A stretch of DNA of 56,051 nucleotides from the NCBI GenBank assembly GCA_039680605.1, contig JBDKTA010000013.1, positions 1 to 56,051 on the forward strand, given 5' to 3'. Below, in pieces: positions 1 through 56,051 of this stretch; within the stretch, counting starts at the first letter, position 1, and each line of letters opens with the position of its first letter. Below the pieces are notes generated by a model. That model ran no database searches, had not been told where the DNA came from, and worked only from the letters and a program-made list of their open reading frames with translations. Source of the DNA: Planctomycetaceae bacterium (lineage in GTDB: Bacteria; Planctomycetota; Phycisphaerae; SM23-33). The translations under genes and the position numbers were made by a program.

Positions 1-49
1 CGCACATTGCCAACACACGCTTACGTAAATCCATTGAGTATGCTTTCAT
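1..49 (-). CDS. IS630-type transposase, N-terminal fragment cut by window start
   Basis: Reading the minus strand from the ATG at 49 gives MKAYSMDLRKRVLAMC before the window ends. The YSxDLRxRVL pattern is the hallmark start of IS630-family transposases, at the beginning of the N-terminal helix-turn-helix. A strong ribosome binding site (GGAGG, about 7 nt before the ATG) supports the start. Only 16 codons are visible, so whether the transposase is intact cannot be judged. The element's outer end must lie between this start and the URO-D gene ending at 275, but I could not identify a terminal inverted repeat with certainty. Confidence 0.75.
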   Translation of the reverse strand, partial: MKAYSMDLRKRVLAMC

Positions 50-60
50 TTCAAGCCTCC

Positions 61-77
61 ATGCTTGACCCAAGCAT
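61..77. repeat. Perfect short hairpin upstream of the transposase start
   Basis: ATGCTTG (61-67) and CAAGCAT (71-77) form a perfect 7-bp inverted repeat around a 3-nt loop, 12 nt upstream of the transposase start codon on the minus strand. It sits where an operator or leader hairpin would be. It is not followed by a T-tract. Confidence 0.5.
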
Positions 78-179
78 ACACAACTTCTTCAGAGGGCGCT
101 AGATGTGTTCGTGACTTGCTCTAGCCGAAGGCGGCTTCACAGAGCGCTTGTACCAGCACCGCCGCCAGGCGCGGGGGAG

Positions 180-278
180 ATAGGACGAACAACATGGGAC
201 CAATAAGACGAATAGGACCTATGCTGGCGGTGGTCCTATTGGTCCTATCATATGTCCTATATGTCCTATAGGTCCTAT
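180..278. repeat. Degenerate GTCCTAT/ATAGGAC short-repeat cluster
   Basis: GTCCTAT occurs at 233-239, 242-248, 254-260, 263-269 and 272-278. The inverted form ATAGGAC occurs at about 180-186 and within 211-221, with degenerate GGGACCAATAAGAC between. The cluster therefore has two inverted halves that could fold as a long imperfect hairpin. The last unit overlaps the stop codon of the URO-D gene (275-277). Together with 78-180, where no gene is seen, it fills the gap between the transposase and the URO-D gene. Unit spacing is irregular (9-12 bp) and no unique spacers separate the units. Confidence 0.7.
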
Positions 279-1399
279 TCCCTCCCATATCTTCCGTGGG
301 TGAACGCCATCTCGTACATTGCTGCCACGTTCTCCGGCTTGGAGTTGTCCTGCAGGCAATGCGCGGGGCTGAAGCAGTAGCCGCCGCCGGGCATCATGAT
401 GTCCAGCGTGCTGCGGCATTCGGCTTTCATTTCCTCCACGCTGCCGTTGGCGACCGGGCCGGCGGTTGAGATGCAGCCGTGGAAGAACAGCTTGTCGCCG
501 AAGTTTTCCTTGAGGTAGCGCGGGGACATGTTGACGGCCTCGGGCTGGAGCGTGTCGACGCCGGTGATGCCCATTTCGATCATGTCCGGATACGACCAAC
601 TGCTCGATCCGCAGGTGTGGATCAGCGTGGGCAGGTTGTACGCCTTGGCGAGGTCGATGACCTTCTGGTGCCGCGGGCGGATGTGCTTGCGGAAGAGCTC
701 CAGGCTCATGATCGGCGACCTCTGCGTGCCCAGGTCCTCGCCCATCCAGATGAAGTCGATCTTGCCCTTGGCGGCCTCGAGCGTGCGCTCGAGCACTTTC
801 AGGGCGATCTCGAGCTTTCGGTCGATCAGGAGCAGCCCGGCCGGGTCGTCGGTGATCAGGTCCACCAGCACCTGCTCCATGGTGCGGATCATTCCGGTGG
901 AGTTGATGATGTCAGGCAGGCCGGCCCCGCCGTTGAAGACGGCGAAGTCCTTGACGTCGTCGCAGTGCTGGGCGACGTGCGAGTAGTCATAATGGTCGGG
1001 GTTGGGCATGGGCCAGTTGGCGATGGTCTCCTCGTCGGCGCCGGCCAGCGGGAAGTCGCAGAAGTCCATGTACCCGCCGCTGTCGTGCTCGATCCACCGC
1101 GTGCGAATGCCCCAGCACGGATCTACGCCGCGGCCTTCGATCTCCGCGTGAAGCCGCGGACCCGTGTACCAGGCCCCCACGCCGCGGAAGTCCACGCCCA
1201 GCACGTTCGTCAGCCCGCCCCAGTCGTCGGCCGCCAGTCCGAAGTACTCCATCAGGTTGCGATTGATGCCGCCGTTGGCGAAGTAATTGACCGGCACGCG
1301 ATCAGGCTCCTGGTGTGCGAAGGTGGTCATCACCCGCTCCTTGGAAGTCATGGTGTCGGCCTTGCGAAGGTTCATCAGGTCGGTGGCGCGCTGGTTCAT
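275..1399 (-). CDS. Uroporphyrinogen decarboxylase (URO-D) family protein
   Basis: This 374-residue protein belongs to the URO-D superfamily of TIM-barrel enzymes, which includes haem-pathway HemE and corrinoid methyltransferases of the MtaA/CmuA type. The C-terminal half has HTCGSS and HGCIST, whose His/Cys residues resemble the zinc ligands of the methyltransferase branch rather than HemE. The N-terminal MTSKERVMTTFAHQEPDRVPV segment is typical of the catabolic subfamily, and an ATG at 1351 would start there. I kept the ATG at 1399 because AAGGAG lies about 9 nt before it. The gene stands alone, and its stop codon lies in a GTCCTAT repeat. The substrate is unknown; methyl transfer to a corrinoid is possible, but no corrinoid protein gene is adjacent. 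Confidence 0.85.
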   Translation of the reverse strand: MNQRATDLMNLRKADTMTSKERVMTTFAHQEPDRVPVNYFANGGINRNLMEYFGLAADDWGGLTNVLGVDFRGVGAWYTGPRLHAEIEGRGVDPCWGIRTRWIEHDSGGYMDFCDFPLAGADEETIANWPMPNPDHYDYSHVAQHCDDVKDFAVFNGGAGLPDIINSTGMIRTMEQVLVDLITDDPAGLLLIDRKLEIALKVLERTLEAAKGKIDFIWMGEDLGTQRSPIMSLELFRKHIRPRHQKVIDLAKAYNLPTLIHTCGSSSWSYPDMIEMGITGVDTLQPEAVNMSPRYLKENFGDKLFFHGCISTAGPVANGSVEEMKAECRSTLDIMMPGGGYCFSPAHCLQDNSKPENVAAMYEMAFTHGRYGRE

Positions 1400-1443
1400 G
1401 AGGCAGGCTCCTTTGGCGACAGTTTAACAGGGAACCGGGGAAT

Positions 1444-1637
1444 TTACCACAGAGGCACAGAGGGCACGGAGGTGAAAAACAAAATGGAGGCATTGCGTCC
1501 ACAGAGTCCATCCTGTCCACAATGTCCATGCCGTCAATGGCGGGTGGGTGGCTGGATGCCAAGAAGAACAGAAGGATGTGCGAAACCTTCTTGCTCTCGC
1601 TTGTCTTTATCTCAGAGCTCTCTGAGTCTCTGTGGTA
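1444..1637. repeat. Interspersed palindromic repeat, CACAGAG/CTCTGTG family
   Basis: TTACCACAGAGGCACAGAG begins at 1444, and its near reverse complement CTCTGAGTCTCTGTGGTAA ends at 1637, with about 150 bp of unrelated sequence between them. It occupies nearly the whole gap between the URO-D gene and the carboxypeptidase gene. The arms resemble two other elements in this window (4170-4252 and 24794-24882), so they are probably members of one dispersed family. A similar stop-start pattern of CACAGAG/GCAGAGG words is common in planctomycete and verrucomicrobial genomes (from memory). Confidence 0.7.
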
Positions 1638-1645
1638 AGTTTCTT

Positions 1646-2605
1646 CTACCGCCCGCCGCGCAGGGGATACATCGGCGCGGGCGGCATCTTGTCGGCGTCG
1701 CGGGCTACCTGCACGGCCTCGCCATGGCGAATGGCCGTCAACAGCGCACCGCGGTTGCCCGACCACCACTGGCTGGCATTCTTCTGTTCGTCGGGCAGCT
1801 CGAGCGTGATGGTGGGAATGTTGCGGTCGATGCCCGCCCACGTGCCGAAACTGCCCGGCGTGGGATACCCGATCGTCGCCTTGGGCGGATAGCTGTTGGA
1901 CTTGGCCATGGCGGCCGCCAGCGCGCTGGCCGGTCCGTCGTAGTTGTTGCAGAACCGCCCGCCGCTGATGGTGTGGATCGAGACGATGCTGGCCGGGCGG
2001 AGCATGTCGACGGCCTTGATGATGGCCTGGGTCTCGGGCTCACTGGCCGGGCGCGACCCGCCGCTATAGCGGGCGTTGGCGGCGCTGGGTTTCCAGTTGG
2101 TAGCCGGGAAGTTGCGATTGCAGTCGACACGGTTGGCGTTGCCTCGCGTGCGGGCGGCCAGGCCGTCGGGGTTGGCTTCGAGGATGAACGCCACGCTGCG
2201 CCCGCCCAGGACAGAGGGGTTGGACTTGATGTAATCGTACATCCGCCGGGCTAACTGCGACGAGACCGGCTCATCGCCGTGAATGCCTGCGAAGATCAGC
2301 GTCGCGCTGCCCGAGGCGCCGAATACGTGCATGGTGATGGGCTTGCCCAGCACCGAGTGACCCAGCACGAAGGTTCGCGCGGAGCTGGCGGCGCCTGCAG
2401 GGGCGTTCGCCCGCGGCTGGGCCTTGGCGTGGTGCGGCGACCATGCCGGCGAGGAGGGCAATTCGCCGGCTTCCTGCCGTAGCGTGTCCTCGGTCAGCGG
2501 ACCGATCGCCGCGGCGGGCTTCTGGGCGCAGCCGCCCAGGGCGGCCGCCGACAACACTACAACCGCCACGAAGCCACCGCTGCGTGCCAACGAGAGTTTG
2601 CGCAT
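1646..2605 (-). CDS. M14-family zinc carboxypeptidase, putative lipoprotein
   Basis: This 319-residue protein has a lipoprotein signal (residues 1-26, ending LGGC with Cys26), so it is probably anchored at the outer or inner membrane facing the periplasm. The M14 metallopeptidase signature is complete: HGDE at 109-112 (His and Glu zinc ligands), NPDG 145-148, the substrate-binding CNRNFP at 162-167, third ligand His211, and catalytic Glu269 in TLELP. The HGDE plus NRNFP combination is closest to MpaA-like murein-peptide amidases, which suggests trimming of peptidoglycan peptides; the substrate is inference. The ATG at 2605 is chosen over an upstream in-frame start at 2677 because it begins the signal peptide and follows AAGGACG. 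Confidence 0.85.
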   Translation of the reverse strand: MRKLSLARSGGFVAVVVLSAAALGGCAQKPAAAIGPLTEDTLRQEAGELPSSPAWSPHHAKAQPRANAPAGAASSARTFVLGHSVLGKPITMHVFGASGSATLIFAGIHGDEPVSSQLARRMYDYIKSNPSVLGGRSVAFILEANPDGLAARTRGNANRVDCNRNFPATNWKPSAANARYSGGSRPASEPETQAIIKAVDMLRPASIVSIHTISGGRFCNNYDGPASALAAAMAKSNSYPPKATIGYPTPGSFGTWAGIDRNIPTITLELPDEQKNASQWWSGNRGALLTAIRHGEAVQVARDADKMPPAPMYPLRGGR

Positions 2606-2683
2606 GAAAGAGTCGTCCTTTTTGAGACGGAGTATGATAATAAGATCGGGTCTGCAATTCAAATAACTTAAGGGCAACCCGCC

Positions 2684-4486
2684 TCACGCCCAGCGGAAGT
2701 TCGAGAACAGCGGCTGGCGCTGGGGAATCTGCTCGAACGCCACCTCCAGCAGCTCCAGCTCGCGCCAGGATCTCATCGGCTGTTTCTTGTCGTCCTTGAA
2801 CCGCCTCGCTGGCAGGCGAACGCTCTGCCAGCCGCCAGCGGCCTTGAGGGGAACCAGGACGCGGTGCGTCGTCGCACCGGGGCTGAACTGGTGAGCCAAG
2901 AGTGACAGCTTGAGCGTCACGTCCTGGCGCGTGAAGACATCGAACGCCAGCTCCGCCCCGGCAGGAGCGTGCCATTTCGGGTCGGCCAGCTTGCGGCAGT
3001 ACAGCGGCGACCACATGGTCATCTGCACCCCCCACCGCCCCGCCGGGCCCTTGACCCGCTTGAGACCCTTGGCGAACGCGATGGGGTCCGTCCCCGTCGT
3101 GCAGGTGCAGAAGTCGTCCAGACCCTTGCTGAAATCGCCGATCTGCCGCGAGGCCTTATCCGTCGCGCGGGCCGCCCCCAGCTCGGCGGGAACCACCGCC
3201 TGGAAGTTGCTCGCCAGGTGCCAGCCGCTTTCGTAATGCACCTGGGCGTACGCGAACAACCGCTGGCTCGCGTCGAGCACCGGCAGGGAGGCCGTCACCT
3301 TGCCACCCTTTCGCACGACCGCCGCCGAGCGCCAGTGGCGGTTCTTGGGGTCGGCATTGTGCAGGGCGTAGTACGCGTCGATGCGGGCGACCGTCTGCGA
3401 GCGGTCGGGGCGAATCTCCAGTTGCGGCACGCCGCGAGCGTCGAGGGTGACCTGCGCTTCCGGCGTGGCCGGGGCCGCCGGGCCGCCTTTGAGGTGCCAG
3501 TCCATCCACAGCGGCAGGTTCGTGCCTTCGTCCTCGGCGATATGATGATTCACCCGCGGCGAAAATGCCGCCCGCCAGATGCCCCCGGCCCGGCCCAGCG
3601 TCTGATAGGCCCAATCCATCTTGCCGTAGAAATCGTTGCTGCCGTCGAGGTATAGCACCGGGCAGCGCACCAGAGGGGCGTACGCCTCAGGCTCCATCGT
3701 GCTGCGCCAGATCTGCTTGTCAACGTCAGCCGCGTGCGGGTCGGCCTCATGCATGCTCGTGGGATACGTGGTCCAGCCAACGCCGTAGATCGCGCAGGCC
3801 GCCCGCACGCGCGGGTCGGTTCCGGCGATGGTCCACGTCAGCGTGCCGCCCATCGAGACGCCGAAGATGCCGATGCGGTTGGGGTCGACTTCCTTCTGGC
3901 GCTCGAGCACCGTCAGGGCCCGCCGCCCCGCCAGCGTCCAGTGGAACCACGACGACTCGCGCGGGCTCGGCCACACCGCCTCGATCTTCTGCCTGGCTTT
4001 TTGATGATTGCCCTGCGTGAGCTTGCCCCAGAGGGCGTACCGCGGGCGGTTCTCCCACCAGCCGCCCCAGTTGTACGTCATCGCCGCATACCCGCGGGCG
4101 TTCCAGAACTTCAGCCAGTCGATCGACACCGTCTGTCCGCCGCCGTGAATGTGCAGCACCGCCGGGAGCTTCACCGCGGAGGACGCGGAGACCGCAGAGG
4201 TATTGTTTTTTTCTTCTCTTCCCTCAGCGTTCTCTGCGAACTCTGCGGTGAATCTTCTTCGCCGCGCGCCGACGGGGGCCGAGTAGATCGCATAGATTCT
4301 GCAAGGCGCGCCGCGATACGTTTCGCTGGTGAAGTAGAACTCATGGAAGGCCGCCCCGCCTTCGCGCCAACGGCGGAGGGTTTCCACATCGAGCTCTTCC
4401 GCCCGCGGGTCGATCCCGTCCCAGAGTTCCTGCGGCGTGTGATACAGCCCCGGCAGCTTGCTCGACCGCTTAACCTTGGCAGACAT
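2684..4486 (-). CDS. Alpha/beta hydrolase (acetylxylan-esterase/dienelactone-hydrolase type) with embedded repeat element
   Basis: This 600-residue protein has an esterase-type alpha/beta hydrolase core. HIHGGG forms the oxyanion hole, GVSMGG carries the nucleophilic Ser near residue 210, and candidate Asp (LYLDGSND, about 280) and His (VNHHIAEDE, about 314) residues complete the triad. The final ~150 residues look like a beta-rich appendage with SVRLPARRF-type strands. The start at 4486 is preferred to 4555 because GAGGAGA lies just upstream. Residues about 79-106 (FTAEFAENAEGREEK and following) are encoded by a palindromic repeat inserted between two core strands, yet the frame remains open. 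No signal peptide is evident. Polysaccharide deacetylation is a family-based guess. Confidence 0.8.
   Translation of the reverse strand: MSAKVKRSSKLPGLYHTPQELWDGIDPRAEELDVETLRRWREGGAAFHEFYFTSETYRGAPCRIYAIYSAPVGARRRRFTAEFAENAEGREEKNNTSAVSASSAVKLPAVLHIHGGGQTVSIDWLKFWNARGYAAMTYNWGGWWENRPRYALWGKLTQGNHQKARQKIEAVWPSPRESSWFHWTLAGRRALTVLERQKEVDPNRIGIFGVSMGGTLTWTIAGTDPRVRAACAIYGVGWTTYPTSMHEADPHAADVDKQIWRSTMEPEAYAPLVRCPVLYLDGSNDFYGKMDWAYQTLGRAGGIWRAAFSPRVNHHIAEDEGTNLPLWMDWHLKGGPAAPATPEAQVTLDARGVPQLEIRPDRSQTVARIDAYYALHNADPKNRHWRSAAVVRKGGKVTASLPVLDASQRLFAYAQVHYESGWHLASNFQAVVPAELGAARATDKASRQIGDFSKGLDDFCTCTTGTDPIAFAKGLKRVKGPAGRWGVQMTMWSPLYCRKLADPKWHAPAGAELAFDVFTRQDVTLKLSLLAHQFSPGATTHRVLVPLKAAGGWQSVRLPARRFKDDKKQPMRSWRELELLEVAFEQIPQRQPLFSNFRWA
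4170..4252. repeat. Palindromic repeat inserted inside the hydrolase coding sequence
   Basis: TTCACCGCGGAGGACGCGG at 4170 and its imperfect reverse complement ending CTCTGCGGTGAA at 4252 flank a T-rich centre. The arms share the GCAGAGG/CTCTGCG words of the repeats at 1444-1637 and 24794-24882. The element lies wholly within the open reading frame of the alpha/beta hydrolase and adds a charged, low-complexity segment to it. Confidence 0.8.
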
Positions 4487-4587
4487 CGCGATCTCCTCAT
4501 GAAGGCTATTGGAAGCCACTGCAATATCCGCCCCCCGCTTTGCACGCAAGAGCAATCCATCCCCACGCTTATCCCTTCAGTTACGGG

Positions 4588-4748
4588 TGGGGGAAAAGTC
4601 GCGGCGGAGGCACTAAATGAAGAAGTAATTCGTTGTGTGAATTACTTCTTCATTTGGGGCCGTGTACCCCTGACCAGCGCAAGTATTCATCAAAGCCACA
4701 CAACGGCTTTGATAAATACTTGGTGCCTCCGCCGCGACTTTTCCCCCA
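4588..4748. repeat. 161-bp nested palindrome: outer stem plus two hairpins with complementary loops
   Basis: A perfect 26-bp outer inverted repeat (4588-4613 with 4723-4748) encloses two hairpins. Hairpin 1 is a perfect 17-bp stem (4615-4631/4639-4655) with loop GTTGTGT (4632-4638). Hairpin 2 is a 17-bp stem with one mismatch (4681-4697/4705-4721) and loop ACACAAC (4698-4704). The two 7-nt loops are exact reverse complements, so the folded strand could form a kissing-loop pair. A short GGGG/CCCC helix is possible in the linker (4656-4670). The element lies between the divergent hydrolase and metallophosphoesterase genes and fills most of that 356-bp gap. It may be a REPIN/MITE-like element or a structured RNA. 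Confidence 0.85.
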
Positions 4749-4842
4749 TGACTGAGGCATTGCTCCTGGTGGGAGCGAGTGGTTTGTTTGACAAGCCTGC
4801 GCCAATTCACTACCGTGGGGGTTTCAGCCTCAGGAGAAGAAC

Positions 4843-5802
4843 ATGCCAAACCGTCTGCATCGATGGAATCTGTTCATCATCGCCGCCGTGCTCATCGCCG
4901 CCGTGCCGCTGGCGATAGCGGCCTTTCCACCGGAGAAACCCTACGATCCGAGGCCGCTGATGCCCGAGGCCGTCAAGAAGGCCGACCCGAACAACTACAC
5001 GTTCCTGGTGCTGGGCGACACGCGCGGCAACGCCGTCTTCAAGCTGCTGATGGAAAAGGCGATGACGCACAAGCCCAGTTTCGCCCTGTTGACCGGCGAC
5101 CAGGTCCGCGATGGGCTGGACAAGGAATACGACTCGCTGGACGCGCAGTACGCCCCCTTCGCCCGCACGATGCCCGTCTGGCCGTGCTACGGCAACCACG
5201 ACGCGCGCAATCCCGCCAATTACGAAAAATTCTTCGGGATGACCGACAAGCACTACAGCTTCGACTTTCACAACGCCCGCTTCATCGGCGTCGAGTCGCT
5301 CAGCGCCGCGGCCACCATCGAAAAAGCCCAACTGGAGTGGCTGGAGAAGCAGCTCGACGAAGGCAAGAAAGCCGGAAAGCTCCTGTTCGTCTGGATGCAC
5401 GGGCCGGCCTACAGCGTTGGCGAAAAGTTCGAAATCACCAACCAGCCCTGCGATTTCACGCGGTTGTGCGTCAAGTACGGCGTGACGGCCGTCTTTGCCG
5501 GACACGACCACATCTACTACCGCACCAAGCGCGACGGCGTGACGCACATGATCCAGGGCGTCGCCGGCGCGCCGATCTATACGATCAAGCGCAAGAGCTT
5601 CGCCCAGCGTGAGGACGTCTGGTGGGGCGGCACGGGCAAGAAGCAGTGGACGCTCTACACCCCTGCCGGCGGCGAGCAGGTCATGAACATCCACATGTTC
5701 CTGTTCACGACGATCACCGTCGAAGGCGGCAAGGTTTCGGGCAAGACTCTCACGCATGACAACCAGCCCATCGACGAGTTCGTCCTGCGCGAAGGCAAGT
5801 AG
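4843..5802 (+). CDS. Secreted calcineurin-like metallophosphoesterase
   Basis: This 319-residue protein has an N-terminal signal peptide (hydrophobic residues about 9-27), so it acts outside the cytoplasm. The two-metal phosphoesterase motifs occur in order: GDTRG (58-62), GDQVRD (85-90), GNHD (117-120), a WMHGPAY His motif near 185, and AGHDH near 220. The first motif is the GDTRG variant rather than D-x-H. AGGAGA upstream of the ATG fixes the start. The substrate could be a phosphomonoester or phosphodiester; the sequence does not say. The gene is monocistronic, divergent from the hydrolase and followed by the tRNA-Gly gene. Confidence 0.88.
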   Translation: MPNRLHRWNLFIIAAVLIAAVPLAIAAFPPEKPYDPRPLMPEAVKKADPNNYTFLVLGDTRGNAVFKLLMEKAMTHKPSFALLTGDQVRDGLDKEYDSLDAQYAPFARTMPVWPCYGNHDARNPANYEKFFGMTDKHYSFDFHNARFIGVESLSAAATIEKAQLEWLEKQLDEGKKAGKLLFVWMHGPAYSVGEKFEITNQPCDFTRLCVKYGVTAVFAGHDHIYYRTKRDGVTHMIQGVAGAPIYTIKRKSFAQREDVWWGGTGKKQWTLYTPAGGEQVMNIHMFLFTTITVEGGKVSGKTLTHDNQPIDEFVLREGK

Positions 5803-5866
5803 CCCCCGCCGCGCCGGCCGCCTGATCCGTCACCGCCCGGGGCGGCCCGCAATCCTCGAACCGACA

Positions 5867-5894
5867 TTGACACCGCCCGCCGGGCGGGTATGAT
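5867..5894 (+). promoter_or_regulatory. Near-consensus sigma-70 promoter for tRNA-Gly
   Basis: TTGACA (5867-5872), a 16-bp spacer and TATGAT (5889-5894) place transcription start near 5901, about 7 nt before the mature tRNA. The spacer is itself a GC palindrome (CCCGCC/GGGCGGG), which is unusual. Confidence 0.85.
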
Positions 5895-5907
5895 TACATC
5901 AGCCATT

Positions 5908-5979
<72 letters not shown>

Positions 5980-5990
5980 GTCCGGAGGTA

Positions 5991-6761
5991 TTACTTCGCG
6001 TTTTGTTTTGCGATCAGCTCGGCCAGGTCCCTGAAGGTCTTGAGGTTTCCGAACTCGACAGCCTTGGGCAGTCGTTTGGCGGCCAGCCAGATTCCCATGT
6101 AGGACACCATGCCGCTGGCGACAAAGACCATTGCGAGCAAGACGAACCCAATTTGCCAGCACGCCAGGACGCAGCTAAGCAATGCCAGCCCCAGCGATGC
6201 TCCGAAGCCTATCACACATCTATCGTACCATGGCTTTTCCATCTTTATCATCGGTAGCGAATTGCGGGCGAGTCTGGATATCGACCGCAAAAAGACGTCC
6301 GCATGTTTTCGAGTATATTCTGCCAGGGGCGTAGATGGTGAAATTCCGCTCACTTCAACACCAGCGTTGCGAAGCCGCGAGCAGACAGCGAAGAAGGCAC
6401 CAGCAGACATGCAATTTCGACCCATAATCCTGGCTGGCGAGACATCAGTGGCGACTGCTCGATCCGCGATAAAGACGCACACGTCTCGCAACGTCCTGCT
6501 CGGCGCGGGTTCGAGCACGGCGTACCATTCGCTGTCGGAGTAGCCCAGACGCCAGTCATCATCAAGGGCTCGCCCGAGTGCCTGCCAACCCAATAGGTCG
6601 CAGGCGTCGCGCCATTCTTCTACCGTCGTCTCAAAGGTCAAGGACGCATCGGGGTCAGCCTCAGGATCCAACTGACACTGCTGCCTGTGTCCGTCGATGA
6701 GAACAGCTAGAACGTATTCCGGTGCGGCGGGCTTCAACTCAACATGATCTTGTACTGTCAT
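5991..6761 (-). CDS. Hypothetical membrane protein next to tRNA-Gly
   Basis: I do not recognise this 256-residue protein. Residues 1-170 are soluble and acidic (EEWRDACDLLGWQALG, DVCVFIADRA). Two hydrophobic segments at about 182-230 form a membrane hairpin, followed by a short charged tail. The gene converges on the tRNA-Gly, ending 11 nt from it. Its codon use is visibly less GC-rich than that of its neighbours. With the tRNA next door this hints at horizontal acquisition, but I see no integrase or duplicated tRNA end. The ribosome binding site before the ATG at 6761 is weak, so the start is uncertain. Confidence 0.6.
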   Translation of the reverse strand: MTVQDHVELKPAAPEYVLAVLIDGHRQQCQLDPEADPDASLTFETTVEEWRDACDLLGWQALGRALDDDWRLGYSDSEWYAVLEPAPSRTLRDVCVFIADRAVATDVSPARIMGRNCMSAGAFFAVCSRLRNAGVEVSGISPSTPLAEYTRKHADVFLRSISRLARNSLPMIKMEKPWYDRCVIGFGASLGLALLSCVLACWQIGFVLLAMVFVASGMVSYMGIWLAAKRLPKAVEFGNLKTFRDLAELIAKQNAK

Positions 6762-6939
6762 CGCGGGTAATCATACTTGGAAGCAGGTTGTCGTGACAGT
6801 TGCTCCGCCAGCGGCGTTGGTTGGGCAGGGGAAATTGCTCTTTGGGGTTGCCGTGGGCGGGGCGGGCGGGTTGAATACTCAGCGACAGAATGCAGCGAAC
6901 GGAACTGCGGTATCCCGCCATGAGGGTCCTGAAAGGGCA

Positions 6940-6956
6940 GGCAGGGTCTCCCTGCC
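6940..6956 (+). other. Hairpin in the leader of the giant TPR/PQQ gene
   Basis: GGCAGGG (6940-6946) and CCCTGCC (6950-6956) form a perfect 7-bp stem with loop TCT, flanked by GGGCAG/CTGCCC copies (6935-6940, 6963-6968) that could extend or compete with it. It lies 33 nt upstream of the ATG at 6990. No T-tract follows, so a leader structure fits better than a terminator. The rest of the 6762-6989 gap shows no convincing promoter. Confidence 0.45.
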
Positions 6957-6989
6957 ATACGGCTGCCCGTCCAGGCGATTGGACGCGAC

Positions 6990-9900
6990 ATGAGAGCCCT
7001 TACCATATGTATTGCCGCCGGGTGGGTCTGTCTGAGCCCGGCCTGGGGCGCTGCGCCGGAAGAACCGCCGCCGCCGCGGGCGATGGAACTGGTGCCCCCG
7101 CAATGGCTGGCGTTCACGCCGATCTGGCAACCGACGTGGGACGCCACGTTGGCTGCCAACCAGGCCGCCTGGAACAAGGATGTTCCGCAAGACAAGTCGC
7201 TTAACCAGGCCCACGGCCAGATCGTCAACCTCCGCCTGATCGAGCTGTACCGGGCGATGATCCAGCACTTTCCCGCCGAGACGGCCAAGCACCTCGACGC
7301 GCGGCGCGGCATCGCGCAAGCGTATCGCAACCTCGGCGACCTGCCGCGGGCGAATGAGGCGTACCGGGAAATGATCGCGGCGCACCGGGACCGCAAGGAG
7401 ATCGCGGCTGAAGCTTACCAGCAGATCCTCGCCCACACGCCGACGTATGTGCCCAATCAATACGCCGGCGCAGGGGCGTGGCAGGCGTACGCCCTGAAGG
7501 GGCTCGAGTCGCTTCGCGGGAGTCTGCCCGAGACGCACCCGGCGATGAGCTTCTACTGGCAGCATCGCATGAGGATGCTGGTCGAGAACCGCGACTACGA
7601 ACAGGCGCTGCACTTTTACGAGCAGAACGCCTCGCGAGGCGGCGCCGATCAGAACTGGAACCTGACGCGGGCGACGCTGCTGCAGGCGGCGGGGCATGCG
7701 TCACTGGCGGCAGACGTCTGGCAGGCGCAAGGCAACCCCGACCAGGCGGCGAACCTGCGCAGCTCGATCACGTCGCTGGTGCAAGACTACCCGCGCGACG
7801 TCGAGCTGGAGATGCGCTGGGAGGCGCTGCGCCGGGAGGCGGCCGGCGGGGCGGCCTTCGACGCCGCGTCGCTTCAGAACATCCTGGACATGTGCGACTC
7901 AACCGGTGCGTTCCCGGCAGTCAAAGAGCCGCCCTATCTTCCGTATCGGCGCGTGATCGAGCGGACATTGCTGGGCTCGCCGCCGGAGGCCCTGGAGGGT
8001 TTGCGACAGCGGCAGCGCATGGCGGCGGCCACCGCCGCGGCGGCGGTCGCGGCCAGCGGCAACCTCGACGACGCCGTGCGGCTCTTCCGCCGGTACTCCT
8101 GGGCCGCCAACGTCCACGAGGTGATGTTTACTCTGGCCGAGGACGCCCTGCGGCGTGGGCGGCGCGACTGGGCGCTGCGGACATTCGAGGACCTGACGCA
8201 ATTCGCCGCCGACGGCGAGCTTCGCCGCGCCGCTCACGTGGGCGTGTGGCTGTGCCTGTCCGGCGAGGGCGACTCGCGCGAGGCCCTGCAGCGGGCGATG
8301 GCGGCCGTCCCCGACTCGACAGATCTGCCCTGGCGCGGCGGCAGGGCGTCGGCGGCGGCGGTGAAGAAGACGCTCGTGACCGCCGCGGGGTCTGCGGCGC
8401 CGGACAAACCGTTCTCGGCCGTCGCGCGGCGGCGTGTCGAGATGCCTGCCGACCAGGCCTGGGCGGAGAACTTCTACGAGAGCTCGACGCTTGCGGCGAC
8501 GCTGGGGCCATGGGCGATCACGACCATCGAGCCCCTGGGCGGTCCGGGCGCGCCGCTGCTGATCAGCGGACCGACGCTGGCGGCCCGTTACGACGCGGCG
8601 GTGCCTCGCGCTGTCTGGACGCGAAGCGCGCCTCCGGGATACGGCGCCCGCCGCGCCATCAGCCCAGTGCAACCGGCCTGGGCCCTGCCCGCGCGGCGAG
8701 CGCCGGCCCTGCGAAGCAAAGTCGCCGACGAAGCGTGCCTGTTCGCCCTGGTTGACGACAACCCTGACCCCGCCGCACGCAAGGCCCTAGCCGCATTCGA
8801 CGCCGCCAGCGGCGACCTGATCTGGTCCACCGCCAACCGCCCCGAGTGGGCCGACCTTCAGCCCCTCAACGCCCCCATGGCCGCCGCCGGCCACGTCTAC
8901 ACCCTGGCCATGCCCGCCGGCGCCATGGAGCCTCAGCAGCAGACGGCCGTAACCGTCTGGCTGACGTGCCTTGACGCCGGCGACGGACGCATGATCTGGA
9001 AGAAGTCGCTGGCCGCCCAGGCTCAAGCGAACACGCGCCTGGTGGAACTGGCCCAGCAAGGCCAGGCCCTCACGCTCGATGGCGGGTGGCTGTACTGCTC
9101 GACGAACTTCGGCATCGTCGCCCGCTGCGACGCCCGCGACGGGACCATCGACTGGATCTGGACCTACCCTCCGGCCGACCAGTCCGGGCGGAGCCTGGTG
9201 CAATTCCGCCGCCAGGGCGCCAGCCCGATTGTGGCGGGGCAGAGGCTGATCCTGGCCCCGCGCGACCACAGCGGCGTCATCGCCCTGGACGCCGCCGATG
9301 GAAAGCTACTCTGGCAAAGCGTGCTGACGGCGTCGGAGCACATCGTCTGCGTCGCCGGCGGCAAGGTCATCGCTCGCAACGACGTCGAAATCAGCTCGCT
9401 GGATCTCGCCACGGGCCGCGAACTCTGGTTCCGCCGCTACGACGCGCCGATCGACCAGACACTCGCCCGCGGGGCGGACATCCTGATGCTCTCGGGCGGC
9501 GCGCTGTGCCGCCTCTCGCCGGCGGACGGGTCGGTTGTCGAGAAACGTCCGCTCGAGGGCAACGCCGTGCCGTTCCTGCTCGACGGCGCCACGGTGCTTG
9601 AGTTTGTGCCCGCCCCGGCGGCGCCGGTGGCGACGCCCGGCGCCCCGCCGGCCAGCCCGCTGAAATTGCCGCTGACGCGCGCGTGGTCGCTGCCGGCCGC
9701 CTGCCCGATACTCGTCTGCCCGCCAGCCGCGCAGCCACAGGAGACCTTCTTCGTACTGTCAGGGCGCACGGTAACCTGCATCAAACGCAAACCCTCCCCC
9801 ACCGTGCTGTGGCAGCAGACCCTGGCGATGCGACCCAGCGCCGCCTGCTACGCCGGAACCGCCCTGCTGCTGGCCGACGGGCGGGATCTCGTGGCGGTCG

Positions 9901-12900
9901 ATCTGGCCGGCGGGGCCGTGCGATGGACGGCGCGGCCGGGCTTTGCCGTCGACTACTTCGACGGCGGCGGCGACGTGGCGATGGCGGCCGAGACGTCGCG
10001 CAGCGGTTTCGTCGCGGTCTACGATCTGGCGACAGGCAAGGAACTGTGGCAGAAGGATTTCGGCGAACCGGCGCGGTTCTGCGGGCAACCGCTGCGCCTG
10101 GCCCGCGTGCGCAGCGAAGACAGCGGCGCGCTGACGCTGGGTCTGTACTGGAACGCGATGCTCCACAGCGACATCGGGTTCCGCCCCGCTGAGATGATCG
10201 TCGACGCCCACAGCGGGCGCGTGATGGAGGTCCGCCACTTTCTGCCCACGCAGGGCGGTTGGCCGCGCCTGGTCGACTTCGGCCCGTGCGGCATCTTCTA
10301 CGTCGACCAGCAGTCCCGCCCGCGCCTGGCGACATACGCCGGGGCCGACCCTCTGGCCGCGACAAAGCGAATCGTCGACCTTGGACCGATCGGTCGTTAC
10401 GGCGCCGCCGCGGCGGGCATGAGCGCCACGGCCTCGAGCGTGTACGTCCGTTCCCCGCGCGAGCTGGTCGGGTTCGACGCCGCCTCGGGGCGCGAGACGG
10501 TCTATCCACTGCCGCGCAGCGGCGCGACCGGGCGGATCTCGCTTGTCTACGCGGTGCGTGAGACAGCCGGGCGGTTAATGGTGGTCTCGGGCCTGCGCGG
10601 GCAATCGAGCGATTACCCGCTGGACGCCAGCGGCGTGTTCGTCGACGCCTTCGACCGCGCCTCCGGCGCGCACGCGGGGGGGCAGGAACTGCCCGGCATC
10701 GAGTGCGATGAGTTCCAGCGCATCGGGCACGACACGCAGGCCGAGCTGCTCGACGACTCGCTCATCGTCAGCACGCGCAGCGGCGTACACGTGTTCGTGC
10801 CCGCCCCAGCCGCGGCGCCGGCGGAGATCGTGCTCCATCGCAGCGACTGGCCGATGGCTATCGACGGCGACTTATCGGACTGGAACACAGTAGCTCCCCT
10901 GCCCATGACCGGCGGCGCCGGTGGGTCGGTTCGGATCGCTCACGACAATGGCCGTCTCCTGCTGTGCATCGCCCACGAGGGTCTGCGGCGCACCGCCCTG
11001 CAAGGGGCCGGAATGTTCAACGGCGGCGACCGCCTCGATGTGTCGCTGCAATGGGCGGGGCAAAAGTACCGCTGGCTCATCGGCGCCGACGCGACGGGGC
11101 GGGCGGTGGCCCGCGACGGCCAAGGGCGGCTCGCATCGGACGTGGTGGTCGCCCGCGCCGGCGCGGCGTACGAGATGGCGATCCCGCTGGCGCCGATGGA
11201 TGCCCTCGGCGAGAGCCCCCAACGCATCGGACTGTCCGTGACGGTTGGCGGCGCCGGGGGCATGCTGACCTGGTGCGGTCCTAACGGTTCGCTACAGCCG
11301 GTGGCGCTGCACCCGCTGGCCCGCGGAAGCGAAACGGCGGCGCAGGAGATCGCCAAGGCCCTGGGCCCGCTGGCGCGCTGGCCCGCGCGCCCGGCGCGAA
11401 CCGCCGGCGGGCGGTTCCTCTCGCAGTGGGTCTGTATCGCCTCGGGCCCGCGCCCGACGTCGCTGGCGGTGGGCATCCTCGCCGGCGGACAGTGGCGCTA
11501 CGCCAGCCTGCACGACCCTCTCGTCGCGCAGGCCCCGCCGCTTTGGACCCAGCGGAGTTTCCTGCCCTGGTGGATCGCCCCGGTGCCCATCCAGGGACAA
11601 TGGATCGAGCTTCGCCTGCCGCTGACGGCACTGGACGTTGATGACAAGCCCATCGATGGTCTTGCCTTCCGCCAGGAGGGGCCCGGACGCGTGATCTGGG
11701 ACAGCACCGCCGTCGTCTGGCCCGGCGGCTCGCGAGTCATTCTCGAAGACGATCTTCCGCCCGGCATGTCCGAGGGGCAGTGGAACTGGGCCGCCGATCT
11801 CAAACACAGCGGCGCCAAGGCGCACGAAGGCGTGGCCACGCAGGCCCTCGACCAGGTGCAGACGCATTCGGTGGTGTTCACGTCGCCCGTGGCCGATCAC
11901 CTCGCCGCCGCGCCGCGCCCTGCGGTTCTGTCGCAGTGGGTCTATGTCGATCCCACGCGCCCCCCGGCGGAACTGGCCCTGCAGCTCAACAACGGGCGGA
12001 CGTGGCATCGTTTCCTCTGGGGCGGCGATGAAACCGGCAGGCGGCCTATGCCCGCAGCCGGAGCCTGGCACGAACTGCAGGTGCGGCTGGACCAGAGCGA
12101 CCTGTCCAACCGCCCCATCACGGGTATCGCGTTCGACCAGACCGACGGCCGAGTGTTCTGGGGCGCCACAACGCTGTTGGTCGACGGCAAGAGCTACCCG
12201 GTGGTGACTGACGCCGCGCCGCCGACAGCAGCGCCGGGCGGCGCCTGGCGCGCGGGCCGCTGTGAGATCATCGGCGGCGTGGCGCCGGTGGAAGGCAAAA
12301 ACGGCAAGGGCGGGCAGTTCGACGGGCGAACCGGCTGCATCGTCACGCCGCACTCGGCGGCGCTGCATCCGGCGCAGTTGAGCATCGAGGGCTGGGTGCG
12401 GCTCGAGCCCTCGACAGCCGATCAACAGTGGCTCGTCAGCACGAGCGAGGGGTCGGACGATTCTCAGGGGTACGACCTGGCGGTGATTGACGGCCGTCTT
12501 CGCGCGCGGGTATTCATGCCCGGCGCCGCGCCGCCGGCGGTGGCGACCTCGGCCGAGGCGGTGCTGCAGGCGCGGCGCTGGCAGCACGTGGCAATGACGT
12601 GGGACGGCTCGGCGGTCCGCATCTATGTGGACGGCCAGCCGGTCAAGACAGCCGTCTCGGCGGCCCCGCCCGCCGCGCCGCGGACGATGGGCCCGACGCC
12701 GCTGTTCATCGGGCGGCGCGCTTCGACCAAGGAGGGCTACTTGTCCGCGTGCCTGGACGAATGGCGCCTGTACGAGCGGGCGCTGTCGCCGGCCGGCGTG
12801 CGGAGCCTCTACGAGAACCCGGCTCGCCCGCTGCCACGGGCACTGAGACAGGCAATGGTGATAGAGTGGACGTTCGACGACATCCTGGCCGCCCCGGCCC

Positions 12901-13688
12901 AGGCCCAGTGGCAGTGGCTCACGCAGGCGGGGCGCAAGGCGCACACGCTCACGGCGGGCGCCGGCGGATCGGTGCATATGGCTGACGCGCTGGTGACGCC
13001 GATCACGCAGCATTTGTTTATCGACCGCGCGGCGGCGGTCGCCACGCTAGCCAGGAACCTGCCCGCCCTGCGCGGCGGGCCCAGGGCGAGGCAGCTTGAG
13101 GATTTGCTCGATCGTCTCGAGGGCGGCGCACCGCGGCGCCGGCCGATCGCTGGAGAGCCCGGCGCCGTCCTGAGGGACTGGCAGATCGTCGGGGGATTCC
13201 ATAATAATCCCGCCAATCACAGCGGCTTTGGGCAGCTTTGGGAACCGGAGCTCAAGGCGGTTGACCTGCAGGAGCGTTACGGCGTCTGGCCGGGCGAGGG
13301 AGGCCCTGCGCAGTGGCGGCTGCTGCGGTCGCGCGGGGCTTATGTCGACCTGCTGGGCGAGACGTCATTCCACCAGATGGTCTGCGCGGTGGCGGTTTGC
13401 TGGGTGTACGTTCCCCAGCCGCGGCACGTGCGGTTCGACGTCGGCTGCGACGAGAGCATCGACGTGCGCGTCAACCGCCGCCTGGTGCATATGGTCCGCG
13501 GCAGCGCCGCCGCCAAGCCCGGCGACACCGCCGCCGACGCGATGCTGCCTGCAGGCTGGAGCGAGATCATGATCAAGGTCGGCCAGGGCACCGGGACGGC
13601 GTTTGGATTCTACTTCGAGATCCGCGACGCCCTCAGCGGCGAGGCGGTCGAAGGCCTCGAACGGGCGACCCAGGCGCCGCAGGAATAA
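6990..13688 (+). CDS. Giant secreted TPR / PQQ-propeller / CBM9-like / LamG-like protein
   Basis: This 2232-residue protein has a cleavable signal peptide (residues 1-20, ending AWG-AA). Rough domain order: TPR-like helices (about 70-500); a PQQ/BamB-type beta-propeller (about 550-1270) with repeated ALDAADGKLLW, SLDLATGRELWF and YDLATGKELWQK blades; a CBM9/DOMON-like domain opening with AIDGDLSDW (about 1282-1420); beta-rich repeats; a concanavalin-A/LamG-like domain with SIEGWVRL and WQHVAMTWDG (about 1750-1945); and a C-terminal jelly-roll-like region. There is no enzymatic signature. It is probably a periplasmic or surface scaffold that binds glycans or proteins. It stops 2 nt before the next giant gene, so the two form an operon. 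Confidence 0.8.
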   Translation: MRALTICIAAGWVCLSPAWGAAPEEPPPPRAMELVPPQWLAFTPIWQPTWDATLAANQAAWNKDVPQDKSLNQAHGQIVNLRLIELYRAMIQHFPAETAKHLDARRGIAQAYRNLGDLPRANEAYREMIAAHRDRKEIAAEAYQQILAHTPTYVPNQYAGAGAWQAYALKGLESLRGSLPETHPAMSFYWQHRMRMLVENRDYEQALHFYEQNASRGGADQNWNLTRATLLQAAGHASLAADVWQAQGNPDQAANLRSSITSLVQDYPRDVELEMRWEALRREAAGGAAFDAASLQNILDMCDSTGAFPAVKEPPYLPYRRVIERTLLGSPPEALEGLRQRQRMAAATAAAAVAASGNLDDAVRLFRRYSWAANVHEVMFTLAEDALRRGRRDWALRTFEDLTQFAADGELRRAAHVGVWLCLSGEGDSREALQRAMAAVPDSTDLPWRGGRASAAAVKKTLVTAAGSAAPDKPFSAVARRRVEMPADQAWAENFYESSTLAATLGPWAITTIEPLGGPGAPLLISGPTLAARYDAAVPRAVWTRSAPPGYGARRAISPVQPAWALPARRAPALRSKVADEACLFALVDDNPDPAARKALAAFDAASGDLIWSTANRPEWADLQPLNAPMAAAGHVYTLAMPAGAMEPQQQTAVTVWLTCLDAGDGRMIWKKSLAAQAQANTRLVELAQQGQALTLDGGWLYCSTNFGIVARCDARDGTIDWIWTYPPADQSGRSLVQFRRQGASPIVAGQRLILAPRDHSGVIALDAADGKLLWQSVLTASEHIVCVAGGKVIARNDVEISSLDLATGRELWFRRYDAPIDQTLARGADILMLSGGALCRLSPADGSVVEKRPLEGNAVPFLLDGATVLEFVPAPAAPVATPGAPPASPLKLPLTRAWSLPAACPILVCPPAAQPQETFFVLSGRTVTCIKRKPSPTVLWQQTLAMRPSAACYAGTALLLADGRDLVAVDLAGGAVRWTARPGFAVDYFDGGGDVAMAAETSRSGFVAVYDLATGKELWQKDFGEPARFCGQPLRLARVRSEDSGALTLGLYWNAMLHSDIGFRPAEMIVDAHSGRVMEVRHFLPTQGGWPRLVDFGPCGIFYVDQQSRPRLATYAGADPLAATKRIVDLGPIGRYGAAAAGMSATASSVYVRSPRELVGFDAASGRETVYPLPRSGATGRISLVYAVRETAGRLMVVSGLRGQSSDYPLDASGVFVDAFDRASGAHAGGQELPGIECDEFQRIGHDTQAELLDDSLIVSTRSGVHVFVPAPAAAPAEIVLHRSDWPMAIDGDLSDWNTVAPLPMTGGAGGSVRIAHDNGRLLLCIAHEGLRRTALQGAGMFNGGDRLDVSLQWAGQKYRWLIGADATGRAVARDGQGRLASDVVVARAGAAYEMAIPLAPMDALGESPQRIGLSVTVGGAGGMLTWCGPNGSLQPVALHPLARGSETAAQEIAKALGPLARWPARPARTAGGRFLSQWVCIASGPRPTSLAVGILAGGQWRYASLHDPLVAQAPPLWTQRSFLPWWIAPVPIQGQWIELRLPLTALDVDDKPIDGLAFRQEGPGRVIWDSTAVVWPGGSRVILEDDLPPGMSEGQWNWAADLKHSGAKAHEGVATQALDQVQTHSVVFTSPVADHLAAAPRPAVLSQWVYVDPTRPPAELALQLNNGRTWHRFLWGGDETGRRPMPAAGAWHELQVRLDQSDLSNRPITGIAFDQTDGRVFWGATTLLVDGKSYPVVTDAAPPTAAPGGAWRAGRCEIIGGVAPVEGKNGKGGQFDGRTGCIVTPHSAALHPAQLSIEGWVRLEPSTADQQWLVSTSEGSDDSQGYDLAVIDGRLRARVFMPGAAPPAVATSAEAVLQARRWQHVAMTWDGSAVRIYVDGQPVKTAVSAAPPAAPRTMGPTPLFIGRRASTKEGYLSACLDEWRLYERALSPAGVRSLYENPARPLPRALRQAMVIEWTFDDILAAPAQAQWQWLTQAGRKAHTLTAGAGGSVHMADALVTPITQHLFIDRAAAVATLARNLPALRGGPRARQLEDLLDRLEGGAPRRRPIAGEPGAVLRDWQIVGGFHNNPANHSGFGQLWEPELKAVDLQERYGVWPGEGGPAQWRLLRSRGAYVDLLGETSFHQMVCAVAVCWVYVPQPRHVRFDVGCDESIDVRVNRRLVHMVRGSAAAKPGDTAADAMLPAGWSEIMIKVGQGTGTAFGFYFEIRDALSGEAVEGLERATQAPQE

Positions 13689-13690
13689 GT

Positions 13691-16600
13691 ATGCGCAGAC
13701 TCAGACATTCTGTGACGCTCTGGACCGCCGCGGCGGCGGCTTTGTGCTGGGGCTGCAGCAAAGCCCCACCCCCGCCGCAGAAGCCTGCCCCCGCTTCTCA
13801 GCAGGCCTCTGCGACTTCGCGACCGGTCCGGGCAACCAGCGCCAGCGCGCCGGCGGCACAAACCGCGTCGACCCCGGCCACCCACGCCGCAACGCCGAAA
13901 CGCGACGAAGCTCTGGATGCCGCCAGGCTGGCGCAGGCAGCCCAGGCTCAGGCGCAGCGCCAACGCGCCGTAGGCGAAGCCAAGCAGGCTGCACAGAAGG
14001 CTCGCGCCGATGCCCAGACCCAATGCGATCAGGCCCGCGCCGCGCTGGCGTTTCGCGAGGCATATGAGCTCTGGCAGCAGGCGCGGCAACTCCAGGACCA
14101 AGCTGCCCAGGCGTTCGATAAGGACGAGTTTGCCCCCGCCGCCCAGCAGTGGTCCGCAGCCGCCGCGCTCTACCCCAAGGCGGTGCAGGCGGCTGCAGCT
14201 CTGACGCAGGCCCGTCAGCATCTGGCGGCCCTTCGATACTCCGAGGCCGCCGCGGCGGTCGCGGCTGCACTCAAGATCGACCCTGCCTGCAGCAGCGCCG
14301 TGCTGTTGCAGGAGGAAATCCGCCTCGCCGGCGGCGCCAAGGGGCTCGAGGCGGACAAGGCCCGTGCCGAAGCGGCTGTCAGCGCCGCGGCGGGTCTAAG
14401 CGACAGCGACGGATTCGCCCCACTCCAGATCGACTTGCGCCGCCAACTCGCCCGCGCCTACGGCCTGGCTGCACAGGGGCAGTTTGACCAGGCCGCCCAG
14501 GCGTACAAGGCTCTCGTTGCCCAGTGCGACCAGCTCAAGATTCGCGACGCCGCGCGGCAGGGCGTTGCACCGATCAAAGCCGCCGCCGAGGGCGCCCGCC
14601 AGCGAACCGCCGCCCTCGATCTCGTCCGCGAAGACCCGGTGCAATGGCACAAAGCGATCGACAGCTTCGCGGCGGCCTCGGCGGCGATGGCCAAGGGCGA
14701 CTTCGATGCGGCCAAACAGCATTACACAGCGGCCACGGCGGCCTATGACAAAGGCGCCGCAACGGCCTCCGCCCTGCAGGCGGCGCGGCGACAGCTCGAG
14801 AGCAACAACTTTGCCCAAGCCCGCAGCGCCGCCCAGACCGTGCTGACTGCCGACGCCTCCAACGCCGCCGCCAAGGCGCTGCTGAGTGAGATCGCCTCCA
14901 GCGGCGCCCGCGAGACGGCGGCCGCCGCCCAAAGCGCCGCCCGCGGCGCGGTGTCGGGCATGGCCACGATCGACGACGCCCACGGCTTCTATCAACTTAA
15001 GAACGCCGCCGCGGCGCGGCTGGCGATAGCCCAGGGCCTGCTGGCGAGGCAGAAGTACGAAGCGGCCCTCAAGGAGTACCAGGCCGCCAGCGTCGAGTGC
15101 GAGCGGATCAAGACGCTCAACGTCGCGCGGCAGGCGATGGTCGCCGCGCGCCAGACGATCGTTCAGCAGCAGCAGAGCGCCGCAACGGCAGGGGCCCCCC
15201 GCTGCTCCCCCGCGCGATGGACGCAGGCACAGGGATGCTTTGACCAGGGCGAGCGGGCGTTCCACAGCGGCGACTTCGATGCCGCCAAGACCGCCTGGAC
15301 CGCCGCGGCGGCCGACTATCAGTCCGCTGCCGCCGTCGCGACGCAGATGGCCGCGGCGCGCCAGGCAGCCGCCTCGGGACAGTTCCCCCAGGCCGCCAAG
15401 ACCGCCGCCGATCTGGCGGCCTCCGAAAACCAGAGCGAGCCTGCCAAGGCCCTGGTCGAGGAGGTGCGCCTGGCGCCGCTCAAAGCCGCCGCTGCACCGC
15501 CGCGAGCCGCCGCCCAGGCGGCCGTCAAGGCCCTGTCCGACATCGACGAGAACCAGGCCTTCGACCAGCTTAAGCTCCAGGTTCGCAAGCAGCTTCGCGC
15601 CGCCGATACGCTGTTCGACGAGGACCGCTACGAGGACCTGCCCGCCGCGTACAAAGCCGTCTGCGACGAGTGCGCGCGGCTGCGAACGCTGGACGCCAGA
15701 CGCAAGACGCTGCTCACGACGCGATCGGCCGTTCAGGCTGCCCGGCTGCAGACAATCGCCGCCGGTGCGGAGTGCCTGGCGGCGCGACAGTGGCAGCAGC
15801 TTCAGACTGACTTCAGCGCCGGCGAAGAGGCCTTCGCCAAGGGCGACTTCGAGGCGGCCGCCAAGGCCTGGGCGGCGGTCGCGCCCCGCTGCGGCGAAGT
15901 CGCCAACCTGACGGCGGCGCTGACGCAGGGTCAGGCACACTTGGCCGCCGGGCGCGCCGCCGAAGCGCAGAAGTCGTATGACGCCGCCCTGGCAATCGAC
16001 GCCGCCAACCCCGCCGCCACGCGCGGCCGCCAGGAGGCCCTACACGCCTTGGCACGCCAGGCGGTGCTGGCAGCGCGAGCCAAGGCGGATGCGGCGCTGG
16101 ATGCGGCTGCGCCCGACGCCCCCGAACTTGACGCCCTCAAGCAGAAGGCCTTCACCGCGGCCGAGTCGGCCGACGCCCTGCTCGACAAAGACGATCTCGA
16201 AAAGGCCGCCGCGGCGTATGAAGCCGCTCTCGCCCAGTGCAAACAGATCGCCGACCTGTTGCCGCCGCGCACGGCCGCCGTCCAGGCCCGCACCGCGATG
16301 GTCGCCTCGCGACAGACTGCCCTGTCAGCCGGCGCGCACTGGGCGGCCGATGCCGCCTGGACCGCCGCCGCCCAATCCGCCGCCCAGGGGCAGCAGGCGT
16401 TCGATGCAGCCGATTTCAACGGCGCCACTGGGCACTGGAAGAACGCCCAGACGCAATTCGCCCAGGCCGCCGCCGACGCCCCCAAGCGCCAGAAAGATCC
16501 CGCCGTCACGCGCGAGCAGGCCCAGGCCGCACGCAACGCTATGGCCGCCGCCGCGGGCAAGGCCGGCCCCGCCCAACAGGACGCGGCGGTGCTATGGCAG

Positions 16601-19600
16601 CAGGCGCAGGAGCTTTCGGCCGCGGGCGACCAGGCCCTCCAAGGGGGCGATTTCTCCAGCGCCCAGCGGCGATGGAACGCCGCCAAGGCGATCTATGAAA
16701 CCAGTGCCGCCGTCGCCGAGGCTTTGGCCGCGGCGAGGACCGCCCTGGCGGCTAAGCAATTCCCGCAGGCGATGGCAAAGGCTCGCGGCGCAATCGTTCA
16801 GGACATCGACAACGCCGTCGCCCGGCAGCTTATCCGAGACGCTGCACTGGAAGCTTCGCGTGCCGCGGCCGCGCCGCTCAAGACCCGCGCCGAGACCGAG
16901 ACCTCCGCCGCAGCTTCGCTCGACGACAATCAGGGTTTTGCGGTCCTTAAGGCCGCCCTGGCACAGGCGCACTCGGCGGCGGCCTCGGCCTGGAGTTCCA
17001 ACGCCATCGGCAAATCGCAGCGGCTGTACCAGCAGGTCATCGCCCAGGCAGCGCAGGTCAAGGCCCTCGATGCCCGCCGCCAGGACGCGGCGAAGCTTCG
17101 TGTGGCTGCGACTGCTTCGCAGCAGAAGGCCGCCCCCACCGCCTCCGACGCCGCGGCGCTGGTGCAACAGGGCGCCCAGCACTTCGCTGCCGCCGAGAAA
17201 CTCTTCCAGGCGGGCGACTATGACGGCGCCGGGGCGTGCTGGAAGCTCGCCGCCGCCTCCTATGACGCCGCGCCCGCGGCGGCTGGGAAGATCCAGGACG
17301 CGCGAAAGCAGATCCAGGCCAGGAACTTCGCCGCCGCCGAGGCAGCCCTGCAGGCGGTGCTGGCCGGCAACGCAGGCAACGACCTGGCCTGGCAGCTATC
17401 TCGCGAGGCCCGACAAGCTGCCGATAGTGAATCGCTCACCAAAGTCGCCGCCGCAGCCTCGACCGCCGCGGCGGAAGTGGTCGCCTTGAACGACGCGCAG
17501 GGATTCGCCGCGTTCAAGGCGCGCGTCCAGGCCATGATCCAGGCGGCGGGCGAGGCGCAGGCTCGCAAGGAGTTCGACGAAGCCGCCTCGCAGTACGACA
17601 GCGTCGTCGCGCTGTGCCGCACCGTCAAGCAGCTCGACGCCCGACGCAACGAAACCGCCAAAATCATGACCGCGGCCGCCGCACGCATCCAGGAATTGTC
17701 CCAGAAGAACCAGGCCGACAAGGCCGCCCCCGCTGCCTTGCAGCGAGCTCTCGATGCCAACGCCGCCGCGACGGCGGCATTTGAGCAGGGTCGCTTCGAC
17801 GAGGCCGCCGCGTTTGGGGCCGACGTCGCCGCCGCCTGCACCAAAGCCCAAGCCACAGCCGCCGCGCTGGCCAACGCCCTGGCCTTGCATGCGGCCGGCA
17901 AGACTTCCCAAGCCCTGGCCGCCCTGACGCCGATCCTGGCGGACGAACCCACCGGTGCGGCGGCCCAGGCCCGCCAGACCCTGGAGACCGCCCAGCGCCG
18001 CGCGGCAGCGGAGGCGCTGCAGAAGCAGGCCGCCGCGGCCCTCCTGTCACTTGCGCCTATCGCCGCCACGGAAGGCTTCGACTCGCTCAAACAGGCGCTG
18101 GTCCAACAGAGCAGCACTGCCGATAGTGACTTGGCGGGCGGACGCTATGAGCAGGCTGGCGCCGGATACGACGCCGTCATCGCCGGGCGAGATCAGATCG
18201 TGCAGCTTGACCAGCGGCGAAAGGCCTCCCTGCCGATCAAGGCCGACGCCGACGCCGCAGCCGCCAAGGCCGCCGCCATCACCGACCAGCACAATTTCCA
18301 GCCTCTCAAGCTGGCGCTGACAGCCGAGCTGTCGGCAGCGGCGGCGTGCTTCGGCCAGCGCGCCTTCGACGACGCCGACGCCCATTACCGCGCCGCGATG
18401 ACGCTCTACGAGCCCCTGGCGCGGCAGGAGGCTCTGCGGGCCCAGCTCGACGCCGTGCGGACGCAGACCAACTCGCTTGCGGCCAAGGCTCAGGGGACGC
18501 TTTCGCCACAGGTCCCCTCCCGCTGGCAGCAGATCGAGCTGTTTCAGGCCGCCGCCCAGCAGGCCTTCACGCGGGGCGACTTTGACACGGCGAGGCTGTG
18601 GTGGGAGGCCGCCAGCCAGGCCGTCGAGGAAGGTCAGGCCGCCGCGGCGCTGCTGACGGCCGCCCAACAGCACCTCGCCGCGGGCAAGCTGCCCGAGGCG
18701 CGAGAGACGATCGTCAAGGCGCGCTTCGTTGCCAGCGAGAGTACGACGGCCCAGCAGCTCGAGACGAACATCCGCCACGCGATGCGCCGCTTTGACGCCC
18801 AGGCGATCATTAAGGCGGCCGAGACGGCCCAGGCTGCATCCACGAAGGTCGCCGGCGAACAGGGTTTCGAAGGTCTCAAGCAGCAGGTCGTTCAGAAACT
18901 CAATGATGCTCGCCAGCGGCTTGAGCGAAATGAGTTCGACGCCGCCGTGGCGGTCTATCGCGAGGTGGTGGTCGAGTGTGACGCGATCGCGCAGATCGAC
19001 CGGCGCCGGTCGGCATCGCTACCGCTGAGGCAAAAGGCCGTCACCGCCATCGCCGCGATTAACGCCCTCACCGATAGCCACGGCTTTGCGACGCTCAAGA
19101 ACGAGGCCCGCCAGCAGCACAGTGCGGCTGAAACGTTCTTTGAGCAGCGCAAGTTCGACGAGTCGGACCCGTCGCACCGCTCTGCCGTGGCGACGTGCGA
19201 GAAACTGGCCGCACTCGAAAGCCGGCGGGCTGATCTGGCCAGGCTCCAGGAGCAGGCGGTCAAGAGCTGGCAGGACCTCAGCGCCGCGCAGGTAAACTCA
19301 TCGTCGCCACAGTTGTGGCAGCCCGTCGAGCAGGCGTACAACGCCGGCCAGTCTGCGTTTAGCGCGGGCAACTTCGACGAGGCGCAGAAGCAGTGGAACG
19401 ACCTTCAGGCCCGCGCGCCGGCGGCGCTGAAAATGGGCCAGTCGGTCATCGCCGCCCGCACGCTGCACGGCCAGCAGAAGTTCGACGAAGCCATCGCCTC
19501 GATCGACGCGGCGCTGGCGATCGATCCCCAAAGCGCAGTGGCCAAGCAGGTTCGCGACGAGATCGGCCGCAACGAGCTGACGCAGACCCGCCAGAAGCTT

Positions 19601-21109
19601 TCCCAGCAGCGCCAGCAGGTGATGGACCTGGAGATCAGCCGCTACGCCCCGCGGCGATGGGAGCAGTACGAAAAGGCGCTGGCCGCCGGCGAAGCGGCGT
19701 ATGCCAAGGGCGACTACGACGCCGCCCGCGCGCAATGGAAGGTGCTGATCGAGGGCTATGCCAAGGCCCCGGCGTACGTCGAGAGCATGAAGAAGGTGTA
19801 CGAGGGCGTGCTGGCCTGGCAGCAGGCGCGAGCCGACGTCGCGACCGAGTACTACGAGCAGTTCGACGCCCTGGGCGGACCGCAGTGGCAGGCGATCAAG
19901 GACCTGGTCACCCGCGCTGAGCAGAACGACGTCCCACAGACCCAGCGCATCGAGTGCTACAGGAAGGCTGCCCAGTCCCTGCCGGCGGTGGCCGCCAGGG
20001 TTGAGGACCTCTACCGCACGCGCGTCTGCGACAAGGCGATCGCCGCGGCTGGCGAACTGCTGGCGGGCATCCCGATCAAGGCCTCGCAGCGAACGCCCGA
20101 GCACGTCGCCCGGGCCGCCAAGGCCGGCGACGAAGCCGCCCGCGCCCTGGCCCAGCGACCCAACAACGCCCGAGCGAAGGAGTTGGCCGCCCAGGCGCAG
20201 GTGCTGGCCGTGCACCTCAAGACCGGCTCGTGCCTGCGCACCTTCAGCGGGCACAAGGGCTGGATTTTGGCTACGGCAGTGGGACCGGCAGGCGATCAGG
20301 CCGCCACCGGCGGCGAAGAGGGCGACGTGAAAATCTGGGATCTCTGGCGCGGCGTCGGCGCGGCGGGCTGGTCCGCCCACAGCGGACCGGTCAATGCCAT
20401 CGCCTTCGGTCCGGCCGACACGGCGGTGGTCTCGGCGGGCGAAGACGCCACGCTGAAGATCTGGAACACCGCCGACGGGCGGAGCATCCGCACGCTCACC
20501 GGTCACACCGCCTGTGCGACGGCGGTCGTAATGGCCGCCGACGGTCGCACGGCGATGTCGGCCTCGGAAGACGCGACGCTGCGCCTGTGGGACATCGGCA
20601 CCGGGCAATGCCTGCGGACCTTCAGCGGCCACAGCGGAGCAGTGAGCGCCGCGGCGCTTTCGCGCGACGGGCGTTTGGCGCTGTCGGGCGGGGCCGACCG
20701 AACTGTCAGGCTCTGGGACGCCGCCGATGCGCGGTGCCTGCGAACGTTCGAAGGGCACGGCGCCGCGGTGATTGCCGTGGCGATCAGCGCCGACGCCCGC
20801 ACAGGCGTTTCAGCCAGCGCTGACAAGACGCTCAAGGTGTGGGACCTTGCTGACGGCCGGTGCCTGCAGACGCTGGCCGGTCACGAGGCGGCTGTCACGT
20901 GCGTGGCGCTGCACGGGGACGGTCTTCGCGTGCTGTCGGGCAGCCGCGACGGGACGCTGCGGCTGTGGGAGATTGCCACGGGCAAGTGCCTGGCCACGTT
21001 CGAGGGTCATCGCGGATGGGTGCGGTCGGCGGCTTTCAGCTCCGATGGCACGACGGCGATCTCTGCCGACGAGACCACGCTGAAGCTGTGGTTCATCGAG
21101 AAGCGGTGA
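13691..21109 (+). CDS. Giant modular helical-repeat protein with C-terminal seven-bladed WD40 propeller
   Basis: This 2472-residue protein starts at the ATG at 13691 (AGGAA 6 nt upstream), not at in-frame upstream codons that overlap the preceding gene. The N-terminus is a signal sequence ending LCWGC, possibly a lipoprotein with Cys22, followed by a Pro/Ala/Gln-rich linker. Residues about 70-2170 are Ala/Gln-rich helical modules repeating at about 190 residues. Each has a GDFDAA...W..A..Y helix pair and a D..GF..LK motif followed by an FD.A...Y hairpin. I count ten GF..LK copies near residues 240, 430, 620, 815 (degenerate), 1078, 1268, 1462, 1533, 1723 and 1795. Residues 2178-2472 carry seven WD40 repeats (FSGH...VKIWD through LKLWF). 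The function is unknown; a long stalk carrying an interaction propeller is plausible. Confidence 0.8.
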   Translation: MRRLRHSVTLWTAAAAALCWGCSKAPPPPQKPAPASQQASATSRPVRATSASAPAAQTASTPATHAATPKRDEALDAARLAQAAQAQAQRQRAVGEAKQAAQKARADAQTQCDQARAALAFREAYELWQQARQLQDQAAQAFDKDEFAPAAQQWSAAAALYPKAVQAAAALTQARQHLAALRYSEAAAAVAAALKIDPACSSAVLLQEEIRLAGGAKGLEADKARAEAAVSAAAGLSDSDGFAPLQIDLRRQLARAYGLAAQGQFDQAAQAYKALVAQCDQLKIRDAARQGVAPIKAAAEGARQRTAALDLVREDPVQWHKAIDSFAAASAAMAKGDFDAAKQHYTAATAAYDKGAATASALQAARRQLESNNFAQARSAAQTVLTADASNAAAKALLSEIASSGARETAAAAQSAARGAVSGMATIDDAHGFYQLKNAAAARLAIAQGLLARQKYEAALKEYQAASVECERIKTLNVARQAMVAARQTIVQQQQSAATAGAPRCSPARWTQAQGCFDQGERAFHSGDFDAAKTAWTAAAADYQSAAAVATQMAAARQAAASGQFPQAAKTAADLAASENQSEPAKALVEEVRLAPLKAAAAPPRAAAQAAVKALSDIDENQAFDQLKLQVRKQLRAADTLFDEDRYEDLPAAYKAVCDECARLRTLDARRKTLLTTRSAVQAARLQTIAAGAECLAARQWQQLQTDFSAGEEAFAKGDFEAAAKAWAAVAPRCGEVANLTAALTQGQAHLAAGRAAEAQKSYDAALAIDAANPAATRGRQEALHALARQAVLAARAKADAALDAAAPDAPELDALKQKAFTAAESADALLDKDDLEKAAAAYEAALAQCKQIADLLPPRTAAVQARTAMVASRQTALSAGAHWAADAAWTAAAQSAAQGQQAFDAADFNGATGHWKNAQTQFAQAAADAPKRQKDPAVTREQAQAARNAMAAAAGKAGPAQQDAAVLWQQAQELSAAGDQALQGGDFSSAQRRWNAAKAIYETSAAVAEALAAARTALAAKQFPQAMAKARGAIVQDIDNAVARQLIRDAALEASRAAAAPLKTRAETETSAAASLDDNQGFAVLKAALAQAHSAAASAWSSNAIGKSQRLYQQVIAQAAQVKALDARRQDAAKLRVAATASQQKAAPTASDAAALVQQGAQHFAAAEKLFQAGDYDGAGACWKLAAASYDAAPAAAGKIQDARKQIQARNFAAAEAALQAVLAGNAGNDLAWQLSREARQAADSESLTKVAAAASTAAAEVVALNDAQGFAAFKARVQAMIQAAGEAQARKEFDEAASQYDSVVALCRTVKQLDARRNETAKIMTAAAARIQELSQKNQADKAAPAALQRALDANAAATAAFEQGRFDEAAAFGADVAAACTKAQATAAALANALALHAAGKTSQALAALTPILADEPTGAAAQARQTLETAQRRAAAEALQKQAAAALLSLAPIAATEGFDSLKQALVQQSSTADSDLAGGRYEQAGAGYDAVIAGRDQIVQLDQRRKASLPIKADADAAAAKAAAITDQHNFQPLKLALTAELSAAAACFGQRAFDDADAHYRAAMTLYEPLARQEALRAQLDAVRTQTNSLAAKAQGTLSPQVPSRWQQIELFQAAAQQAFTRGDFDTARLWWEAASQAVEEGQAAAALLTAAQQHLAAGKLPEARETIVKARFVASESTTAQQLETNIRHAMRRFDAQAIIKAAETAQAASTKVAGEQGFEGLKQQVVQKLNDARQRLERNEFDAAVAVYREVVVECDAIAQIDRRRSASLPLRQKAVTAIAAINALTDSHGFATLKNEARQQHSAAETFFEQRKFDESDPSHRSAVATCEKLAALESRRADLARLQEQAVKSWQDLSAAQVNSSSPQLWQPVEQAYNAGQSAFSAGNFDEAQKQWNDLQARAPAALKMGQSVIAARTLHGQQKFDEAIASIDAALAIDPQSAVAKQVRDEIGRNELTQTRQKLSQQRQQVMDLEISRYAPRRWEQYEKALAAGEAAYAKGDYDAARAQWKVLIEGYAKAPAYVESMKKVYEGVLAWQQARADVATEYYEQFDALGGPQWQAIKDLVTRAEQNDVPQTQRIECYRKAAQSLPAVAARVEDLYRTRVCDKAIAAAGELLAGIPIKASQRTPEHVARAAKAGDEAARALAQRPNNARAKELAAQAQVLAVHLKTGSCLRTFSGHKGWILATAVGPAGDQAATGGEEGDVKIWDLWRGVGAAGWSAHSGPVNAIAFGPADTAVVSAGEDATLKIWNTADGRSIRTLTGHTACATAVVMAADGRTAMSASEDATLRLWDIGTGQCLRTFSGHSGAVSAAALSRDGRLALSGGADRTVRLWDAADARCLRTFEGHGAAVIAVAISADARTGVSASADKTLKVWDLADGRCLQTLAGHEAAVTCVALHGDGLRVLSGSRDGTLRLWEIATGKCLATFEGHRGWVRSAAFSSDGTTAISADETTLKLWFIEKR

Positions 21110-21118
21110 CGGCGCGGT

Positions 21119-21478
21119 TCATTCGGCGATTTCGCGCCAGCCATCGAGCAGGTCTTCCAGGAGGGCGATCACCTCGTTGATGCGCGAGATGTCTTTGCGG
21201 ATGTTGGCCTCGATGAGGCGGCGGTACATGAAGTCGTAGAGCTTCCAGAGGTTTTGCGCCACCTCGCCGCCGGCGTCCTTGTTCAGGGCCGCGCGCAGTT
21301 CATCGATGATCGCCTGGGCCTTCTGGATCGAGTCGTTCTTGCCCTTCCAGTCCTGGGCCTCGATCTGCGAGACGGACTGCTTGAGAAAGCGGATGGCGCC
21401 TTCGTAGAGCATCACGACGATCTTGCCGCCGCTCTGGGTGGCGATCTTGTTTTCGGTATATGCGGCCAATCGAGTCAT
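21119..21478 (-). CDS. fliS: Flagellar export chaperone FliS
   Basis: This 119-residue all-helical protein has the FliS family pattern: a Tyr near the N-terminus (AAYTENKI), the ARS-like VMLYEGAIRFLKQ segment and YDFMYRRLIEANI. FliS binds the C-terminal disordered helix of flagellin in the cytoplasm and delivers it to FlhA for export. Length is normal for the family. The gene lies 10 nt downstream of fliD, the usual partner order, and converges on the WD40 giant gene with only 9 bp between the stops. AGGTGACG precedes the ATG. Confidence 0.95.
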   Translation of the reverse strand: MTRLAAYTENKIATQSGGKIVVMLYEGAIRFLKQSVSQIEAQDWKGKNDSIQKAQAIIDELRAALNKDAGGEVAQNLWKLYDFMYRRLIEANIRKDISRINEVIALLEDLLDGWREIAE

Positions 21479-21488
21479 ACGTCACCTG

Positions 21489-23132
21489 CTAATCGTCTTT
21501 GTTGTTGGCTTCCTGTGAGGTTGTCAGGGCCGAGAAGGCGGCCCGCTGCGAGTCCAGTTGGGCCAGCATCGCTTCCATGCGGGCGTACTTGGCCTTGAGC
21601 TGGGCTTCCTTCTTGTCCAGCCGGTCGCTCTGACGAACGATCTGCTTCTGCAGATCGGTTATTCGCGTCTCGAAACGGTTCTTGTCCGCCGTGATCGTCC
21701 CGTCGACAGGGTCGAGCATGCCGTCGAGCAGGTTGTCTATCGCCCCGCCCAGGCCCTTCTGGATGTTCAAGTCGGCCGACTGCGTGCCGGCCCCGGCGCC
21801 GTTCCAGATGGCGCTCAATTCCAGACCGGCCTCGGGCGTGCCGGCGGCCCCGCTGAGCACGCTGCCGTTGATGGTCAGGTTCCGCCAGGCGGTTTCGCCG
21901 CTGGTGCGGATGACGGCAGAATCGACCACCCCGGTGTCGCTGAAATGCACCTGGACCTGGTAGGCCCCCGCTGTCGTCGAACTCGACGAGCTGGTGAACT
22001 GGATGGCGGCGTTGCTGGAGTTGCCACTGCTGACGGCCCCGAGGAGTTTGAGCACGGCTGAGTAGTCCGCAGCAACGGCGTTATCCAGGGTCGTCTGGTC
22101 GAGGCTCAACACGCCGTAGCGGTCGAACGTCAGTCCCAGTTGCGACGCCAGCGCGAACGTGTCGGCGTCGGTGGAGAACCCCGGGGCCGCGCCGGTCAGC
22201 ACAGCCCGGACGTTGCGGACGATGTCTCGCACGCCGATGTCGCCTTGGAGGATTCCGGCCATCTTCGTTTCGCTGTCGTATCCGGCGTACTTGTTCAGCG
22301 TGGTGACCAGCCCGTTGTAGATCTCTTTGAGGTTGCCCAGGTTCTGCGAGAGTTGGTCGGTCCTGCGCGACAGGGTCACGGTCATGTCGCCGGCCTTGAC
22401 CAGGCTCAGCGTCACGCCGGGAATAACGTCGGAGAGGGTGTTGTTGTCGCGTTCGATCCAGGTCTCGGCGGGAAAGCCGTCGATCCTCAGCCGCGCGCTC
22501 TGGGCGGCCTGGGTGCGGGTGAAATCGGCGGCATCGAACCCGGCGATGGTGGTGGCCTCGTCGTTGACGGTGATGGCATGCGAAGCGCCGTTGTCCTTGC
22601 CGGCCAGCACCAGGTGGTACGTGCCGCTGACATTGAGGATGCTGGCGGTGACGCCGGGGTTGGAGGCGTCGTTGTTGATCAGATCCCGCAGGCCTTCCAG
22701 GGTGGTCTCGCCGGTGGTGATGCGGGTGCGGGTGACGCCGTCGTAGGTGTAAGAGAACGCCCCGGCGCCGACGAGGGCGGTCGCGCCGGCGGACCCGGCG
22801 GTCTGGGCGAGCCGGTCAGCCGAGGCCAGGCGGTCGATCGTGACCTGGAAACTGCCGCCGGTGACGCCCGAGGTGGCCGAGACGGTGGCGATCTTGGTGT
22901 CGGAGGAGGTGGCGGTGACGCCGGCCAGCGTCGAGGGGTTTGAAAACGATGCCGCCAATGTCCGCAAGTCGGTCAGCCGCGACTCGATGTCGGTAAGGGC
23001 TTTCTGCTGTGCCTGGACAGTGCTTTTTTCAGTGGTGAGTCGGACAAGGGGTTTCTGGGCGACGGCCATCGCGGCGCTGACGAGGGTGTCGGTGTCGATC
23101 GTTGAGAAAACGCCTGACATTCCCGTGGCCAT
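21489..23132 (-). CDS. fliD: Flagellar filament cap protein FliD (HAP2)
   Basis: This 547-residue protein has the FliD N-terminal helix (GVFSTIDTDTLVSAAM, then a long coiled coil LTTEKSTVQAQQKALTDIESR) and the C-terminal coiled coil ending DSQRAAFSALTTSQEANN. Domains of FliD_N and FliD_C type flank a Thr/Ser-rich variable middle. It caps the growing filament outside the cell and folds exported flagellin. AAGGA upstream of the ATG supports the start. The fliC terminator upstream means that fliD probably needs readthrough or a promoter in 23133-23209, where I see no good sigma-28 match. Confidence 0.95.
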   Translation of the reverse strand: MATGMSGVFSTIDTDTLVSAAMAVAQKPLVRLTTEKSTVQAQQKALTDIESRLTDLRTLAASFSNPSTLAGVTATSSDTKIATVSATSGVTGGSFQVTIDRLASADRLAQTAGSAGATALVGAGAFSYTYDGVTRTRITTGETTLEGLRDLINNDASNPGVTASILNVSGTYHLVLAGKDNGASHAITVNDEATTIAGFDAADFTRTQAAQSARLRIDGFPAETWIERDNNTLSDVIPGVTLSLVKAGDMTVTLSRRTDQLSQNLGNLKEIYNGLVTTLNKYAGYDSETKMAGILQGDIGVRDIVRNVRAVLTGAAPGFSTDADTFALASQLGLTFDRYGVLSLDQTTLDNAVAADYSAVLKLLGAVSSGNSSNAAIQFTSSSSSTTAGAYQVQVHFSDTGVVDSAVIRTSGETAWRNLTINGSVLSGAAGTPEAGLELSAIWNGAGAGTQSADLNIQKGLGGAIDNLLDGMLDPVDGTITADKNRFETRITDLQKQIVRQSDRLDKKEAQLKAKYARMEAMLAQLDSQRAAFSALTTSQEANNKDD

Positions 23133-23209
23133 TTCGCCGGTCCTTGCTCAAGAGGGCTTCGATACACCCTCATTGTCGAAGGCAGGGGCGAATGCATAAG
23201 GGAGGATTT

Positions 23210-23251
23210 TGAAAAAAAGGAACCCGCAGGGTCATAAAGGCCCTGCGGGTT
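23210..23251 (-). terminator. Rho-independent terminator of fliC
   Basis: On the minus strand a perfect 11-bp stem (23241-23251 with 23221-23231, AACCCGCAGGG) with a 9-nt loop is followed directly by a run of seven T (plus-strand AAAAAAA at about 23212-23218). It lies 90 nt past the fliC stop, so it ends the flagellin transcript before fliD. Confidence 0.9.
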
Positions 23252-23340
23252 ACCCTCTTCGTTATGGCGGACCGGAGGGTCGGAGATCATGGGCGCGGAT
23301 TCAAACTACACCGGGCCGCCTTACTCAGTCTTTACGCCGC

Positions 23341-24570
23341 TCAGCCCAGCAGCTTCAGGGCCATCTGCGGCATGGAGTTGGCCTGGGCCAACATGGAGAT
23401 ACCGGCCTGTGACAGCACCTGGTTGCGGGTCATGGCGGCCATTTCCGTCGCCACGTCCACGTCGCTGATACGGCTTTCGGCGGCCGCGAGATTCTCAGCC
23501 TGAATGTCCAGGATGCTCACGGCGGCTTCGAGGCGGTTCATGTAGTAGCCCAGCTTGGCGCGGTAGGTATCCTTGGTCTCGATGGCGTCGGTGATGGTAT
23601 CCAGCGCGTCGGCGGCGCCGCTGGTGGTCGTCAGGTCGTTGGCGCCTGCTGCGGCGGCGGCCTGCGTCTCATTGAAGTCGCCGATGACATCGAAGCCGGC
23701 AACGGTGGTGGCGTCCTGGGTGAAGACGAATTCCTTGGCAGCGCCGGCCTCAAAGCCCTTGAACTGCAGGCGATAAGCGCCGTAGTCGCTGTCATAGGCG
23801 GCAAAGGCCACCGGGCTGGTGTAGTCGACGTCAAGGGCGGCCGTCGCGTTGATTTCCTGCACCAGGCTGTTGAGGCTGATGCCGGTGGCATCGTAGGCCG
23901 TCAGGTCGACGACGATATCGCCCTTGCCGGCGTAGTTGAACTTGATGTTGATGTCGCCCGCGGCCAACAGGTCGCCCGCGGCGATGTATTCATCGGCGGC
24001 CGAGGCGACGTACTTGGTGCCGTGGTCGATGATCTGGGCGGTGGCCGACGAGCTCAGGATGCTGTTGCCGGCGGCAATGGCGGTGGCCTGGACATTGGTC
24101 GTGGTGAACGACAGCGACGCGGACCCGAGGTGGAAGCTCGTCGAGGCGGTCGTGCCGTCGAGGAGGCTGACGCCGTTGAACGTCGTCGAGGTGGCGATGC
24201 GGGTGATTTCCGCCGCCAGTTGGTTGTATTCCTCGTTCATGATCGTGCGCTGCTGGATGCTGTACGATCCGGTGGCGGCCTGCTCGGCCAGTTCCTTCAT
24301 GCGGACGAGGATGTCGTCCATGACGCCCATGGCGCCTTCTGCCGTCTGCAGCATGGAGACCGCGTCCTGGGCGTTGCGGGACGCCTGGCGAATCTGGGCG
24401 ATGTCCGCACGGACCATCTCGCGAACCGCCAGACCGGCGGCGTCATCTTTGGCGCCATTGATGCGCATGCCCGAGGACAGCCGTTCCACCGACTTGGACA
24501 GCGAGTTGTAGCTCGTGCCCAGGTGTCGCGCGGCATTGTCCGCCATCATGTTGTTCTTGATTGCCAGCAT
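23341..24570 (-). CDS. fliC: Flagellin
   Basis: This 409-residue protein has the conserved D0/D1 N-terminus (LSKSVERLSSGMRINGAKDD, then AAGLAVREMVR) and C-terminus (ESRISDVDVATEMA, then SQAGISMLAQANSMPQMALKLL). The middle (about 180-300) is a Thr/Ala-rich D2/D3 region exposed on the filament. It is exported through the FlhA/FlhB gate with FliS. Only one flagellin gene is present here. AAGGAGACT lies 8 nt before the ATG. A sigma-28 promoter about 140 bp upstream and a strong terminator downstream make it a single-gene transcript. Confidence 0.97.
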   Translation of the reverse strand: MLAIKNNMMADNAARHLGTSYNSLSKSVERLSSGMRINGAKDDAAGLAVREMVRADIAQIRQASRNAQDAVSMLQTAEGAMGVMDDILVRMKELAEQAATGSYSIQQRTIMNEEYNQLAAEITRIATSTTFNGVSLLDGTTASTSFHLGSASLSFTTTNVQATAIAAGNSILSSSATAQIIDHGTKYVASAADEYIAAGDLLAAGDINIKFNYAGKGDIVVDLTAYDATGISLNSLVQEINATAALDVDYTSPVAFAAYDSDYGAYRLQFKGFEAGAAKEFVFTQDATTVAGFDVIGDFNETQAAAAAGANDLTTTSGAADALDTITDAIETKDTYRAKLGYYMNRLEAAVSILDIQAENLAAAESRISDVDVATEMAAMTRNQVLSQAGISMLAQANSMPQMALKLLG

Positions 24571-24710
24571 TCAGAGTCTCCTTCGCGTAGTTTTCCCGGC
24601 CGCGGACCACACGGTCCTGAAGCCCATGGTTTCGATTGCGCACTCAAGCCACAGCGCGACACACAACCGCTCGCCCACTTCTGCACGACACGGCGGCGGT
24701 ACATGCTGAC

Positions 24711-24737
24711 TTATCGAAGCGACCTCTGAGAACTTGA
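24711..24737 (-). promoter_or_regulatory. Sigma-28 (FliA) promoter of fliC
   Basis: Read on the minus strand: TCAAGTTC (24737-24730), an 11-bp spacer, TTCGATAA (24718-24711). The known consensus is TAAAGTTT-N11-GCCGATAA, so this matches 6/8 and 6/8 with exact spacing. Transcription would start near 24704 and leave a leader of about 130 nt before fliC (24571-24704), in which I see no strong structure. Confidence 0.85.
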
Positions 24738-24793
24738 GGGGCTTTTTTGAAATTTCGGATTGTCGCGTGGAACTATTGGGTCCAGGGCTCAAA

Positions 24794-24882
24794 TTAGCCG
24801 CTGAGGTCGCTGAGGTCGCAGAGGGAAGATGTTGTTGTATCTACTGACATCCTCAGCGTCCTCAGCGACCTCTGCGGCTTAA
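24794..24882. repeat. Palindromic repeat between flgM and fliC
   Basis: TTAGCCGCTGAGGTCGCTGAGG at 24794-24815 and CCTCAGCGACCTCTGCGGCTTA at about 24860-24881 form an imperfect inverted repeat around an A/T-rich centre. Both arms are internally repetitive (CTGAGGTCG units). It resembles the elements at 1444 and 4170. Sitting downstream of flgM, it may also act as a transcription barrier, but no T-tract is present. Confidence 0.75.
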
Positions 24883-24960
24883 TCCAATCAGCAGAGGCAG
24901 TCCGGGCGTCGCAGTAGAAAAGATTCGCGGAGATAGTCGGACGTGAAGGATCGACCGCCG

Positions 24961-25251
24961 TTAGATTCCGTGGCTGGCCAGGGACTCGGCCACGCGCAGG
25001 ATTGCTTCAGGAGTGTCCAACTCGCCCGAGGCCAGAAGCTGTTTGGCACGAGCGATCTTCTGAAGATCTTCAGCCGGCTGCCGGGATGCCTTGGAAATAT
25101 ATTCCATAGGTACAGACTCAGCGGGCGCCGACGCCTGGGGTTCGCGCGCCACAGCCGGGGCCGCAGGCGATGAGCCTTGCTCGGCCGTCCGCTTGGGAGG
25201 CAGCAGGCTGCCGCCGTCCAGCGAGGATGTTCCGTCAATCCGCATGGTCAC
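24961..25251 (-). CDS. flgM: Anti-sigma-28 factor FlgM
   Basis: This 96-residue protein has an unstructured Pro/Ser/Ala-rich N-terminus and a helical C-terminus (EDLQKIARAKQLLASGEL, then PEAILRVAESLASHG) of the FlgM type, the part that binds and inhibits FliA. Family knowledge: FlgM holds sigma-28 until hook completion, then is exported. Context is decisive: it lies between the fliA gene group and fliC and has a sigma-28-like promoter. The N-terminus is longer and less conserved than enterobacterial FlgM. GGAG precedes the ATG at 25251. Similarity is limited to the C-terminal 45 residues. Confidence 0.75.
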   Translation of the reverse strand: MTMRIDGTSSLDGGSLLPPKRTAEQGSSPAAPAVAREPQASAPAESVPMEYISKASRQPAEDLQKIARAKQLLASGELDTPEAILRVAESLASHGI

Positions 25252-25275
25252 TCCATTTACCGCTTACTAATCCCA

Positions 25276-25302
25276 TTTTCGCTCACAACGGCGATTACTT
25301 TA
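25276..25302 (-). promoter_or_regulatory. Sigma-28-like promoter of flgM
   Basis: On the minus strand: TAAAGTAA (25302-25295), an 11-bp spacer, AGCGAAAA (25283-25276). It matches the sigma-28 consensus at 6/8 and 5/8 with exact spacing, placing the start near 25269, about 17 nt before the flgM ATG. An inverted repeat CGATTA/TAATCG (25292-25297/25307-25312) overlaps the -35 region. Confidence 0.65.
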
Positions 25303-25331
25303 AGATTAATCGGGCCTTTCTTGGGACTTTT

Positions 25332-25967
25332 TTAACCCCCGCCGCCGCGGCTGGGCAACGTCGAGGCCACGTCGTCAGCTACGTACTCCCCGAACGCCGA
25401 GGGGCTGACCAGCATGACGCGCCAGTCGAGCGGTTCGGCCGCCCCCGCCGTGCGCCGCCGGTAGTAGCGTTCCATCCGCTTAGAGGTGCTCACGTTGTGA
25501 CTGTCCCAGATGTTGTCCAGGCCCCAGACCAGCATGCCGCTGCGCAGATCGATCAGGCGCAGGTTGAGCCCCATCTGCATGTGCGGATACGGGCGGCAGT
25601 TGGTCAAAGCCCCCATCAGGACCGCATCACATCGCAGCGCCTGCCGCACCGCCTTCATCTGCTCCAGCGGGATCGGCTGGCGCCAGTTCAGCTTCATGGC
25701 GGCAATCGACGGATCATCCGCCGCGACGACAGCCACCTGGAACAGGCGTCGCCCGGCGAGGGCTTTGTCCAGCGACTCAGTCATCTGCAGCGCCAGGGCG
25801 GGGGTGGCGTCGCCGCCGTCGAGCGAGATCATCGCCACGCGGTGGATGCTGTGCAGCGAGGCGGCCGATCGCAGATACGTGGGAGTGGCCGACGGCTCGA
25901 TCAGCTTGGGGCTGCACCCGCCGGCGGCCAACATCGCGGCGCAGGCAATCGCCATGGCGCCTCTCAT
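25332..25967 (-). CDS. Putative outer-membrane lipoprotein, flagellar cluster
   Basis: This 211-residue protein has a lipoprotein signal (MRGAMAIACAAMLAAGGC, Cys18). The mature part has an alpha/beta pattern (HRVAMISLDGG, ALRCDAVLMGALTN, GLNLRLIDLRSGMLVWG) like CsgG/FlgO/LpoB-type periplasmic lipoproteins: a regulator-like fold in which a candidate outer-membrane protein family member reports 'LRLIDLRSG..VW'. The ATG at 25967 overlaps the stop of the preceding gene (ATGA), so upstream in-frame codons to 26117 are rejected. It may stabilise the flagellar outer-membrane ring, by analogy with FlgO/FlgT. That role is inference. Confidence 0.65.
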   Translation of the reverse strand: MRGAMAIACAAMLAAGGCSPKLIEPSATPTYLRSAASLHSIHRVAMISLDGGDATPALALQMTESLDKALAGRRLFQVAVVAADDPSIAAMKLNWRQPIPLEQMKAVRQALRCDAVLMGALTNCRPYPHMQMGLNLRLIDLRSGMLVWGLDNIWDSHNVSTSKRMERYYRRRTAGAAEPLDWRVMLVSPSAFGEYVADDVASTLPSRGGGG

Positions 25968-26521
25968 GGCCGGGCCTCCCGGGCGAGGGGCTTTGCGGCC
26001 GGGGAGACCACCGGCGCTTCGCCGCCCAGCAGGCGGATGACCTTGACCAGGGCGTCCATCTGGGCTTTCTGGGCCTCGCGCATCTCCTGGCGATAGCCCA
26101 GGACGCTCTCCTGCCACTTGGCCAAGCGCGCCTCGAGATCCTTCATCATGGTGTTGGCTTCAGCCAGTTCTCGCTGGGTAGCCGCCAGTTGGGTCTTGGC
26201 GGTGTCGAGTTGGGCCGTGAGGGTGTGGTTGCGGTCGGACAGGGAGCGGTTTTCCTGTTCGAGATTGGCGACGCGCATCTGGGCGTCGGCGTATTTCTTG
26301 GCCCAGGCCAGGGCGGTCTCGACGGCCGACTCGTCTCCGGCGGCCGCGTCGGTGCGGGCGGCCTTGGCCATGTAGTCCGACTGGGTCTCTGGGGTAGGCG
26401 TGGGCGCCGCCGGCGCCAGCGCCTCGCGGCGCGGCGGCTGCAGCGGGGCGAAGTTCATGCTGCCGCAGCCCCAGGTCATTGTCGCCGCGATCAGAATCAG
26501 CAGTGTGCTTGCGCGTGTCAT
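25964..26521 (-). CDS. Coiled-coil lipoprotein of unknown function
   Basis: This 185-residue protein begins MTRASTLLILIAATMTWGCG, a lipoprotein-like signal with Cys at 19. After a Pro-rich linker, residues about 70-160 are a continuous coiled coil (ANLEQENRSLSDRNHTL, TQRELAEANTMMKDLEARL). It ends in a short disordered tail. The start at 26521 is chosen because the signal peptide begins there; upstream in-frame codons reach 26590 and would overlap the preceding small gene. It is coupled by ATGA to the next lipoprotein gene. Possibly a periplasmic spacer or an OmpA/Pal-like partner; I do not recognise a family. Confidence 0.65.
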   Translation of the reverse strand: MTRASTLLILIAATMTWGCGSMNFAPLQPPRREALAPAAPTPTPETQSDYMAKAARTDAAAGDESAVETALAWAKKYADAQMRVANLEQENRSLSDRNHTLTAQLDTAKTQLAATQRELAEANTMMKDLEARLAKWQESVLGYRQEMREAQKAQMDALVKVIRLLGGEAPVVSPAAKPLAREARP

Positions 26522-26523
26522 AA

Positions 26524-26757
26524 TCAGTTCTCCGTGGTATTTCTTGCCGCCGGACTGGTGAGGCAATGAAGGATGATCTTGTGGCCGCACTGGCAGAGCA
26601 CTTCGACCACGGCCATACGCTCGCCGTGTTCGATGATCCTCGCCTGGACGGGGTGTCCTGCCGCGGCGCCGCCGGGCGGAGCGGCGTTTTGCTGGACGGG
26701 GCAGGGCGAGGCCTCCTGGAAGGTGTCTCGCTTGAGCACTCGGGCAACGTGTGACAT
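26524..26757 (-). CDS. Small protein with Cys/His-rich putative metal site
   Basis: This 77-residue protein starts at the ATG at 26757, 7 nt after AGGAG. It contains C55-Q-C57-G-H59 and H64-C65 in VEVLCQCGHKIILHC, which could bind zinc, plus a lone Cys19. It has no signal peptide. It ends 2 nt before the next start, in an uninterrupted chain of small genes downstream of fliA, so it is probably translated. A regulatory or assembly role in flagellar expression is possible from position only. Confidence 0.6.
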   Translation of the reverse strand: MSHVARVLKRDTFQEASPCPVQQNAAPPGGAAAGHPVQARIIEHGERMAVVEVLCQCGHKIILHCLTSPAARNTTEN

Positions 26758-26767
26758 CGGCAATCTC

Positions 26768-26968
26768 CTAGGCCAGTATGTCGACCTGGTGTTCGTCGTC
26801 CGGCGGCGGCAGCAGCGCGTCGTGCGGGGCGTCGTCGGCCGGAACGTCTGAGTCTTTGGGTTTCTTTCCCCGCTGGACGAACCGGCGCCCGCGGGAGGCG
26901 GTGCGAGGGTCGACCGACGAAGACTGCCCCGCGTGGGGCCCGGTAGGATGAACCGACTCGCTGCTCAT
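26768..26968 (-). CDS. Small hydrophilic protein coupled to fliA
   Basis: This 66-residue protein is rich in Pro, Asp, Ser and Arg, ending in an acidic DDEHQVDILA tail, and is probably disordered. It is convincing as a gene because a full AGGAGGA site sits 5-6 nt before its ATG (inside the last fliA codons) and its ATG overlaps the fliA stop as ATGA. I recognise no family. Confidence 0.6.
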   Translation of the reverse strand: MSSESVHPTGPHAGQSSSVDPRTASRGRRFVQRGKKPKDSDVPADDAPHDALLPPPDDEHQVDILA

Positions 26969-27744
26969 GGATTCCTCCTGAGCTTCATCGAGAGTTTGAA
27001 GATGGCGCTGGCGTGCAACTGGCTCACGCGCGACTCGGTCACGTTGAGCACCAGGGCGATCTCCTTCATCGTCAGTTCCTGGTCGTAGTACAGCACCAGG
27101 ATGTGCCGGTCGCGCTGCGACAACTGCTTGACCGCCTCGGCCAATCGCTCGACCATTTCCCTGTGGGCCGCCTGGGCCTGGGGCGTTGGGGAGCGGTCGG
27201 CCGGCATCAGCGGCGCCAGCAGCGGCTGTTCGTCAGACAGCCCGTGCAGGGAGAGGAAATGCTGCTGCCGCGCCTCGGTCAGTGTGTGGTAAAGCTGCTC
27301 GGTGGTGACGCCCATGGCGGCGGCGAGTTCCTCATCGTCGGGCGGGCGCCCGGTCTGGCCGGTCAGGCGGTTATACGCCGCTTCGACGGCGCGGAGTTGC
27401 TGGGCCACCGGCGAGGGCACGAAGGAGTTGCGGCGCATCTCGTCGATGATGGCGCCGCGGATGAGGATGTACGCGTACGTGCGGAACTCGGCGTGCTTAT
27501 CGGGATTGAACGTGCGGGCGGCCTTGACCAGGCCCAGCGTGCCGGCGGAGATCAGGTCGTCGCGGTCCATCGCCTTGCGGGCGTAAGTGGCGAACTTTCG
27601 GACGATGTGCTGCACCAGGGGCAGGTTGTCCAGGATGAGCTTCTCCTCCTGCGACTGGCTCACGTGCGCACGATACGCCTGGGCGGCTTTTTCCTGCACG
27701 CCCCGCACCGGCGCCGGATCGAGTTGTTCAGGTTCGATCTGCAC
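26965..27744 (-). CDS. fliA: Flagellar RNA polymerase sigma factor FliA (sigma-28)
   Basis: This 259-residue sigma factor has region 2 (LVQHIVRKFATYARKAMDRD, DLISAGTLGLVKAARTFNP, EFRTYAYILIRGAIIDEMRR), region 3 (RPPDDEELAAAMGVTTEQL) and region 4 (LSQRDRHILVLYYDQELTMK, then a helix-turn-helix VLNVTESRVSQLHASAI). It lacks region 1, as FliA/WhiG/SigD do. It directs transcription of late flagellar genes, and candidate target promoters occur here at fliC, flgM and cheY. I prefer the GTG at 27744 (AGGGAA upstream) over in-frame codons up to 27813. It overlaps the preceding small gene by 17 nt. No flhF or flhG lies between flhA and fliA. Confidence 0.95.
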   Translation of the reverse strand: MQIEPEQLDPAPVRGVQEKAAQAYRAHVSQSQEEKLILDNLPLVQHIVRKFATYARKAMDRDDLISAGTLGLVKAARTFNPDKHAEFRTYAYILIRGAIIDEMRRNSFVPSPVAQQLRAVEAAYNRLTGQTGRPPDDEELAAAMGVTTEQLYHTLTEARQQHFLSLHGLSDEQPLLAPLMPADRSPTPQAQAAHREMVERLAEAVKQLSQRDRHILVLYYDQELTMKEIALVLNVTESRVSQLHASAIFKLSMKLRRNP

Positions 27745-27961
27745 TGTTATTCCCTGAGTGGCCGGCGCCGGTCCTTCGGGTCGCCGCCTCGGCCAGCATC
27801 CGCACCGCCACATCGCCCGCCAGGCGCATCAGCACGTAGACGATCGCCGCACCGCTGAGGCAGCGGATCGAACAAGTCCACATAGGCACCGCCGCCGCCC
27901 AGCCGATGCCGGCCAGCACGAAGAACATCATCGCTGCCGCTGCCAGTGCCAGTTGCTTCAT
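27728..27961 (-). CDS. Small two-TM membrane protein between flhA and fliA
   Basis: This 77-residue protein has two hydrophobic segments (about 4-24, and 32-50 with SGAAIVYVLMRLAGDVAV) and a polar tail. GGAGGGTAAC just before the ATG at 27961, spacing of 3 nt from the flhA stop and overlap with the fliA start make it a credible operon member. It occupies the place where flhF and flhG are usually found. The family is unknown; it could equally be a lineage-specific accessory of the export gate. Confidence 0.6.
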   Translation of the reverse strand: MKQLALAAAAMMFFVLAGIGWAAAVPMWTCSIRCLSGAAIVYVLMRLAGDVAVRMLAEAATRRTGAGHSGNNSADRT

Positions 27962-27964
27962 GCG

Positions 27965-30094
27965 TTACCCTCCCGCCATCTGCACAACGGGCCCCTCGCC
28001 CTCGACCCGCTGCAGCGCCACCAGGCCCACCGACTCGATCGCCGTGCCCTGGGCCACCTCGTCGTACGCCACGACCGGCACGGGAACCTGCCCACCCACC
28101 AGCCGCGCCAAATGAAGGCGCAACCGCCCGTCGCACAGCAGCACCGCCGAGTCGTAACCCTGCTCCATGGCCGTCTTCCATTGCTCGCCGATCGCCCGGA
28201 CCAGTTCCATGACGCGTTCGGGCGGCAGGGCCAGTTGCTCGATCTCGCCCTCGCGCCGCAACGCCGCCCGAAGGTCGTACTCCAGGCCCGGCTCCAGCGC
28301 CACGGCCATCAGTTTGCCCCGCCCGTCCACATGCTTTTCAGTGATGGTGCGCACCAGGCTCTTGCGGACCAGCTCGGTCAGCAGCACCGGGTCCTTGACG
28401 CGGCTGGCGTGGTCGCCCAGCGACTCGACGATCTGCGCCAGGTCACGAACGGCGATCCCGTCGTCGAGCAGCATCTTGAGCACCCGCTGCAGCAGGCCCA
28501 GCGGCACGATCTCGCCGATCACGCCGGCCACCAGCGAAGGCTGGCGCTGCTTGAGGCGGTCGACGAGCTTCTGCACGTCGTCGCGCGAGAGCAGTTGACC
28601 GGCGTGACGCTTGAGCACCTCTGACAGGTGCGTCACCAGGATGCTCTCGGGGTCCACCACGGTGTACCCGGCCAGTTCGGCCTGCTCCTTCTGCGCCGCG
28701 TCGATCCACAGGGCCGGCAGGTTGAAGACCGGCTCGCGGACGCTCTGTCCGGCGACGGGACTGGCCACCGTGCCGGGGTCCATCGCCAGGAACTTTTCCA
28801 GCTCGAGGGTTCCGCGGGCGACAGTGTGTCCGTGGATCTGGATCTCGTAGTCGTTGGGTTCGAGGGTGACGTTGTCGCGCAGGCGCACCAGGGGCAGGAC
28901 GATGCCCAGTTGCTGCACGAACTTCTTGCGCAGCGGCACGACGCGGTTGGGCAGCGACGTCTTGCGGCGCGGGTCCACCAGCTTGACCAGGCGCATGCCC
29001 ACCTGCACCGCCACCGCGTCGACGTCCAGCAATTCTTCCGGCGGGGCCTCCGTCGGACCCGTGGCCGTGGCGGCGGCCTCGCTCTGCAACTGGGCCTTTT
29101 CCTGCTTGTGGAGCATGCCCGCCAGCAGGCCGGCGGCCCCGGCCAGCACGATGAAGGGAATTTTCGGGAAGCCCGGCACGAGCACCATCGCCCCCAGCAG
29201 CGCCGCGGCGATGGCGATCGGGCGGCTGCGGCGGAGCATCTGGCGGATCAGGTCCTGGCTGAGGTTGCTCTGCGTGGAGGTCTTGGAGATCAGGAACCCC
29301 GAGGAGGTCGAGATGATCAGGGCGGGGATCTGGCTGACCAGGCCGTCGCCGATGGCCAGGATCGAGTAGCTCTTGATAGCCTCGGAGACGTTCATGCCCC
29401 GCGTCATGCCGACGATGATGCCGCCGACGAGGTTGACCGCGACGATGACCAGTCCGGCCACCGCGTCGCCGCGGATGAACTTGCTGGCCCCGTCCATGGC
29501 CCCGTAGAATTCGCTCTCGGAGACGATCTTCTTGCGGCGGGCCTTGGCCTCGGTGTCGCCAATGAGCCCGGCGTTGAGGTCGGCGTCGATGGCCATCTGC
29601 TTACCGGGCATGGCGTCGAGGTTGAACCGGGCCGCCACTTCGCTGATGCGCTCGGCGCCCTTGGTAATGACGACGAACTGGATGATCACCAGGATCAGGA
29701 AGATCACCAGCCCGATCACCAGGTTGCCTCCGACGACAAAATTGCCGAAGGTCTCGATGATCTTGCCCGCGTCGCCCTGGAGCAGGATCAGCCGCGTCGA
29801 GGCCACGTTGAGCGACAGGCGGAACAGCGTCACGAACAGCAGCAGCGAGGGGAAGGTCGAGAACTCGATCGACTCGCGGGCCGAAAGCACGATCACCATC
29901 GTGGCGATCGAGACGGCGATGCTGCACGACAGCAGCAAATCCAGCAGGAACGTCGGCAGCGGGATCAGCAGCGTCGCCAGCACCGTCGCCAGCGCCACCG
30001 CCAGGATCACGTCGTTGTTGGCCATCACGCGCGCCATCGGCCCGCGCCCGCCGCCCAGCTCCGTCGCCAGTGCCAGTTCCTTGTTCTCGCTCAT
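27965..30094 (-). CDS. flhA: Flagellar type III export gate protein FlhA
   Basis: This 709-residue protein has the FHIPEP N-terminal membrane domain with about eight segments (for example ILAVALATVLATLLIPLPTF) and the signature LSLNVASTRLILLQGDAGK. The cytoplasmic loop (DAMPGKQMAIDADLNAGLI) precedes the C-terminal cytoplasmic ring domain (about 340-709). That ring binds chaperone-substrate complexes such as FliS-FliC. The start at 30094 overlaps the flhB stop as ATGA; in-frame codons further upstream lie within flhB and are not used. Length is normal for the family. Confidence 0.97.
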   Translation of the reverse strand: MSENKELALATELGGGRGPMARVMANNDVILAVALATVLATLLIPLPTFLLDLLLSCSIAVSIATMVIVLSARESIEFSTFPSLLLFVTLFRLSLNVASTRLILLQGDAGKIIETFGNFVVGGNLVIGLVIFLILVIIQFVVITKGAERISEVAARFNLDAMPGKQMAIDADLNAGLIGDTEAKARRKKIVSESEFYGAMDGASKFIRGDAVAGLVIVAVNLVGGIIVGMTRGMNVSEAIKSYSILAIGDGLVSQIPALIISTSSGFLISKTSTQSNLSQDLIRQMLRRSRPIAIAAALLGAMVLVPGFPKIPFIVLAGAAGLLAGMLHKQEKAQLQSEAAATATGPTEAPPEELLDVDAVAVQVGMRLVKLVDPRRKTSLPNRVVPLRKKFVQQLGIVLPLVRLRDNVTLEPNDYEIQIHGHTVARGTLELEKFLAMDPGTVASPVAGQSVREPVFNLPALWIDAAQKEQAELAGYTVVDPESILVTHLSEVLKRHAGQLLSRDDVQKLVDRLKQRQPSLVAGVIGEIVPLGLLQRVLKMLLDDGIAVRDLAQIVESLGDHASRVKDPVLLTELVRKSLVRTITEKHVDGRGKLMAVALEPGLEYDLRAALRREGEIEQLALPPERVMELVRAIGEQWKTAMEQGYDSAVLLCDGRLRLHLARLVGGQVPVPVVAYDEVAQGTAIESVGLVALQRVEGEGPVVQMAGG

Positions 30095-31191
30095 CGGCCT
30101 GCCCCCGCGGCCGCCCGGCGCCGCCGCGCCGCCACGCCCCGCATGCGGTAGATCATCGCCAGCACTTCCGCCACGGCGACAAAGAGCGAATCGGGCACCG
30201 CTTCGCCGATGTCGGCGGCGGCGAAGAGCCCGCGGGCCAGTTCCGGGCGCGTCACGACCGGAACGTCGTGCAGGCGGGCGATCTCCTTGATTTTCTCGCA
30301 CATCAGGTCGGCGCCCTTGGCCACCACGATCGGGGCGGCCATCTGCGTCGAGTCGTACTTCAGAGCCACCGCCACGTGCGTGGGGTTGGCCACGACCACG
30401 TCGGCGGCCGCCACGTCAGACAGCATCCGCCGCCGCGCCAGGGCGTACTGGATCGAGCGGACGCGCCCCTTGATCTCGCCGCTCTGCTCGTGCTCTTTGT
30501 TCTCTTCCTTGACTTCCTGGCGAGTCATCTTCAACTGGCGGCGATGGTTCCACTTCTGATACAGCACGTCCAGCCCGCCGATCACCAGCAGCGCCAGCGT
30601 GATCCGCGCCAGCACGCTCAGCAGCAGCCGCCCGCTCGATGCCATCATCGCCTGCGGGTCCTGCCACGTCAGGGCCGACAGGCGCGGAATCTCGTCGCGC
30701 ATCGAGTACCAGGTGACCATGGCGACGACCGTGACCTTCGTCATCGACGTCACCAACTGCACCACCGACTTGAGCGAGATCAGATTGCCGAACCCCTTGA
30801 ACGGGTTAATCTTCTCCAGGTCGAACTTCAGCGCCTTGGTCGAGACCGACCAGCCGCTGGTGACGACGCTGCCCAGCATCGAGACCGCCAGGGCTCCCAG
30901 GGCGAACGGCGAAACGATGATCAGCGCCTGCATGCCCTTGACCCGCAGCAGGTGCGTGAAATCCTCCTGTGTCATGGGATGGCCCAGGCGTACCGCCAGA
31001 CCTTTGCTGAACTCGCCGGCGAGGTGCTCGAACAGCCAGCCGCCGCCCACCGCCAGCACCAGCGTCAGCATCAGCAGCATCAAGGCCGAGGGCAGTTCCT
31101 GGCTTTCAGGAATGCGCCCCTCCTGCCGCGCCTTGCGGAGGCGTTCGGCGGTCGGCTGTTCGGTCTTGTCTTGTGAAGGTTTATCGGCCAT
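30091..31191 (-). CDS. flhB: Flagellar type III export switch protein FlhB
   Basis: This 366-residue protein begins DKTEQPTAERLRKARQEGRI, the FlhB/SctU signature, has four membrane segments and a cytoplasmic domain with the autocleavage motif NPTH (in VVVANPTHVAVALKY). Cleavage at N-P switches export from hook to filament substrates. The C-terminal tail is Arg/Ala-rich. It follows fliR by 3 nt and is ATGA-coupled to flhA. Confidence 0.97.
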   Translation of the reverse strand: MADKPSQDKTEQPTAERLRKARQEGRIPESQELPSALMLLMLTLVLAVGGGWLFEHLAGEFSKGLAVRLGHPMTQEDFTHLLRVKGMQALIIVSPFALGALAVSMLGSVVTSGWSVSTKALKFDLEKINPFKGFGNLISLKSVVQLVTSMTKVTVVAMVTWYSMRDEIPRLSALTWQDPQAMMASSGRLLLSVLARITLALLVIGGLDVLYQKWNHRRQLKMTRQEVKEENKEHEQSGEIKGRVRSIQYALARRRMLSDVAAADVVVANPTHVAVALKYDSTQMAAPIVVAKGADLMCEKIKEIARLHDVPVVTRPELARGLFAAADIGEAVPDSLFVAVAEVLAMIYRMRGVAARRRRAAAGAGR

Positions 31192-31194
31192 GTC

Positions 31195-31950
31195 TCACGC
31201 CGCCACCGCCCGCTGCATCCAGGCGGCGGTCTCGCCCAGCAGGGCGTCGAGGGTGGGCACCACGCCGATGGCCAGCATGTATCCAGCCCCGACGCGCAGG
31301 GGGTAACTCTCGAAGAGGATGTTGATCTCGGGCATGATGCGGGCCACCACGGCCAGCACCGACGCCAGGATCAGAAACGCCGCCAGAACCGGGGCGGCCA
31401 TTTTCAGCGCCAGCAGCAGCATGGTCGCGCCGGCGTCGAGGACGCCGCCAGCCAGCGCCCGCAGGTCCGGCGCCGCCGCCGGCGGGAACCACTGGTAGCT
31501 GTCGACGACCATGCGGATCAGCAGCAAGTGCCCTCCGGCGGCCAGGAACAGCAGGATGAACAACAGTTCGGTCAATTGCGGGATCGGGTCGGCCTCTTCG
31601 CCGGTGACCGGGTCGATGACGCCGGCGTCGGTGAAGCCGATCTGCTGGGCGATGATGAACCCGCCCTGCTGGGCGGCGGTGAAGACCAACCGCACCCCCA
31701 GCCCCAGCGCCAGACCCAGGGTGGCTTCCTGCAGCATCCAGATCGTCGCCTGGAGCCAGTGTACCCCGGCGGCCACCAGCGAGGCCGGGCAGGGGTGCAT
31801 GATGGCCGTGAACATCGCCACCGTCAGGGCGATGCCCACGCGCACGATCATCGGCACCATGCTGTGCCCGAAGACGGGCAACATGGCAAAGAAGCCGCTG
31901 ACCCGCGCCAGCACCAGACCGATCGGAAGCAACAAGACCCATGTGTCCAT
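31195..31950 (-). CDS. fliR: Flagellar export gate protein FliR
   Basis: This 251-residue membrane protein has six hydrophobic segments and the FliR pattern (LVLARVSGFFAMLPVFG near the start, AGGVLDAGATMLLLALKMAA, PEINILFESYPLRVGAG). FliP5-FliQ4-FliR1 forms the export channel. The ATG at 31950 overlaps the fliQ stop (TAATG); codons further upstream in frame lie in fliQ. Length is normal. Confidence 0.95.
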   Translation of the reverse strand: MDTWVLLLPIGLVLARVSGFFAMLPVFGHSMVPMIVRVGIALTVAMFTAIMHPCPASLVAAGVHWLQATIWMLQEATLGLALGLGVRLVFTAAQQGGFIIAQQIGFTDAGVIDPVTGEEADPIPQLTELLFILLFLAAGGHLLLIRMVVDSYQWFPPAAAPDLRALAGGVLDAGATMLLLALKMAAPVLAAFLILASVLAVVARIMPEINILFESYPLRVGAGYMLAIGVVPTLDALLGETAAWMQRAVAA

Positions 31951-32219
31951 TACCGTCCCAATGCCTGCGCCTGCTGGAAAATCTCCAGCGTGAACGCCGT
32001 GGCCATCTGCATCATCCAACCGCCCGCCGCCAGCAGCGTCAGACCCACCGCCGCCAGCTTGAGCACCGTGCCCAGCGTCATGTCGCGCAGGCTGGTGACG
32101 GCCTGGAAGATCGCCGTCAACACGCCTACCAGCAGCGCCACCAGCAGCACCGGCGTCGAGACCAGCAGCGCCGTCTCGAGCGTTCGCTTGCCGATATAAA
32201 GCACCATCTGGTCGTCCAT
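31950..32219 (-). CDS. fliQ: Flagellar export gate protein FliQ
   Basis: This 89-residue protein, exactly the usual family length, has two transmembrane helices (ETALLVSTPVLLVALLVGVL and TVLKLAAVGLTLLAAGGWMM) joined by FQAVTSLRDMTLG. The ATG at 32219 (MDDQMVLYIGKR) is chosen; the frame stays open upstream only because it runs through a palindromic repeat (32234-32285), which encodes no FliQ-like sequence. Part of the FliPQR export channel. Confidence 0.95.
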   Translation of the reverse strand: MDDQMVLYIGKRTLETALLVSTPVLLVALLVGVLTAIFQAVTSLRDMTLGTVLKLAAVGLTLLAAGGWMMQMATAFTLEIFQQAQALGR

Positions 32220-32233
32220 GAGCGCCTCGTAGT

Positions 32234-32285
32234 GGTGGCACAGGCTTTCCAGCCTGTGCTGCACAGCCTGGAAAGGCTGTGCCAC
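32234..32285. repeat. REPIN-like double hairpin between fliP and fliQ
   Basis: Two adjacent hairpins in inverted orientation: CACAGGCT-TTCC-AGCCTGTG (32239-32258) and CACAGCCT-GGAA-AGGCTGTG (32262-32281), flanked by GGTGG/CCACC. The loops TTCC and GGAA are complementary, so the whole can also fold as one long imperfect hairpin. Two REP units in inverted arrangement define a REPIN. It separates fliP from fliQ by 76 bp within an otherwise tightly overlapped operon. Confidence 0.85.
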
Positions 32286-32295
32286 CTGTATCCGT

Positions 32296-33147
32296 CTAGT
32301 TAAAACTCGACACCAGCGTCTGGGCCAGCACGCGCCAACCGTCGACCAGCACGAACAGCACGATCTTGAACGGCAGCGAGATCATCGCCGGCGGAAGCAT
32401 CATCATGCCCGCCGAGAGCAGGATGCCCGAGATCACCAGGTCGATCAGCAGAAACGGCACGAACAGCAGCGCCCCCATCTCGAAGGCGGTGCGGAACTCG
32501 CTGATGGCAAACGCCGGAATCGCCACGTACGTCGGAACGTCCGCCACCGTGCGCGGCTGGGCGATCTTGGACATGGTCACGAACAGTTCCAGGTCGCTCT
32601 TGCGCGTCTGGCGGAGCATGAACTCCTTGATTTCGGCATTGGCGGCCGTCGCGGCGCCCTCGAAGTCGATCTTGTCGGCCAGGTAAGGCTGGATAGCCTT
32701 CTCGTTCATGCGTTCCATCACCGGGGCCATCGTGAACAGGGTCAGAAACAGCGCCAGGCCGACGATGGCAATGGTCGGGGGAATGCTCTGGGTGGTCAGG
32801 GCGCGGCGGATGAACGCCAGCACGATGACGATTCGCGAGAACGCCGTCATCATCACCAGCATGCTCGGCAGCAGCGCCAGGCCGGCAAAAACCACCGCCA
32901 GTTTTACCGGGGCAGACCAGTCGCCCTTTCCGCCCTGGGGAGCGGTCGCCTTCTCGACCAGGCTCATCACGTTGCCCATGCTCGGGACGGCGGCGGAGGG
33001 CTGGCTGGCCGCGGGCGGGGCGGTCGATATGGGCGTGATGGGCGCCGGCGCGTCCTGCCCGCGGGCGACGGCGGCCAAAGCGGCTACCAGCGCCATGCTT
33101 ACAGCAAGGCCGCCGCTGCGCCACAGATTATACCGGTTGCTGCTCAT
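32296..33147 (-). CDS. fliP: Flagellar export gate protein FliP
   Basis: This 283-residue protein has a cleavable signal peptide (1-30, as is normal for FliP), an unusually long Pro/Ala/Ser linker (about 31-60), then the FliP core: MLVMMTAFSRIVIVLAFIRR, the TMAPVMERMNEKAIQPY region and the PAFAISEFRTAFEMGALLFV signature, ending LPFKIVLFVLVDGW. It forms the core of the export channel with FliQ and FliR. The start overlaps the end of fliO by 20 nt. The linker explains why it is longer than the typical 245 residues. Confidence 0.96.
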   Translation of the reverse strand: MSSNRYNLWRSGGLAVSMALVAALAAVARGQDAPAPITPISTAPPAASQPSAAVPSMGNVMSLVEKATAPQGGKGDWSAPVKLAVVFAGLALLPSMLVMMTAFSRIVIVLAFIRRALTTQSIPPTIAIVGLALFLTLFTMAPVMERMNEKAIQPYLADKIDFEGAATAANAEIKEFMLRQTRKSDLELFVTMSKIAQPRTVADVPTYVAIPAFAISEFRTAFEMGALLFVPFLLIDLVISGILLSAGMMMLPPAMISLPFKIVLFVLVDGWRVLAQTLVSSFN

Positions 33148-33667
33148 CGTCGTACGCCTCGGTAACTTCCGCCAGAAACGTCACCTGCTCCCGTGAAGCG
33201 GCCAGGAGATATTTCTTCTTGCCCGCCTTGACCAGGTACATCATGGCCCGGGACCCCAGCCGGGAGGCCTCCAGCACGCTCAAGCTCCCCTTTCGCCCCC
33301 CGGCCAATCGCTGCAGCATGTTGCGCCGAGACATCCAGACCGCCGCGGCCGCCAGCACCCCAACCGCCACCAGCGAAGCCACCATGCGCCACATCAAACT
33401 GCCCTCCTCCTGCTTGAAGACCAAGCCGGGGCCTTCAGTCTTCAGCGGAAGAGCGGGCGATTGAGCGGCGGGGGCAGGCAGGCTGGCTGGGCGGGAAGAG
33501 GCTCTCGTGGGTTCCGAAACCGGCACCGAAGCGGCGTCAGGAGCCCCCAGACCGTTTAGACACATCGAGGCCATCACCATAATGGAGATAGCGCCGGCGA
33601 GGATAGTCCATCGCCGTCGGCGCAGCCCGGGTGCCCGGCCAATCCGTATTAGATCTGTCGCATCCAT
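33128..33667 (-). CDS. fliO: FliO-like flagellar biosynthesis protein
   Basis: This 179-residue protein is poorly conserved, as FliO usually is. It has an N-terminal membrane segment (about 19-40) after a basic stretch, a low-complexity Pro/Ala/Ser periplasmic linker, a second membrane helix (MWRMVASLVAVGVLAAAAVW) and a cytoplasmic domain LSVLEASRLGSRAMMYLVKA followed by KKYLLAASREQVTFLAEV. That last pattern (L..L....LG....L.LV..G...L.LG....I..L) is the FliO signature. FliO helps assemble the FliP complex. The ATG at 33667 lacks a clear ribosome binding site; TTG at 33697 after AAGG is the alternative start. It overlaps fliP. Confidence 0.8.
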   Translation of the reverse strand: MDATDLIRIGRAPGLRRRRWTILAGAISIMVMASMCLNGLGAPDAASVPVSEPTRASSRPASLPAPAAQSPALPLKTEGPGLVFKQEEGSLMWRMVASLVAVGVLAAAAVWMSRRNMLQRLAGGRKGSLSVLEASRLGSRAMMYLVKAGKKKYLLAASREQVTFLAEVTEAYDDEQQPV

Positions 33668-33862
33668 GCACTCGGAAGGCTGCACAGTCCATGCCAAACC
33701 TTAACCTTCTTGAGTTTAATCATTTATGACTTGTGGATGGCGTTGCTGCGCACAAGAACCTGGCGCAGAGGCGCGAAATCTTACATCAACCTTGCTGGGC
33801 ACCGGTGCCGTGGCGGGAGGCCAAGCCCGACAGCCACGACCAGACAGTAAAGGTTCGGTGAT

Positions 33863-33897
33863 CGTGGCTCTCCGGGCCTGCGGCCCTGCGCGCCACG
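33863..33897. other. Strong hairpin in the fliN-fliO gap
   Basis: CGTGGC (33863-33868)/GCCACG (33892-33897) encloses GGGCC (33874-33878)/GGCCC (33882-33886), with a 12-bp palindrome GGCACCGGTGCC at 33798-33809 nearby. The 253-bp gap 33668-33920 is the only sizeable break inside the flagellar operon. No T-tract follows on the minus strand, and I see no clear -24/-12 or sigma-28 promoter there. A processing site or repeat element fits better than a terminator. Confidence 0.5.
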
Positions 33898-33920
33898 GCA
33901 CCCGAGTGCCTTTCACGAGG

Positions 33921-34283
33921 TCAAACTGCCTTGGGCGGGGCGAGGATCTGGTTGATCCGCACGCCGAGGTTCTCGCCGACGACAACCAGTTGCCCGGTGG
34001 CGAACTTGACGCCGCGAAGGTACAGGTCGATTGGTTGGCCCTTGCGGCGGTCGAGCTTGAGCACCGAACCGGGTCCCAGTTGCAGCAGGTCGCGCACGGG
34101 CAGTTCGGCTTGGCCGACCATCGCCGTGACGGTCATCAGGGCGTCGAGCAGGATCTCGATCTGTCCTGCCGGGGCGGAGACGGCCGCTTCGGCGGTCTCC
34201 GGAAGCTGCGCCTCCTGTACCGCGACGGCGGTCTCGACGGGGGCTGCTTCGGTTGCGGTCTGCGTGGATGTTTCGCTGGCCAT
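33921..34283 (-). CDS. fliN: Flagellar motor switch protein FliN
   Basis: This 120-residue protein has a Thr/Ala/Glu-rich N-terminal extension of about 45 residues and a C-terminal SpoA/FliN domain: LMTVTAMVGQAELPVRDLLQ, LGPGSVLKLDRRKGQPIDLY, VKFATGQLVVVGENLGVRIN. FliN forms the C-ring base with FliM and receives FliH. GAGG lies 6 nt before the ATG at 34283; an ATG at 34295 that overlaps the fliM stop (ATGA) would add four residues. Confidence 0.95.
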   Translation of the reverse strand: MASETSTQTATEAAPVETAVAVQEAQLPETAEAAVSAPAGQIEILLDALMTVTAMVGQAELPVRDLLQLGPGSVLKLDRRKGQPIDLYLRGVKFATGQLVVVGENLGVRINQILAPPKAV

Positions 34284-34291
34284 ATTCTGCC

Positions 34292-35266
34292 TCATGCGCC
34301 GGGGGAATCTTTGGTCGACTTCAGGCCCGGCAGCCTGTTGGTGACACGGAACCCATAGTGTCCATCGCACGTGACCGCCGTGCCGCTCAGCAGCGCCTTG
34401 CCCTGCTGCACCAGCATCACCGGTTCGGCGACGGTCGTCGAAAGCACCAGCACGTCGCCGGCCTGGAGGTCCACCAGGTCGCGCACCGCAACGGCGGCCG
34501 TGCCCAGTTTCACCTCCACCGCCACCGGCGAGACTTCAACATACGCCCGCATGTGCCGCCGCGCCTCCTCCACCGACTGTACCGGCGCGCCGGCGTTGGA
34601 GCATACGCTTGACATCGCCGCGGCTGGCAGCGTCAGCATCACGTTGTCCGGCCCCTCGGCGCCCAGGCGAAAGACGAGGCGGCAGTATTCACCCTGCCCG
34701 TCGGCGGACCAGGCGTGGGTTTCGTGCGTCACCGCGGCGCTTCGCTGAAACGCCTTGCCGCCGCCCTGAACCCAGGCCGCTGAAAACGCGTTGACCAGCG
34801 TCGAGAAGACATCCAGCAGCAGATCCTGCTCGACGGCCGACATCGCCGCGTCGACGCCCGAATCGCCTTCGGAGCCGCCCAGCAGCCTCGCGACGCACTG
34901 ACGGGCCTGGGCAGTATCCATCTCGAGCAGCCCCAGCGGCTTTTCCTGCGCGTCCAGGATGGACATGCAGTAACCCGCAGCCGCGCCGGCGGCGAGCTGG
35001 CGCTCGTAGATCTGCTCCAGGCGGCAGCACTCCAGTGGCGTGTCGCTTTCGAGCAGCGCCGACAGGGCGCGGCGGGCGGAGCGGGCCATCTCGCCGGCGA
35101 GATTATCAAGCTGCTGGATCTGATCGGGGCCAAAGAGGCTCGGGGCGTCCCAGTCGTAGGGCGGGGCCTGCTCGTCGTGCATAAATGCCGGCGAGGGCGA
35201 CTCCGCGGCGGCGCTGAGCAGCACGTGCGCCACGTGTTCCTGCATGGTCCGGGCGGCGGAGTTCAT
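34292..35266 (-). CDS. fliM: Flagellar motor switch protein FliM
   Basis: This 324-residue protein has a FliM middle domain (CheC-like fold; RRALSALLESDTPLECCRLE, LLLDVFSTLVNAFSAAW) and a C-terminal SpoA domain (AYVEVSPVAVEVKLGTAAVA, VRDLVDLQAGDVLVLST, VTNRLPG). The canonical N-terminal CheY-binding LSQ-x-EIDALL peptide is not recognisable; only LFGPDQIQQLDNL at about 44-56 is loosely similar. It forms the C-ring with FliG and FliN. It is ATGA-coupled to fliL and fliN. Confidence 0.93.
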   Translation of the reverse strand: MNSAARTMQEHVAHVLLSAAAESPSPAFMHDEQAPPYDWDAPSLFGPDQIQQLDNLAGEMARSARRALSALLESDTPLECCRLEQIYERQLAAGAAAGYCMSILDAQEKPLGLLEMDTAQARQCVARLLGGSEGDSGVDAAMSAVEQDLLLDVFSTLVNAFSAAWVQGGGKAFQRSAAVTHETHAWSADGQGEYCRLVFRLGAEGPDNVMLTLPAAAMSSVCSNAGAPVQSVEEARRHMRAYVEVSPVAVEVKLGTAAVAVRDLVDLQAGDVLVLSTTVAEPVMLVQQGKALLSGTAVTCDGHYGFRVTNRLPGLKSTKDSPGA

Positions 35267-35790
35267 TGCACCTGGAACTCCTTGAGCAGCACGTTTTCGA
35301 TCAGGGGCTTCTGGTTGGGCCAGAGCATCTCGTTGAGCGAGTCGTGGATCTCGCGACGCACGCGGTTGAGGTTTCGCGGCCCGCGCACTTCCTCCAGACT
35401 GCAGCCCGACAGGTAGGTGATCATCCAGTTCTTGACTTCATCTTTCCGCTTGGCGAGGATTTCGTTGACCTGGACTTCGTGTTCGCGGCGGATGACCAGC
35501 GTGATCGAGGCGCGGATGTACCGCTGCAGGCGGGGCTCGTTGGCGTTGACGATGATGGGCTCGAAGTTAATGAACACCGTCTGCGGCTGCGCCGCCGCGT
35601 CGGACTGGTCTTTGGGCTCAGGCGGCTGCGCCGGTTGTGTCGCGGCGGTGGAGTGCATCATGCGGCTGACAAAGTGCCCGCCCGCTGCCGCGGCGACCAT
35701 GGTCACCAGCACCATCACCGCCAGCACGATCAGGTTCTTCTTGTCCACCACCGGCACAACCTGTGGGGACATTGTTTCATCTTCGGCCAT
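35263..35790 (-). CDS. fliL: Flagellar basal-body-associated protein FliL
   Basis: This 175-residue protein has a short cytoplasmic N-terminus, one transmembrane helix (NLIVLAVMVLVTMVAAAAGG, about 21-40) and a periplasmic stomatin-like domain (FINFEPIIVNANEPRLQRYI, then VNEILAKRKDEVKNWMITYL). FliL surrounds the stator in other bacteria. The ATG at 35790 follows AGGTGTGACG. Upstream in-frame codons reach into motB and are discarded. It lies 44 nt downstream of motB and is ATGA-coupled to fliM. Confidence 0.93.
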   Translation of the reverse strand: MAEDETMSPQVVPVVDKKNLIVLAVMVLVTMVAAAAGGHFVSRMMHSTAATQPAQPPEPKDQSDAAAQPQTVFINFEPIIVNANEPRLQRYIRASITLVIRREHEVQVNEILAKRKDEVKNWMITYLSGCSLEEVRGPRNLNRVRREIHDSLNEMLWPNQKPLIENVLLKEFQVQ

Positions 35791-35834
35791 CGTCACACCT
35801 CTTGCGTATTTCTCTCGCCGGGCGCCCCGCACCC

Positions 35835-36557
35835 TCACGTGCGCCCGGTCACCAGCGTGATAATAATGAACGTCTGTTTGACGTCGGCACAGGCAGCTTT
35901 GGCCCAGGCCTCGCCCCGTCCGGCGCCCCAGGCGGAGATCTCCCATTCCAGTGACGCCACTTCGCGCGCCAGGGTGCGCCGGAGCATCTCGGCGGCGGCG
36001 TTGGCACGCCGCGCCGAAAGAGCATGGGCTTGATCGGCCGGACCGTCCGGCGCCAGACCCGTCACCACCACCTGCACGTTTCGCCGCGTGAGGTTCTGCC
36101 TGTATGTGTCGGCCAGTTCTTTCAGATGGGCGAGTGCCTCGTCGGTCAATCCGGCGGCGCCATCGGCAAAGGTCACGCAGGTGGCGGTGCGCCCGAGGAT
36201 TTGTTCGTACCCGGCGGAGGCCTGCGTGTCGATCTGCCGGGTGAGCTTCTCGAACTCGCGGCGGATCTCGTCTTCTTCGGCGTCGATGACGCGACCGGTC
36301 TTCTCGGCCTGCGTGGTCGGGTAGCGCACCTCGCGGCTGTCCAGAACCGGGTCTTCACGTCCGAACAGCCAGCTCGGCAGGCCGCACTGGGAGATGGAGC
36401 GTTTGAACGATCCCTGGCCGGCCTTGAAGGAGGCGTCGTTGACCGACGTGGCGAACGCCAGCAGCATGACGAAGCACGCCAGCAGATTGGTGATCATGTC
36501 GCCAAAGGACAGGATCCAGATCGGCACGCCGGATTGCTCTTCGGCGGGGCGCTTCAC
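35835..36557 (-). CDS. motB: MotB-like stator protein with OmpA-type domain (copy 1)
   Basis: This 240-residue protein has a short N-terminus then one transmembrane helix, WILSFGDMITNLLACFVMLL. The proton/sodium-carrying Asp is D20, equivalent to MotB Asp32. A plug/linker region follows, and then an OmpA-like peptidoglycan-binding domain with VVVTGLAPDGPADQAHALSA and ALSARRANAAAEML (the LSxxRAxxV signature). It anchors MotA to the cell wall. It is encoded directly after a second MotB-like gene (ATGA overlap). Confidence 0.9.
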   Translation of the reverse strand: MKRPAEEQSGVPIWILSFGDMITNLLACFVMLLAFATSVNDASFKAGQGSFKRSISQCGLPSWLFGREDPVLDSREVRYPTTQAEKTGRVIDAEEDEIRREFEKLTRQIDTQASAGYEQILGRTATCVTFADGAAGLTDEALAHLKELADTYRQNLTRRNVQVVVTGLAPDGPADQAHALSARRANAAAEMLRRTLAREVASLEWEISAWGAGRGEAWAKAACADVKQTFIIITLVTGRT

Positions 36558-37189
36558 GGGCAGACCTCCTTGGCCAGGACGATCAGCCTGATGTAGTCGC
36601 CAGCCGTTGTCGAGCCCGCCCGGGCCGGGGCGGAAATGCAGAACTGCTGCGGCGGCAGGTGATGGGTTTCGGTGAAGAACTGCACGACGGCGACGGCGCG
36701 ATCGATCTGCGCCTCGCTGCCGACCTCAACGACGACCACGCGGGGAATCTTCGCCAGGTATGGCGCCACGACCGACAGCGCGCGCCGACCCTGCTGCTGC
36801 AGGGCGGCGCCATTGCCCCAGAAGAGCTTATCGATCGGCAGGGAGAGTTCGTGCCGGGACGCCTGGAGGTCGGCGTCGGGACTTTCCATGGGCGAGACGG
36901 TCAGTTCAGCAGGGAAATCCGTGGGGGCCTCGCTGCCTTTCTCGGTCACGTCGTTGCTGGGCGACGGAGGCAGCACGGACCCCCCGGGAGGCCTATGCAC
37001 GTTGAAGAGCGACTGCTGCGAGACGGTCTCGAAAACCGTTCCCAGGCGGCTCATGGCTTTCTTGTCGAAGGAGGCGAACGAGACCAGCAGGACGAAGAAC
37101 GTCATGAGGTTGGTCATGCAGTCGCTGAAACTGACGACCCAGATCCCCGGTCCGGCCGGGGCGTCATTTTGTTGGTTTCGCGTGGCCAT
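36554..37189 (-). CDS. motB: MotB-like stator protein with degenerate OmpA domain (copy 2)
   Basis: This 211-residue protein has a MotB membrane helix, WVVSFSDCMTNLMTFFVLLV, with the ion-binding Asp at D23. The C-terminal part (about 110-211; FWGNGAALQQQGRRALSVVA, RVVVVEVGSEAQIDRAVAVV) has the OmpA fold pattern but lacks the Asn/Leu-Ser/Arg-Ala peptidoglycan-binding signature kept in copy 1. It is coupled to motA by TGATG and to copy 1 by ATGA. The two copies may form a heterodimeric stator core. Confidence 0.88.
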   Translation of the reverse strand: MATRNQQNDAPAGPGIWVVSFSDCMTNLMTFFVLLVSFASFDKKAMSRLGTVFETVSQQSLFNVHRPPGGSVLPPSPSNDVTEKGSEAPTDFPAELTVSPMESPDADLQASRHELSLPIDKLFWGNGAALQQQGRRALSVVAPYLAKIPRVVVVEVGSEAQIDRAVAVVQFFTETHHLPPQQFCISAPARAGSTTAGDYIRLIVLAKEVCP

Positions 37190-37959
37190 CAGATCGTCGG
37201 TTTGAGCTCCTCGCGATGTTTAGCGGAGATAAACGCCTGCATGTTTTCGCGTACGGTCGTAGGATTTTCGCCGCGGCAGATGTTCAGCGTTCCCTGGACG
37301 ATCATCTCCCGCAGCATCATTTCCTGCTTGGAGCGGATCCCCAGCTTGCCCGCCAGCGGAATGAAGACCAGGTTGGCCAGGAACGCCCCGTAGAACGTCG
37401 TAATCAGCGCCACGGCCATCCCCGCCCCGATCTGGTCGGGCGAGGACATGTTGGCCAGCATCTGGATCAGGCCGATCAGCGTGCCGACCATCCCGAAAGC
37501 CGGCGCGGCGTTGCCCATGAACTCCAGCATCTTCTTGCCGTCGCCGTGGCGCTCCTGGAGACACTGGATCTCCATCGACAGGTGCTTGCCGATGTTGTCC
37601 TCGCTCTGGCCGTCGATGAGCATCTGCAGCGCCATCGCCAGGAACTGGTCGCCGGCGCCGGCGAGTTGCTGCTGCAGCGCCAGCGTGCCGTCGCGGCGGT
37701 TGATGGCCGAGTAGTTGACCATCTTCTGGATCAACTGCTGCTCGTCAGGCATGCGATAGAAGAGCGTCTTCTTGATGATCCCGAAGATCTTCAGCACCTG
37801 GCCCATCGAGAAGTGGATGCACGTGGCGCAGAGCATCCCTCCGACGGTGATCAGCATGGACGGCACGTGAACGAACAGCATGACCGACCCGCCCATCACG
37901 ATCGACCAGGTGATTACGCCAAAACCCGCCAGCAGACCGATGGCTGTCGCGATATCCAT
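37189..37959 (-). CDS. motA: Flagellar motor stator protein MotA
   Basis: This 256-residue protein has four membrane helices. The signature LEFMGNAAPAFGMVGTLIGL is followed by QMLANMSSPDQIGAGMAVAL and TTFYGAFLANLVFIPLAGKL. The cytoplasmic loop carries charged residues that drive FliG. It is more PomA/MotA-ExbB-like than E. coli MotA, which is longer. The start at 37959 follows GGGTAGG; upstream in-frame codons belong to the MotE-like gene. First gene of the motA-motB-motB set. Confidence 0.96.
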   Translation of the reverse strand: MDIATAIGLLAGFGVITWSIVMGGSVMLFVHVPSMLITVGGMLCATCIHFSMGQVLKIFGIIKKTLFYRMPDEQQLIQKMVNYSAINRRDGTLALQQQLAGAGDQFLAMALQMLIDGQSEDNIGKHLSMEIQCLQERHGDGKKMLEFMGNAAPAFGMVGTLIGLIQMLANMSSPDQIGAGMAVALITTFYGAFLANLVFIPLAGKLGIRSKQEMMLREMIVQGTLNICRGENPTTVRENMQAFISAKHREELKPTI

Positions 37960-37964
37960 AGCGC

Positions 37965-38582
37965 CTACCCTTGCTCCCGAATCCGCTTCATCTTTTCGAA
38001 CAACCGCGCGGCCAGCCCCTTGTCCTGGATTTCCTGCAGGACCTTTCCGGCTGACCGTTCGGACATCAGGTACAGAATCCACACCGCGTCGTTTTCCTGG
38101 TTGCTGGTACACATCTCGCCCAGGATCTGCCCGCCGCGGGCGGGATCCATCATCTCGTAGATCGCCGCCGCCCGCTTGAGGTTGACCCGCTCCTGGGCCG
38201 AAACCGTCACGCGCGACCGCTCGAGCTGGTCTCGAGCCTCCTTCAACCGCGCCAGCGGCGCCACCAGCGACACGCGCAGCGTCTCGAGCTCCGACGTCTG
38301 CTGCTTGATCTGCTCCTGCGCCACGGCCAGCCGCTTCTCGCGCTGGTCGAGCAGGTCTTCCTTGTGCCGCACCTGCTCCAGCTTGGCGCGCATATCGCGC
38401 ACGAGTTCGTCGAGTTCCTTCTCGCGCCCCATCAGGACGGGCGGTTCGTCGGCCGGGGCACTGGTGGGGCCCACGGCGGCCTGGGGCGCAGCCGCCGGCG
38501 GCGGGGAGAACACCCCGCTGATCAGGAACGAGCCGATAAAGCTGAGCACCCCCGCCACGGACACGATGATGATCTTCTTCAT
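37965..38582 (-). CDS. MotE-like coiled-coil protein with MgtE-N-type domain
   Basis: This 205-residue protein has an N-terminal membrane anchor or signal (KKIIIVSVAGVLSFIGSFLI), a Pro/Ala linker, a coiled coil (about 55-125; KEDLLDQREKRLAVAQEQIK) and a C-terminal MgtE-N-like helical domain (AAIYEMMDPARGGQILGEM, SERSAGKVLQEIQDKGLAAR). This architecture is that of MotE, a periplasmic chaperone-like motor factor described in alphaproteobacteria, and of the related YlxF. Its position between fliJ and motA fits a role in stator or motor assembly. It is ATGA-coupled to fliJ. Confidence 0.8.
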   Translation of the reverse strand: MKKIIIVSVAGVLSFIGSFLISGVFSPPPAAAPQAAVGPTSAPADEPPVLMGREKELDELVRDMRAKLEQVRHKEDLLDQREKRLAVAQEQIKQQTSELETLRVSLVAPLARLKEARDQLERSRVTVSAQERVNLKRAAAIYEMMDPARGGQILGEMCTSNQENDAVWILYLMSERSAGKVLQEIQDKGLAARLFEKMKRIREQG

Positions 38583-39058
38583 AGCTCACCTGCCGGTACG
38601 CCCGACCACGCCGCGCCAGCGCCGGTGCGGGCGCGGGCGGTGGTGGCGACTTCATCAAGCTGTTTCTGCTCCCACAGCAGCACCTGACGCTGCCAGTCCT
38701 GAAAAGCCTTGTCGCGAAGGCGCTCGAGCTTGCGCCGGTTCTTGCGCTGCTCGATGAGGGCCTTGCGCTTTTCCCGCGCCAGCGACTCCATCGCCCGGAT
38801 CCGCTGCTGCAGGATGCGGGCCTGTTCAAGCTCGTAATCGCTGCTGCCCATGAACAGCTTCTGGCCGTCCAGCCGCTCCTGCAGGGGCAGGGCGGTCATA
38901 TCCGCCAAGGCCAGCCGCACCGCGGCGCGGCGGCGGGTCATTTCGCTTCGGATGCCCGCGACCTGTGCGGCCAGACCCTGCACCTCGGCGCGCATGGCGT
39001 CTTCCCGCTGGGCGGTCACGTGAAGCAGTCTCTCCAGCGGCCATGAGAACTTTTTCAT
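38579..39058 (-). CDS. fliJ: Flagellar export protein FliJ
   Basis: This 159-residue, almost entirely helical coiled-coil protein begins KKFSWPLERLLHVTAQREDA, the FliJ start, and has a charged heptad region (about 90-125; EKRKALIEQRKNRRKLERLR). FliJ sits in the central hole of the FliI hexamer and links it to FlhA. It is ATGA-coupled both to fliI and to the MotE-like gene. Confidence 0.9.
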   Translation of the reverse strand: MKKFSWPLERLLHVTAQREDAMRAEVQGLAAQVAGIRSEMTRRRAAVRLALADMTALPLQERLDGQKLFMGSSDYELEQARILQQRIRAMESLAREKRKALIEQRKNRRKLERLRDKAFQDWQRQVLLWEQKQLDEVATTARARTGAGAAWSGVPAGEL

Positions 39059-40392
39059 GCCTTCTTACCCCCGCCGAAATCCCACGCCGAACCGATCTCC
39101 GCCAGCGTCGCGACCGTCCGGGAAAACTCGCTGCTCTGGTCGCTGGACTGGATGAGAAACTCGTTGATCCGGTCGATGAGCGAGACGGCCTTGTCGATGC
39201 GGCGGTTGCTTCCGCTGGCCAGGGCGCCGATGTTGATCAGGTCCTCGGCCCCTAAGTAGGTCGCGTAGGCCGCCCGGACGCGCTGGGCGGCCTGCAGGTG
39301 CTCGCGCGTGCAGATGGCGGGCATCAGGCGGCTGACGCTCTGGGGGATGTCGATAGCCGGATAGTGCCCCATCTCGGCCAGCTTGCGCGAGAGCACCACG
39401 TGCCCGTCCAGCAGCGAGCGCGCCGAGTCGGCGACCGGATCGTTCATGTCGTCGCCCTCGACCAGCACCGTCAGGATGCCTGTGATGCTGCCGATGGCGG
39501 ACAGGCCCAGGCGCTCAGTGAGCCGGGGCAGCATCGAAAAGACGCTGGGGCAGTAGCCCTTGGTCGTCGGCGGCTCGCCGGCGGCCAGGCCGATCTCGCG
39601 CTGCGCCTGGCAGAACCGCGTCAGCGAGTCCATCATGAACAGGACGTTCTGCCCGCGGTCGCGGAAGTGCTCAGCGATGGTGATCGCCGCGAAGGCGGCC
39701 TTGACGCGCTGGATCGGGCAGGCGTCGGCCGTGGCGACGATCACGACGCTGCGGGCCAGCCCCTCGGGCCCCAGCGATTCTTCCATGAACTGTCGCACCT
39801 CGCGCCCGCGCTCGCCCACCAAAGCCAGCACGTTGACGTCGGCGGCGCTGTCGCGGGCGATCCAGCCCAGCAGCGTGCTCTTGCCCACGCCGCTGCCGGC
39901 GAAGATGCCCACGCGCTGCCCCTTGCCCAGCGTCAGCAAGCCGTCGAAGGCGCGGATCCCCAGCGCCAGCGGTTCGTCAATGTTCCGCCGCGTCAGCGGC
40001 GAGGGCGGCAGGGCGTCCAGGCAGCGGCTGTCCTCGCCCACCAGCGGGCCTTTGCCGTCGATGGGCCTGCACAAACCGTCGAGCACGCGACCCAGCAGCG
40101 CCGGGCCCAGCACCACGCGCCGTGGGCTGCTGCTGGCGGCGACGGCGTCGTTGGGGGCGATCCCGTCTATGCCCTCGAAGGGAAGCAGCACGCGCCGGTT
40201 GCCGTTGAAGCCGACCACCTCGGCCTGCACGCGCCGCCCGTCGGCCAAATGCACCACGCAAAGCTGCCCCACGCCCACGGGCGGGCCGTCGCTCTCGATG
40301 GTCGTGCCCGTCACGCGCGCGACGGTCCCGCGGCAGCGCACCAGCTTCAGCGCGTCCAGGCGGGAGGTGAACCTGTCGAGGTTAACAGCCAT
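39055..40392 (-). CDS. fliI: Flagellar type III export ATPase FliI
   Basis: This 445-residue F1-like ATPase has Walker A (GSGVGKSTLLG, near residue 163), ALVGERGREVRQFMEESLG, Walker B (NVLFMMDSLTRFCQAQRE) and the arginine-finger region AYATYLGAEDLINIGAL. It lacks the F1 beta C-terminal extension, as expected. It energises unfolding of export substrates with FliH and FliJ. The start overlaps the fliH end by 11 nt. Confidence 0.97.
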   Translation of the reverse strand: MAVNLDRFTSRLDALKLVRCRGTVARVTGTTIESDGPPVGVGQLCVVHLADGRRVQAEVVGFNGNRRVLLPFEGIDGIAPNDAVAASSSPRRVVLGPALLGRVLDGLCRPIDGKGPLVGEDSRCLDALPPSPLTRRNIDEPLALGIRAFDGLLTLGKGQRVGIFAGSGVGKSTLLGWIARDSAADVNVLALVGERGREVRQFMEESLGPEGLARSVVIVATADACPIQRVKAAFAAITIAEHFRDRGQNVLFMMDSLTRFCQAQREIGLAAGEPPTTKGYCPSVFSMLPRLTERLGLSAIGSITGILTVLVEGDDMNDPVADSARSLLDGHVVLSRKLAEMGHYPAIDIPQSVSRLMPAICTREHLQAAQRVRAAYATYLGAEDLINIGALASGSNRRIDKAVSLIDRINEFLIQSSDQSSEFSRTVATLAEIGSAWDFGGGKKA

Positions 40393-40930
40393 CCTGATCT
40401 CCGCCCGAGCCGGTCAGGGCCCGGGCAATCTGTTCCATGTGGTTGTCCAGCGTCCATTCCGCCACGCCGTCGGGCGTCTCGATGCGGCATTGGCCGGGCT
40501 TGATCGCCGCGTCGGCCTGGAACACCGCCCCGTCCCCGGCGGCGCCGCGGGCCAGGCCGCTGCGTTCCAGGTCGGCGGGGTTCAGCCGCACCGCCACGCC
40601 CCCCCGCCGCGTGTCGATGCCCTCCAACGCCTGGGCGACAATAGCGTCAATCTCGTAGCGGCCGGCGTCGATCTCCCGGCAGATCACCTTCCGCGCAATC
40701 TCCAAGGCCAACGTCGCCAACTGCTTTTCCAGGCCGATAGGCAGCTCGTGCAGCAGCCGCACCAGTTCGCTGGCGGCCTGCTCCATCGCCTGGCGGGCCT
40801 GCACGGTCGCGGCGCGTTCCGCCGCCAGCTCGCGCTGCAGGTCCATCAGGTCGCTGCCGGCGCCCGGTGCGATCCCGGCGACGCTGACGCTCATCAGCTT
40901 GCCCTCAAGATGCAGAACCGGTGCGCCCAC
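40382..40930 (-). CDS. fliH: Flagellar assembly protein FliH
   Basis: This 182-residue protein has a helical coiled-coil segment (about 30-65; LQRELAAERAATVQARQAME) and a C-terminal V/F-ATPase E-subunit-like domain (QLATLALEIARKVICREID, VAVRLNPADLERSG, KPGQCRIETPDGVAEWTLDN). It is the FliI regulator and links FliI to FliN. It starts with GTG at 40930, 6 nt after GAGGAG, which is embedded in the last fliG codons; the fliG stop lies 2 nt from the GTG. Confidence 0.92.
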   Translation of the reverse strand: MGAPVLHLEGKLMSVSVAGIAPGAGSDLMDLQRELAAERAATVQARQAMEQAASELVRLLHELPIGLEKQLATLALEIARKVICREIDAGRYEIDAIVAQALEGIDTRRGGVAVRLNPADLERSGLARGAAGDGAVFQADAAIKPGQCRIETPDGVAEWTLDNHMEQIARALTGSGGDQDGC

Positions 40931-40931
40931 G

Positions 40932-41951
40932 TCAGGACTCCTCGAAGGTCAGCTCGCCGCTGTCGTTGATCTTGCGCAGCGCCGCCAGGATCAACTCCCG
41001 CGACTGCTCGACGTCGGCCGGCTTGGGCGACGACAGCAGCGAGCTTTCCTCGTCGAGCATGGCGGCAGCCCGTTCGGAGATATTGGCCCGCACCTTGGCC
41101 TTGGTGGGCTCGTCGGCCCCGACAAGCGCCAGGGCGAGTTTTCGGCTGTCAACGCTGCGCAGCGACTCCTGAACCGCCCGATCGCCGATGATGGGCAGGT
41201 CCTGCCAGAGCACCATCATCTGCTGGACGCCTTTGGCGGTTTCCTCGCTGCGCTGGGCCAGGGCCTTGAGCAGCACGCCGCGGGTGTCGGCGGGCAGCCC
41301 GCGCAGCACCTGTGCGACTTTTCGGTGCTGCTTCTGCTGGGGCGACATCGGTGCGGCGGCCTGTTCGGTCGCGCCGGCGGCGTCCTGCTGCTGGGCTGCT
41401 TTGCGGGCGATGGCATCGAGTTTGGTCCGTAAAGCCCGTGCGACTTTCAGGCGCACCACATCGGAAAGTTCTCCCCCGCCGGCCATCAGGCCAACCGCCT
41501 GCGCCCGTCGCGCCTCTTCGACGGCGGCGAGCAGGTCGGTGGCTTTCCTGGTGGGCAGTTCGGCCAGCACCAGGGCGATGACCTGGGGACTTTCGCCGTC
41601 CAGGGCCTGGGCGATGTGTTCGACCGAGGCCGAGCGGACCTGTCCGAAAGGGTCCTTCATCGCCAGCAGGTCCTGCACTTCGCGGTGGACGTTGTGAGCC
41701 TGCTCGCCCAAGGCCATCTCGAGCAGTTGCATGACCGGGTCGCTCTGGCGCCGCCCGCTCTGGAGCAGCGTCAGGAACTCCCGCACCGCCTCGCTCGAGG
41801 CGCGCTGACCGGTCTGGATCAGGTACGCCACCTCGGCGACGATCTGCTTGAGGGTGCCCGGTTCGGCCGACTTGAGCAACGCCGCTGCCGTGCTGGCGTC
41901 GAGGCTCATCAGCAGCGCCGCGGCCTTTCGAACTCCGCTGCAGGCGACCAT
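40932..41951 (-). CDS. fliG: Flagellar motor switch protein FliG
   Basis: This 339-residue protein begins with RKAAALLMSLDASTAAALLK, has the middle ARM-like domain (EHIAQALDGESPQVIALVLA) and the C-terminal domain with the charged torque helix (VRANISERAAAMLDEESSLL). It couples MotA to the C-ring. The stretch at about 185-205 is Gln/Ala-rich, a longer linker than usual. It starts directly at the fliF stop (TAG-ATG). Confidence 0.95.
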   Translation of the reverse strand: MVACSGVRKAAALLMSLDASTAAALLKSAEPGTLKQIVAEVAYLIQTGQRASSEAVREFLTLLQSGRRQSDPVMQLLEMALGEQAHNVHREVQDLLAMKDPFGQVRSASVEHIAQALDGESPQVIALVLAELPTRKATDLLAAVEEARRAQAVGLMAGGGELSDVVRLKVARALRTKLDAIARKAAQQQDAAGATEQAAAPMSPQQKQHRKVAQVLRGLPADTRGVLLKALAQRSEETAKGVQQMMVLWQDLPIIGDRAVQESLRSVDSRKLALALVGADEPTKAKVRANISERAAAMLDEESSLLSSPKPADVEQSRELILAALRKINDSGELTFEES

Positions 41952-43466
41952 CTAGCCGGCTCCTTCCTGGGTCTGGGCCCAGTTCAGGAACAGCCGCTTG
42001 ACTTCCTCAGGCTTCTCCTGCAGCGCATGGGTGATCTGCATTCTCAAGGCATTGGGGTCCGCGGCGTCGGAGGGCAGCAGATTTCCGGCGGCCCCGCCGG
42101 GCAACGCCTGCTGCGAGGGCAGGTCGGCCAGCGCCGCCTGGGAGGCGATGTTCTTGCGGGGTCCGCGCATCATCTTCAGCGCCACCAGCACCCCGACGAC
42201 CAGGATTCCCAGCGACAACCGCCTCCCCAGCTCGAGCATGAAATCCAGGGTGAACATGCCCTGCTCCTGCCCGGCCGTCTCGGCGGGGTGCTCGTAGAAC
42301 GCCGTATTGACCACCTTGAGCGTGTCGGACTCTTTGAGACCAATGGCGTTGCGAATGATCTCCTCGACGTCCTTTTCGTTCATGCCCGCGGCGGGCTTGT
42401 CGGCCTTCTTGTCACCGGCGGCGCCCTTGTCGGCCTCGCCGGCCGGCGGCGCCTGCGCCAGGCACACGAATGCCGCCACCGACAGCGACTTGATGCGACC
42501 GGGCAGGTCCTGGCGCTGCTCGACGGTCCGGCTGACGAGATACTCGTTGGTGATGTTCTCTTCCTTGCCGGCCGTAGCGCCCGAGGAGGAGCGGATCTCC
42601 TCCTTGCTCACGACGCGTTTAGCCGGGTCGAACGTCTCGATCGTCTGCGTGCCGTTGAGCGTGTCGATCTCGGCCGTCACGCGAACCGAAACGCGGTTGG
42701 GCCCCAGCACGGCCGTGAGCATGTCTTCGGCCTTCTTGGCCAGGTAGCCCTCGACGCGGCTCTTGTAGTCCAGGAACGTGTCGGCCTTGCGGGTGAACTC
42801 GTCGCCGCCCTCGCCGCTGAGCAGGTTGCCCGCGCTGTCGACGACCATGACCTTGGCGGCCGTCATCCCCTCGATGCTTCCGGCCACCATGTGCGTGACG
42901 GCCGAGACGTTTGCCGGCGAGAGCTTCCATCCCGATCGCAGCCTGAGCACGACGGTGGCGGAGGGGTCCTTGCCCTTTCCGGCAAAGACGGAGCTTTCGG
43001 GTTTGACCACGTGTACGCGGGCGCCGAGCACGCCCTCGATCATCTGGAGGCTCTTGGCCAGTTCGCCCTCGATCGCCCGGACGTGATTGACGCGCTGGGC
43101 GAAGGGGCTGGTTCCGATCTTCTCGTCATCCAGGATGCGGTAGCCCGCCCGGTCGGCGGCGGGAAGCCCCGCCGACGCCGTCGCCAGACGAAGGGCGGCG
43201 ACCTTGTCGACCGGGACATAGACTGCCGTTCCGCCCTGGCCCAACTCGAAGGGCGACCCCTCCTCGCGCACCTTGTCGACGACTTTGGCGGCCTCTTCCG
43301 GCGCCAGCGACCCGTACAGCAGCGCCATCTGCGGTTGCTGGGCCCAGCCTACCAGCATCACGCAGGCGACCACGACGGCCAGCACCACCGTCAGCAGCAC
43401 CACGCGCTGCACCAGCGTCAGCCGCCGCAGGAGACCGCCCATGTTTTCAAGTTGGCCCATTGCCAC
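41952..43466 (-). CDS. fliF: Flagellar MS-ring protein FliF
   Basis: This 504-residue protein has a transmembrane helix near 22-44, a YscJ/FliF ring-building region (DEKIGTSPFAQRVNHVRAIE, then LAKSLQMIEGVLGARVHVV), a beta-collar with low complexity, and a second transmembrane helix (LSLGILVVGVLVALKMMRG, about 415-435). A C-terminal FliG-binding tail (KPEEVKRLFLNWAQTQEG) follows. Normal FliF length is about 550. The start is GTG at 43466 or ATG at 43460; neither has a clear ribosome binding site. Confidence 0.96.
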   Translation of the reverse strand: MAMGQLENMGGLLRRLTLVQRVVLLTVVLAVVVACVMLVGWAQQPQMALLYGSLAPEEAAKVVDKVREEGSPFELGQGGTAVYVPVDKVAALRLATASAGLPAADRAGYRILDDEKIGTSPFAQRVNHVRAIEGELAKSLQMIEGVLGARVHVVKPESSVFAGKGKDPSATVVLRLRSGWKLSPANVSAVTHMVAGSIEGMTAAKVMVVDSAGNLLSGEGGDEFTRKADTFLDYKSRVEGYLAKKAEDMLTAVLGPNRVSVRVTAEIDTLNGTQTIETFDPAKRVVSKEEIRSSSGATAGKEENITNEYLVSRTVEQRQDLPGRIKSLSVAAFVCLAQAPPAGEADKGAAGDKKADKPAAGMNEKDVEEIIRNAIGLKESDTLKVVNTAFYEHPAETAGQEQGMFTLDFMLELGRRLSLGILVVGVLVALKMMRGPRKNIASQAALADLPSQQALPGGAAGNLLPSDAADPNALRMQITHALQEKPEEVKRLFLNWAQTQEGAG

Positions 43467-43484
43467 TGGAGGCTCTCAATCCGC

Positions 43485-43793
43485 CTAAAGCTGCATGCTC
43501 AAGGTCTGCTTGTACGCGTCGATCACTTTGTTGCGGACGCCCATGAGCAGTTTGAAGCTCATGTCGGCTTTGGCCATGGCCTGAACGGCAGGCAGGACGT
43601 CCTTGCTCTTGCCCGAGAGCAGATCCTGGATGGCCGCAACGACGTTTTCCTGGGGCTTGTCAGCGCCGCCGATGGCGGTCTTGAGCAGTTGGCCGAAGTC
43701 GATATTGCCCGCGCCGCTGACGGCGGGCTTGAGGGCTCCGGCGGCTGAGGGCGTCAGAGCGCCCATTCCCGAAACTGGGGTTATTCCTGCCAT
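43485..43793 (-). CDS. fliE: Flagellar hook-basal body adaptor FliE
   Basis: This 102-residue protein is variable at the N-terminus and has the FliE C-terminal helix pair (AVQAMAKADMSFKLLMGVRN, then VIDAYKQTLSMQL). FliE is the first exported substrate and joins the MS ring to the FlgB rod. AAGGACC lies 8 nt before the ATG. Usual neighbour order flgB-flgC-fliE-fliF. Confidence 0.95.
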   Translation of the reverse strand: MAGITPVSGMGALTPSAAGALKPAVSGAGNIDFGQLLKTAIGGADKPQENVVAAIQDLLSGKSKDVLPAVQAMAKADMSFKLLMGVRNKVIDAYKQTLSMQL

Positions 43794-43803
43794 CGCACGG
43801 TCC

Positions 43804-44208
43804 TTACTTGAGGAGTTCCACGGCTACGTCCATGATTTCCTGGTGCTTCTTCATAACAGCGGCGCCGGCCTGATACGCCCGCGAGGCGACCACCATGTTC
43901 ATCATTTCCACGGGCAACTGGACGTTGGGCATGTTGACATACCCGCTGGCGTCGGCGTCGGGGTGTCCGGGCTGGTGAACCCGCAGGAAGCCTGTCTTGG
44001 TGTCGGGCTGGGCCTGCGAGTACGTCACGCCTGACATTCCATCGGTGCTGGCGAGAATGACTTCCATGCGGCGGTACGGTTGCCCGTCCTGCCCGCGAGT
44101 GGTGTAGGCGTTGGCGATGTTGTTGGCGATAGCCTGCATGCGGTACGACTCGGCCCGCATGCCGCTGATGGCGATATCGACCGGACTGGCCATTCGTATG
44201 TTGCTCAT
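43804..44208 (-). CDS. flgC: Flagellar proximal rod protein FlgC
   Basis: This 134-residue protein has the rod/hook N-terminal motif (ISGMRAESYRMQAIANNIAN), a short beta-rich core and the C-terminal helix (NMVVASRAYQAGAAVMKKHQ). The tandem ATG codons at 44211 and 44208 are both possible; the second has better spacing (6 nt) from GAGG. Exported by the type III system to build the rod. Confidence 0.96.
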   Translation of the reverse strand: MSNIRMASPVDIAISGMRAESYRMQAIANNIANAYTTRGQDGQPYRRMEVILASTDGMSGVTYSQAQPDTKTGFLRVHQPGHPDADASGYVNMPNVQLPVEMMNMVVASRAYQAGAAVMKKHQEIMDVAVELLK

Positions 44209-44220
44209 CATTCACCTCGT

Positions 44221-44571
44221 TCAGCTGACAGCCGCTTCGATCTGGCGGTACAGCTTGGACAGCAGTCGCAGGTACGTCTTGTACGCGCCGGTGTTCTGGA
44301 CCATGTCGCCGATTTCCTGGTCGATGCTCACGTCGTTGCCTCGATCGTCGACGGGGGTGTTCATGGGCGAGACCAGTTGCGCCTTGAAGTCGTCCTCGCT
44401 CACATTGCCCCGCTCCAGCGCCGCGGCCAGAGTCTGTTCGAACTGCACCGCGCGGCGGCGGTACCCCGCCGTGTCGAGGTTGGCGATATTGTTGGCGATA
44501 GCGGTCTGACGCATTCCCGCCGCGCGGACGGCCGCTTCGAGATACGTGGTTACATCGGGCTCGATTGGCAT
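44221..44571 (-). CDS. flgB: Flagellar proximal rod protein FlgB
   Basis: This 116-residue protein has the N-terminal RQTAIANNIANLDTAGYRRR signature and the C-terminal helix ending YLRLLSKLYRQIEAAVS. AGGAGA lies 7 nt before the ATG, inside the last codons of the upstream activator gene, which it overlaps by 22 nt. First structural gene of the operon. Confidence 0.96.
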   Translation of the reverse strand: MPIEPDVTTYLEAAVRAAGMRQTAIANNIANLDTAGYRRRAVQFEQTLAAALERGNVSEDDFKAQLVSPMNTPVDDRGNDVSIDQEIGDMVQNTGAYKTYLRLLSKLYRQIEAAVS

Positions 44572-45938
44572 GTCGCTTCTCCTGAAGGTTGCCCCTGGGG
44601 CTCGGCGCGATACTTTCGCAGCTTTTCCCGCAGCGTTCGGTCGGAGATTCCCAGCAGTTCCGCCGCCTTGACCTGGTTTCGCTGGGTGCGGCGCAAGGCT
44701 TCCATGACCGCCTGGCGCTCCAGCTCGCGCAGGCGCAGCGTCACGACCTGCTCGCCCTGCCCGCGCCGCAGTTCGTCGGCCAGAAAGTCCGCCTCGCGCA
44801 GCGACAGGACGTTGTCGCGCCCGAAGATCAGGGCGGTGCGCACCACGTTGCGGAGCTGGCGGATGTTGCCGGGCCAGTGGTAGTCGCAGAACAGCTCGAG
44901 CATCGCCGGGTCGAGGTCGGTGATCTTGCGCCGCACTTCGCCGGCGAAGTGATTGACGAAGTGCCAGACCAGAACCGGGATGTCCTCGATGCGCTGCCGC
45001 AGCGGCGGCACCTGCAGGTGCATTCCCGCGATCCGGTAGTGCAGGTCGCGGCGGAAGCGCCCGGCTTCGACGTCGCCGGCGAGGTCCCGGTTGGTCGTGC
45101 TGACGACGCGCACGTTGACGTGGATGTTCTCGCTGCCGCCGACGCGCTCGAAGTCCTGCTGCTCGAGCACCCGCAGCAGTTCGGCCTGCAGCCGCGGACC
45201 GGTCTCGGAAATCTCGTCCAGCAGCAGCGTGCCGCCGTCGGCGCGCTCGAAGCGGCCTTTACGCTGGGCACAGGCGCCGGTGAAGGCGCCCCGCTCGTGG
45301 CCGAACAGTTCGCTCTCCAGCAGCGACTCGTTCAGGGCGGCGCAGTTGACGCGGATGTACGCCCCGCGCCCGCGGCGGCTTTCGCGGTGGATCAGGTAAG
45401 ACAGCAGTTCCTTGCCCGTGCCGCTCTCGCCGCTGATAAGGACCGCCACCGACGTCGGGGCCACCCGCCGGGCCAGCTCGACCACCTCGAGAAACCGTCC
45501 GCTGACGCCGGCGATCTGGTAAGGCGGGAGAACCTCGCCGGCGCCACCGCCGGCCAGCGCCACCGCCCGGGCCGGCAGATAGGTTTCGATCAAGGCGTGG
45601 GCGGCCGCGGCGTCCAGCGGTTGGGCAAGGTAGTCCCAGCAGCCCGCCCGCATGGCGGCCACCGCCGAGGCGGTGTCGCCGGCGGGGCCGACCATCACCA
45701 GCGGGCGTTCGGGGTAGCACGTGCGGCATCGATCGATGAGGCTCCAGGGTCCACCGGAGATCTGCGACTCGACGATCACCAAGTCCCAGATGGCCTGCTC
45801 GGATAAAGCCGCCGCCTTGTCGCCTTCGCGCACGACCATGCCGCGGATACCGCCGGCGGCGAGTTCCGCCAGCAGCGTCCGCACGGTTTGCGGCTGCACT
45901 GCCGCAACGAGCACATTCTGGCAAGGACGGTCACTCAT
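44550..45938 (-). CDS. Sigma-54-dependent activator with degenerate receiver domain
   Basis: This 462-residue protein consists of a receiver-like domain (1-120), a sigma-54 AAA+ domain (about 140-380; Walker A GESGTGKE, GAFTGA loop, GGTLLLDEISE Walker B) and a Fis-type helix-turn-helix (NQVKAAELLGISDRTLREKL). The receiver has lost every phosphorylation residue: the acidic pair is A12/A13, the phospho-Asp position is E57 (VIVESQ), the conserved Lys is Gln (YLAQPLD), and the Thr/Ser is Gly/Pro (VMVGPAGD). It is therefore unlikely to be phosphorylated, and Glu may mimic phosphorylation. It resembles FlrC/FleR by position. It overlaps the TPR gene upstream by 8 nt and flgB downstream by 22 nt. 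Confidence 0.9.
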   Translation of the reverse strand: MSDRPCQNVLVAAVQPQTVRTLLAELAAGGIRGMVVREGDKAAALSEQAIWDLVIVESQISGGPWSLIDRCRTCYPERPLVMVGPAGDTASAVAAMRAGCWDYLAQPLDAAAAHALIETYLPARAVALAGGGAGEVLPPYQIAGVSGRFLEVVELARRVAPTSVAVLISGESGTGKELLSYLIHRESRRGRGAYIRVNCAALNESLLESELFGHERGAFTGACAQRKGRFERADGGTLLLDEISETGPRLQAELLRVLEQQDFERVGGSENIHVNVRVVSTTNRDLAGDVEAGRFRRDLHYRIAGMHLQVPPLRQRIEDIPVLVWHFVNHFAGEVRRKITDLDPAMLELFCDYHWPGNIRQLRNVVRTALIFGRDNVLSLREADFLADELRRGQGEQVVTLRLRELERQAVMEALRRTQRNQVKAAELLGISDRTLREKLRKYRAEPQGQPSGEATCQSSPM

Positions 45939-46626
45939 TGTCTTGCTCGTGCTCCTGGGAAGTCGGTTCGGCCGGTCGCGACGCCGGCGGCGCCGTCAGT
46001 TGCAGACTGATCTGGAGGCTCGAGTCGAGCAGTTCCTGCACGGCCGAAGCCTGTTTCCATTCGAGCAGGCGGGCGCTGGCCTGGGCGGCCTGGGCCCAGG
46101 GGCAGTCGGCGTGGTCCTTGATGACCTGGTCATAAAGGGCGGCGGCGCCTCGTGGGTCGACGCCGCGCATGCAGTTGCCCAACTGGTACAGCACCCACGC
46201 GCGCGTGGCGGCCGGCGGGTTCTGCCCCATCAGTGTTTCGTACATCGCTCGCGCCTGGGGCAGGTGACCGCCGTCGAAAAGCGCATCTGCCGCCGCCAGC
46301 AGGTTCTGCTGCTGGCTGGGCGGAATGAGCTTGAGCGCCTCGATCGTCTCGCTGGAAAGAATCTCGCGCGCGGGCGCCGTGGCGCTTGGGGCCGAAGCGA
46401 CGAGGGCCTCCTGCGTCGCCGCCGTGACGGACGGGCGGTGGACCTTCTGGGCCTTGAGACGCTCGATGCCCGCCTGCAGAGAGTCGTCCGGACCGGTTGT
46501 CGGGGCTTGGGCGAAATCCAGGTAGAGCTGCCGGGCCTGCTTCTGGATCGGCTCGGCCGACCAGGCCGCCAGCGGCATGACTGCGGCTATCACCATCGCT
46601 GCCAGATGCGCGGAGCGGAAGGTCAT
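45931..46626 (-). CDS. Periplasmic TPR-like protein of the flagellar operon
   Basis: This 231-residue protein has an N-terminal signal peptide (about 1-23, MPLAAWSA), a low-complexity middle and TPR-like helices (about 100-190; LLAAADALFDGGHLPQARAM, AWVLYQLGNCMRG, AAALYDQVIKDHADCPWAQA), ending in an acidic Gln/Glu tail. Its start overlaps the stop of the larger TPR gene and its stop overlaps the activator start. I recognise no specific family; assembly scaffold is a guess. Confidence 0.7.
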   Translation of the reverse strand: MTFRSAHLAAMVIAAVMPLAAWSAEPIQKQARQLYLDFAQAPTTGPDDSLQAGIERLKAQKVHRPSVTAATQEALVASAPSATAPAREILSSETIEALKLIPPSQQQNLLAAADALFDGGHLPQARAMYETLMGQNPPAATRAWVLYQLGNCMRGVDPRGAAALYDQVIKDHADCPWAQAAQASARLLEWKQASAVQELLDSSLQISLQLTAPPASRPAEPTSQEHEQDNE

Positions 46627-48971
46627 CGACGATCCCCTCCCGTCACCTTGGGGCCGACGGTCATCGTCGAAACAGCCGTGTTGAAATCCTTCTGCGACAC
46701 CTGCGCCGCCACGAGCACCTGGCGGGCGCGGCCTTGCAGCAGCGTGTCGGGGTTCATTCGCAGCAGCTCGGTGGCCAGCGTGGCGGCCTGGGCGTTCTTG
46801 CCCAGTTCGAGCGACAGTTCAGCCAGTTCGCATTGGGCCTGGTGGGCCGCCGGACCGGGTTTGACCCGCGTCAGCAGGTCCAGCAGCAGCGAGTAGGCTT
46901 CGCTGCTCTGACCGCCCAGGCGGTAGCAGGCGGCCAGTTCGAGGGTAAGAGTGGCGGCCTCGGCCGGATCGGTCACATGCTGCAGTCGCCGCCGCAGATC
47001 GACGGCGGCGTTGTCGGTCAGTCCCATTCGGCGATGGAGCTGGGCCCGCAGCAGCACCACCTGTCCGCGGAGGCGGTCGTCAGCGCCGATGCGGCTTTCG
47101 GCGCGGTTGCAGAGGATTACAGCCGCGGCATACCGGTCGCTGCGCTCTTCGACCACCGCCATTTCGAATAAGGCCTCGAGTTCGACCTGGGCCTGTGGTT
47201 TGGCGGACAGGCACAACCACAGGGCGCGCCGGGCCTGCGACAGGTTTCCCAGCGCCATATGGCTGCGGGCGATCATGAGGTGGACCGGAGCGGTCTGGAT
47301 GTGGCTCATGCCGCCGCTGAGGCTGACGTACTTGCCCAGCCACGAGACCGCCTGCTGATAATCGCCGCGGCGGAAACCGGTGTTCCCGGCGCCGAGGGCA
47401 GCGGCCATCTTCGTTTCGACGGAACGGTCGAGGTAGTAGACTCTCTTGAAGAACCGCAGAGCTTCGGCCTCCCTGCCCGACTCGAGATTGGCCTTGCCCA
47501 GCGCCAGGAAGACGTCATCCATTCCCGCCGACTGCGGGTACGTGTCCAGCAACGCCGTGAGGTCTTCTTCGGCGCCGGCGTAGTCTTTCATCGCCAGGCA
47601 AACCTTGGCTGACCGCAACAGCGCCTGCGGCGCCGCCAGCGACTGGCTGTACTGACGGGCCGTCAGGCGATATTCCGTCACCGCCGCGGGGCGATCGTTG
47701 AGGCACTCATTGATGATGCCCAAGGCATAGTGACCCTCCGCCTGGCGGAGGTGGTCAGACTCACGCAACAGCAGACGGCGCCATGCCGCAGCCGATTCGC
47801 TCAGCAGCAGTTGGCGCTGGGCGGCCGCCGAGTCCGACGCCGTCGGGTCGGACACGGTGCTCTGCTTGCCGTCAAACTGCGCGATCAGCCCCGCCGCGCC
47901 GGCGAAGACCTCAAACAACCGCTGCTGCGTCATGGCTCCGGTCAAGGCCGTGATTCCCCGCGCCCGAACCGGCGCCGCCACGCCGCTCCAGAGAACGTCG
48001 CAGCCAACGGCATGACCAAGGCGGTTGAGGGTCTGCTCGACCGGAGCGGCCAGACACACGCCCTGCCAGCGGACCAGAATGTCGGCGTCAGACAGTCGCG
48101 TGATGCGCGGCCCCAGCGCCGAAGCGGTCACTTTGTTGGAGCCGTTGAGAATGGCGCCGACCAGCGACTCCTCGCTGCTGCCGGTGATGGCGTCGACCGC
48201 CTTGAGGGGCAGATGGGGCAGCGTGGCATCCACGGCGGTCACCTTCAGCACCTGCTGAGTGAGGCTTCTGGCCGCCAACAGGTCGCACTGGGCGACGATC
48301 TCGTCGGCGTTTTCCAGCGCGGCCGAGCATGCGATGGCGCAATACGCCCGCATTCGCGCCTGCATCCATATTTCCTGGTCGAAGTCCAGCATCGCCAGGC
48401 GGTAGTTGGCCAGGCAATTCACCAGCGGGCTGGGACCCTGGCACGCTTCAGTGAGAATCCGCCGATAGTCAGCTGCATCGCCCTTTCGAAGCACGCAGTC
48501 GGCGATACGGATGCGGAACAGACCGGCCATGGGCCCCGGACCAGGGCGCTGGGCCGATACGGACAGCAACTGCTGGTACTGCGTCAAGGCGCGATCGTAG
48601 TCACCGGCGGCGAAGTACCGCTCCGCAGCCGTCCAGGACACGCCGGCGGGGGGCTCCGGCGGAGCCGGCTGGCTCTGCGCGACGGGGCGGACGGCATCGG
48701 GCCTGGCAACCAGAGCTGTCCCGGACTGCAGGCCGGGCTCAGGGGCAGCGCCGGAGTTGCGAAAGCCGATCCAGGCGAATACGCTGGCCACGGCGCCCAG
48801 CGCCACCAGCACCAGAGGCCAGTTGTGCTGGGTCTTGGTAGATTTGCGGAGGACGTCAGCACGGATGGCGCTGAGATTCAGAGACGAATCCGCAACGGAC
48901 GAATCCCCCGCCGCGGGCGCACCCGCCGGGGCATTCGACAAAACATCCGTCGTGGCTTTCGTGTCGTCCAT
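46623..48971 (-). CDS. Membrane-anchored TPR-repeat protein, first gene of the flagellar operon
   Basis: This 782-residue protein has a soluble N-terminus of about 50 residues, one transmembrane helix (WPLVLVALGAVASVFAWIGF, about 51-70) and a large periplasmic part. That part has TPR motifs (YFAAGDYDRALTQYQQLLSV, then several in 380-760 such as CLAMKDYAGAEEDLTALLDT and YYLDRSVETKMAAALGAGNT) and a non-TPR insert (about 210-370). Being the first gene after a sigma-54 promoter gives it a likely flagellar function. I know no named homolog. It could be a scaffold for basal body assembly, or a regulator of the activator encoded two genes downstream. Confidence 0.75.
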   Translation of the reverse strand: MDDTKATTDVLSNAPAGAPAAGDSSVADSSLNLSAIRADVLRKSTKTQHNWPLVLVALGAVASVFAWIGFRNSGAAPEPGLQSGTALVARPDAVRPVAQSQPAPPEPPAGVSWTAAERYFAAGDYDRALTQYQQLLSVSAQRPGPGPMAGLFRIRIADCVLRKGDAADYRRILTEACQGPSPLVNCLANYRLAMLDFDQEIWMQARMRAYCAIACSAALENADEIVAQCDLLAARSLTQQVLKVTAVDATLPHLPLKAVDAITGSSEESLVGAILNGSNKVTASALGPRITRLSDADILVRWQGVCLAAPVEQTLNRLGHAVGCDVLWSGVAAPVRARGITALTGAMTQQRLFEVFAGAAGLIAQFDGKQSTVSDPTASDSAAAQRQLLLSESAAAWRRLLLRESDHLRQAEGHYALGIINECLNDRPAAVTEYRLTARQYSQSLAAPQALLRSAKVCLAMKDYAGAEEDLTALLDTYPQSAGMDDVFLALGKANLESGREAEALRFFKRVYYLDRSVETKMAAALGAGNTGFRRGDYQQAVSWLGKYVSLSGGMSHIQTAPVHLMIARSHMALGNLSQARRALWLCLSAKPQAQVELEALFEMAVVEERSDRYAAAVILCNRAESRIGADDRLRGQVVLLRAQLHRRMGLTDNAAVDLRRRLQHVTDPAEAATLTLELAACYRLGGQSSEAYSLLLDLLTRVKPGPAAHQAQCELAELSLELGKNAQAATLATELLRMNPDTLLQGRARQVLVAAQVSQKDFNTAVSTMTVGPKVTGGDRR

Positions 48972-48998
48972 GCACTTGGCCCACGTCGACAGGGAAGG

Positions 48999-49014
48999 TG
49001 CACATCCATGTGCA
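48999..49014. promoter_or_regulatory. Palindromic operator candidate just downstream of the sigma-54 start site
   Basis: TGCACAT-CC-ATGTGCA is a perfect 7-bp dyad lying about +8 to +23 relative to the start predicted from the -24/-12 promoter, in the leader of the 782-residue gene. Flagellar activators such as FlrC and FleQ are known to bind downstream of their promoters, so this may be an activator site. A weaker dyad AACA-GG-TGTT (49124-49133) lies about 75 bp upstream of the promoter. Confidence 0.5.
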
Positions 49015-49032
49015 GTCGTATCGCCTTGCTAG

Positions 49033-49048
49033 TGCAATAACTATGCCA
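49033..49048 (-). promoter_or_regulatory. Sigma-54 (-24/-12) promoter of the long flagellar operon
   Basis: On the minus strand TGGCATAGTTATTGCA matches TGGCAC-N5-TTGCA at all but one fixed base. The GG and GC dinucleotides are 10 bp apart, the required spacing. It predicts transcription start near 49022, 51 nt before the ATG of the 782-residue TPR gene. The rest of the 48972-49254 gap contains the dyads noted above and no gene. Confidence 0.88.
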
Positions 49049-49254
49049 AACAGACGCCCAGACACCGCCGCGACAAGCGACCCCTTCTGAAGAGATGGCA
49101 TAACTGCATTAGGTCTCTGATACAACAGGTGTTACAAAGAAAGGCGCCCGCTTGTTGCATGCCTTGGCCTTGTCGCCCGAACACAGTTCCCACTTCGGCG
49201 CGCACAGATGCCGTACGTACACGTTCACTTTCTGCATGGCGAATTTTCGGCCGT

Positions 49255-50328
49255 CTAAGACTGGTGCCAAGCCTGGTCCGAAGGGAAACCCGATACCGGG
49301 GGCATCTTGATGTCGTACCGCTTGAGTTTGGCGTAGAGCGTCGTTCGCGTGATACCCAGCAGAACCGCAGCGCGGTTGCGCTGCCATCCGGTCTCCTTGA
49401 GCGCCCGCAGGATGAACTCGCGTTCAGCAGCCTCAAGCGAAAAATCCTCTCGGGACGGTTGCCCCGGCGACTCGGGGTCGGCGGAAGATTGAGTGTCAAA
49501 TCGCAGGCTCTCGGCCGTGACTTCATCCTGATTGGCCAGGATGATCGCGCGGTCCATGACGTTCTTGAGTTCTCGCACGTTGCCGGGCCAGGGGTGGGCC
49601 ATCAGGCGGTCCATGGCGTCGTTGGAAATGCCCGACGGGCGCGACTGGAGCGTCAGCGGCGAGTGCTTGAGGAAGTACTCCGCCAGCAATGGAATGTCGC
49701 TGCGACGCTGAGGGCTTCGAAGCGGCGGAATGATCACCGGAAGAACGGCCAGACGATAATAGAGGTCGCGACGGAAGGCTCCCACTTCGACCTCTTCGGT
49801 CAGCGAACGGTTGGTGGTGGCCACAACTGTCGCCTGACAGGGGACTTCCTTCGTGCCGCCGACCTTGCGAAAGCACCGCTCCTGAAGCACTCGCAGCAAC
49901 TTGGCCTGGAGCGTAGTAGGAATCTCGCTAATTTCGTCCAGGAATAGCGTGCCGCTGCCGGCCAGTTCGAACAGGCCTGTCTTGTCCCGATCGGCGCTGG
50001 TGAAGGCGCCTTTGACATGACCGAACAATTCGCTTTCCAGAAGCGTCTCGCTCAGCGAGGCGCAGTTGACGGCCACAAAATCCGCCGCTTCCCCGCAGCG
50101 CCACAGGTGGACCGCTCGTGCGACCATTTCTTTGCCCGTACCGGTCTCGCCCATGATCAGGATCGGGTTGAGACCGCTGGCGCCGACGGTTTTGATCGTG
50201 TCGAGCACCTCGCAGATGCCGGGGCTGAGGCCGACAAACGGCAGCGATGGCGGGCAGGATGAACAAAAATACGAGGTATCCTGCGACACCACGTCGTCGT
50301 CGGAAAGGCCTTGCTTGGCCTGAAGCAT
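49255..50328 (-). CDS. Sigma-54-dependent activator lacking a receiver domain
   Basis: This 357-residue protein has a short N-terminus with C22/C25 (CSSC) and no receiver, then a AAA+ domain (Walker A GETGTGKE 60-67; sigma-54-contacting loop GAFTSA 107-112; GSGTLFLDEISE Walker B; arginine-finger region) and a C-terminal Fis-type helix-turn-helix (NRAAVLLGITRTTLYAKLKR). GAFTSA replaces the usual GAFTGA. Without an N-terminal sensor it may be constitutively active or controlled by level or partner, like PspF or HrpS. Directly upstream of the sigma-54 promoter for the flagellar operon, it is a good candidate for the master regulator. AAGGA precedes the ATG. Confidence 0.9.
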   Translation of the reverse strand: MLQAKQGLSDDDVVSQDTSYFCSSCPPSLPFVGLSPGICEVLDTIKTVGASGLNPILIMGETGTGKEMVARAVHLWRCGEAADFVAVNCASLSETLLESELFGHVKGAFTSADRDKTGLFELAGSGTLFLDEISEIPTTLQAKLLRVLQERCFRKVGGTKEVPCQATVVATTNRSLTEEVEVGAFRRDLYYRLAVLPVIIPPLRSPQRRSDIPLLAEYFLKHSPLTLQSRPSGISNDAMDRLMAHPWPGNVRELKNVMDRAIILANQDEVTAESLRFDTQSSADPESPGQPSREDFSLEAAEREFILRALKETGWQRNRAAVLLGITRTTLYAKLKRYDIKMPPVSGFPSDQAWHQS

Positions 50329-50526
50329 CAGGAATCCTTTCCCAAGAACCTTTGCGTCAGATGCACCGGCCGATCAACCAACCACAACATGTTGGCATCG
50401 CTCACTCCTTGAACCCAATGAGGCGTGAGCTTTAGGATCTAATAGGTAATTTCCTTAGGACCGTGCGTCAAGTGAATAATGCTCAGAATTTGATTTTGCC
50501 GATTTTTGGAATAGTTGGACCAGTGC

Positions 50527-50553
50527 TAAAGTCTCGCCCCCGTTTTCCGATAT
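50527..50553 (+). promoter_or_regulatory. Sigma-28 (FliA) promoter of the chemotaxis operon
   Basis: TAAAGTCT (50527-50534), an 11-bp spacer, TCCGATAT (50546-50553): 7/8 and 6/8 matches to TAAAGTTT-N11-GCCGATAA with exact spacing. Start is expected near 50560. The 50329-50526 stretch upstream holds the divergent promoter region of the activator gene, where only a weak sigma-70-like site (minus-strand TTGACG at 50471-50466, TACCTA 17 bp further) can be seen. Confidence 0.85.
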
Positions 50554-50557
50554 CAGC

Positions 50558-50757
50558 GGAGGTCAGTTGAAATGGGCGCGGACCATGAGGAACCATGGCC
50601 CGCAAAACGCAGACATCTTGGCGATCTACTGAGGCAGCGCTCTATCGCGCAACTCTCCGCTCTCTGGCGGCAGTGGCGGGCCAGAATCCCTCGCGGCACG
50701 AAAACCACCTTCAACCTCGCGGGCTTTGCACCCCGCGCTAGCACAGGAACAGCCAAC
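50558..50757 (+). other. Long cheY leader with an in-frame alternative start
   Basis: GGAGG (50558-50562) lies 9 nt before an ATG at 50572 that is open and in frame with cheY, giving a possible 62-residue basic extension. The predicted transcription start (about 50560) would truncate that ribosome binding site. TGGCCCGC (50596-50603) and GCGGGCCA (50676-50683) are perfect complements that could fold the leader. I see no known riboswitch. Confidence 0.5.
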
Positions 50758-51198
50758 ATGGAAATACATGCAATGGTCGTGGACGATTCGGGAATCATGC
50801 GAAAGATGGTCATGAGGAACCTCATGGAGACGCGGCTGGCGAACTTCAGCTTCACCGAGGCCGCCGATGGCCTCGATGCAATCAAGAAACTCCCCGAAAA
50901 GCCCGTCGACATGATGTTCGTCGACTGGAACATGCCCAACATGACCGGCATCGAGTTGGTCATGCACGTCCGGCAGAACCAGAAGCGCCACGTGCCCATC
51001 GTCATGGTCACCACCGAAGGGACCATGGGCAAGGTCGAGGAAGCCCTCGATAAGGGCGGCGTCGACTGCTACATCGTCAAACCCTTCACCAAAGACATCA
51101 TGATCCAGAAGCTCCAGCCGCTCTTTGAGCGTCTCAACAACGCCCAGACCATCAAGCCCGGCGGCTTCTTTTCCAAATTGGCCAAGCTTGCAAGCTAA
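50758..51198 (+). CDS. cheY: Chemotaxis response regulator CheY
   Basis: This 146-residue single receiver domain keeps all functional residues: the acidic pair in MVVDDSG, the phospho-Asp in MMFVDWNMPNMTG, Thr in IVMVTTEG and Lys in CYIVKPFT. A 25-residue C-terminal tail follows (KPGGFFSKLAKLAS). Phosphorylated CheY would bind the FliM/FliN switch. AGGAA lies 10 nt before the ATG; a start at 50572 is possible. First gene of the chemotaxis operon. Confidence 0.92.
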   Translation: MEIHAMVVDDSGIMRKMVMRNLMETRLANFSFTEAADGLDAIKKLPEKPVDMMFVDWNMPNMTGIELVMHVRQNQKRHVPIVMVTTEGTMGKVEEALDKGGVDCYIVKPFTKDIMIQKLQPLFERLNNAQTIKPGGFFSKLAKLAS

Positions 51199-51220
51199 TT
51201 CCCCCCAGGAGAACACAAAC

Positions 51221-51712
51221 GTGGATATACAGACAAGAGTCATGCCGGCAGGACTGGAGCGAGGCGAATGCGTGCCGCAGGCGGCCGTCGACATCCTCAT
51301 GATGACCTGCGGACTGCAACCGCGGGAAGATGACGTCCTCGACGAGACCATCCTGCACGACGCGGCCCTGATGGCCGTCATCTCGCTGGTGGGCGACGTG
51401 GGCTGGTCGGTGTTCATCGGGATTCCCCAAGGCACCGCCGAACCGCTGGTGCAGAAGTTCGCCGGTTTTGAAGTGCCCTTCGACAGCCCGGACATGTGCG
51501 ACGCCATCGGCGAACTGTGCAACATCTTCGCCGGCGATATCAAGGCCAAACTCGACGCCCAGGGCGTGCGGGCGGAGATCTCGCTGCCCAGCGTCACGCG
51601 GGGCGAAAAGCTGAGCATGCTCTTTCCCAAGCACTCTCCTGTGCATCGCAGCACTTTTTCCACGGACCTGGGCAAACTGCTCATCGGCGTGGGGGCCAAG
51701 TCGGCGGCGTAA
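51221..51712 (+). CDS. cheX: CheX-type CheY-P phosphatase
   Basis: This 163-residue protein has the CheC/CheX/FliY-family pattern with the phosphatase motif E-x2-N in AIGELCNIFAGDIKAKL, and one such motif rather than the two of CheC. It would dephosphorylate CheY-P, the role CheZ plays in enterobacteria. The GTG at 51221 is favoured by AGGAG 9 nt upstream; ATG at 51242 is an alternative. It lies between cheY and cheA. Confidence 0.85.
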   Translation: MDIQTRVMPAGLERGECVPQAAVDILMMTCGLQPREDDVLDETILHDAALMAVISLVGDVGWSVFIGIPQGTAEPLVQKFAGFEVPFDSPDMCDAIGELCNIFAGDIKAKLDAQGVRAEISLPSVTRGEKLSMLFPKHSPVHRSTFSTDLGKLLIGVGAKSAA

Positions 51713-51751
51713 CCCAACGCCGCGACGCTTGCCGTTGACGAGGGCAAAGCA

Positions 51752-54286
51752 ATGGATGCGAAAACGTTACGGAAAAAACTGCAGAACCTCCCGGATCTGA
51801 TCGCCGCTGTGCGATGCGACGAGCCCGACAGCCTCATCAGAGCCGGAACGCTCATCGAGGAAACCATCGCCCTGCTCCCGCAGGATCCGCCGGCCCTTGT
51901 TGAAGCGATGACCGCCGCTCTCGAAGCGCTGCAGGCCTTGTTCCAGAACCGACCCGCCGATGAGTCGCCGGTCGTGCAGGCCCTGGGCGCCGCCGTCAAC
52001 GGCGTGATCAATGTCCTCAGGCACCCGGGCAATACCGAATCGCTGGGCGCCTGTAACATGGCCACCAGCGTTCTGCACCGCGTGACGGCCGCCATGCCCA
52101 GCGCGGCCGCTTCCGCGGCCTCGCAGGAACCCCACGACGCCTGCCCCTGGGCGAACCTCCAGGTTCTCGAGGCCCGCCTGATCGCCCTGACATCTGATGA
52201 CGGCGCTGAACTGGTCGCCATCTGGAGATCGCTCGTCCAGGAGGCCCGCAGCGACGCCTACTGTCAACGGGTCAAAGACCTCATCGGACAGGCCGCCGAG
52301 TTGCTCGGGGCGGACATGACTGACTTTGACGCGGCCGTGGCGAAAGTCCAACGCACTCTCAAGAGCGCCATCGAAAATTGTGAACATCCGTCCGCGGATT
52401 CCCCGCCTTCGCCCAAGGCCGCCGTCGCGGCGCCGGCGCCCGCCGAACCATCCGCCCGCCCCGCTGCCGGCGGCACACAAGGGCCCTCTCTGCCCGCCGA
52501 CGCCGACCTGGAACTGCTGGGTGAATACGTGCAGGAATGTCACGACCACTTTACCGCGGCAGAGACCGCCCTGCTGACTCTCGAAACTAACCCCGGCGAG
52601 AACGAAGAACTCAACCGCGTCTTCCGCTGCTTTCATACGATCAAAGGCACCAGCGGTCTGCTGGGACTGCCCCACATCCAGGGGCTGGCCCACCTGGCCG
52701 AGAACATGCTCGACCGCGCCCGCGGCGGGCAAATCCGCCTCACCGGCGGGTACGCCGACCTGGCCCTGCGGTCCTGCGACATGCTCAAGAGCATGGTCGT
52801 CGCCCTCAACGGCGCCCAGCCCGGACAGAAACTGACCGTGCCCGACGGATACGACGCCCTCTGCGGCGACCTGCAGAACCCCGAGGCCGCCGGATACAGC
52901 GAAGAAACCGTCCGAAGCACCATGCGGCTGGGCGACATCCTCGTCGGCCAGGGCAAGATCGCCCGCGACGACGTGGAACAAGCAGCCGCACAGCACGAGC
53001 GACCCATCGGACAGGAACTCGTCGTCAGCGGCAAGGCGCCGATCACCGACGTCGCCGGCGCGCTGCGCACGCAGAAGCAGATGGCGGGACTGTCCGTCGA
53101 GCAGAGCGTCCGCATCAACACCACGCGCCTGGACAGCCTGGTCGACATGGTGGGCGAGCTGGTGATCGCCCAGTCGATGGTCTCGCAGGATCCGGATGTC
53201 AACAGCGGCCGCATGGCCCGCCTTGCCCGCAGCGTTTCGCACGCGGGAAAAATCGTGCGTGAGCTGCAGGACCTGACGATGTCGCTGCGCCTGGTGCCGC
53301 TCAAGAGCACCTTCCAGAAGATGACCCGCCTGGTGCGCGACCTGGCGCACAAGAGCGGCAAAACGGTGCAACTGGTCACCGAGGGCGAAGAAACCGAGAT
53401 CGACCGCAACATGGTTGAGACCCTCTCTGATCCGCTGGTACACATGATCCGCAACAGCGTCGACCACGGGATCGAGCCGGCCGACATCCGCACCGCCGCA
53501 GGCAAGAACCCCACCGGCACGGTGACCCTGCGGGCGTATCACGCGGCGGGCAACGTCGTGATCGAACTGGTCGACGACGGAAAGGGGCTCGACCGCCAGC
53601 GCATCCTGGCCAAGGCCTCGCAGGCCGGCCTGGTGGATTCCTCCCGCGAACTTTCCGACGGCGAGGTGTTCGACCTGATCTTTCACCCGGGCCTGTCGAC
53701 GGCTGACAAGATCACCGACGTGTCCGGTCGCGGCGTGGGGATGGACGTCGTCAAGCGCGGCGTCGAGTCGATCCGCGGTCGCATCGAAGTGGCCAGCCAG
53801 CCCGGCAAGGGCACGACCTTCACCCTGCGCCTGCCGCTGACGATGGCCATCGTCGACGCGATGCTGCTGCGCGTCGGTCAGCAGCGATTCCTCATCCCCA
53901 CCGTGTCGATCGAACACAGCTTTCAGCCGCGGTCCGAAGGTCTCAAGACCGTCGGCGGCCAGGCCGGCGAAATGGTCTTGCTGCGCGACAAGCTGCTGCC
54001 GCTGTTCCGCCTGCACCGCCTGTTCAACGTCCCGGGCGCCGTGACCGATCCGACGGCCGCCCTGGCGATCGTCATCGAGGCCCACGGGCGGCGCTGCGCC
54101 CTGCTGGCCGATGAATTGCTCGGCCAGCAGCAGGTCGTCATCAAGCCCCTGGGCGAGAGTCTGCAGAACATCGCCGGCGTCAGCGGCGGGGCCATCCTCG
54201 GCGACGGACGCGTGGGGATCATCCTCGACGCCAGCGGCATCTGGAGCCTGGCCACCACAGTAAAAACCCAAGCAACAGCCGCCTGA
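51752..54286 (+). CDS. cheA: Chemotaxis histidine kinase CheA with extended N-terminus
   Basis: This 844-residue kinase has an unusual ~245-residue N-terminal region (helical, then a Pro/Ala linker with no clear family), an HPt domain with phospho-His295 (CFHTIKGTSGLLG), and a GspE-N/MshEN-like helical segment (GDILVGQGKIARDDVEQAAA, about 390-440). Next come the dimerisation helices (TTRLDSLVDMVGELVIAQSM), the HATPase domain (N box MIRNSVDHG; DDGKGLD; GRGVGMDVVK) and a C-terminal CheW-like domain (about 700-840). It phosphorylates CheY. Most CheA proteins place HPt at the very N-terminus (His48 in E. coli), so both the extension and the inserted segment are notable. Confidence 0.95.
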   Translation: MDAKTLRKKLQNLPDLIAAVRCDEPDSLIRAGTLIEETIALLPQDPPALVEAMTAALEALQALFQNRPADESPVVQALGAAVNGVINVLRHPGNTESLGACNMATSVLHRVTAAMPSAAASAASQEPHDACPWANLQVLEARLIALTSDDGAELVAIWRSLVQEARSDAYCQRVKDLIGQAAELLGADMTDFDAAVAKVQRTLKSAIENCEHPSADSPPSPKAAVAAPAPAEPSARPAAGGTQGPSLPADADLELLGEYVQECHDHFTAAETALLTLETNPGENEELNRVFRCFHTIKGTSGLLGLPHIQGLAHLAENMLDRARGGQIRLTGGYADLALRSCDMLKSMVVALNGAQPGQKLTVPDGYDALCGDLQNPEAAGYSEETVRSTMRLGDILVGQGKIARDDVEQAAAQHERPIGQELVVSGKAPITDVAGALRTQKQMAGLSVEQSVRINTTRLDSLVDMVGELVIAQSMVSQDPDVNSGRMARLARSVSHAGKIVRELQDLTMSLRLVPLKSTFQKMTRLVRDLAHKSGKTVQLVTEGEETEIDRNMVETLSDPLVHMIRNSVDHGIEPADIRTAAGKNPTGTVTLRAYHAAGNVVIELVDDGKGLDRQRILAKASQAGLVDSSRELSDGEVFDLIFHPGLSTADKITDVSGRGVGMDVVKRGVESIRGRIEVASQPGKGTTFTLRLPLTMAIVDAMLLRVGQQRFLIPTVSIEHSFQPRSEGLKTVGGQAGEMVLLRDKLLPLFRLHRLFNVPGAVTDPTAALAIVIEAHGRRCALLADELLGQQQVVIKPLGESLQNIAGVSGGAILGDGRVGIILDASGIWSLATTVKTQATAA

Positions 54287-54327
54287 TGAATCAGGCGGAA
54301 TCAGTGAGCGCTTTTAAGGAGAGCGAC

Positions 54328-54828
54328 ATGGCAACGAAAGAAGCGGTACATGTGAGGGAGAGGGCAGGAAAGTACCTGACCTTCTTCCTGGCCGAGGAGG
54401 AGTACGGCCTGGAGATACTCCGAGTGCGGGAGATCATCGGCATGATGGACATCACGGCCGTCCCGCGCACCCCCGAGCACGTCAAGGGCGTCATCAACCT
54501 GCGCGGCAAGGTCATCCCGGTGATCGACCTGCGGTTGAAGTTCAGCATGCCCAGCGTCGAGCAGACCGAGCAGACGTGCATCATCGTCGTCGACGTCGGC
54601 CGGATCGAGATGGGCATCATGGTCGACAAGGTCTCCGAGGTTCTCGACATCGGCGCCGCCGAGATCGAAGACACCCCGTCGTTCGGTCTGGACGTGGACA
54701 CCGAGTTCATCCTGGGCATGGGCAAGACCAACGGCAAGGTAACGATCCTGCTGGACATCACGCGCGTCCTGAGCGGCAGCGAAGCCGCCGGCGTGGTCGA
54801 GCAGGTCCAGAACGAAACGGACCAGTAA
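54328..54828 (+). CDS. cheW: Chemotaxis coupling protein CheW
   Basis: This 166-residue SH3-like CheW protein has YLTFFLAEEEYGLEILRVRE, VPRTPEHVKGVINLRGKVIP and IDLRLKFSMP. It links MCPs to CheA. The ATG at 54328 is preferred because AAGGAG lies 7 nt upstream; an ATG at 54286 overlapping the cheA stop (TGATG) would add 14 residues. Confidence 0.95.
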   Translation: MATKEAVHVRERAGKYLTFFLAEEEYGLEILRVREIIGMMDITAVPRTPEHVKGVINLRGKVIPVIDLRLKFSMPSVEQTEQTCIIVVDVGRIEMGIMVDKVSEVLDIGAAEIEDTPSFGLDVDTEFILGMGKTNGKVTILLDITRVLSGSEAAGVVEQVQNETDQ

Positions 54829-54838
54829 TCGCGAACCC

Positions 54839-54863
54839 AACGTCTCCTTAATGAAGAGACGTT
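54839..54863 (+). other. Hairpin between cheW and the MCP gene
   Basis: AACGTCTC (54839-54846) and GAGACGTT (54856-54863) form a perfect 8-bp stem with a 9-nt loop. No T-tract follows, so an RNA-stability or attenuation element is more likely than a terminator. Confidence 0.5.
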
Positions 54864-54884
54864 CACAACACGGAGAGAATGAGC

Positions 54885-56051
54885 ATGTTTAAGAATATGA
54901 AACTCGGCAGCAAGATTGCCGCTGGCTTTTCCGCACTGATCGTCATCGCCCTGTCGCTGGGCGGCCTGGCTGTCTGGAGCATGTCTGGTGTCAAGACCAC
55001 CGTCACGGAGTTGGCCGAGGCGAAGGTCCCGGCCGTGGGCGCGGCCAACGAGATAGAGCGCAACTCACTGAACACGATGTACCAGGCCCGCGGTTATGCT
55101 TACTCGGAAGAAAAGGGCTTCCTGGACAGCGCCAAGGCCCAGCTCGAACTGGTGAAGAAGGCATTGAAGGAGGCCAAAGAGCACGCCACGAAGTTCAATC
55201 TCGCCGTCCTGAAGGCCAACGCCGAGAAGGCGGAGATCAAGGCGCTGGAATACGAACAGTTGTTCAACGACACCGTGGCCCGGACTGAAGCGCTGAACAA
55301 GAATCGCGAGTCCATGAATACCTCCGGCGAAACCTTCTTGAAGGTCTCTGTGCACTTCGTGGAAGGGCAGAACAAGAATGCGCTGGCGGAATATGGGCAG
55401 CTATTCAAAGCAGGCATTGGCGCCGCCGGCGATGCCAAAGATGCCATTACGCAAGCCAAGCTCGCTGAACGGCTGAAGAAGATCACCTTGGGCAATGATG
55501 TCATTGACATCGGCAATACCGTCCGCGTGGGCAACTGGAAAGCCCAGTCCGAACGCGATCCCAAACAGTATGAGGAAGCTCTAAAGAAGTTCTCCGAACT
55601 CTACGCCAAACTCGATGAGCTCAAACCCATCACTCATCTGGAAGCCGACCTCAAAGAGATCGAAGACTGCCGCGCCGCCGCCAAAGGATATGAATCGGCC
55701 ATGACAAGCTTTCTGGCCAACTGGACGGCTCGCGAAGAGTTAGGCAAGAAACGCGGTGTTGTGGCCCAGGCTGTTCTCGACGCCGCAGTAGACACCGCCA
55801 AGGCCAACATGGACAGTGCCACCGAATCTTCCAATGAGGCCGCGTCTTCGCTGGCGACATCGTCGCTGACGATGATCATCGGCCTGTCGGTCGCGACGGT
55901 CGTGGGCATCCTGATGGCAATCTTCATCACCCGCAGCATCACCGGCCCGATCAACCGCGTTATCGCCGGACTCTCCAGCGGCGCTGAGCAGACCAGTTCG
56001 GCCGCCGGACAGGTCTCGGCCGCCAGCCAGTCTCTGGCCCAGGGCTCCAGC
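54885..56051 (+). CDS. Methyl-accepting chemotaxis protein, N-terminal part (cut by window end)
   Basis: 389 codons are visible and open to the window end. Order: short cytoplasmic N-terminus, TM1 (IAAGFSALIVIALSLGGLAV, about 11-30), a large helical periplasmic sensor (about 35-320, helical-bimodular-like, rich in Ala/Lys/Glu), TM2 (MIIGLSVATVVGILMAIFIT) and the start of a HAMP/signalling region (RSITGPINRVIAGL, then SSAAGQVSAASQSLAQGSS). The methylated signalling tip is not in the window. GGAGAG lies about 9 nt before the ATG. Its lower GC and Lys-rich coding differ from the flagellar genes. The ligand is unknown. Confidence 0.92.
   Translation, partial: MFKNMKLGSKIAAGFSALIVIALSLGGLAVWSMSGVKTTVTELAEAKVPAVGAANEIERNSLNTMYQARGYAYSEEKGFLDSAKAQLELVKKALKEAKEHATKFNLAVLKANAEKAEIKALEYEQLFNDTVARTEALNKNRESMNTSGETFLKVSVHFVEGQNKNALAEYGQLFKAGIGAAGDAKDAITQAKLAERLKKITLGNDVIDIGNTVRVGNWKAQSERDPKQYEEALKKFSELYAKLDELKPITHLEADLKEIEDCRAAAKGYESAMTSFLANWTAREELGKKRGVVAQAVLDAAVDTAKANMDSATESSNEAASSLATSSLTMIIGLSVATVVGILMAIFITRSITGPINRVIAGLSSGAEQTSSAAGQVSAASQSLAQGSS

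Follow-up and report, generated by a model that had tools for sequence, protein, structure and literature searches.

The palindrome at positions 4588–4748 of the window (the whole stretch of 56,051 nucleotides analyzed here, from a Planctomycetaceae bacterium) is best read as one copy of a MITE-like element with IS66-type ends and a branched palindromic body, putatively mobilized in trans by an IS66-type transposase, a reading to which we assign a probability of about 0.68. Short, non-coding and repeated, the element occurs in about 39 copies in the window's genome (G000), about 40 in a genome of a second genus (G023) and about 30 in one of a third (G005), all belonging to one family. A non-autonomous mobile element (MITE) was among the possibilities raised by the initial annotation, and the many dispersed copies, IS-like terminal repeats and 8-bp duplications described below bear it out.

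The window copy is a real palindrome, as first described except for one mismatch. The left arm of the outer stem (4588–4613; all features are given on the plus strand) pairs perfectly over 26 bp with the right arm (4723–4748), as annotated, and has at its 3′ end the motif GRCAC, common to all relatives. Hairpin H1 (4615–4655), found in three genera, is a perfect 17-bp stem (4615–4631 with 4639–4655) closed by the loop GTTGTGT (4632–4638). Hairpin H2 (4681–4721), found in two genera and also annotated as a 17-bp stem (4681–4697 with 4705–4721, loop ACACAAC at 4698–4704), is paired at only 16 of 17 positions, with a C-A mismatch where TTCATC lies opposite GATAAA. A variable linker (4656–4680) separates the two hairpins. 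The predicted fold has an MFE of −117.5, versus −57.5 ± 4.6 for shuffled sequences (z −12.9; 0/200 shuffles as good). The element outruns the palindrome on both sides, where degraded terminal repeats lie at approximately 4569–4584 (tTATCCCTTCAGTTAC, consensus GTATCCCCTCAGTTAC; a pattern match with 1 mismatch, tip score p 0.001) and 4749–4763 (TGACTGAGGCATTGC, consensus GTGACTGAGGCATTAC; tip score p 0.002). With both tips degraded and no target duplication left, this copy is not among the freshest. It sits in a divergent intergenic space. On one side is a dienelactone-hydrolase-like gene on the minus strand, which extends as far as approximately 4513; on the other, a gene for a calcineurin-like phosphoesterase starts at 4843 on the plus strand. 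An open reading frame of 2232 codons (6990–13688) adjoins the region.

A genome search of G000 returned about 39 (35–40) sites with the element or part of it, at 72–99% identity, and both hairpins are present in 33 of them. The copies are dispersed and mostly intergenic; by gene calls from a simple codon-usage script, which are approximate, of 36 intergenic contexts 18 are divergent and 4 convergent; in the 14 that are codirectional, the copy points in the gene direction in 8 cases and opposite to it in 6, so that orientation is not fixed. Among 31 complete copies, the mean difference is 2.3–2.5% in the outer arms (2.3% in the left arm), 5–7% in the H1 stem and 7% in the H2 stem, versus 27–28% in the loops and 43% in the linker. 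Paired parts are thus held and unpaired parts are not.

Complete copies start with GTA(A)...CTCAG or GTAAC..TTCA and finish with ..TAC. Target duplications were read just outside GTA...TAC, which defines their length as 8 bp. In G023, the tips GTAAC..TTCA and GTAAGAGTTCA (tip sequences include GTAACCGTTCAGCCCTTTGCAAC, GTAACTATTCACCC and GTAAGAGTTCAGCC) are both present in 24 of 30 copies, and the 27 measurable copies include 6 perfect duplications, 8 matching at 7/8 positions and 6 at 6/8. Of 31 complete copies in G000, 10 have both tips (GTATCCCCTCAGTTAC and GTAATGCCTCAGTCAC), 11 have a single one and 10 have none; four copies carry perfect 8-bp duplications (L021, GCGTCTGC; L035, GTCAGGGG; L039, CGTTTGGC; L048, GCCACGGG). 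The linkers of tip-bearing copies are at a distance of 0.11, versus 0.23 for tipless copies (p 0.07), and the stems at 0.009 versus 0.031. These distances suggest that tipless copies are older on average; some of them (L027, L029 and L031) look young, with near-consensus linkers. Terminal repeats with a duplication are therefore a property of G023 and of the younger G000 copies, and neither such tips nor a duplication at any offset was found in G005.

Beyond the window's genome, a DNA query against 60 relatives matched only G023 (DAOVFI01, a Planctomycetales MAG), which gives about 45 matches to its own version of the element, for about 40 copies with the same architecture and different arm sequences. 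In a scan of 397 genomes of the class with a covariance model built from G000 and G023, the element was confined to this one family; the scan added G005, whose copies have the arms and H1 and lack H2. The three-way junction is consequently not universal. The arms are almost wholly different across the three genomes (AAAGTCGCGGCGGAGGCAC, AAAGAGCAAGTCAGGCACAC and GGGAAAAACCTCCGGCGGGGACAC); all close alike, with GRCAC followed by H1, which is clearly related in the three. H2 is related between G000 and G023. Weak covariance-model matches in a further genome, G022 (L263, L267), were simple long hairpins sharing none of the motifs, and were dropped.

The link to IS66 is built on the ends. GTAA-type ends together with an 8-bp duplication are the marks expected of an element mobilized by IS66, and both were found. 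Transposase genes of this family are present in 22 of the 60 relatives, and the single-ORF IS66 elements of related genomes end in GTAACTGTTCAGCC (8-bp duplication GTTTTACT), GTAACTCTTCAGCCGTCTGCAAC, GTAACATTTCACCC and GTAACCGTTCACGG; those with a clear boundary are close to the G023 tips (GTAACCGTTCAGCCCTTTGCAAC). One such element (L239, G036:C361) is complete, 1563 bp long, with 18-bp identical ends and the duplication GTTTTACT. ISDge4, of the ISBst12 subgroup of the IS66 family, has the ends GTGACTACTCAGCA / GTAACTGCTCAGCA and an 8-bp repeat (PMC12898284); its end GTAACTGCTCAGCA compares with GTAAYGCCTCAG in the present element. Ends of the form GTAAN3YTCAG and the 8-bp target duplication are shared with this subgroup, whereas the absence of a transposase and the 160-bp palindromic body with conserved hairpins are not. 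Several observations count against the IS66 reading: the likeness of the G000 tips to ISBst12-type ends is short, G005 has no tips or duplications, only 10 of 31 complete G000 copies are two-tipped, and a simple MITE needs no maintained internal hairpins. Moreover, no PF03050 gene that could serve as the autonomous partner in the same genome was found in G000 or G023, and ends that match were seen only in the IS66 elements of related genomes; for this reason we file the element as MITE-like, with an inferred partner. The gene may have been lost, or may be missing from incomplete assemblies, both being drafts.

The mechanism that we propose would involve an IS66-family (ISBst12-type) DDE transposase acting in trans, which would recognize the tips, make the cuts and insert the element, duplicating 8 bp of the target. 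Multiplication of source copies might depend on the inner stems, for instance as protein-binding or replication-stalling hairpins, and so keep them intact; alternatively, the palindromes could be repaired by template switching. The matching loops would be a secondary trait of one subfamily.

Compensatory change, for which the initial annotation proposed a check, is observed in the stems and shows that the helices are maintained. An alignment of 40 sequences from G000 and G023 is paired in 97.4% of its cells, and both sides have changed in 15 of 47 pairs; the covariation score is 0.248, versus 0.106 for shuffles and at most 0.098 for slid alignments. Most of the outer-arm changes reflect a single contrast between G000 and G023 and hence count as few events. 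Independent compensatory changes within G000 were found at the arm pair 6/156 and at the H1 pairs 29/58 and 33/54. In G005, H1 positions 11–14 each show two to four Watson-Crick pair types and are 93–100% paired in 27 rows, which include L308 in both directions, a single palindromic place. Either selection or template-switch repair of palindromes may account for this upkeep.

The loops behave differently from the stems. The initial annotation rightly noted that the two 7-nt loops of the window copy are exact reverse complements, and from this it predicted a kissing interaction. The exact GTTGTGT/ACACAAC match is seen strictly in 8 of 33 copies and in about 12 when G-U wobbles are counted; about 20 of 33 copies have at least one mismatch in the loop pair. 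Copies lacking paired loops had been named at the outset as grounds for giving up the idea, and many copies are of this kind. G023 loops share runs of only 3 nt, no better than shuffles, and G005 lacks H2. Loop 1 in G005 and G023 is typically ATCTTCT, to which the nearest G000 form is GTTTTCT, carried by another subfamily, so GTTGTGT looks derived. An interaction that is real and selected in the main G000 subfamily would fit the exact 7-nt match there, this subfamily being the most numerous, and would also fit loop pair 46/114, which in another subfamily has changed from GC to UA (covariation score 0.187; 0/500 shuffles). This change is, however, one possible event among related copies, in a subfamily that breaks the pair 43/118; the loops also vary by 27–28%, and the full pairing is absent from the other genera. 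Complementarity conserved by compensation was not found beyond this one subfamily. We therefore regard such selection as most improbable and a kissing loop as an unlikely feature of the family; the exact loop match is probably secondary.

Two further explanations concern how, and whether, the element moves. It resembles REP and REPIN sequences with their RAYT partners (PMC3116915, PMC3733652) in being palindromic and intergenic, with conserved stems and a variable spacer, and single-strand transposition of that type had been suggested initially. The REPIN/RAYT reading was rejected. REP sequences are defined by a GTAG/CGTC foot (PMC3733652), which is absent here, the ends being GGGAAAA or GTAA; the present element also differs in its two unlike hairpins, its terminal repeats and the target duplications of its tip-bearing copies. 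Y1 transposase genes are present in all three genomes, but no element was found by the model and short motifs in 80 kb around 30 Y1 loci, and the association with a REP-family transposase gene that the initial annotation proposed to look for was not found there. A broader version of the idea takes the core GGGAAAA...TTTTCCC (GGGAAAA, arm, GRCAC and H1) as an independently mobile unit that travels as folded single-stranded DNA through the action of an HUH/Y1-like enzyme. Such a unit would need its folded hairpins and insert without target duplication, its arms would co-evolve with a lineage-specific enzyme, and it would have been captured between IS66-type ends later, in two genera. The uniform ends of the G005 copies at CAGGGAAAA / TTTTCCCGGTCGG, which lack a duplication at any offset, argue for this reading, as do the tipless G000 copies, in which similarity often breaks off at this GGGG boundary, the conserved helices with free loops, and the presence of Y1 genes. 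Against it stand the Y1 surroundings devoid of elements, the perfect target duplications that accompany tips in two genera, and the loss of tips with age; on balance we consider it unlikely.

Dispersal and retention for an effect on neighboring genes, as a structured RNA or a cis-regulatory sequence (terminator, attenuator or antisense), would explain the strong stem covariation and the very stable fold. The copies nevertheless vary in their orientation and position with respect to genes, only 4 of 36 being convergent, and for this lack of pattern a terminator or other cis-regulator was rejected; arms that differ per genome and target duplications also speak against such a role. Rfam covariance models gave no match, in agreement with the initial annotation, which had recognized no known RNA family. 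An RNA or regulatory function thus appears very improbable, and the MITE-like reading with IS66-type ends is retained.

Of other known elements, the double-hairpin elements of fungal mitochondria may be comparable, as they consist of two hairpins and a linker, have variable loops and are dispersed; the present element is, in contrast, bacterial, and long inverted arms and IS-like tips surround it. MITEAba12 (PMC6382973) is likewise short, non-autonomous and present in many copies, with IS-shared terminal repeats and target duplications, whereas the body described here forms a branched palindrome whose stems covary and whose arms are replaced wholesale from genus to genus. The element offers a clear case of a MITE in which the interior, and not the ends alone, is preserved in three genera through compensatory change while the arm sequence is exchanged. 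It makes testable whether folded DNA or RNA aids the spread of a MITE, or whether template-switch repair of palindromes mimics selection. It also cautions that complementary loops in a single copy are a poor basis for inferring function.

Several related structures were seen during the survey. In G023, two copies (L137 and L139, contigs C740 and C161) have an inverted repeat that continues into the host flank near the contig start; they were left out as contig-end fold-backs, probably assembly artifacts at the palindrome. The G023 loci L135 and L138–L163 carry further palindromes (e.g., CCTGCCTGCCGGCAGGCAGG, CGGGCTACG..) within the H1 loop, at or beside the same point, and also in the linker, so that the nested hairpins reach 381 bp. 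In G000, a different element made of four GC-rich palindromes (L099, G000:C25, about 94098–94242) lies between the same tips (CCTCAGTTAT ... GTAACTGAGGCATT), and the tips thus carry more than one interior. Four short G023 elements (L223, L225, L226 and L227) have the ends GTAACCGTTCAGGC around palindromic interiors of another kind (GGCCCCCGCTTTAGCGGGGGCC) and would make up a second group of MITEs whose ends are of IS66 type.
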